DNA of 33,992 nucleotides, from contig CAJWYM010000040.1 in NCBI GenBank assembly GCA_913049555.1, forward strand, positions 1-33,992, in the 5' to 3' direction. The notes under the pieces are model-generated. The model saw only the letters and a program-made list of their open reading frames with translations. It did no database searches and was not told where the DNA came from. Source of the DNA: an uncultured Opitutia bacterium (lineage in GTDB: Bacteria; Verrucomicrobiota; Verrucomicrobiia; Opitutales; CAJWYM01). The position numbers were made by a program, and so were the translations under genes. Below, in pieces: positions 1 through 33,992 of this stretch. Numbering within the stretch: position 1 is the first letter of the stretch; each line of letters begins with the position of its first letter.

Positions 1-552
1 TGTGGGATTAAGACCTTTTTGGTCGAGCCAGGTTGCTGGCCACGTGAGGGCGTATCTGTTAATTTCAAAATTAGAGTCTTAAAACGGCCGAATTGTAGTC
101 GTTAAGTTTTGGTATAGACTTCCACGTTTTGGTTGAATTTTAGGTCCATTGTAGTCGTTTTTTTGATTTTATGATTTTGTTGGCCTCTGTGAGAATGGAG
201 ATAAAAGAGGTTGGTTTGTAAGGTCTGAAGAGGGTAAATCTAAGTTAAAGAAACAATTATCATCAGGTAGTAAAAATAGTGGGAAAGAACGAGGCTCAAG
301 ACATTCAATGAAATGATTTGGGAGAAAATCTTTTTGGGAGCAATAATAGAATGTAAGACTGATATGGATCTAGATACAGATAAGAAAGGTGCAGATTGGA
401 AAGTTAAAATAGCCAGTGAATGAGGAAATTCTTATTAGTTTTGGCAAGGATAGGGATCAAAGAATTATAGGAATGTTTGAAAAAACTAGTTCTTTAATTA
501 AAAGAACTGATGATAATGTTATCGTTCCATAAGCTCTTAAAAAATAGGTTTT
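1..552. other. Eroded region with broken coding traces
   Basis: No intact gene is visible. On the plus strand, about 205-531, several short stop-free stretches in different frames follow each other. The last, about 421-531, reads as a hydrophilic peptide beginning VNEEILISFGKDRD and ending NVIVP before a TAA. An adjacent frame gives DMDLDTDKKGADWKVKIASE just upstream. This looks like the tail of a gene broken by several frameshifts and stops, but I do not recognise the family. The decamer tgtagtcgtt occurs twice (around 95 and 152). Confidence 0.3.
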
Positions 553-2136
553 TCATTTTTTAAATTTACGTGATTTATCCGCTATTAAATTTGGCATAGT
601 GGATGCCAAATGGGGATCTTCGTATTTTTTAAAGTAATGTTGCATGTGAGTTTCCATTCTTTCTAACACTTCTTTGAATTCCATGTTTTTGGCATGGTTT
701 ATTTTTTCATGCGGATCTGTTTGGTAATCATACAGCTCTACATAGTCGAGGAGGTCTTTTTTGAAGGGTATAAAACTGTAAAATCCTTTTTTCATCCAAT
801 AGGTGAGTCTGTATCGCTTGGTTCGAATCGAATACCCTTGATGAGAATGTCGGGTATATTGACTCATTGCATAGTTTTTGATTTTGGTTGAAGGATCTTT
901 CATGAGGGGAACAAGACTGTCTCCCTGAATCCCATTGGGTCGAGGAAGGTTAAGCAATTCGCAGACTGAGGGAAAAATATCTACTAATTCGGTTGGATGA
1001 TGAACTTTTTGATCGGGTTTTATGGTGGGATCCATTATCAGTAGTGGAGTTGCAGTGGCTTGTTCAAAGTTAGAATGTTTGCACCAGATTCCATGATCGC
1101 CTAAATGATATCCATGGTCTCCCCAAAAGACGATGACTGTGTTTTTGGACAATCCTGAATAATCCATAGCTTCCATAACTTTTCCAATTTGTGCATCCAC
1201 GTAAGAGACACAGGCATAATACCCATGGATTAGTTCTTTTTGTTTTGCTTCAGGTACATTTTCTCCTGTTTTGAATCCAGAGTAAGCTCCTAATTCACCA
1301 AAGCTGTGCATGGCAATTTTTGGGGCTCCAAGGGGTTGTGTTTGGGAGGGGCTTAATGTGAAATCATTACGATTGTATATATCCCAGTATTTTTTTGGAG
1401 CATTGAATGGTAAATGGGGCTTTCTAAATCCCAAAGTCATTATGAATGGTTCCTGTTCTTTTGCTAATTTGGAAAGCCTTAGAATGGATGCATTCGCCAT
1501 AGATCCGTCAGGATAGGCATCGTCAGGTAGCTCAAAAGACTCTGTGGCCGGATAGAGTTCTTCAACTTTTAACTTTTTTTGTATTTTACCTATTTGATAA
1601 GGTTTGAATACTGAGTTTTGGATGTATTCATTGTATTTCTTGTGTATTTTTGGGTTTTGGAATTTGAAAATAACTGGATTAGGATGATTTTCTGAGTAAT
1701 TGAGATGTTGATCTAGGTATCTTTCATCCCATGATTCTGGATCATCATTTTTGGCCCCATGCAATATTTTTCCATAGCCAATTGAACGATATCCTTGATT
1801 TTTTAGATGTTGTGGAAGCGTGATTGTTTTTGGGTTTATATCTCGCATAAAGGTGTGTAAATCTTGAACTCCAGTGCTATCTGGTCGCATCCCTGTCATC
1901 ATACTGACCCTTGAGGGAGCACAAACTGCTTGTTGACAATAGTTTCTCAAAAAAGCTGTGCTTCGCCGAGCCAATGCATCTATATGGGGTGTTTTTGCAC
2001 TTTTATCTTGGTAATATCCGAGTGTTGGCTTCAAATCGTCCACGGTTATAATGAGGAGGTTTTTTCTGGTTGGATAAACACTATTAAATAACCAGAGAAA
2101 GAAAAATGAGGTGATAATTGCATGGAATTTGATCAT
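553..2136 (-). CDS. Secreted sulfatase (iduronate-2-sulfatase-like, S1 family)
   Basis: A 527-residue type I sulfatase that would hydrolyse sulfate esters, most likely on a sulfated polysaccharide, outside the cytoplasm. The N-terminus has a charged start and a hydrophobic stretch (about residues 6-20) like a signal peptide. Residues TVDD (31-34) supply calcium ligands. CAPSR starts at Cys72, the cysteine oxidised to formylglycine, followed by the usual TG. WGDHGYHLGDHGIWCK in the second half matches the family's metal and substrate-site region. Length and the CxPSR core resemble iduronate-2-sulfatase-like members of marine Planctomycetota and Verrucomicrobiota. No sulfatase-maturing enzyme, SusC/D or other carbohydrate gene is nearby, so the substrate cannot be named. 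The ATG at 2136 is the only sensible start before the signal peptide. Confidence 0.9.
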   Translation of the reverse strand: MIKFHAIITSFFFLWLFNSVYPTRKNLLIITVDDLKPTLGYYQDKSAKTPHIDALARRSTAFLRNYCQQAVCAPSRVSMMTGMRPDSTGVQDLHTFMRDINPKTITLPQHLKNQGYRSIGYGKILHGAKNDDPESWDERYLDQHLNYSENHPNPVIFKFQNPKIHKKYNEYIQNSVFKPYQIGKIQKKLKVEELYPATESFELPDDAYPDGSMANASILRLSKLAKEQEPFIMTLGFRKPHLPFNAPKKYWDIYNRNDFTLSPSQTQPLGAPKIAMHSFGELGAYSGFKTGENVPEAKQKELIHGYYACVSYVDAQIGKVMEAMDYSGLSKNTVIVFWGDHGYHLGDHGIWCKHSNFEQATATPLLIMDPTIKPDQKVHHPTELVDIFPSVCELLNLPRPNGIQGDSLVPLMKDPSTKIKNYAMSQYTRHSHQGYSIRTKRYRLTYWMKKGFYSFIPFKKDLLDYVELYDYQTDPHEKINHAKNMEFKEVLERMETHMQHYFKKYEDPHLASTMPNLIADKSRKFKK

Positions 2137-2586
2137 GCAAAACAGATACTCTTTTTGTATAGATTTTCAATGCCACTTTTTATCAAACTATTGACCGCTT
2201 TTTATTAACGAAGAGTTTAACTCGAATTCCTGATTAGGACTATGATTCCAAGATTTAAATATTAAAATCAAATAATTTATGAAAATCTTGAGAGTTCCAA
2301 AAGTTTCCATCGCAGAATTGAATCATTCATTTCGCTCCAATTGCTTATGATTGAATTTCTTTTTCGATTGTATTGTTTGGCTTTAATCAATGGGACTTCT
2401 TGTATCTTGGTAAAAATGATTCCATTTATTAATCTTTAAATCTTTTTTAGCCTATACAACTGAGTGTATTTTTTGGAAATGGTTTTAATATTTTCAGTAG
2501 AATATTAAAAAAAGAGACTTTTCTTGGGTCGAAAGAGATAAGATTCGTCGTTTTACAAATGTATTATTTTCGTGTAAAAATAAATT
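2137..2586. other. Intergenic region between divergent sulfatase and tadA
   Basis: This AT-rich stretch separates two divergent genes and should hold both promoters. I see no ORF, tRNA or repeat family in it. The one clear structure is the 10-base inverted repeat listed separately at 2483-2510. Confidence 0.5.
2483..2510. repeat. 10-base inverted repeat upstream of tadA
   Basis: TTTTAATATT (2483-2492) and AATATTAAAA (2501-2510) are perfect inverted copies around an 8-base spacer, about 75 bases before the tadA ATG. It contains only A and T, so chance is possible in this composition. It could be an operator or a weak terminator. Confidence 0.35.
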
Positions 2587-3111
2587 ATGGATTCTTTCAA
2601 GCCTTTCGATTGTCCTTTTGATAAAGTTTTTCCTTCAGAGTTGTTGCGAGATGATCTTTATTTTATGAAACTTGCCTACAATCAAGCAATCCGAGCTTGG
2701 AAGTTGGGAGAAGTACCAATTGGAGCTGTTATTGAACATAAGGGAGAAGTCATTGGTCAAGGACACAATCTTGTTGAGGGTCTCAAAGACCCAACCGCTC
2801 ATGCTGAAATGATTGCTGTTACTCAAGCATCCAGTCGCATTGGGGATTGGAGGATGAATGAAGCTACTATTTATGTTACCAAAGAGCCCTGCCCTATGTG
2901 TTCTGGTATGATGATAATGGCTCGTTTTGGTCGGGTAGTTTATGCCTTTTCAGACCCTAAAATGGGTGGCATGGGGGGTGCATATAATGTCAATGATTTA
3001 GAAAAGAGTAATCACCGCACGGAGGTCGTATCAGGTATATACAAAAAAGAATGCCGAGAACTTGTTCAGGCATTCTTTAAAATTAAGAGGGCTTTAAAAG
3101 AAAATTCTTAG
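2587..3111 (+). CDS. tadA: tRNA-specific adenosine deaminase TadA
   Basis: This enzyme deaminates the wobble adenosine of tRNA-Arg(ACG) to inosine in the cytoplasm. The protein has 174 residues and the cytidine/deoxycytidylate deaminase fold. The zinc and catalytic signature is complete: HAE with His72 and Glu74, then PCPMC with Cys102 and Cys105. The GGAYN segment after the second motif (DPKMGGMGGAYN) is typical of TadA and not of the free-base deaminases. The first 20 or so residues extend before the usual core, but the ATG at 2587 is the only good start. Its stop codon overlaps by four bases the stop codon of the convergent gene at 3108-3482, with no room for a separate terminator. Confidence 0.93.
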   Translation: MDSFKPFDCPFDKVFPSELLRDDLYFMKLAYNQAIRAWKLGEVPIGAVIEHKGEVIGQGHNLVEGLKDPTAHAEMIAVTQASSRIGDWRMNEATIYVTKEPCPMCSGMMIMARFGRVVYAFSDPKMGGMGGAYNVNDLEKSNHRTEVVSGIYKKECRELVQAFFKIKRALKENS

Positions 3112-3482
3112 TCGTCGGGTAGAGCGCTTTTAACTTGATCCTCACTTAGTTCGTAGGTCTTGGCTACTTCACTGATGGTTTTACCTTGATCAAGCTCTTC
3201 GCGAATAATCATTTTTTTACCGGGAGTGAGTTCTTCTGAAGGTTGTTTACTTGTAACTTTTTTATCCCCATTTAGCAGGTCTTTGTAGTTGCTCAATAAA
3301 CCTAGAATGTTTTCTTCATTTTCCATTTCTAGAAGATCAACAATCAATTCTTTGTTGCTGGGGTAACCAATTCTTTTGCCAAAAGTTTCAAGCCCTTTGA
3401 AGCGATTGATTGTCTCTTGCGCTTCTTTTTGCTTAGCTAGGATCTCTTTTGCTTCTCTGTATTTCATGTCTTGTAAGCTCAT
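3108..3482 (-). CDS. Small protein with C-terminal HTH-like segment
   Basis: A 124-residue cytoplasmic protein of unknown function. The N-terminal third is charged and probably helical or coiled coil (KEILAKQKEAQETINRFK). The middle carries an acidic helical stretch. The C-terminal 40 residues (GKKMIIREELDQGKTISEVA then KTYELSEDQVKSAL) read like a helix-turn-helix of the Hin-resolvase or sigma-region-4 type. That suggests a small DNA-binding or regulatory protein, but no family is certain. There is no Shine-Dalgarno; a TATAAT sequence lies 13 bases before the ATG on this strand. It is convergent with tadA, and the two stop codons overlap. Confidence 0.6.
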   Translation of the reverse strand: MSLQDMKYREAKEILAKQKEAQETINRFKGLETFGKRIGYPSNKELIVDLLEMENEENILGLLSNYKDLLNGDKKVTSKQPSEELTPGKKMIIREELDQGKTISEVAKTYELSEDQVKSALPDD

Positions 3483-3975
3483 TTTTAATAAAGATTATAG
3501 AATAATAAAAAATGATGAATTCCGTGATTGGTTGCAAGATGAATTTTTTTATATCTGTGTAATGATCTTGTTTTCAGTATATTTAAAATTATTAAAAAAA
3601 ATTCTTTTTTTCACTGAGGATCCTTTGATTTGTAGCTTTGACTCCAATCGCATTCCAAATGGTATCCCAATATTACAAGGAATCCGTTTGTATGCTTAAA
3701 ATGCTATCAATCAATATTTTTTCGTTTTAATAATATTTTATAATTCATCTTATTGTATCTTTTAAGATTCAAATCCAAACTTTTTAAAGGGACATTTATG
3801 AATATGATTCATTTATAGGCTATTTTATAAATCGATTGTGAATGGCATTTTAAATGCTAAAGTTCACACAATCTACCTCTAAGAACAAATTATTTTTTTT
3901 AGGTGGAATGATAGTCGTTTTTATTGAATAATGTTAATTTAGATTCAGTAAGACAATGTTTTCAGAAAGTTAAAA
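3483..3975. other. Intergenic region before the gpgS operon
   Basis: Very AT-rich and without a convincing gene. An open frame at 3376-3699 on the plus strand is mostly the complement of the small HTH-like gene and has no coding character of its own. The promoter of the operon starting at 3976 must lie here, but I cannot place it. Confidence 0.45.
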
Positions 3976-5148
3976 ATGAAAAATGCAGATCGAAAAAAAC
4001 TGAAAAATATGGAGGCTGAGATCACAGCAATGAGGGATATTATACTCTCCAATGCTGTTTTATTTGCTGAAATTCCGGCCCCTACTCATAAAGAAAGTAA
4101 AAGGATTCAATTTTTAATTGATCGTTTTCAAGAGGCCCAATTAGATAATATTTCAGTCGACGAGGCTGGAAATGGACTAGGACTTATCCCAGGAACCGAA
4201 GGCAAAAATACCATCCTTATGGTAGCTCATGCAGACACAGTCATGAAAGGTCTGCATGATCCTGTTATGAGTTTAGACGCAGATCGGATTACGGGACCTG
4301 GAATTGCAAAAAATTCTATTGGGCTTTCTCTGCTTGCAACTTTGCCTAAGCTCTTTGAAAGGATGGATATAAGATTGAAAGATAATATCCAGTTGGTTGG
4401 GGTGACCCAGAGTCGTGGAAAGGGTAATCTCGCAGGTATCAATCACTTTTTGGATGAACATAAAAGAGTGTTGTATCGAGCTGGGGTTTGTGTTGAAGGG
4501 GTTCAATTAGGACGGCTTAGTTATTCATCTATTGGTATGCTTCGTGCCAAAATTTTCTTGGACATCCCTGAAGATTATGACTGGTCACAGACTGGGGCTT
4601 CTGGAGCTATTGGTCATATGAATCAATTGATCAGTCAATTGAGGGGGATTCGTTTGCCGAAAGAGCCTAAGACAAATATTGTATTTGGGTCTTTGAATTG
4701 TGGCACTGCTTACAATACAGTTCCTTTACAGGGGATTCTAAGGTTTGAGATTCAATCTAATGATTTTGGAGTAGTGACAGAGATAGAGGAGGAGGTGTTA
4801 GAGATTCTGCATTCCATGGAGGTGGAGCATGGAATTCAATTGAGAATGAAGGAGATTGCTAGAAGGTCTCCTGGCGGAATCTCATTTGGTCACCCATTGG
4901 TTAAAACCGTCCGCTCTGTTTTAGAGGCTTTGGAAGTCGACACTAGAATTGATCCTAGCACAGGAGAATTGAGTGCTCTTTTGGGCGCAGATATTCCAAG
5001 CGTGACTTTGGGAGTGAGTAAAGGTAAGAAAATTCACGAGACAGATGAGTATTTATTGATTGATCCTATTTGCTCTGGGGTGACTCAAATCGTGTCTGTT
5101 TTACAAAATATTGATGAGGGAAATTGTGATGATAGAGAATTGGATTAA
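3976..5148 (+). CDS. M20-family peptidase homologue, probably catalytically inactive
   Basis: A 390-residue protein with the fold of M20/M25/M40 di-zinc hydrolases. AHADTV (His85, Asp87) gives the first metal ligand and its partner. CVEG (Glu174), the dimerisation-domain region around residues 210-250 with NCGTAYNTVP, and IHETDEY (His354) near the C-terminus all fit. Two key places do not. Where the bridging-metal aspartate should sit (G-x-G-x-x-D) the protein has GPGIAKNSIG, with lysine at 112. Where the catalytic and metal glutamates should form an EE pair it has VGVTQSRGKG. It may therefore have lost a metal centre and hydrolysis. It is the first gene of an operon; its end overlaps the start of the gpgS gene, which implies coordinated expression. 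A role as a binding or scaffold protein for that pathway is inference. Confidence 0.75.
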   Translation: MKNADRKKLKNMEAEITAMRDIILSNAVLFAEIPAPTHKESKRIQFLIDRFQEAQLDNISVDEAGNGLGLIPGTEGKNTILMVAHADTVMKGLHDPVMSLDADRITGPGIAKNSIGLSLLATLPKLFERMDIRLKDNIQLVGVTQSRGKGNLAGINHFLDEHKRVLYRAGVCVEGVQLGRLSYSSIGMLRAKIFLDIPEDYDWSQTGASGAIGHMNQLISQLRGIRLPKEPKTNIVFGSLNCGTAYNTVPLQGILRFEIQSNDFGVVTEIEEEVLEILHSMEVEHGIQLRMKEIARRSPGGISFGHPLVKTVRSVLEALEVDTRIDPSTGELSALLGADIPSVTLGVSKGKKIHETDEYLLIDPICSGVTQIVSVLQNIDEGNCDDRELD

Positions 5149-6100
5149 AAAGAACACTTTTCACTATTCCGAATTTTGGGATGTTTTGGAATTGATCCGT
5201 GTAAAGGAAGAAAAGAATTTAAAAATTTCAGTTTGTATTCCTACTCTTAATGAGGAAAAAACAATTGGCAAAGAAATCGTCATACTCCGTTCCGAATTGA
5301 TGGATCGATACAAGCTGATAGATGAATTAGTAGTGATTGACTCTGGATCTACGGATAAGACTAGAGAAGTCGCAAAATCCTTTGGAGCTGAAGTTTATTT
5401 GTCTGCTGATATTTTACCGACACAGGGTTTTAAGCGAGGCAAGGGAGAGAATCTTTGGAAAGCTATTTATCAACTCGAAGGAGATATTATTTGTTATGTG
5501 GATGCTGACATTAGCAACATTCACCCAAGATTTGTTACTGGACTAGTGGCCCCATTGATTTATCGAGATACTATCCATTATGTGAAGGCTTTTTATGATC
5601 GTCCAATTACCCACTCTTCTGGGATCCGATCGAGTGGCGGCGGGCGAGTCACTGAAATTTTAGTGCGTCCACTTTTTTCGCTCTTCTTTCCAGAACTGAC
5701 TGCATTGATTCAACCTTTATCTGGCGAGTATGCAGTTCGAAGAGAAGTCCTAGAAAAAATCTCATTCCCCATTGGTTATGGAGTTGAGACTTCTCATCTT
5801 ATGGATGTTCATAAAAAATGGGGTTTGGATGCTTTTGCCCAAACGGATATTGAAGAGCGGGTTCACAGGAATCAGACAACGAATGCTTTGGGTAAAATGT
5901 CCTTTGGTATTTTGCAATCCTTTTTGAGTAGAATGAAAAGCTATGGGATGGTCAACTCACTCCCTAGTATGGAAACCTTGTATCGCCAATTTCAAGTTGA
6001 GGATAAAGAGTACAAACAAATTACCCATGAAATTCATGAAGTGGAAAGACCTCCTATGATCGAAATTCCTGAGTATCGAGAAAAATTCAAGATCCAGTAG
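5129..6100 (+). CDS. gpgS: Glucosyl-3-phosphoglycerate synthase (GT81)
   Basis: Transfers glucose from an NDP-glucose to 3-phosphoglycerate, the first step to glucosylglycerate. This is a compatible solute in many bacteria and the primer of methylglucose lipopolysaccharide in actinobacteria. It is a 323-residue GT-A enzyme: CIPTLNEEKTIG near residue 37, the DAD metal motif (125-127), and the family-specific stretch DISNIHPRFVTGLVAPLI. Later come SSGGGRVTEILVRP and PLSGEYAVRRE, close to the GpgS consensus. The stop-free frame reaches a TTG at 5111. I choose the ATG at 5129 because GAGGG (5116-5120) is 8 bases upstream. This start lies inside the end of the M20-like gene (20-base overlap). No matching phosphatase is in the window. 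Confidence 0.88.
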   Translation: MIENWIKKNTFHYSEFWDVLELIRVKEEKNLKISVCIPTLNEEKTIGKEIVILRSELMDRYKLIDELVVIDSGSTDKTREVAKSFGAEVYLSADILPTQGFKRGKGENLWKAIYQLEGDIICYVDADISNIHPRFVTGLVAPLIYRDTIHYVKAFYDRPITHSSGIRSSGGGRVTEILVRPLFSLFFPELTALIQPLSGEYAVRREVLEKISFPIGYGVETSHLMDVHKKWGLDAFAQTDIEERVHRNQTTNALGKMSFGILQSFLSRMKSYGMVNSLPSMETLYRQFQVEDKEYKQITHEIHEVERPPMIEIPEYREKFKIQ

Positions 6101-6109
6101 TTGCATTTT

Positions 6110-7570
6110 ATGAAACTTGCCATTGTGCATTACCATTTTGAACGGGGGGGGGTGACTCGTGTTGTTCAAAATGCAATGGATGCATTGAGCTTGCATTGTA
6201 AAGAAGACATTGAGATTTGTTTGTTGTCGGGAAGGCCTTTAAACAAAGAATTGTTTCCAGTCAGCAGTTGCATTCCAAGTTTGGATTATTCGAATAATTT
6301 TGAGATTTCTGATCCTTCTGACTTGGTTCAGACTTTGGAGGAGGAAGCCAGGATACTATTAGGTGGCGTTCCTGATGTTTGGCACATTCACAATCATTCT
6401 CTGGGAAAGAACAACAGCATGGTAGATGTGGTTCATCTGTTAGCTCAAAAGGGAGTTAGAATGCTTTTGCAGATTCATGATTATGCGGAAGACGGTCGAC
6501 CCTCAAACTACAAGAGAATTATTGAGACAAGCTCTGATATTTCTAAATTGTATCCTTATGCATCTAATATTCAATATGCGGTTTTGAATCGAAGAGACTA
6601 TCAGTTTTTAAATTTATCGGGAATTGAGGAGTCTTATATCCATCTGCTGCCCAATCCAGTTTCTGTTGAATCACAAGATGTAGAACCATGGGATGAAAGT
6701 ATGTTCCATCCATCTCTGCAGAATAAAGAAAGGGTTTTATATCCGGTCCGAATGGTTCGTAGGAAAAATATAGGCGAGATGCTTTTGTTGTCTATGTTAG
6801 ATAAGAAAAAAAGGTTGTATATCAATACGCTTCCACCTACCAATCCAGATGTCATGCCCCTTTATAATCGTTGGAAAAGGGTGATAGAGGATTTAAAGAT
6901 TCATGCAATTTTAGGAGCTGCAGAGCAATTTTCAGGAACTTTTGATCAAATTGTTGATGCCTCTTCAGGGGTAATTTCTACAAGTATTGCCGAGGGTTTT
7001 GGACTTGGATTCCTAGAACCTTGGCTCATGAATAAAGCAGTTTCAGGAAGAAATCTTCCTGAGATTACTACTGATTTTTCAGAAAAAGGAATTCTTTTGA
7101 AAAACTTTTATGAAAATATATTTGTTCCTCTCGAATGGGTAGGAGCGGATCGATTGCTGAATCATATCAAAAAAGCAATTGAAAATTATTATAATTCTTA
7201 TCAAAAAGATCTTCCTGTGAATGCAGTTCAAACTGCTTATGAAAATGCGGTCTCAGATGATCGGGTTGAGTTCTCACGATTGAATGAAGCCATGCAGGAA
7301 TCTGTATTAGAAAAATTGGCTGAATTGACTGTTGATGAGCGGATGGAGCATTGTTCTTTGGATGTAAATTTAGAATTCGACGAATCGCTCATTGATTGGA
7401 ATAAATCTAAAATAAATGAGGGCTTTTCTCTCAAACAATATGGGACTCATTTGGGTTTGTTGTATGAGGGTTTGGATTCAGTTTCTAAGGGTTTAAAGTA
7501 TGGAAACCCAAGTCGTCTTTTAGATTGTTTTATGGATCCTAAGCGATTTTATTTACTTAGGAGTGAATAG
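6110..7570 (+). CDS. GT-B glycosyltransferase (GT4-like) in gpgS operon
   Basis: A 486-residue retaining-type GT-B glycosyltransferase. The N-terminus MKLAIVHYHFERGGVTRVV is the usual first strand with the glycine-rich loop. WHIHNHSLGKNNS and LQIHDYAEDGRP fit the acceptor domain. YPVRMVRRKNIGEML opens the second domain, and SIAEGFGLGFLEPW is the EGFG nucleotide-sugar motif. The C-terminal 100 residues go beyond the usual domain and are unassigned. It begins nine bases after the gpgS stop; the frame also has a TTG at 6101, but ATG at 6110 is preferred. Given gpgS it may add a second sugar, for example mannose to glucosyl-phosphoglycerate as in mannosylglucosylglycerate synthesis; that is inference from position only. 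Confidence 0.72.
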   Translation: MKLAIVHYHFERGGVTRVVQNAMDALSLHCKEDIEICLLSGRPLNKELFPVSSCIPSLDYSNNFEISDPSDLVQTLEEEARILLGGVPDVWHIHNHSLGKNNSMVDVVHLLAQKGVRMLLQIHDYAEDGRPSNYKRIIETSSDISKLYPYASNIQYAVLNRRDYQFLNLSGIEESYIHLLPNPVSVESQDVEPWDESMFHPSLQNKERVLYPVRMVRRKNIGEMLLLSMLDKKKRLYINTLPPTNPDVMPLYNRWKRVIEDLKIHAILGAAEQFSGTFDQIVDASSGVISTSIAEGFGLGFLEPWLMNKAVSGRNLPEITTDFSEKGILLKNFYENIFVPLEWVGADRLLNHIKKAIENYYNSYQKDLPVNAVQTAYENAVSDDRVEFSRLNEAMQESVLEKLAELTVDERMEHCSLDVNLEFDESLIDWNKSKINEGFSLKQYGTHLGLLYEGLDSVSKGLKYGNPSRLLDCFMDPKRFYLLRSE

Positions 7571-7583
7571 ATAAAATGAGGGA

Positions 7584-7612
7584 TTGACACGGGTTTAAAA
7601 ATGACCCATATT
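7584..7612 (+). promoter_or_regulatory. Sigma-70-type promoter of tRNA-His
   Basis: A perfect -35 box TTGACA (7584-7589) is followed after 17 bases by CATATT (7607-7612), a fair -10. Transcription would begin around 7619, just before the tRNA at 7632. A short inverted repeat GGGT/ACCC sits inside the spacer. Confidence 0.55.
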
Positions 7613-7631
7613 CGAAAATTCTGAATTTTAT

Positions 7632-7709
7632 GGTGGATGTAGCTCAGTTGGTTAGAGCATCGGTTTGTGGTACCGAGGGCCGCGGGTTCGAGTCCCGTCT
7701 TCCACCCCA
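7632..7709 (+). tRNA. tRNA-His (GTG)
   Basis: It folds as a complete cloverleaf: D-arm AGCTCAGTTGGTTAGAGC, anticodon stem TCGGT/ACCGA with loop TTGTGGT giving anticodon GTG, and T-arm GCGGG/CCCGT around TTCGAGT. The extra 5' G (7632) faces the discriminator C (7706), the G-1:C73 pair diagnostic for tRNA-His. CCA is encoded (7707-7709). The acceptor stem has one apparent T-T mismatch at its sixth pair. Confidence 0.95.
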
Positions 7710-7715
7710 TAATTT

Positions 7716-7736
7716 CTCAAATTTTTTTAATTTGAG
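7716..7736. terminator. Stem-loop after tRNA-His
   Basis: CTCAAATT (7716-7723) pairs with AATTTGAG (7729-7736) around five Ts. It lies between the tRNA-His 3' end and the 3' end of the convergent ATPase gene, where a terminator for either is expected. There is no T-run after the stem, so function is moderately supported. Confidence 0.45.
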
Positions 7737-7750
7737 TGATTAGAAGTCTC

Positions 7751-8794
7751 TTACAATTTAGGGGAAATGCATATTTTGTTTTTTCTGCATTTTGAAGTAA
7801 AAGTTTCAATCTCTGGGTTTGCATTGAGTGCAAATGCCAATGCTGGCTCTAAATGAGCAATTATTTTCCTCTCTAGATCTCTAGCTCCGTATTGCTCATC
7901 GTAATGGGATTTGAAAAAATCCTCAGCGGATTTTGATAGTTGCAAGGTTGCATTGTGCTTTCTCAATCGCTTATTGAGTCTTTTTACATTCAACTTTACT
8001 AAATCTTGAACGGAACTGGATTCAAGTCTATCGAAACAGACAATTCGGTCTATTCGATTGATAAATTCAGGATCAAACTTTTTTTCCAAGGCATTTTTTA
8101 GAATTTCACTTTCCATTTTCTTAGACGGTTTCCATTTGAAAATAGATCGCCAACCTGTATCGAATTTTTTGTGATACGCTGATAATTCTGAAGCTCCGAT
8201 ATTGCTTGTCATAAATATGATTGCATTCCGAAAATTGATTTGCTTGGTGCCTCCTGTTAAATCCAACCTGCCATCGTCGAGAACACTCAAAAGAGACCGT
8301 TCGACATTTTTACTGGCTTTTTCGATCTCATCAAAAAGTACAATCCCGGGTCTGCTGAACGAACCCTCAATTGCTTCCGGTTTTAATAGTGAAGTGTTTT
8401 CTTTACTTCCAACATAGCCAGGCGGGGCCCCTGTGATAGAGGCTGCATAATGCTCTTGTGAAAGGGTGTTCATATCAATCCTACACAATTTGTCCGCATC
8501 TCCCAGAATGGATTCTGTGAGAACTTTCACAGTTTCAGTTTTTCCAACTCCGGTAGGACCCAAAAACATCATTACTGAGAGCGGACGGCTCTCAGATCCA
8601 AAATCTGCTTTTATAACCTGTAGAACTTCTCCTACTGCATGAATCATTTGTTTTTGTCCAATTATTTGATTCGAAAGGTTTTTTATCACATTTTCAGGTT
8701 TGAATAGAAAACGCGACAACCTAGGAGTAGAATTCGCTTTAGCTTTTGCCAAATTTTCTTGGTTACTTTTTACAACATCATTTATGAAAGGCAT
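7751..8794 (-). CDS. amiB: Clp/HSP100-type AAA+ ATPase, AmiB-like
   Basis: A single AAA+ module equivalent to the second ATPase domain of ClpA/ClpB, about 347 residues from the ATG at 8794; the frame is open to an ATG at 8866. Seen in order: Walker A GPTGVGKT (79-86), pore loop GAPPGYVG (122-129), Walker B IVLFDEIEKA (151-160), sensor-1 TSNIG, arginine-finger region FINRID, and the small-domain sensor-2 GARDLERKI. There is no N-domain, first ATPase ring or zinc finger, so it is neither ClpB nor ClpX. It follows the aliphatic amidase gene on the same strand. In Pseudomonas aeruginosa the amidase gene amiE is followed by amiB, a Clp-like ATPase of this size, so I name it amiB-like. Its client is unknown; amidase assembly is a reasonable inference. 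Confidence 0.8.
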   Translation of the reverse strand: MPFINDVVKSNQENLAKAKANSTPRLSRFLFKPENVIKNLSNQIIGQKQMIHAVGEVLQVIKADFGSESRPLSVMMFLGPTGVGKTETVKVLTESILGDADKLCRIDMNTLSQEHYAASITGAPPGYVGSKENTSLLKPEAIEGSFSRPGIVLFDEIEKASKNVERSLLSVLDDGRLDLTGGTKQINFRNAIIFMTSNIGASELSAYHKKFDTGWRSIFKWKPSKKMESEILKNALEKKFDPEFINRIDRIVCFDRLESSSVQDLVKLNVKRLNKRLRKHNATLQLSKSAEDFFKSHYDEQYGARDLERKIIAHLEPALAFALNANPEIETFTSKCRKNKICISPKL

Positions 8795-8899
8795 GGTTAA
8801 AAAGTATGAAAACTTGAATTGACAAATAATGAAACGAGTCAATCTGTGAGAATGATTGAATCCCAACGAAAGAGGGTAAAGAAATTGAATTTCTAATTA

Positions 8900-8922
8900 G
8901 AGGTGGGCTATTAGCCCGCCTC
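8900..8922. terminator. Stem-loop at the amiE stop codon
   Basis: GAGGTGGGC (8900-8908) and GCCCGCCTC (8914-8922) form a GC-rich nine-pair stem with a five-base loop. On the transcribed minus strand there is one C-A mismatch. The amiE stop codon lies in the loop. No T-run follows, so it is more likely an intercistronic processing or attenuation hairpin than a full terminator. Confidence 0.5.
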
Positions 8923-9954
8923 CGCTTCTTTTTCTTCCGTTGGTAAATTTCCTACCGGGCACTCACTGGTTCCAAGAGTCGATCTTGTGAATTTTTCAAC
9001 ATCTGCTTGGGTTTTTTCAGCATCCATAACCCAACTTCTGTAGAAATCGAAGGGGCAAGCAGCAACGCCCTTGTCTCCATCTCCAGAATTATAAACACCA
9101 GTATAACCTCGATGGAGAAGTTTGAAAAGGTGGTTTTGCGACTGGTCATTGGCTCTTGCATCGCGGATTTCACTGACTGAAAGTTGAGCATATTGTACTC
9201 CCATATCTTCTTCCCCGCATTCACCAAGGGAACGGCCATCAAAACCAATAATTGCAGAGTGACCAAAATAAGAGTACACCCCATCAAAACCGGTAGCATT
9301 AGCCACTGCTACATAACTGTTATTCGCCCATGCCATACATTTGGCCATCATAACTTGTTGCTCTTTGGCTGGATACATATACCCCTGACATCTAATAATT
9401 AATTCAGCACCCTTCATAGCGCAGTCTCTCCAAATTTCGGGATAATTGCCGTCATCACAAATGATCATACTTATTTTTAATCCTTTGGGACCCTCAGTAA
9501 CATAGGTTGTATCTCCGGGGTACCAACCCTCAATGGGACACCAAGGAATGCATTTGCGATACTTTTGAACGACTTCGCCTTTGTTATTTATTAAAATCAA
9601 GGTGTTGTAAGGGGCTTTCTTGGGATGTTCTTCATGCCTTTCACCGGTGAGTGAAAATACTCCCCATGTGTCAGCCTCAATACATGCTTTGGCAAAGATT
9701 GAAGTTTCATCCCCTGGGACGGTTGCAGCAGTTTCCATCATTTCATCTGGATCATACATGATTCCCATTGTGCTATATTCCGGAAAAACGACTAAATCCA
9801 TTCCTGGAAGTCCCACTTTCATTCCTTTCATCATGTCTGCAATTTTGTGGGCATTTTCTAGAACTTCCTCGCGTGTGTGTAAACGCGGCATTTTGTAATT
9901 CACTACTGCTACACCGACAGTGTCAGAGCTACTTGAAATATCACCATGTCTCAT
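8911..9954 (-). CDS. amiE: Aliphatic amidase AmiE
   Basis: Hydrolyses short-chain aliphatic amides such as acetamide or propionamide to the acid and ammonia (EC 3.5.1.4), in the cytoplasm. The 347-residue protein is nearly collinear with Pseudomonas AmiE from its first residues, [20 protein letters not shown]. The catalytic residues sit at the classical positions: Glu59 (FPEY), Lys134, Glu142 and Cys166 (IICDDGN). Formamidase (AmiF) has a different N-terminus. The frame is open 11 codons further to 9987; I choose the ATG at 9954 because it matches the family start and has an AGG about 10 bases upstream. The amiB-like ATPase follows. No amiC/amiR regulator or amiS channel is in the window, so regulation must differ from Pseudomonas or lie elsewhere. 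Confidence 0.95.
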
Positions 9955-10422
9955 AACTTTTAACCTAATTGATTGTTTAAACGACAATCAAATGCTGCAA
10001 ATTTTATGCCCATAAGCCAATGAATCCAATATAGGATTAATTTTTGACCTAATATCTAATTAAGCGAAATTCTTTACAATTCTGACCCTTTATAAAATAT
10101 GAAATGGGTAGATTACACAATTTTCAGTGTCTATATTAGCAAATTAAAAAAATGAAACATTGAATAAAACCAATGATTATTCAATCGGTTTGATAGATAT
10201 TTTATAAATTTTTGGGTATTTTTAGTCGAATATCTGAAGTAAAAAATTTCTGACAACTATAATTTTATGAATTAAAAAAACGGCTAAATTTTTTAGTTAA
10301 TAAAATTTTTATTCTTTCTCTCAATGGGGGTTGTTTTGACTGTTGCGCAAACAATGAATAAGGATGAGCTTGTTTTTCGTTGAAACTTTATTTAGGATAG
10401 GATCTCTAGTTAACTATTAAAC
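9955..10422. other. Intergenic region upstream of amiE and tRNA-Arg
   Basis: AT-rich region between the divergent amiE and tRNA-Arg. No ORF of interest. A possible plus-strand -35 TTGACT (10335-10340) with TAAGGA 17 bases on is too weak and rather far from the tRNA to call. I see no regulator-binding palindrome for amiE. Confidence 0.4.
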
Positions 10423-10497
10423 GCTCCCATAGTGTAATGGATAACACGTCGGTTTCCGGAGCCGAAGATTTGAGTTCGATTCTCAGTGGGAGTACCA
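10423..10497 (+). tRNA. tRNA-Arg (CCG)
   Basis: The acceptor stem GCTCCCA pairs with TGGGAGT (first pair G-T). The anticodon stem TCGGT/GCCGA holds loop TTCCGGA, anticodon CCG, reading CGG arginine codons. The T-arm is TTGAG/CTCAG around TTCGATT, and CCA is encoded. Its 3' half (from 10449) is copied at 12164-12214, so this gene appears to be the attachment site of an integrated element. Confidence 0.93.
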
Positions 10498-10499
10498 TT
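10449..10499 (+). repeat. Direct repeat, left copy (tRNA-Arg 3' half, attL-like)
   Basis: This 51-base stretch runs from the anticodon stem through CCATT and matches 12164-12214 at 48 positions. Differences are at 10467, 10485 and 10486. The position at the 3' half of a tRNA is the usual target of tyrosine-integrase elements. Confidence 0.8.
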
Positions 10500-10986
10500 T
10501 TAAAACAGAACTCAAGCACCTACGCAAGAAAAGCTTCAAGATATTCAAGTGCTAGATCAAATTTTCGTCTTCATCGCCATTCTTTGCTAAAGAATGCAAT
10601 ACTTTAATATCATTAGCGATTAGACAAATTGCCGTCAGCAGAAATATAAATATCAATTTCATCATCAAAATTCTATGAACATAATATAACGCTTTCAAAT
10701 ACATAGTTCAGATATCACATGGGAGGCATATAACCAATAGATATTAGGGTTTATTTATTATCAAAGTATTTGATGATCTGTTAAGTTTTTATTTCAAGCG
10801 ACCTTTAAGCCCGCTGCTCTGCGTAATACCTCAATTCTTCTGAAAACTTAATTATTGTGTTCCAATTATCAATCATTAGGGGTACCAATTGTTAGTGTTA
10901 CTAAACTAAAAAAGCTTTTTTGAGTGTTGTTTCAGTTCGTTTGTTTGCCATTTGTTTTTTAGTAGGAGAGAGTATAAGATATTTTT
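10498..10986. other. Island left arm, mostly non-coding
   Basis: Between the tRNA-Arg and fic. I see no integrase fragment in any frame. The only coding hint is the short minus-strand frame at 10552-10665. AGGAGAGAG at 10964-10972 precedes the fic ATG by 14 bases, a long spacing for a Shine-Dalgarno. Confidence 0.4.
10552..10665 (-). CDS. Possible 37-residue hydrophobic small protein
   Basis: The frame begins MMKLIFIFLLTAICLIAND, a strongly hydrophobic N-terminal helix that looks like a signal or membrane segment. It continues as a short acidic tail ending DENLI. There is no clear Shine-Dalgarno and no family known to me. It lies on the strand opposite fic, inside the island. A single-helix frame of this length can arise by chance in AT-rich DNA, so this is only a candidate. 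Confidence 0.25.
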   Translation of the reverse strand: MMKLIFIFLLTAICLIANDIKVLHSLAKNGDEDENLI

Positions 10987-12018
10987 ATGTTTAAACCTAA
11001 ATTCACCATTACAAACTGTATGACGTCTGCAATTACCCAGATTGAGCGTGCTCGTGGATTTTTGGAAGCAGCTCAATTGTCAGATGATTGGGTGAAGGAT
11101 ATGAGTGATGAGGCTTTGATCAAGGAGGCTCACCATACGACTCACATTGAAGGGACTCGCTTGAGTTTGGAGGATGCTGAACGACTGTGGAATGGGGAGG
11201 AGGTCGATGGAGCGGACCCTGAGGATACTCGGGAATTATTAAACTATCGGGATGCTTTTGATTTCGTCTCGGATTGTCTGGATTATGGAGATCCTATAAC
11301 TGAGGTAATGATTCGAGAGATTCATCGAAAGCTAGTTAATGGGGTTCGAGGAGATAAAGCGTTGCCAGGGTCTTACCGAAATGTTCAGAACTATGTTGCG
11401 AATGCTTCGACAGGGAAAGTAATTTATACACCACCATCACCTGCTGAAGTATTTAATATGATGGCTTCATTAGTTGGGTGGCTGAATAACGAAGAGGATG
11501 TCCATCCTGTTTTGATTAGTGGAATTACACAATTTCAATTAGTTCACATTCACCCTTTTGTGGATGGAAATGGTCGAACTTCTCGTTTGCTTTCGACCTT
11601 GTGTCTTTATCGATCTGGTTATGATTTTAAGCGGTTATTCACGATTAGTGAGTATTATGATCGTGATCGTCCTGCATTTTATAAAGCTATTCAGAATGTC
11701 CGTGATCAAAATATGGACCTGACTGGCTGGCTTGATTATTTTGTCACTGGATTAGAAACTCAAATGATTGAAGTTAAGGAACGAGGGGAGAAAGTCATTC
11801 GAAGAGATGTTCTCGTAAATAAGCACAATCTGAACGAACGTCAGAAAGTGGCTATTGATTTTATGCAGAGTCATGAGAAACTACAGATTCAAGACTTTGA
11901 AAATCTATACCCAAAGACCAATCGTAGAACCTTGCAACGTGACCTTAAGAAGATGGTGGATGTTGGTATTTTAATGACTCAGGGCTCAACTCACCAACTT
12001 GAGTATTTGCTATGTTAA
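10987..12018 (+). CDS. Fic/DOC family protein with C-terminal winged helix
   Basis: A 343-residue Fic protein that would transfer AMP (or another phosphate-containing group) from a nucleotide to a hydroxyl of a target protein. The full active-site motif [12 protein letters not shown] begins at His189, so it should be active. The N-terminal inhibitory motif [S/T]xxxE[G/N] is present as TTHIEG (Thr51, Glu55, Gly56), placing it in the class with the inhibitory helix at the N-terminus. The flap is around SYRNVQNYV (129-137). The C-terminal 60 residues ([12 protein letters not shown] to the end) look like a winged-helix domain, common in this subgroup. It is the only substantial gene between the two tRNA-Arg repeats, with no partner antitoxin gene. 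Target unknown. Confidence 0.88.
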
Positions 12019-12020
12019 GT

Positions 12021-12112
12021 TTGCGACATCTTCACGACATTTTTTGCGACAGGTTCACGTCACAACTTGCGACATTATTACGACAAAAGTTGTGACAACT
12101 TTTATTTCGTAA
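12021..12112 (+). repeat. 23-base tandem repeat after fic, phased half-sites
   Basis: Three full 23-base units (12021-12043, 12044-12066, 12067-12089) each begin TTGCGACA and carry a second ACGACA or ACGTCA. A fourth partial unit begins TTGTGACA at 12090. The CGACA-like cores start at 12024, 12035, 12047, 12058, 12070, 12081 and 12093, alternating steps of 11 and 12 bases, close to one helical turn. It begins two bases after the fic stop codon. Confidence 0.75.
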
Positions 12113-12163
12113 CACCTATTTTGACACCTAAGTCCTGTAGGTATCCAAAATGCTGTAATATAT

Positions 12164-12214
12164 TCGGTTTCCGGAGCCGAAAATTTGAGTTCGATTCTCG
12201 ATGGGAGTACCATT
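12164..12214 (+). repeat. Direct repeat, right copy (displaced tRNA-Arg 3' half, attR-like)
   Basis: Copy of 10449-10499 with three substitutions. The T-stem is changed on its 3' side (CTCGA instead of CTCAG) yet still pairs with TTGAG by T-A and G-T pairs. No tRNA 5' half precedes it, so it is not a functional tRNA. Confidence 0.8.
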
Positions 12215-12364
12215 CTATAGGATGGGATAGGATGGGAGTGGTGTTTAAAATGATATCACCACAAAAAATCTTTTGATTTTTAGTTATGAAGGTTGGATTC
12301 TGTTTTTCTATGGATTATTTTTAGAAAAGATGAATTATGGGTGCTGACTCATGGGTTACTAATT
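12215..12364. other. Short gap after island with decamer tandem and hairpin
   Basis: ATAGGATGGG is repeated twice in tandem near 12216-12235. GTGGTG (12238-12243) can pair with CACCAC (12257-12262). The downstream aldehyde dehydrogenase frame is open back to 12293, but the family start is 12365. Confidence 0.4.
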
Positions 12365-13768
12365 ATGAAAAACTTAAATGAACCTGATTTTTTAAAAGTG
12401 CTTTCTCCTTATGATCAAAACTTGATTGCGAAAGTATCTCTTTGCAATCTAGAGCAGGCAGAAGCGATGATAGAGAAAGCCTTTTTATTATTTAAAGATA
12501 GAGGTAAAAAATTAGAGCATTCAGAGAGAATTGCTATTTTAAGAAGATTGGCTCAAATGGTTTCTGATGATGAAGAGGAATTTGCGCAACTTATTTCTCA
12601 AGAGGGAGGAAAACCTCTTGTAGACGCTCGAGTGGAAGTCACTAGAGCGATTGAGGGTATCTTGTATGCAGCAAATGAAGTTGCCATTGTCTTTCAGGGA
12701 GATGGAGTCTCTATGGGTTTGACTTCTAGTTCGCATGATAGAAGAGCTTATACTTTTAATGAGCCGATTGGGGTTGTGCTTGCTGTCAGTGCTTTTAATC
12801 ATCCTTTGAATTTAATAGTTCATCAAGTGATTCCTGCAATTGCAGTGGGTTGTCCAGTTATTGTAAAGCCTTCTGAATTGACTCCTCTCAATTGTATTCG
12901 GTTGGTAGAGCTTTTATACAAGGCTGGATTGCCGAGAGATTGGTGCCAAGTTTGTATTTGTGATCGAATTGTGGCGGAGTCTTTGGTTAAGAGCTCTAAG
13001 ATTCATTTTTTTTCATTTATTGGTTCAGCAAAAGTGGGTTGGTACTTGAGGAGCCAATTAGCTCCTGGGGTTCGATATGCTCTTGAACATGGAGGATTGG
13101 CCCCTGTTTTCGTAGAACCGGATGCAGATCTTTCGAAAACAATACCGGCTTTATTGAAAGGTGGATTTTACCATGCAGGTCAAGTTTGTGTCTCTGTCCA
13201 AAGAGTATTTACTCATGTTTCAGTATTGGAAGATTTTCTTCATCAGATAAAATCTGGAGCAGAGAAATTGATTGTGGGTCCTGCAACAGATGAGAAAACG
13301 GAAATTGGACCTCTGATTGAACCGAAAGTTGTGGATCGAATCGAATCATGGGTGCAAGAGGCTCTTGGAATGGGAGCGGAATTGATCTCAGGAGGAAGAA
13401 GATTGGGAGAATCTACCTACAGTCCGACGATTTTGTTAAATCCGCATAAAAATTCCAAGGTATCTAATTTGGAGGTGTTTGGACCTGTAATTTGTGTGCA
13501 CACGTATTCAAATCTGGAGGAGGCGATCTGTCTAGCAAACGGTTTGGATTATTCTTTTCAAGCCTCTGTTTTCACCGAATCTATTCGTGCTGCTAATCAA
13601 TGCATCGAGGGCTTGGATGCTTCTGCTGTAATTGTGAATGACCACCCTGCATTTCGGGTTGACTGGATGCCATTTGCTGGAAGAAAAAAGTCGGGTAGTG
13701 GAGTCGGCGGTATTGGCTATACCATGAGGGATCTAGTCCAACACAAAATGGTCGTGTGGAATCTTTAA
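12365..13768 (+). CDS. NAD(P)-dependent aldehyde dehydrogenase
   Basis: A 467-residue member of the ALDH superfamily, oxidising an aldehyde to the acid with NAD or NADP. The oxyanion asparagine is in FNHP (Asn145), the cofactor lysine in VKPSE (about 168), and the general base Glu241 is in ALEHGG, where most relatives have ELGG. The nucleophile is Cys275 in HAGQVC. The C-terminal VDWMPFAGRKKSGSGVGG is like that of lactaldehyde, succinate-semialdehyde and phosphonoacetaldehyde dehydrogenases, but the substrate cannot be fixed. I start at the ATG at 12365 rather than 12293 because the extra 24 residues do not fit the family. It stands alone just outside the right repeat of the island. Confidence 0.88.
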   Translation: MKNLNEPDFLKVLSPYDQNLIAKVSLCNLEQAEAMIEKAFLLFKDRGKKLEHSERIAILRRLAQMVSDDEEEFAQLISQEGGKPLVDARVEVTRAIEGILYAANEVAIVFQGDGVSMGLTSSSHDRRAYTFNEPIGVVLAVSAFNHPLNLIVHQVIPAIAVGCPVIVKPSELTPLNCIRLVELLYKAGLPRDWCQVCICDRIVAESLVKSSKIHFFSFIGSAKVGWYLRSQLAPGVRYALEHGGLAPVFVEPDADLSKTIPALLKGGFYHAGQVCVSVQRVFTHVSVLEDFLHQIKSGAEKLIVGPATDEKTEIGPLIEPKVVDRIESWVQEALGMGAELISGGRRLGESTYSPTILLNPHKNSKVSNLEVFGPVICVHTYSNLEEAICLANGLDYSFQASVFTESIRAANQCIEGLDASAVIVNDHPAFRVDWMPFAGRKKSGSGVGGIGYTMRDLVQHKMVVWNL

Positions 13769-14160
13769 TCGGAATTTCTCATTTCAACTTTGATTTCTAG
13801 CTTCACAGATTCGGCTGAAATGATTTATAGAATCCTTCACGGAATCAAATGGTAAAAGGTTTTAACTCAAGATTTAATAGCCTATCTTCTCTAATCTCTT
13901 ATGCTTGAGAATCATTTTCTATTGCATCCTCTAGGTTTAATTTTTACACCGATGAAGAATTTTCAATGAATGTTTGTTGATCTATAGGAAAAATGTTTGG
14001 GCACTTAAAAAAACAATTTCGGGAATCTTTTATCTTCAAATCTCTGATTTGAGAATGGAAGCTATCCCAATTGGCAATTAAAGAAAGTGAATAAAATTCA
14101 AGGATTATTTTTAATTAAATGCTCAGCGATTGCTTTTTATTGGTTTCGATCCATCGAACT
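13769..14160. other. Intergenic region between convergent ALDH and argS
   Basis: Two convergent genes end here and terminators are expected. The best structure is TCAAATC/GATTTGA (14036-14052), with a 3-base loop but no T-run. No gene seen. Confidence 0.4.
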
Positions 14161-15924
14161 TTACATCTTTTCCACTTTTTCTAGACCTAATAAGTGAAGG
14201 CCAATTTCTAAAATCGTCAAAGTTTGAGCACAGAGTTGTAGCCTTCTATCTTTAATAGCTGGATCTTTGACGTTTACTTTGTCTGCATTGTAAAAGGAAC
14301 TGAATTGTCCCGCTAATTGGTAAAGGTAATTGCAAAGTAAATGAGGTCTCAAATCGCTTAAAGTCTGATACATGGCATCCACAAAGCCGATGAGTTTTCG
14401 GGCTAATGCAATTTCTGCATCCGTCTCATAGGTGGTTGCTTGTTCAAAGTTTGTTTGGTCAGGGTTAAGTTTTAGTTTACGGAAAATACTTTTTATTCTT
14501 GCGGTTGCATACAGTAAATAAGGGGCTGTGTTGCCATCGAATGAAAGAATCTTATCCCATTCGAAAACATAGTCGCTCGTCCTGTTTTGACTTAAATCTG
14601 CATAGCGAACGGCACCAATTCCAATGACTCGGGCGATCTCATTTTTTTCGACATCACTGAGATTTGGGTTTTTTTCTTCCACTGCGGACAAAGCTCTTGT
14701 AACTGATTCCTCTAAAAGATCTTTTAATTTTATAGGAGAACCATCACGGGTCTTGATTGCTTTATTATCAGATCCTAAAATCGTCCCAAACCAAATATGC
14801 TGTATACTCGGCAGATCTGTGCCTGATGCCTGCCACTTTTCAACGGTTCGCTTGAGTTGTTCAAAGTGGTCTTGCTGTCTGCCATCAGTTACATAAACCA
14901 TTTTATCCGCTTTTAGCTCATTTTTCCTGTAAAGGGCTGTAGCTAGATCTGTAGATGCGTAATTGCTTGCTCCATCCGCTTTTCTAATAATGAACGGTTG
15001 TTTATTAAAACGAGGGTGTTCGGGATGGAAAACGACTAAGGCTCCCTCACTGATTTCAGCAATTTTTGCGTCTGTCAATTGTTTGTAGACAGTGTTGACT
15101 TGATTTCTATAAAAACTCTCTCCAAGCACAAAATCAAACCGAATATTCAAAAGGTCATAGATTTCTTGAAAGGCTTTGTAGGAGAGTTCATTGATTTTTT
15201 TCCAGATTGTTAAATGCTCTTCATTCCCTTTTTGTAGTTCAACCAGCTCAGCTCTTGCTTGATCCAATGCGGTGAGATCTTCTTTGGCGAGTTGATTTCC
15301 TTTTCGGTAGAGTTCTTCGATGTCTTCTAATTGATGAGAGGGATCCCCAGTAAATTCAAACTCAAAATGCTTCACTGCGTGTATAAGGATTCCAAATTGG
15401 GTTCCCCAGTCACCAATGTGATTGTCCCGAATCACTTGATTTCCACTAAAATCTAACAATCGGCATAAAGATTCACCAATAACAGCAGATCTGAGGTGTC
15501 CAACATGCATTTGTTTGGCAGTGTTTGGAGAACTGAAATCAACTATTGTTTTATTATTTGTATCTGATGAGTTGAATGAGGACCTGAGGATTTTTTCGTT
15601 GCTAAAGTAATTGAGCCATTGGAACAAAAAAGAATGGCTCAGTTTGAAATTAATAAATCCGGGGCCTGCAATACTTGTTTTAATCCCTTCAGCAGGAAAA
15701 TTTGTAGAACCTTGAATCGCTTTTTCTAAATTGCTAGCCAAAGTCCTTGGGTTTTGATTCGTCTTTTTAGCATAGGGAAGAACTCCATTGGATTGAAAAT
15801 CACCAAATCTAGGATCTGCAGGTTTAATATCTGCTTGAAAAATCTCCAGATCCCAATCTAGACTGCGGACAGCATTCTTAACTAGTAAATTAATATTCTG
15901 CGCTATCGAAAACCATTCTTTCAT
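14161..15924 (-). CDS. argS: Arginyl-tRNA synthetase
   Basis: Charges tRNA-Arg with arginine in the cytoplasm. The 587-residue class I synthetase has the N-terminal additional domain with GPGFINFKL (88-96). The HIGH signature is present as HVGHLRS (from His140), preceded by the ArgRS-specific DFSSPN. The region GSDNKAIKTRDGSPIKLKDL replaces a canonical KMSKS, as is normal for many bacterial ArgRS. The C-terminal DALR anticodon-binding domain (from YLLYATARIKSIF) ends LGLEKVEKM, a typical family end. Stand-alone gene with non-coding DNA on both sides. The neighbouring tRNA-Arg and argS are probably coincidental. Confidence 0.96.
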   Translation of the reverse strand: MKEWFSIAQNINLLVKNAVRSLDWDLEIFQADIKPADPRFGDFQSNGVLPYAKKTNQNPRTLASNLEKAIQGSTNFPAEGIKTSIAGPGFINFKLSHSFLFQWLNYFSNEKILRSSFNSSDTNNKTIVDFSSPNTAKQMHVGHLRSAVIGESLCRLLDFSGNQVIRDNHIGDWGTQFGILIHAVKHFEFEFTGDPSHQLEDIEELYRKGNQLAKEDLTALDQARAELVELQKGNEEHLTIWKKINELSYKAFQEIYDLLNIRFDFVLGESFYRNQVNTVYKQLTDAKIAEISEGALVVFHPEHPRFNKQPFIIRKADGASNYASTDLATALYRKNELKADKMVYVTDGRQQDHFEQLKRTVEKWQASGTDLPSIQHIWFGTILGSDNKAIKTRDGSPIKLKDLLEESVTRALSAVEEKNPNLSDVEKNEIARVIGIGAVRYADLSQNRTSDYVFEWDKILSFDGNTAPYLLYATARIKSIFRKLKLNPDQTNFEQATTYETDAEIALARKLIGFVDAMYQTLSDLRPHLLCNYLYQLAGQFSSFYNADKVNVKDPAIKDRRLQLCAQTLTILEIGLHLLGLEKVEKM

Positions 15925-16499
15925 ATTGTATTTTTAATATAACTGTAATCCTTCTAAACAATCGTTCAGATTGAAGGTTTCTAGGCAATTATGCAATGCT
16001 GATTTACGAATCTCTATTACTATTAAAACAAACAAAATCTCTCTTAAATTGTAAATTCAATTGAAATTTCAGGTTTTGATGGATTAGGTGTTATTCCATG
16101 AAATATTAACACAGGCTTTATGTTTTCTAAAACATGAATTTTTAAAATAGGCTTAGCTTGAAACCTTTTTAATAAGAATGGATTATTATTTTATCGATGA
16201 TTGAAATGATTTTTTTGAAAAATGATGAGGAAATGAAGCTTTAATTGCATAAGAAGATATTAACAATTGAAGGGATTCAGATCGGATTTATGAAAGTTTC
16301 AACACCTTTCGTGTCTAAAAAGATTTTTGAGTATGAATGACTCTTCTTAATTTTTTAAACTTAGATGGATTTTGTTTCGTCAAAGGGTCCTTATCCTTGA
16401 GAAATCAATCTTATGGTATTTAATCAAACATAAACATCTTATGAAACAATCACAATTTTGCGCCTTCTGGTTTAATTTTCAATATTCTTTTTAGTTCTT
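15925..16499. other. Intergenic region between divergent argS and ROK-like gene
   Basis: AT-rich region that should contain promoters for both divergent genes. I looked for a T-box-like leader or structured RNA upstream of argS and saw nothing I could support. Confidence 0.4.
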
Positions 16500-17918
16500 A
16501 TGGATTTGATTAAAGAGATAGAAAGAAATTCTCGTTCAGTGCCTCTTCTGGAGTTAGACAATTCCTTCATTCCAGCAGTCTTGTGGAACAAAGAATATTC
16601 CAGAAGGGCACAAAAAGATGCTGGGCAACGACTGATAAGTATTTCCATCTCTAGAGCGGGTGGTAAATCACTTTATGGATTCAATAAGATCCTTTTGCCA
16701 GATAATGCAGATAATTTTGAAGCTAATTATAAATATGTAGAGAGATACTGTAAATTTATTTTGTGGCAAGTCGGTGGGAATCGAATTAGAATTTTTGGTG
16801 CAGATGAAATTACTAAAGAGCTTCAATTTGCATACAGCAGAACTGGAAACCGCTCTTTTGACAACTATTTTATCGGTTCAAAAGTATATGGAGGAGCCAT
16901 TCATTTTGAATCTCTAAAAAAGATCGAGACACATGAAGATTGTAAGGAAAGAGAGTCCACTTTTTTGGGTAGAAATCTAGAGGGTTGCCGAATTGGATTT
17001 GATTTAGGGGGAAGTGATCGAAAAGTAGTTGCAATGATAGATGGAGAAATTGTTTTTTCTGAGGAGGTTCGATGGAACCCTTACTTTGAATCGGATTGGA
17101 ATTACCATTATGACGGAATTCAAAATAGTATTGAGAGGGCACGAAAGCATTTACCTCGACTGGACTCAATTGGTGGAAGTGCGGCTGGAATTTATGTGGA
17201 CAATGAGGTAAGGGCTGCCTCTTTGTTTCGAGGGATTTCTCAGGATGATTTCAAAAATCATGTGAGAGATTTATTCAAAAATATTCAGAAAAGATGGGGA
17301 GTTCCCATGGAGGTTGTAAATGATGGTGAAGTTTCTGCTCTGGCGGGTTCTATGTCTTTGAATAAAAATCTAATTATGGGGATTTCTTTAGGAACAAGCC
17401 AAGCAGTTGGTTATATCAATCATAAAGGGCAGATCTTGAATTGGTTGAATGAACTTGCTTTTGCTCCTGTCGACTATGCTTTGGATGCCGCAATCGATGA
17501 ATGGTCTGGAGACAGAGGTTGTGGAGCACAATATTTTTCTCAACAAGCGGTGGATCGTTTGATTGATTCAACGAATCTAGAAATGAACCAAGATTTAGAG
17601 CTTCCTGAAAAATTAGTGATCGTTCAGGAGGCCGTTGATAACGGAAATGATGAAGCTTGCAAAATTTTTGAAACCATTGGAGTTTACCTAGGATATGCAA
17701 TTGCCCATTATCGAGAATTTTATAATTTTGAAAATATTATGATATTAGGTAGGGTCACTTCTGGTAAGGGTGGAGAATTAATTTTAACCCATGCGAAGAA
17801 AGTATTAGAATTTGAGTTTCCATCTATTGAAAAAAATCTATCTTTCACCGTTCCTATTGATTCAGAAAGACGTAATGGACAAGCTAGAGCGGCCGCAAGT
17901 TTACCAGAAATTGAGTGA
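16500..17918 (+). CDS. ROK-like ASKHA protein with extra N-terminal region
   Basis: A 472-residue protein whose C-terminal 300 residues fit the ROK (sugar kinase/repressor) branch of the actin-like ATPases. The phosphate-1 loop is IGFDLGGSD (about 165-173), the catalytic Asp is in VVNDGEVSALAG (Asp275), and the phosphate-2 loop is MGISLGTSQA (about 293-302). The usual ROK zinc motif CxCGxxGCxE is not kept; the corresponding segment is DRGCGAQYFSQQAV with one cysteine. The first 160 residues are not a DNA-binding HTH as in ROK repressors and are not recognised. So it is most likely a sugar-kinase-type enzyme of unknown substrate. It is monocistronic, with a possible terminator after it. Confidence 0.75.
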   Translation: MDLIKEIERNSRSVPLLELDNSFIPAVLWNKEYSRRAQKDAGQRLISISISRAGGKSLYGFNKILLPDNADNFEANYKYVERYCKFILWQVGGNRIRIFGADEITKELQFAYSRTGNRSFDNYFIGSKVYGGAIHFESLKKIETHEDCKERESTFLGRNLEGCRIGFDLGGSDRKVVAMIDGEIVFSEEVRWNPYFESDWNYHYDGIQNSIERARKHLPRLDSIGGSAAGIYVDNEVRAASLFRGISQDDFKNHVRDLFKNIQKRWGVPMEVVNDGEVSALAGSMSLNKNLIMGISLGTSQAVGYINHKGQILNWLNELAFAPVDYALDAAIDEWSGDRGCGAQYFSQQAVDRLIDSTNLEMNQDLELPEKLVIVQEAVDNGNDEACKIFETIGVYLGYAIAHYREFYNFENIMILGRVTSGKGGELILTHAKKVLEFEFPSIEKNLSFTVPIDSERRNGQARAAASLPEIE

Positions 17919-17935
17919 ATATACCCCATTTTTTT

Positions 17936-17970
17936 AAGGAATTAAATTTCTAATAAAATTCCTTTTTATT
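17936..17970 (+). terminator. Rho-independent terminator of ROK-like gene
   Basis: AAGGAATT (17936-17943) pairs with AATTCCTT (17957-17964) around a 13-base loop, followed by TTTATT. It lies 18 bases after the stop codon. The stem is AT-rich, so strength is uncertain. Confidence 0.45.
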
Positions 17971-18541
17971 AGAATATGGGTATTAAAGACTACCTATGAA
18001 TAGATTAAATAGGGTAATTTTATGTAAATTCAAATTTTATAATTCAACTATAAAAAAGATCAGACTTGATTCATATTCTCTCTCAATTTATGCAATAATT
18101 GATGATGCTTGTTTCGCTAGGAGAGAGCGTTTGAATTGGTTTGCAAAAAAAAAATCATTGTCGGATTCTTGAACTCATAGACAAATTTCATTATAGATCG
18201 ATTACTTTTAAAATCAGGAAATGATTCACTGATAATAATAAAGGATCCTTTAGTGTTGACACAAAACTTCAAAGAAAGCGAGATCTAAACTTTAAATAAG
18301 GGATTTTACATTCAATAATTTTAGTTTATTGACCAATGATTTTAGGATATCCCTATATAACTGTTATTTAATTTTATCAATTTGTATATTTGGGCAATAT
18401 TAATGCATTTGAGTTCAAAATATTAAAACTTCCTATTGTTTTGCAATTTAAAGAAAATCAGCTATCTTAGCGTCAGTATGTTGAGAAAAGCTTTTCAGTT
18501 TTATTTCGATATCTTTACAAACTATTCAATATTTTAAAAGA
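17971..18541. other. Intergenic region upstream of cinA
   Basis: AT-rich and without a gene in any frame that I can support. The promoter of the cinA-holA pair should be here. Confidence 0.4.
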
Positions 18542-19831
18542 ATGTCATCAGGAAAAAAGGTAGTCGAAGTTATTAATCTAGGAGATGAATTGTTACTTGG
18601 TATTCGAGATAACAGTCATTTGACTTTTTTAGGAAGTCGCTTGTCTCAGTATGGCGTTGGTGTTAGACGTTGTGTAGTTATTCGAGATCGGGTCGAGGAG
18701 ATTAAAAAATATTTTAAAGATGCTTGGAAGAATTCTGACGTTGTCATTACAACTGGAGGATTAGGTCCAACTACAGATGATATTACAAAGGAGACAATTT
18801 CTGATGTATTAGAAATAGATCTGACTCTAGATTCTGGAGCAAAAAAGGCTCTGGATGATCGGTATCGTAAGCTAGGGATTGATATTAAGCAGAATAGTTT
18901 AAAACAATGCTATAAACTTAAAGGAAGTGTTAGTTTACCAAATATTTTTGGAACGGCACCAGGAATCTTTTATAAAGACAAAAAGACAAAGAAAATATTA
19001 GTGATGCTTCCGGGTCCGACTCGGGAATTAGAACCGATGTTTGAGAATGAGGTTGTTCCTATTCTAAGAAAAGAAAAGGTGATTCGACATTCTGATGATT
19101 ACTTACAACTAAGAACTGTTGGAGTCCGGGAGTCTGAATTAGATGCAATGATTGATCCCATAACAAAAGATCTTGAAGCTGTCAGAGTTGCATACTGTGT
19201 TCATCAGGGGATTTTAGATGTTCGACTTAGCTCTGACGATTCGAATAAGGCAGATGCTGAAAAAATAAATGAGGTAGCCAATAAAATTAAAGAACAGTTG
19301 GGGCAAGATTTTGTCTGTTTTGGTCGCTACTCAATTGCAGAATTGATCGCTTATCGTTTGCGATCTATGGATCGAACATTATCTATTGCAGAAAGTTGCA
19401 CAGGGGGTCTTTTGAGCAGTGCATTTACTGATATTCCAGGCATTTCACCCACTTTTTTTGGTGGGGTCACTTGTTATAGTGAAGAGGCTAAAGTACAGAT
19501 TGCCGATGTCCCGGAAGATTTAATTTATCAACATGGTGCCGTAAGTGAAGAGGTTGCTATGGCGATGGCAACAGGAATTTCTGAAAGATTTGATACAGAT
19601 TATGGATTGAGTATCACGGGCTATGCTGGCCCTGAGGGTGGAACAAAAGCCGACCCAGTAGGAACTATTTATATAGGCTTACATTCTCGAAAAGGAGTGT
19701 GGGTAAATAAGGCCAAAATTCATGGTTCAAGATCTCGAGTAAAAGTTCGCGCTGTTAATATGGCTTTGGACTGGATGAGAAGGAAATTAGATGATATTTT
19801 TATTGCGGATTTGGTCGATGATATTGAATAG
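18542..19831 (+). CDS. cinA: CinA: nicotinamide-nucleotide amidase / competence-damage protein
   Basis: A 429-residue two-domain protein of NAD recycling. The N-terminal MoCF-type (COG1058) domain shows NLGDELLLG (12-20) and TTGGLGPTTDD (70-80) and in relatives acts as an ADP-ribose/NAD-type pyrophosphatase. The C-terminal PncC-like domain converts NMN to nicotinic acid mononucleotide. It shows SIAESCTGGLLSSAF with the conserved serine, then VTCYSEEAK and SITGYAGPEGGT. Length is standard for full CinA. It is followed after 8 bases by holA, so the two are probably cotranscribed. Confidence 0.94.
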   Translation: MSSGKKVVEVINLGDELLLGIRDNSHLTFLGSRLSQYGVGVRRCVVIRDRVEEIKKYFKDAWKNSDVVITTGGLGPTTDDITKETISDVLEIDLTLDSGAKKALDDRYRKLGIDIKQNSLKQCYKLKGSVSLPNIFGTAPGIFYKDKKTKKILVMLPGPTRELEPMFENEVVPILRKEKVIRHSDDYLQLRTVGVRESELDAMIDPITKDLEAVRVAYCVHQGILDVRLSSDDSNKADAEKINEVANKIKEQLGQDFVCFGRYSIAELIAYRLRSMDRTLSIAESCTGGLLSSAFTDIPGISPTFFGGVTCYSEEAKVQIADVPEDLIYQHGAVSEEVAMAMATGISERFDTDYGLSITGYAGPEGGTKADPVGTIYIGLHSRKGVWVNKAKIHGSRSRVKVRAVNMALDWMRRKLDDIFIADLVDDIE

Positions 19832-19839
19832 TTAATGCA

Positions 19840-20955
19840 ATGAACAACCCTAGCATTTTTTTTTGTAGCGGCGAAGATGAATTTATTGTAAACGAACAGG
19901 GCCGTTCTAGATTTGAGAAGATCGCTTCAACTTTGTCAGATGATTTTAATGCAGAAATTATTGAAGGAAATGTTAACAATCTGGATGAATTAAAGCGGAA
20001 AATTGGAGATTTTGCCTCCACTGTGCGAACTTTGTCCATGTTTGGAGATAAAAAGTTAGTTTGGTTGCGAGGAGTCAATTTTATGGGTGAATCAGCCGTT
20101 GGTAGATCTGAGGGCGCCAAAAAATTATTGGAACAACTACAAGAAATTTTAATTCCCATTAAAAACCCAAATGAGGTCGAGGTTATTATTACTGCCAACT
20201 CTGTGGATCGTCGGAAATCCTTTTATAAATGGTTAAAAAACAATGTTCATTTTGAGGATATTGTCTCAGACAAAAGAGGCGCATCTTCGGTTGAGAAGTT
20301 GATCCGAAAAAAGGCGAGGGCTCTAAAATTAATTCTTGCAGAGGATGCCGTTCAATTATTGCTAGGTCGTCTGAATGGAGATGCTCGAATGTCTGTCAAT
20401 GAATTAGAAAAGTTGTCAGTATTTCTGGGCAAGGAAAACGTTGAAGTCACTTATGATTTAATAAACAAGATGGTTCCTTCCTTTGGGGAGGGAAATCAGT
20501 TTGAAACTGTAGAGGAGTTTTATAGTTTAAATATTAAGAGAGCATTGAATTCTTTAAGAAGACATTTTTTTTTCAATCGGGATGCTAGAATGTTACTCAG
20601 TGGTTTGACAAACCAAAACCGTTTGATGATTCAACTGAGAACACTTATGGACTCGGGTATTTTAAAAGCTGGATTTGGATTGAATCAAAAAGATCTCAAT
20701 GAGGCCGCTGAATATTTTTCAGATCTTTATGAGGGAATTTCCGGCAAGTCTAATTTAAATGTTTTCTCTCAGCATCCCTATTACCTAAGTAGGCTCATTA
20801 AAATTGCTAGTAAACCGCAATGTAAATTGCCAACTCTTATACGATTCAATCAGGTTTTTATTGAAGCATTCGAACAAATTTTAGCACACCCCAACAATGC
20901 AGAGTCGATCCTGAGAGATACATTTGTTCGTTGTTTACACCGAGGTGAGGCTTAA
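19840..20955 (+). CDS. holA: DNA polymerase III subunit delta
   Basis: The delta subunit of the clamp-loader complex, which opens the beta sliding clamp. The 371-residue protein matches the divergent HolA family: the N-terminal FFCSGEDEFIVNEQGRSRF resembles the usual start with a Y/F-L-x-G-E/D-E; FGDKKLVWLRGVNF is the strand normally read as KLVVLRN. The AAA+-like domain I/II has EVIITANSVDRRKSFYKWLK, and the C-terminal domain III contains LLSGLTNQNRLMIQL. No intact Walker A is expected in delta, and none is seen. It follows cinA closely. Downstream it shares a terminator with the convergent dnaJ. Confidence 0.88.
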   Translation: MNNPSIFFCSGEDEFIVNEQGRSRFEKIASTLSDDFNAEIIEGNVNNLDELKRKIGDFASTVRTLSMFGDKKLVWLRGVNFMGESAVGRSEGAKKLLEQLQEILIPIKNPNEVEVIITANSVDRRKSFYKWLKNNVHFEDIVSDKRGASSVEKLIRKKARALKLILAEDAVQLLLGRLNGDARMSVNELEKLSVFLGKENVEVTYDLINKMVPSFGEGNQFETVEEFYSLNIKRALNSLRRHFFFNRDARMLLSGLTNQNRLMIQLRTLMDSGILKAGFGLNQKDLNEAAEYFSDLYEGISGKSNLNVFSQHPYYLSRLIKIASKPQCKLPTLIRFNQVFIEAFEQILAHPNNAESILRDTFVRCLHRGEA

Positions 20956-21040
20956 GACTGAATTCCTAATTTCAGCTTTATCATTTTTTTCATCAATCCT
21001 TTTTTATTGCATCTTTTTTGTTTAAAATTGTCAAATCGGC

Positions 21041-21076
21041 AAAAAAAAAGAGACCCATTAAGGGTCTCTTTTAATA
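21041..21076. terminator. Bidirectional terminator between holA and dnaJ
   Basis: AAAAGAGACCC (21046-21056) pairs with GGGTCTCTTTT (21062-21072) around the loop ATTAA, an 11-pair stem. A run of nine As (21041-21049) gives a U-tract to the minus-strand transcript (dnaJ), and TTTT on the other side serves the plus-strand transcript (holA). Confidence 0.85.
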
Positions 21077-21096
21077 AATTAAAACTAGTGTTTGGT

Positions 21097-22272
21097 TTAA
21101 TCTCTGGCCATATCATCAAAAAAATTTTTAGCTTTATTAAAAAATCCTTCTTCTACAGGATTGCCTGCATCTCCGCATGCTTCAGCAAAATCCTCTAATT
21201 TTTTCCTTTGATCGCTGTTTAACTTTTTGGGAACTTCTATATTTACCCGAACCATTTGATCTCCTCTTCCGCCGCCACGAAGATTAGGAACTCCAGTGCC
21301 TCTTAGTCTAAATACAGTGCCAGACTGCGTGCCAGTTGGAATTTTCAAACTCCCTTTGCCTTGCAAAGTGGGAACTTCAATAGTTCCACCAAGGGCCGCT
21401 AAGGTAAATTTGATAGGAATTTCACAATATAAATCCTGACCTTCTCTTTCAAATATCTCATGTTCCTTGACATGAATCACAACATAAAGATCTCCTGCTG
21501 GCCCACCGTTCATACCAGATTCACCTTTACCTTGAGAGCGGAGTTTAGATCCAGTATCCACACCTGCAGGAATTCTAACTTTCACTGAGGTGGTTTCATT
21601 GACTCTGCCATCCCCATTGCAAGATTTGCAAGGTTTTTCTGCGATCACACCACTTCCCTGGCAATTTGGACACTCTTGTCTAAAACTGATAAAACCTCTT
21701 GAGGTAGAAACATGACCACTACCACCACAAGTGTGGCAATGAACTTTTTTACTACCAGCTTCGCATCCAGTTCCAGAACATTGGCTGCAGTCTGTCAATT
21801 TCCTATACTTGATCTCTTTTTCGATTCCTTTAGCAGCCTCTTCTAGAGAAAGTTCTAAATCATAACGAAGGTCTGAACCACGGTTGTTTTGGCTGGTGCT
21901 ACCACCGCCTCCAAAGAAGTCATCAAAAATTCCTCCACCAGCAGAGGATCCACCACCGCCACCACCAAATACTTCACGGAAAATATCGAATGGATCGTGA
22001 AAGCCTCCTGCTCCGCCGCCGGCTCTTCCACCACCAGCACCAGCTCCTTGAAAAGCTGCGTGACCATAGCGATCATAGGCAGCTCTCTTTTGAGGATCTT
22101 TAAGTGCTTCGTAGGCCTCAGAAACTTTTTTGAACATAGCTTCAGCACTTGCATCTCCTTGGTTTTTATCGGGATGATACTTTACCGCCATCTTCCTGTA
22201 GGCTTTCTTTAAATCTGCATCTGAAGCATCCTTTGACACTCCAAGTAAGTCGTAATAATCTTCTTGTGCCAT
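21097..22272 (-). CDS. dnaJ: Chaperone DnaJ (Hsp40)
   Basis: Co-chaperone that delivers unfolded clients to DnaK and stimulates its ATPase. The 391-residue type I DnaJ has the N-terminal J domain with YHPDK (HPD at 33-35). A very glycine-rich G/F-linker (about residues 75-125) is interrupted by FDPFDIF-like and FDDFFGG segments. Four zinc-binding CxxCxGxG repeats follow: [32 protein letters not shown]. Then come the client-binding C-terminal domains. The start lies four bases after the grpE stop, so the two are one operon. No dnaK is in the window. Confidence 0.97.
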
Positions 22273-22276
22273 TCTA

Positions 22277-22945
22277 TTAAGCTTCTTGTTTTTCTTCTGT
22301 TTTCTTCTCTACTGATTCTTCTGAATCAACAATCAAGGGACCTGTGGAGAGAATCACTGCCGCTGGACGCAAAAGTTTGCCATTCAACCTGTAACCAGAC
22401 CGTGTGGTAGCTATGATTTTATTTTCTTCAATTTCCTCACTGGCTTGTTGAGACAAACATTCGTGAGAATTTGGATCAAAATTATCCTTTGGACTGGCAT
22501 CGATTTCATCAACACCCAGTTGAGAAAGTGCATTTTTAAGTTGTTCAAATACCATTACAAAACCATCAGCAAGAATTTTAGCTTCAGGATGAATGTCAGA
22601 AGCTGAAAGACCCAATTTCATGTTGTCGATCGCTGGGAGGATCTCCTCAATGACTCGTGAAGTGGATCTATGTTGTAGCTCCTCACGTTCACGAACCATT
22701 CTCTTGCGATAATTCTCATTGTCAGCAGCCGAACGCAGAAACTTATTATTGAGTTCATCCACTTTTATATTAGCTTCAGTAAGCTTTTCACGAAGGATCT
22801 TTAATTCCTGATCTTTAGGGTCTAACTCTTCTTGTATCGTTTCTACATCCTCATTCTCTGATTGAGAATCAACCTTCACCTCATCACAGTTGTTTTCTTC
22901 AGTGCGAATCTCTTTTTCTTCAGTAGCTAAGTCTTTGTCTTCCAT
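22277..22945 (-). CDS. grpE: Nucleotide exchange factor GrpE
   Basis: Releases ADP from DnaK in the DnaK-DnaJ-GrpE cycle. About 222 residues. A long acidic, disordered N-terminus (about 50 residues) precedes a long helical coiled coil ([20 protein letters not shown]) and the conserved [20 protein letters not shown]. The beta domain contains [12 protein letters not shown] and the C-terminal [16 protein letters not shown] matches the signature. The frame is open to an ATG at 22957, but ATG at 22945 has GAGGG about 7 bases upstream and a normal start sequence. It is operonic with dnaJ. I find no CIRCE element in the short upstream region. Confidence 0.95.
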
Positions 22946-23023
22946 AATCACCCTCATTAAATTTAAAGATTAATAAAATCAAATCCATGATCTTCGGTCA
23001 ATCTCGATTTTTTAAGAAATATA

Positions 23024-24187
23024 TTACTCAGATCGACTTGGAAAAACACGAAGGGGATGTTTCGTATATTTTAAGTTTTTTATATCTTTTTTTTCCATGC
23101 ATTTTAAGTTAAAAATCGGATCTTGATAAGAATTGTTAATTTGTTGGGCTGTTTTAAAGCATGACACTGCTCGCTTATCATTAAGGTGAGCTAAAATAAA
23201 ACCTAGGTTGTTATAAATTTCCTCTCTGTTAAGAATTTCATTAGCTGACCTTAGGCTATTAGCAGCTGATTGAAAATCATTTTGCATCATTTGGCAAAAT
23301 GCATTGTAAAAAAACCATTTCCAAGAATCAGGAAAGGGAATAGGCCCAGCAGGATCAATAATGTCATTATTATTTTTAGCTAAATCCTCTAACTCATTTA
23401 AAAAAATCCTAGCATTTGAAAAGTCTTGTATAGTGCATGCAACAAATATTTGAGCCCATTTAGCAATGATATCGGAGAGCTTGTTGTGGACATACAAATT
23501 AAAAATGGAAGTGTAACTATGTTTTTTTAATGCTCTTTGTGTATAAAATTCTTGAATTTTAACATTCCTAGACAAACTAGTGGGATAAGAAAACTGTTTG
23601 TATCCTTTATTGGTAATTAGTTTAAAAGAGCAATTAGCTTTAATTGCTCTCAAGTTGAAATCAAGGTCTTCACTTTGTTTTTGCATTATATCATAGCGAA
23701 CGTTTTTTGCAGAACGAGTTTTAAATCCTTGCCAAGATGGCCCAGGTAGATAGTTACGTTCAAACAAGCGACAAAAATTTGATGGTTTTAGTAAAAAAGG
23801 AGGCATTGATAAATCTTTTATGAAACAATTGGTTTGGCCACTCCAGAGCTCAGCGGAATCAAATACAAAGTCCACATCAGTGGAGATAATAGTATCATAA
23901 ATAACTTTAATTCTATTGGGAAAAAATGCATCGTCTGCATCCATCCAAATTCCATATTTTGTATCAATGCTATCGATAGCTTTTTGTCTAGCATTTGTAA
24001 CTCCTAAATGTAACTGAGGAGATTCAATTCTTAAGTCCTTTAATTTTAGCTCTTTGGCTAATTTTACTGTTGAATCAGTGGAAAAATCATCAATCAATAA
24101 TATTGGAATGTCATTATCTATCGATGATAGTGCCCTTTTTATTGTTTTTTCGGCATTGTGAGCACATATTAAAACTGTAATATCCAT
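23024..24187 (-). CDS. Family-2 glycosyltransferase with TPR-like C-terminus
   Basis: About 387 residues. The N-terminal GT-A domain begins MDITVLICAHNAEKTIKRAL and shows ILLIDDFSTD and DADD (in WMDADDAFFP), the nucleotide-sugar and metal motif of GT2 enzymes. The C-terminal 150 residues are helical and repeat-like (for example YNNLGFILAHLNDKRAVSCF), resembling TPR units. The frame is open to 24307, but that would overlap the preceding gene, and ATG at 24187 begins exactly at the family's first strand. It probably adds one sugar to the surface glycan built by the genes upstream. Sugar and linkage unknown. Confidence 0.85.
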   Translation of the reverse strand: MDITVLICAHNAEKTIKRALSSIDNDIPILLIDDFSTDSTVKLAKELKLKDLRIESPQLHLGVTNARQKAIDSIDTKYGIWMDADDAFFPNRIKVIYDTIISTDVDFVFDSAELWSGQTNCFIKDLSMPPFLLKPSNFCRLFERNYLPGPSWQGFKTRSAKNVRYDIMQKQSEDLDFNLRAIKANCSFKLITNKGYKQFSYPTSLSRNVKIQEFYTQRALKKHSYTSIFNLYVHNKLSDIIAKWAQIFVACTIQDFSNARIFLNELEDLAKNNNDIIDPAGPIPFPDSWKWFFYNAFCQMMQNDFQSAANSLRSANEILNREEIYNNLGFILAHLNDKRAVSCFKTAQQINNSYQDPIFNLKCMEKKDIKNLKYTKHPLRVFPSRSE

Positions 24188-24230
24188 GATAGAAATAAAG
24201 TTTAATACACTGATTTTGACTCTAGTAAGT

Positions 24231-25520
24231 TTATTTGATTTTGGGTAGAAGTGATCTATTTGTTGCCCAGAAAGCAATTCTAGGAGTATTAGGAAATAAA
24301 TCCTCACAAGTTTTTACCATATCCCCTTCAAAAGATTTCGAAGAAATAATTATTAAATCAGGAATCATTTCAAGTTTTGATAAAGATTTTATTGGAATCC
24401 CTAATTGATCAGTTTTTTTATGATCGTTATTGGTAGTAACAATCGCTTTGATATTTGGGAAATCAAATTCACTCCAAACTGTCAATAATTTATCAGTGTG
24501 TAATCCTGCTCCATATACTAAAATAGATGGTTTTTTTAATTCAGCAAAATAATGACTTAGCAATGTTTTATTTTTGCTAAGAGTTTCTTTAATTACTAGA
24601 CCAATCCCTGAATTCGAGTTATTGGCTGGTGTCTCTTTTCCAAACCACCTAGCAATAGGTCTTTGCATTAAGTGTAGGCGATTGATACTCCAATTTTTTG
24701 ATTCATCTAAGTATGCGTTGACCATAGAGGGTCCAAAGATCTCTAGTGCTCCTGTTCTAGCGAATGAACCTAATATTTCAGGGCTTTTCATTTCAAGAAC
24801 TTCTAAAATAGCTATGTAAACCTTGTTTTGAATTTCTTCATTCATCAGTTGAGAGTTACCATAAGATTCTGAGTTTAACCTAGAACCTGTGAATGGAGTT
24901 GGGCAATAACAAAGACCATTTTTAAATCCCAATATTAAGAATGTTAACCAGTCGCTATACCATTTAACCTCTTCAAAAAAACCTCCAACTTTTATGAGTG
25001 CAATTCTTCTGACAATACAAGAACCTCCTGGTAACATATTATCAGGATTCCATATTTCAATCAGCTTTTTAACAGGAATAAAACAGTTTTTTTGAGATAA
25101 ATTTAATGATTCTCTATGACCATCTTTTATATTGTCCTCAAAATAAATATGGTCTGCACTACAGATATCCGCTTGTGGATTTTGTTCGAGTAAATCCATT
25201 GCTGTTTGAAAAAAATTGGGCAAACATATATCATCTGCAGATTTAAAAATGATAAAATCTGACATGCTCAGCTCAATCCCTCGATTCATACTATATACAA
25301 CACCTTTATTAGTAGAATTTTGGAATATTTTAACTGAAGGATAAAGTTTTTGATAAATTCTCATTATTTCCCATGTATTATCAGTGGAACAATCATCTAT
25401 AAGAATTAATTCATTTGCTTGAAGAGATTGGTTTAGGCAACTTTTAATGGACTCCTCCAAAAATTTGCTGTGATTGTAAACTGGGATTACTACTGAGAGG
25501 GAATACTTTTTTTTAATCAT
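24231..25520 (-). CDS. Family-2 glycosyltransferase with C-terminal Rossmann-like domain
   Basis: A 429-residue protein in two parts. The GT-A domain begins with YSLSVVIPVYNHSKFLEESI and has LILIDDCSTDNT and KSADD for donor and metal binding, as in GT2 transferases acting on lipid-linked or nascent glycans. After about residue 310 a separate domain begins with SILVYGAGLHTDKLL, a Rossmann-type glycine loop, and ends with a strand-helix pair (PDLIIISS). A similar tail (CLGTSIAGTWVYAHM, then VDEDRGRQGNQHLG) is seen in the methyltransferase at 31863-33011. It is likely cotranscribed with the glycosyltransferase downstream. A 1.8 kb decayed region separates it from the wbp-like genes. Confidence 0.85.
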   Translation of the reverse strand: MIKKKYSLSVVIPVYNHSKFLEESIKSCLNQSLQANELILIDDCSTDNTWEIMRIYQKLYPSVKIFQNSTNKGVVYSMNRGIELSMSDFIIFKSADDICLPNFFQTAMDLLEQNPQADICSADHIYFEDNIKDGHRESLNLSQKNCFIPVKKLIEIWNPDNMLPGGSCIVRRIALIKVGGFFEEVKWYSDWLTFLILGFKNGLCYCPTPFTGSRLNSESYGNSQLMNEEIQNKVYIAILEVLEMKSPEILGSFARTGALEIFGPSMVNAYLDESKNWSINRLHLMQRPIARWFGKETPANNSNSGIGLVIKETLSKNKTLLSHYFAELKKPSILVYGAGLHTDKLLTVWSEFDFPNIKAIVTTNNDHKKTDQLGIPIKSLSKLEMIPDLIIISSKSFEGDMVKTCEDLFPNTPRIAFWATNRSLLPKIK

Positions 25521-27306
25521 TAATAATGGATCAATTTTTTAATATAACTTACTAATTTTTACTAAAATTGTATATTTTAGTGCACCTCTGAAAACCTAAA
25601 ACTTCGGAATCTGTTGAAAACTAAACGCATCTAATTGATAATTAGAAATTATGTAATGTGATTTATAAGAAAACTTAAGTAGTGATTACTTAAAAAAGCT
25701 GTAAACAATTTAATACTAATAAATGCTGCTGAAATCAAGTTTGCGATAGTTTAAAGATTTTTTGTCTAAATTTGACCATTTTATAATTGAGATAATGAAA
25801 TTTAACCATTTTTAATGTTATTTGCACTCGCAGCCAACATTACATTTATGACATCCCTTTGATTAGCCATAAGATAATTTCTAGCTATTCTGTAATGATT
25901 TTTCAAACTGCCACTTCAACCTCAGCTGAACTTTGCCTCCTAAATTAATTGCGCAGCCTCTTTGTCTCATAGGCATTGGTTGTTGCTGTTGTCCTGACTA
26001 CTAAAAAAATTCAGACATTTCTATTCATTTTTTTACCTAGATACCCAAAATCAACAAGGGAAAACTCTGGATTCTTAGCCGTTAAATATTTAACCTGCTT
26101 ATTAATATCCGGCAGAGTATGCCCATCATGAGTATTATTTGGAAAACTCTTTGCGCCTACTATGCTCTCTATTTTCGCAGTTATACTAATAGAAGTCTTA
26201 TTTTCAAATTCATAATTTTTGTGTCCTTTTACCTTTGCGATACAACAAAACTTTAGCTCATTTAAACTGTAGTTTTTTATTCTTATCATTAAGCTTTTTA
26301 TTGAGCACTTTCCAATACAGTTCAATTTACTCTTGATGTTCTTTATAGAGCTTTATTGCAAGCACTTGTCTAAACTTTATAAGTAATCTCCATGCTAAAG
26401 TTTTCAATAGTCTAGTGGAGGCTCTCGCTGATTACTTATTTTCAGGGTTGATAGCAAATCGCTGGTTTTTTTTGAGCTTGAGTAAATTTTTCTTTAGCTT
26501 CTACGAGTTTTTAAATCATAGAGTTCATAACGTTTCTATCATCTTTCGATAATTTGAAAGTGTTATTTAAAATTTGTTGAATAGGTGATATTCTTTTCCG
26601 ATGCGAATACGAAAATGAGTTGAATTACTCGGCTCACATGGAAAGTTCCACTTAAACTTTTTCTTTTCCACTAAAAAACTGCTTGTAAAGGTTTTGAATC
26701 CAACTTTTAAAAATTGATTGATCCGATACATTATGAAGCTGATTAAGAATCAATAAACTAACTATTATTTGAATTTACTAGTCGACTCTTATATCCTTTT
26801 ATAATTATTAAACGCATTATCAAACTCATACCATGGTAATAATTGACATCTTTTATTTAGGCTATGCATTGGACCTAGTTTTTCTTTGATTCTATTTAAT
26901 AAAAAAGAAGTTTGTTACTGATTTTTGAGATTTGGGCAACATCTATTGACATGGCTTTTGGCGGGTTTTAGACAATTTTTGTAATCTAAAAGAGAAATTT
27001 ACACGGCCATCTCATTGTTTTTCAATAATAAGTTAAATTTTTGAGCATTTGCTATTTAGTGACGGTTAAGAGATTATTGAGCCCTTTAAACCATTTAACT
27101 GGTATCTCTATAAAAGAATCATCTTTTGTAAGATTTGTATTAAGTAAAGCGGATATACAATTTTATGATAGTGTATTCAATAGACTTATCAATGTTTTGC
27201 TATGACTATCCGTTTCATAAAAAAAGTTGGATTCTTATTAGTAAATTCTATGATACTAGTCTTAAATCCTAGCAGTCTCTTATTAGTTTGTGTAGATATA
27301 TTTTTG
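25521..27306. other. 1.8 kb decayed region with a dead transposase
   Basis: No intact gene. The only recognisable content is the broken IS5-family transposase listed at 25806-26840. The remaining AT-rich DNA on each side gives no coding signal that I can support; an open plus-strand frame at 27202-27462 lies opposite the wbpD-like gene and is a shadow. I found no clear terminal inverted repeats. Confidence 0.5.
25806..26840 (-). pseudogene. Degenerate IS5-family transposase
   Basis: Fragments in several frames align in order with an IS5-type DDE transposase. From the N-terminus: LNQLHNVSDQSIFKSWIQNL followed by YKQFFSGKE (around 26660-26747), then EPSNSTHFRIRIGKE (around 26600-26632). The central block is the open frame 26011-26325 with GHKNYEFENKTSISITAKIE and NNTHDGHTL, ending in VDFGYLGKK. 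The C-terminal LKNHYRIARNYLMANQRDVI then NVMLAASANNIKN is at about 25808-25907. Numerous stops and shifts separate them, so it is inactive. It lies between the glycosyltransferase genes and the wbpD-like gene, where another sugar-biosynthesis gene might once have stood. Confidence 0.8.
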
Positions 27307-27954
27307 CTATTTTTTGTAGTAGTGATAATTAAATTGGGCTTTTTTATTTGGAATAGGCAATTCTTTTTCTTCGTCGTAAGAATCGCATTTAACTACATTT
27401 TCAGAAATAGAATACCTCCACTTACTTTCAGGGCATTCCGCAAACTTTTCGTTAAAGTCTAACATGTGGCCATGTCTACTCATCCAGCCATAATGTTTAG
27501 CAGGGACACCAACAAAATATGCATAATCAGGAATATCTTTAGTTACAACTGCTCCTGCAGCTACGAATGCGTATTTTCCTATTGTTACATTTGGGGTAAT
27601 TGTAGCATTAGCACCAATTGTAGCACCTTTTTTTATGAGAATATTTTCATATAAATTTCTTCTAACTATTTGGCTTCTTGGATTACTGATATTTGTTAAA
27701 ACGCAAGAAGGACCAAGGAAAACGTCATCTTCTATTACAATACCTTCGTAAACTGAGACATTGTTTTGTATTTTCACGTTATTGCCAATTGTTATATTCG
27801 ATCCAATCATCACATTTTGTCCGAGTATGCAATTATTACCAATTGTTGCATTTTCACATATATGAACAAAATGCCAAATTTTAGAATTTTCACCAATATT
27901 ACAGGGTGAGTCTATAATCGCACTTGGGTGGGCAAAATATTTTGGAGTTGTCAT
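27307..27954 (-). CDS. wbpD: UDP-2-acetamido-3-amino-glucuronate N-acetyltransferase, WbpD/WlbB-like
   Basis: A 215-residue left-handed beta-helix acetyltransferase, which would acetylate the 3-amino group of UDP-GlcNAc(3N)A using acetyl-CoA. It shows many hexapeptide repeats (for example [20 protein letters not shown]) and the WbpD-specific sequences [33 protein letters not shown] and [14 protein letters not shown]. The segment VGVPAK closes the helix. The C-terminal 50 residues contain [10 protein letters not shown], typical of this subfamily, and a charged tail. The start overlaps the end of the wbpB-like gene by ATGA. The aminotransferase WbpE that would make its substrate is not in the window. 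Confidence 0.88.
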
Positions 27955-28957
27955 GCTTGGATATGCACTGCTTTTCCATTATTTTCAAGGGAATGTTGAC
28001 ATGCCTCCAATACTTTAAGAACGTCGATTCCACTTTGTGCATCACTAAGAGGCTCTACACGATTTTTGATGCATTCAATGAAATGTTTACATTCCTGATA
28101 AAGGGGTTCTGCATCAGGAAGCTTTTCTACAGTTTTGTCTCTTCTATTGAGAACTGGAGTATTATCAATAACATGAACTTTTTGATTAAAAATAGCGAGC
28201 TTTTCACCTATTGAAACATCATTAAAAACGGCCATTTTATCCTCTCCCATGAGTACAAGTTTTTGTTCTTTGAATGGATTGAGCCAACTTACAAATATAT
28301 GAGCCTTAATTCCTGAATGAAAATTAAGGCAAGAAACTGTGACATCAGCTAAATCAGGCGTTATAAAACTACCACCTGAACATGTTACTTCTCGTGGAAG
28401 TTCTCCTGCTAATCTCAATATGACTGCAACATCATGAGGAGCAAAACTCCAAAGAGCATTTTCTTCAGTTCTGATTTTGCCAAAATTAAGTCGGTTGGAA
28501 TAAATATAATTTAGTTTTCCTAATGAACCTTTAGCTAAGAGATCTTTTAGCCTTTCGATTGCTGGATGATATTCTAATAGGTGACCTACCATTAGAATTC
28601 TGCCATTTTCTTCTGCAATTTTTTTCATTTGGATAGCATCATGAACATTTAGAGCCATAGGTTTTTCAACAAAAACATCTTTATTTTTTCGAAGTGCTTT
28701 TTCCGCTATTTCAATATGAGTTTCCGCAGGTGTTGCGATGACTATACCTTTTATTTCAGAATCATTTAGTAGATCATCAATTTTATTGTAGACTATCGCA
28801 TTAGGGGCTAACTCTTCCGCTAATTTACGTCCTGATTCTGAAAAGTCGCATATACTTTTTAAGACTCCTAGTTTACTGAAGTTTCTTAAAAGATTTTACC
28901 CCAGTATCCACATCCGATGAGTCCTATTTTGAGATTATCTAAAATGTTATGATTCAT
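27951..28957 (-). pseudogene. wbpB: UDP-GlcNAcA 3-dehydrogenase (WbpB/WlbA-like), frameshifted
   Basis: An NAD-dependent Gfo/Idh/MocA oxidoreductase that would oxidise C3 of UDP-GlcNAcA. Starting at ATG 28957 the frame gives MNHNILDNLKIGLIGCGYWG with the nucleotide loop, then stops after GKIF. If one base is restored in the A-run complementary to 28894-28897, it continues as GKNLLRNFSKLGVLKSICDF and joins the long downstream frame (IVIATPAETHIEIAEKALRK, then EKPMALNVHDA). That frame runs on to 27951. The total, 1007 bases, is one short of a whole number of codons. The remaining reading frame (from an internal ATG at 28658) lacks the cofactor domain. Either a real mutation or a homopolymer sequencing error. 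It overlaps both neighbours by ATGA. Confidence 0.82.
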
Positions 28958-30249
28958 GATTTAAAGTATAGATCTGGCAGAATCGAAGTCGCAATATTTC
29001 TAGTATCAATAACAGGGGTGTTGAATTGTTTGTAATCTAATTCTTTAAACACATCATGAGCAGTCAAAATAAGAAAGAGATCATATTCATTACTTAGCGC
29101 AGAGGATTCTAGTCCTTCAAATTCAGGAAAATCTCGTTTCTTTTGGATCCTTGGAACATGTGGGTCGTGATATGCGACTTCAGCACCCATTGTTTTAAGT
29201 CGTTTCATTATGGGGAAGGTCGGGGATTCTCTGTGGTCATCAACATTCGCTTTGTAAGCAACACCTAGTATCAAAATTTTAGAACCATTGATGGACTTTT
29301 TTAAGTTATTCAAAACATCCGAAATATTAGAAAGAACATATTCAGGCATTGAGGTGTTAATTTCCCCTGCTAGCTCTATAAAACGAGTATGCATGTCATA
29401 TTCTCTAGCTTTCCAAGTTAAGTAAAAGGGATCGATTGGTATACAATGCCCTCCGAGACCAGGTCCTGGATAAAATGGCATGAAACCAAAGGGCTTGGTT
29501 TTCGCTGCATCGATGACTTCCCAAATATCAATATCCATTTTGTCGTAAATAACCTTTAGTTCGTTTACGAGTGCAATATTTACTGATCGAAAGATATTTT
29601 CAGTAAGCTTGGTAGCTTCTGCAGTTCTGCAATTGGATACAGGAATTACTGATTTTATGATGCTTGAATAAATGTAAGTTGCTTTTTCTTCACATTTTTT
29701 TGTCAAACCTCCTACAATCTTAGGAATATCATTTAAAGCAAATGATTTATTACCGGGGTCTTCTCTTTCCGGAGAAAATGCTAGATGAAAATCTATTCCT
29801 GCTTTCATATTGGAATTTTTTTCCAGTACTGATAATAGCTCATTTTCTGTGCATCCTGGATGGACGGTTGATTCTAGAACGATCAATTGCCCTTTAACTA
29901 TAAAGGATGCAATATTTTTAGCTGTTTCCTGTATATAAGTCAGATCCGGTTCACGGTTTTTATTGAGTGGAGTGGGGACACAAATGGAGATGCTGTTACA
30001 GGCTTTAAGATCTACATATTCGGTAGTCGGGACCAATTTTCCATCATCCAGCAAATCTTTGATATCTTCATTTGGGACGTGATCGATATAGCTTGTGCCT
30101 GCATTCAGCTTATCGATTTTTGTTTGATCCAAATCCAATGCAATCAGTTTATTGCATTTCTTGGCAAAATTTAGAGCAAGTGGTAAACCTACGTCACCAA
30201 GTCCGATTACCCCAATAATTAGTTCTGAATGTCATTTCTGCTGAGTCAT
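28954..30249 (-). CDS. wbpA: UDP-N-acetylglucosamine 6-dehydrogenase (WbpA-like), in-frame TGA at codon 6
   Basis: Oxidises UDP-GlcNAc to UDP-GlcNAcA with NAD. From ATG 30249 the frame reads MTQQK, a TGA (30232-30234), then HSELIIGVIGLGDVGLPLAL, the intact nucleotide loop, and continues unbroken to 28954. The length of about 431 codons is right for WbpA. Motifs follow: VPTPLNKNREPDL, VLESTVHPG, FSPERE, KLTENIFRSVNIALVNE, and the catalytic cysteine in GPGLGGHCIPIDPFY. The final domain has GVAYKANVDDHRESP. The TGA may be a sequencing error, a real nonsense mutation, or bypassed by a rare ATT start at 30219 or 30216, which would lose only a few residues. A shorter start at a TTG (30138) would delete the cofactor loop and is unlikely. 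Stop overlaps the wbpB start by ATGA. Confidence 0.85.
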
Positions 30250-30253
30250 TAAT

Positions 30254-31171
30254 TTAAAGTGCTTTGTCTTTAGCGGAGTTGTGCTTACAATTAAAGTTGA
30301 TTTTTTGCATTTTAAGCAAATTACAATAATTGATAATAGTTTCCATACTTTTGGTGTGGGGTATGTTTAATTCGTGGTAGGTTTTATCGGTGTCGAGTGT
30401 GGTGTAGGTTGGTGCTTCGGCTTTTGGAATATGAATATCGGCAATAGAGCCTTCCCGGATCAGGTTTTTATCTAGACCTAATTCATCCACAATATATTTT
30501 GATATTGAGTGATATGAAATATCTTGATCTCCTGATAAATGATGAATACCTGCGATTTTTTTTGATGCAATTTGGATTAGTGATCTCGCAACAAACTCAG
30601 AATTAATGGGGGCAATTGATAAGTCTGTAAAAGGATAAATCGCAATATTTTGCTGGAGAGAATCTATCCATTTCTCAAAGAGAGGAATGCGTTTTCCTAG
30701 TACTTTGGATAAACGAACAATGGATATATTAGGGTAGGATAGGATGGCTTGTTCTACTTCTGCTTTTTGTTTCCCATATTCGGTTAATGGGCTAAGTGGA
30801 TCTGTAGTCTTCCTATAAGGAGTATTTCCATCAAATACTTGAGTAGTAGATAAAAATAGGACATGCACTTGAGCTTGTAAGAGAACTTTCAAAATTTTTA
30901 ATGTATTGGAGACATTTATTTTTTGGCTGCTTACTGGGTTTTCTCTACAACTCTTGGTGTTTCCATGGAATGCACAAAAATAGGCGGTGGTTATTCCATC
31001 TGGGACCTGCCAGTTGGATACATCATGGGACAAATTAAGAAAAATAGAGTTCTTTAAAATGGAGTTAGCCTGCTTGGTACTATAACTATAACAAGAATCT
31101 ATCTGTTTGAGTTCACAAGCTAATGCATTCCCTATTAGTCCATTCGCCCCTATTATAAGCGAATGGCTCAT
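30254..31171 (-). CDS. RmlD-like NAD(P)-dependent sugar-nucleotide reductase
   Basis: A 305-residue extended short-chain dehydrogenase of the dTDP-4-dehydrorhamnose-reductase (RmlD) branch. It begins MSHSLIIGANGLIGNALACE, with the cofactor loop GxxGxxG. It carries STTQVFDG near the catalytic serine or threonine and a YxxxK pair (TEYGKQKAE). A later SDLSIAPINSEFVARSL-like segment matches RmlD. It probably reduces a 4-keto sugar nucleotide or acts on an intermediate of the surface glycan; no rmlABC genes are in the window, so the substrate is open. It overlaps the upstream methyltransferase by four bases (ATGA), and wbpA starts five bases after its end. Confidence 0.78.
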   Translation of the reverse strand: MSHSLIIGANGLIGNALACELKQIDSCYSYSTKQANSILKNSIFLNLSHDVSNWQVPDGITTAYFCAFHGNTKSCRENPVSSQKINVSNTLKILKVLLQAQVHVLFLSTTQVFDGNTPYRKTTDPLSPLTEYGKQKAEVEQAILSYPNISIVRLSKVLGKRIPLFEKWIDSLQQNIAIYPFTDLSIAPINSEFVARSLIQIASKKIAGIHHLSGDQDISYHSISKYIVDELGLDKNLIREGSIADIHIPKAEAPTYTTLDTDKTYHELNIPHTKSMETIINYCNLLKMQKINFNCKHNSAKDKAL

Positions 31172-31866
31172 TTCTTAGATGTGCAGACAAATAGCAGGTA
31201 TTGACACATTTTGTGATAGCCAGTGTGTAAGACTTCATCATTCATACCGAACGAAAATACATTATCAAAATGTTTTCTGAACAAAGCATTCCATTCGGGT
31301 GCACTTTTACAGTTAACGTGTCCTGCCTTACTAATTTCTGATGCATAGGCTTGGGATTCCAGAGAGGGAGTTCCAATGATTACAATCCCATGTTTGTTTA
31401 CAGATCTGGCGATATTGGATAGAAAGGTGTCTTCGTCAGATGGTTGAATATGCTCAATTACATCCATGCTGTATGCTGCATCAAAGGTTCCGTCAGCCAC
31501 AGGGTTTTTGAGGATATCATGCACTTTGGATTTCATGTCCCATGTACCATCCATTCTGGAGTCTACATCTTCAATGAAGATAGGATCAAAGTCGGTAATT
31601 AGTAATTCTTTTACTTCCTGACGGACGATCCGGGATGCAAAGGCGTCGGCACATCCAATTTCCACCGCGGATTCACAGTTAGATAGCATCTTGGCGACGA
31701 ATTTATATCTAGAGAAAAGGAAAGTGAGACGTTTTGGGTCGGAGAACCAAGACTGATTGCTCATTAATCCCAATTTGGTGACTCCATGAGAATTTTTTAC
31801 CTCTTGGCAAAAGTCATACTGTTTTTCTTTGTGTATTTGTGAATATTCGTTGTTCTCTGAATTCAT
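31168..31866 (-). CDS. SAM-dependent methyltransferase (class I)
   Basis: A 232-residue class I methyltransferase. Motif I is SAVEIGCADAFASRIV (about residue 65), a variant of the E-x-G-x-G-x-G loop. The acidic strand end is LLITDFDPIF, and DAAYSMDVIEHIQPSDED carries the usual post-II region. GIVIIGTPSLESQAYAS closes the fold. The context in a polysaccharide operon suggests methylation of a sugar or of a glycan end, but the substrate is unknown. It overlaps the genes on both sides by ATGA, which indicates translational coupling. Confidence 0.82.
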   Translation of the reverse strand: MNSENNEYSQIHKEKQYDFCQEVKNSHGVTKLGLMSNQSWFSDPKRLTFLFSRYKFVAKMLSNCESAVEIGCADAFASRIVRQEVKELLITDFDPIFIEDVDSRMDGTWDMKSKVHDILKNPVADGTFDAAYSMDVIEHIQPSDEDTFLSNIARSVNKHGIVIIGTPSLESQAYASEISKAGHVNCKSAPEWNALFRKHFDNVFSFGMNDEVLHTGYHKMCQYLLFVCTSKK

Positions 31867-33011
31867 GGATTACATTTAGGTGGTAGCATTACGGAAAAAG
31901 GATAAGACTCCAGACGCTCTGCAATCATTACTGCAAATTTATAAGGGAAGGCCAGAATAAGCTGACTATCAGCATCGACTTGATCCATGGAATAGATAGG
32001 AAGCCCAAGGTGTTGATTGCCTTGACGTCCTCGATCTTCATCAACGAAAAATTTTAAGTCTGCTTTCATATGGGCATAAACCCAAGTTCCAGCAATGGAT
32101 GTTCCTAGACATCCTAATTTCTTGGAACGATCCCAGTTTCGTAAATGGTCAATCAGGGACTTTAACCATTTAAAGTGAGAGTGAATATCTTCGCATGGAA
32201 AATCCAATGCAATCTTTGATTTATCCGACAGTTTATTTGGATTATTTTTTGCTATGACTACAATCTCCTTAGCTATCCAATTTGTAGATTGGATTTCGAC
32301 ATCAAAGCCAGCTGCTTGGATTAAATTTACTAGAGTAAATGGAGTAAAATGAGAACAATGATCAACCACAGATATGATGAAAGGATTTACTGTACAGTTG
32401 GGTACGTTTATAACTAATTTTCCATTAGAATATAAAATTTTTTTACAGGAAACCAGAAATTCAAAAGGTGAGGGGATATGCTCTAGAGAATGAACAGAAA
32501 GTATGAAGTCAAATTTTCGTTCTATTCGTTCTATTGGGCATGAGTAAAATTGCTTAACCCCATCTAATGCCAGAATTGTATCCATACTATTATCATTAAC
32601 ATCAGATGCATTGAGATCCCATGATTCATAGTATGTACGGAATACTTTCAGCATATTTCCATTTCCTGGACCTATCTCAATCATTGAACCAGCGTTTTCA
32701 GCAATGAATTTGTTCTCTTTTATCTTTGAAATTAATGTTTTAGATCTACTGGTATTCTTACCTTGATGGATGAGGTAATGATCTTGGTTCACTCCCTGTC
32801 TGTAAATCTCGTAATTTCCATAGATTTTATTGATACTTTTATACCATTTTTCTGAAGTAATTGTTTGAGGATAGCCACAAGTATTGCACAATCCAAGTGT
32901 ACTTAATTCTGGCCAAACTTTACAATCTGAAGTAACACCCGATATTCCATCGGGGTTATTCCAAATTGTTATATCATTGGAATTGCAGATATGGCACGAA
33001 TGTTCTTCCAT
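31863..33011 (-). CDS. Zinc-ribbon SAM-dependent methyltransferase with C-terminal Rossmann-like domain
   Basis: A 382-residue, three-part protein. The N-terminal zinc-ribbon has CHICNS (Cys6, Cys9) and LCNTCG. The class I methyltransferase core has SMIEIGPGNGNMLKVF as motif I and DFILSVHSLEHIPSPFEFL after it. The C-terminal domain, from about residue 298, has CLGTSIAGTWVYAHM and LKFFVDEDRGRQG. This plan resembles the sugar C-methyltransferases of antibiotic and O-antigen pathways (zinc-binding N-domain, SAM core, C-domain), though O-methylation is not excluded. It is the first gene of the minus-strand operon in view. Unlike its neighbours it has a long region upstream with no intact gene. 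Confidence 0.82.
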   Translation of the reverse strand: MEEHSCHICNSNDITIWNNPDGISGVTSDCKVWPELSTLGLCNTCGYPQTITSEKWYKSINKIYGNYEIYRQGVNQDHYLIHQGKNTSRSKTLISKIKENKFIAENAGSMIEIGPGNGNMLKVFRTYYESWDLNASDVNDNSMDTILALDGVKQFYSCPIERIERKFDFILSVHSLEHIPSPFEFLVSCKKILYSNGKLVINVPNCTVNPFIISVVDHCSHFTPFTLVNLIQAAGFDVEIQSTNWIAKEIVVIAKNNPNKLSDKSKIALDFPCEDIHSHFKWLKSLIDHLRNWDRSKKLGCLGTSIAGTWVYAHMKADLKFFVDEDRGRQGNQHLGLPIYSMDQVDADSQLILAFPYKFAVMIAERLESYPFSVMLPPKCNP

Positions 33012-33935
33012 AGTATCAATATGTTAAAGTGTAATTCCTTTAGTGGACCAAAAAGTTGAATAATGAGAATTTTGAAAAGTTCTTATACATATTTAGCATA
33101 GTTTCTTCGAATGCTTATCAAGAAATTATCAGAAATCTTCTTTTGGATTGATGAACTTTAAATTATAGATGGGTATTTTGATCAAATCTTATGACCTCTA
33201 GCAATCAATTTTTATAACGAAGATAATTTTTGATATTTGAAGTGAATTCCAAATAGGAATTAATTTTTCAGTATGTAATCCAGTTCCCTAGATGATTAAT
33301 TTTTTGACTATTTTTTTTCTGAGTGACTCTAAAATATTGTTTTTTGTCTCATACAAAGTATTTTCTAAGGTTCGCCTACTTCTAAATAAGTGACAAGAGG
33401 AACTTTTTCTACGTAGTAAAGTGTTTAAAGGTTTTTGTAGCATGTTGAGGATTTCAATATGCCAAAGTTCTGGGTTGTCATAATAAGCATCAACTATACC
33501 GGGAGTGAATAAGTATAAAGATTCTGTTTTCATCATTGGTGGTAAAATATATGGGTAATTACTTTTTAAATTTTAATAATAAATATCTCTAGATTTCATT
33601 TTGAGACATTTTTGTAATTGATACTTGCAGTGTCGTAAGATTTAGAACTGAGTTTGAATTTAGTAAAGACTTGAGGGCAAAATATAAATCCAGATCGAAA
33701 ACAATGACTATGTTTACCATCCAGTAACAATACCATTTCAGTTTTGGCATATAATAGCCATCACCTATAAGTGGCGTCTGCATTTATATAGCGCTACTTG
33801 ATATATTATAATCTGTTTTTCAAATTTCTAATAGTTTAACTGTTGATAAATATTTAGCATTATGACAACAGGTTAAGCCACAAACACTAAATCAACGAAT
33901 TCGATATAAAAGGAAGATACATTACTGCAAGACAT
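33012..33935. other. Decayed region with two short unrecognised frames
   Basis: No intact gene. On the minus strand, 33288-33536 encodes 82 residues beginning MMKTESLYLFTPGIVDAYYD; the frame opens about 13 codons earlier without a start, which suggests a truncated gene. At 33589-33783 a 64-residue frame begins MQTPLIGDGYYMPKLKWYCY. Both have biased, protein-like composition but match no family I know. They may be pieces of one eroded surface-polysaccharide gene next to an insertion sequence. Confidence 0.3.
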
Positions 33936-33992
33936 TGTGTCAATGAGCGTGCAAAACGGGCCACAAATGAGCGTTTAAACTGGGCCACTTGG
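33936..33992 (+). mobile_element. Probable left terminus of an IS21-family element
   Basis: Two 22-base direct repeats, 33943-33964 and 33967-33988, both read ATGAGCGTnnAAAnnGGGCCAC, 24 bases apart. Just before them is TGTGTCA. IS21-family elements carry such multiple short repeats containing GGGTCA- or GGGCCA-type cores and AAA at each end, starting near a TGT. The element, with istA and istB, would lie to the right of the window. Confidence 0.6.

What the first reader, a model, noticed from the sequence alone, without database searches (positions are those of the whole stretch)
12021..12112. Phased 23-base tandem repeat immediately after fic
Seven CGACA-like cores follow each other at 11- and 12-base steps, making 3.5 copies of a 23-base unit starting two bases after the fic stop. 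Such helical phasing is typical of arrays bound by a protein on one DNA face (operators, iterons, recombinase accessory sites), and it lies about 50 bases from the right attachment-like repeat. It could also be a slipped tandem repeat of a former C-terminal fic extension.
Basis: partly seen in the sequence, partly recalled or inferred. Interest (0 to 1): 0.6.

Follow-up and report, generated by a model that had tools for sequence, protein, structure and literature searches.

The report
Self-recognised DNA array ending Fic genes
Right after the stop codon of this toxin-like enzyme gene lies a row of evenly spaced short DNA sites that, across dozens of unrelated bacteria, change in step with one amino acid in the enzyme's own DNA-binding tail, so the gene carries its own docking strip and the tail and strip are exchanged together during evolution.

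Summary
The array is real (12021-12097): seven CGACA-like cores at steps 11,12,11,12,11,12, starting two bases after the fic stop. It is not local. An exact 20-base pattern of it occurs at 114 places in public genomes of many phyla (about 0.5 expected), 69 of them 2-65 bp after a Fic gene on the same strand. In a protein-first survey all 26 close Fic homologues with an intact 3' end carry such an array directly after the stop; 30 canonical SoFic-type Fics do not. It is not translated. Its sequence tracks the protein: across 64 dereplicated loci, residue 336, at the wing tip of the C-terminal winged helix, predicts array base -4 (His-T 13/13, Asn-C 29/29, Arg-A 8/9). Winged helix plus array is exchanged as one cassette between otherwise similar Fic genes. 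More distant Fic clades carry phased arrays with other cores upstream, at the start codon or promoter. Best reading: a cognate multi-site operator for the Fic protein itself (about 0.9), here at the 3' end, most likely acting as a LacI-O3-like roadblock for autoregulation (about 0.45). Allosteric control by DNA is the main rival. I found no earlier description in the library searched.

The parts
12021..12097 (+). phased array of seven cores (CGACA-like) at 11/12-bp steps, 23-bp double sites; the finding proper
10987..12018 (+). fic: class II Fic protein, 343 aa, with C-terminal winged helix
   Evidence: Pfam Fic 1.6e-20 and Fic_N 3e-06; HPFVDGNGR and TTHIEG motifs read from the translation; AlphaFold model pLDDT 88
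11836..12015 (+). winged helix of Fic (residues 284-343), the inferred reader of the array
   Evidence: helices 284-295, 301-307, 313-325 and strands 329-332, 339-342 in the model
11992..11994 (+). codon 336 (CAC, His), wing tip; the residue that covaries with array base -4
10449..10502 (+). left copy of the 54-bp direct repeat, in the 3' part of tRNA-Arg; context only
12164..12217 (+). right copy of the 54-bp direct repeat (partial tRNA-Arg); context only

Best explanation
The array is the cognate, multi-site binding element of the Fic protein encoded just before it. SHOWN by sequence: it is conserved directly after the stop in this Fic clade, it is not coding, and its bases covary with the wing of the Fic winged helix. 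INFERRED: Fic molecules bind the direct repeats cooperatively, two sites per 23 bp, with the wing tip (residue 336) reading base -4 and the recognition helix the GACA core. INFERRED, less sure: because the first site lies a few bases behind the stop codon and no site lies upstream of the gene, the bound protein works as a roadblock; RNA polymerase stalls before it has transcribed the stop codon, the message lacks a stop, its product is tagged by trans-translation, and Fic limits its own level, as LacI does at operator O3. Keeping the operator beside the specificity-determining 3' end of the gene lets both be exchanged in one recombination event. Probabilities: cognate binding element about 0.9; roadblock autoregulation as main role about 0.45.
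For: 114 exact pattern matches against about 0.5 expected, 69 of them 2-65 bp after a Fic frame on the same strand. All 26 protein-first close homologues with intact 3' end have the array; 0 of 30 canonical SoFics. Residue 336 x base -4: 50 of 51 loci with His, Asn or Arg follow His-T, Asn-C, Arg-A; best of all column-offset pairs, z 20-24; residue 336 is the wing tip in the model. Tail/array types scattered on the Fic-body tree, 27 changes against 28.0 shuffled; independent pairs on firm branches 6 to 0. Cassette exchange with both edges, L159/L239. Related clades carry phased arrays at start codon or promoter, and L067/L071 put the same array on a TTGCGA-17-TATGAT promoter. First core 1-10 bp after the stop in 61 of 75 loci; no upstream cores in 21.3 kb. 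LacI O3 precedent PMC3711431.
Against: No binding experiment. Winged helix and array are physically linked and swapped together, so part of the covariation is shared descent. No direct sign of roadblock or trans-translation; in about a third of loci with a codirectional upstream gene fic looks operon-borne, where autoregulation would also touch other genes. Orphan arrays without a visible fic exist. In the window only the first four of seven cores have the expected T at -4.
Confidence: 0.55

Rival explanations
1. The array is the Fic protein's cognate DNA, but its main job is allosteric: array-bound Fic is held in a particular oligomeric and catalytic state, so the DNA works like a cis cofactor or antitoxin, and loss or destruction of the locus changes AMPylation activity.
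For: DNA binding dimerises CbFic2 and stimulates it up to 22-fold (PMC10628234); in Sofic the contact between C-terminal and AMPylase domain is needed for toxicity (PMC12249575). The array stays beside the gene whether up- or downstream, which an allosteric role would tolerate.
Against: Nothing in the sequence tests activity. Related clades put arrays on promoters or start codons, which points to control of expression. Five to seven sites can hold only few molecules.
Confidence: 0.2
2. The array is an operator or insulator for the neighbouring downstream gene (for example hsdR in type I restriction operons) rather than for fic.
For: In L030 and L062 the gene after the array is an HsdR-type gene, with hsdS-type genes before fic in L030 and L113.
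Against: The downstream neighbour is on the other strand in 22 of 52 loci and is diverse; no conserved -10 element follows the arrays.
Confidence: 0.1
3. The array is a recombination or mobility signal (arm-type sites, element end) carried with fic.
For: In the window fic plus array lies between two copies of a tRNA-Arg 3' part, and fic-array units sit among diverse neighbours.
Against: Few homologous loci have a tRNA nearby; no recombinase is linked; the base code follows the Fic wing, which a foreign recombinase would not explain.
Confidence: 0.05
4. The array acts as RNA, a 3' untranslated repeat bound by Fic or serving as an RNA antitoxin, or is a relic of coding sequence.
For: It would be transcribed with fic; type III antitoxins are short RNA repeats (recalled, not tested).
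Against: Steps of 11/12 or 10/13 that sum to 23 (159 of 186 consecutive pairs) fit helical DNA; related clades carry arrays over promoters; period not a multiple of 3 and a stop before the array.
Confidence: 0.03

Closest known systems
CccR of Yersinia pseudotuberculosis (FIC domain plus C-terminal DNA-binding domain), PMC9755527
   Same: A Fic protein that represses its own gene through its own DNA-binding domain.
   Different: CccR protects a 46-nt site with two 10-bp inverted repeats 26 bp apart in its promoter; here direct repeats at 11/12 bp, several copies, behind the stop codon.
LacI and operator O3 at the lacI 3' side, PMC3711431
   Same: A DNA-binding protein whose site just downstream of its own gene causes a transcriptional roadblock, truncated message and SsrA tagging.
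   Different: A single palindromic operator, unrelated protein; the roadblock is shown there and only inferred here.
BldC, RdfS and Xis (winged helices on direct repeats), PMC5859096, PMC11963761
   Same: Winged-helix proteins bound head to tail on direct repeats, with about one DNA turn between molecules in filaments.
   Different: Small proteins without an enzyme domain; BldC uses 9-bp repeats; indirect readout is prominent there; here a sharp residue-base rule.
SoFic / Sofic defence proteins and CbFic2
   Same: Class II Fic with C-terminal winged helix (PADLOC SoFic 3.4e-63; nearest folds 4rgl, SoFic 3zec and 3eqx, CbFic2 8cil).
   Different: The window protein is far below the NCBIfam SoFic cut-off (81.7 against 550 bits); canonical relatives lack the array; CbFic2 was tested only with random DNA.

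Membership tests
Class II Fic (Fido) proteins | Fic core motif HPFx(D/E)GN(G/K)R | tested here: met
   HPFVDGNGR in the translation; Pfam Fic 1.6e-20; invariant positions H189-R197 in 50 homologues
Class II Fic (Fido) proteins | N-terminal inhibitory motif (S/T)xxxE(G/N) | tested here: met
   TTHIEG at residues 51-56; E55 and G56 invariant
SoFic equivalog (NCBIfam NF046030) | score above the curated cut-off of 550 bits | tested here: not met
   81.7 bits
Autoregulated Fic of the CccR type | binding site at the gene's own promoter | tested here: not met
   no core in 21.3 kb upstream of the clade; exceptions L067, L071, L047
LacI-O3-type 3' roadblock | site of the gene's own product directly at the 3' end of the gene | tested here: met
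   first core 1-10 bp after the stop in 61 of 75 loci; cognate to the product by covariation
LacI-O3-type 3' roadblock | truncated message and SsrA-tagged product | not testable with these tools
   needs RNA 3'-end mapping and an ssrA mutant
BldC/RdfS/Xis-like direct-repeat binding | several direct repeats about one helical turn apart, read by winged helices | tested here: met
   steps 10-13 bp, sums of 23; winged helix in the model. Works like, not a member: different fold context
Plasmid iterons | array beside a replication initiator gene | tested here: not met
   neighbours are fic, tRNA-Arg and aldehyde dehydrogenase
Type III toxin-antitoxin RNA repeats | repeat array upstream of the toxin gene | tested here: not met
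   array downstream of the gene

The most novel reading that the evidence does not exclude
The array is a cis 'DNA antitoxin': Fic is kept safe, or switched between AMPylation and de-AMPylation, by being held as a filament on the DNA at its own gene, and is released when that DNA is lost or destroyed, for example by a phage. Tail-plus-array cassettes are exchanged so that several such units can live in one genome without cross-talk.
Probability: 0.12. Interest if true: 0.92.

Novelty: new variant of a known kind. Interest (0 to 1): 0.78.

Why it matters
It predicts the DNA target of a widespread group of Fic enzymes whose winged helix had no known site. It gives a one-residue, one-base rule (His-T, Asn-C, Arg-A at wing position 336) that one gel-shift series can test. 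It shows an operator kept at the 3' end of its own gene, so that specificity and target travel as one cassette. It also makes the open question of what the winged helix of SoFic-like defence proteins is for directly testable.

Tried and rejected
Slipped coding repeat: period 23, stop before the array in the homologues. Promoter inside the downstream arrays: no -10 enrichment on either strand. Second operator upstream of fic: none found. Regulon elsewhere: in 50 genomes searched with the strict pattern nearly all matches fall in one array per genome. Operator of the following gene as a general rule: neighbour strand mixed. tRNA or att association as a general rule: few tRNAs nearby. PF13784 as bait pulls canonical SoFics, useful only as a negative control. 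Plasmid and phage collections gave mostly distant Fics. A literature search for the motif gave matches in unrelated papers. The two Chloroflexota-type genome searches returned the same genomes, so one was wasted.

Full report
OBSERVATION. The window holds fic (10987-12018) and, two bases after its stop, seven CGACA-like cores at 12024, 12035, 12047, 12058, 12070, 12081 and 12093, steps 11,12,11,12,11,12. Self-identity at shift 23 is 0.61, above the maximum of 5000 shuffles (0.56). The array ends at 12097, not 12112. fic and array are the only content seen in a 1.7-kb stretch between a tRNA-Arg gene and a 93% copy of 54 bp of its 3' part.

SPREAD, ARRAY FIRST. The exact pattern GCGACANNNTNNCGACANNNNTTGCGACA (20 fixed bases) was scanned in 257 Gb of bacterial and archaeal genomes; about 0.5 chance matches are expected (my calculation, uniform base frequencies). 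It gave 114 loci, in records named as Deltaproteobacteria, Planctomycetes, Verrucomicrobia, Bacteroidetes, Caldilineaceae, Spirochaetes, Gammaproteobacteria, one archaeal bin and others. In 69 of them a Fic-like reading frame ends 2-65 bp before the match on the same strand. About a dozen more show Fic relics or a contig edge there. Neighbouring genes are otherwise diverse.

SPREAD, PROTEIN FIRST. Whole-genome and viral-contig searches with the Fic protein, blind to the array, gave homologues of about 50-76% identity. All 26 with an intact 3' end (L159-162, L233, L234, L238-257) carry a phased array directly after the stop. This count was made by eye on the printed flanks; L250 has only two cores, and L258, L260, L261, L262 and L263 were left out because their 3' ends are broken or divergent. 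As a negative control, 30 Fics picked with Pfam PF13784 (canonical SoFic type) show none; several show palindrome-like sequence upstream instead.

OTHER CLADES, OTHER POSITION. Fics of about 26-35% identity carry phased direct repeats with other cores directly upstream of the start codon: CTTGACTCAT-like (L164-L167, L169-L171, L202-L204), GGCTA (L205), GGGTGTAAT or GGGTATAAT (L216, L229). In three array loci the array lies upstream of fic and not downstream: in L067 and L071 it covers the -35 of a TTGCGA-17-TATGAT promoter, in L047 it is inverted and abuts a TATAAT. In 75 loci of the window clade there is no core in 21.3 kb of upstream DNA, where about 1.3 are expected by chance. So the array is a companion of the protein, not of one promoter position.

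SPECIFICITY CODE. In 64 dereplicated loci every column of the last 110 residues was compared with every array offset. The best pair in the whole scan is Fic residue 336 and array base -4 (z 20.4; 24.2 on repeat; 1.49 of 1.73 bits); the next column for that base is 338 at about 12. His336 goes with T (13/13), Asn with C (29/29), Arg with A (8/9); no permutation in 100,000 did as well. The search pattern left base -4 free, so the sample is not selected for it. In the AlphaFold model (mean pLDDT 88) residue 336 is at the tip of the wing between strands 329-332 and 339-342. Larger changes of the wing go with larger changes of the array: tails with TDPT(R/K)xY have TGACA cores with steps often 10/13, still summing to 23; L254-L256 have GGACA cores; L162 has CGCCA. 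Consecutive steps sum to 23 in 159 of 186 cases, so the unit is a 23-bp double site.

CASSETTE EXCHANGE. On a tree built from the Fic body without the winged helix the tail/array types are scattered: 27 changes, shuffled mean 28.0; independent pairs on firmly supported branches agree 6 to 0. DNA identity between pairs such as L238/L241 is about 80% up to 240 bp before the stop and then about 50% through winged helix and array. L159/L239 show both edges: bodies 93% alike, tails 44%, different arrays, then 136 bp of matching downstream DNA (score 177; null maximum 22). Winged helix and array thus move as one block. This linkage is also the main caveat to the covariation; the sharp peak at one residue, with weak signals at more variable neighbours, argues for contact.

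HOW IT LIKELY WORKS. Shown: the array is tied to the protein and tracks its wing. Inferred: cooperative binding on direct repeats about one turn apart, as described for BldC and RdfS (PMC5859096; PMC11963761). For the role, placement matters. The first core starts 1-10 bp after the stop in 61 of 75 loci and no site lies at the promoter. LacI has such a site, O3: bound repressor blocks RNA polymerase, the lacI message is truncated and its product is SsrA-tagged (PMC3711431). A polymerase stalled by a Fic filament would stop before the stop codon (general knowledge of the polymerase footprint, not tested here). I therefore favour autoregulation by a 3' roadblock, at about 0.45. The rival is allostery: DNA binding changes CbFic2 oligomerisation and activity (PMC10628234), and a domain interface matters for Sofic toxicity (PMC12249575).

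NOVELTY. CccR shows that a Fic protein can repress its own gene through its own DNA-binding domain, but on an inverted repeat in the promoter (PMC9755527). I found no description of phased arrays after fic genes, of the wing code, or of the cassette exchange in nine literature searches; the library lacks most subscription papers. I file it as a new variant of a known kind: an autoregulatory operator at an unusual place, in an unusual arrangement, coupled to its reader.

Noticed in passing
window 10423-12217: fic plus array is the only cargo of a 1.7-kb stretch between tRNA-Arg and a 54-bp, 93% copy of its 3' part, like a minimal tRNA-borne island without its own integrase.
   Followed up: partly
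L056, L060, L068 (e.g. L060:5180-5265): A RhuM-family gene (Pfam 1e-106) is followed by the same kind of CGACA array, preceded by a second 12-bp repeat (GTGACTTGGGG-like). The L060 contig holds three arrays, two behind fic and one behind rhuM.
   Followed up: partly
L030, L062, L113: fic plus array lies in type I restriction loci: hsdS-like genes before fic (L030, L113) and an HsdR-type gene after the array (L030, L062).
   Followed up: partly
L164-L171, L202-L205, L216, L229: Distant Fic clades carry phased direct-repeat arrays with TTGAC, GGCTA or GGGT cores immediately upstream of the start codon; probably the same principle with other codes.
   Followed up: partly
L178, L180, L182, L184: Some canonical SoFic-type genes also seem to have repeated or palindromic sequence directly after the stop codon, so 3' sites may be wider than the phased arrays.
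   Followed up: no
L032:365 and L032:5218: A candidate phylum (Nomurabacteria) contig has two arrays, one inverted behind a fic end and one behind what looks like the end of a sigma-factor gene.
   Followed up: no
L017, L086, L103, L105, L114, L115 (downstream of the arrays): Several loci share a similar stretch of about 70 bp behind the array (ending TTTGATAACCCGTTGATATTGAAGG-like), also where no fic is visible; perhaps part of a mobile unit.
   Followed up: no
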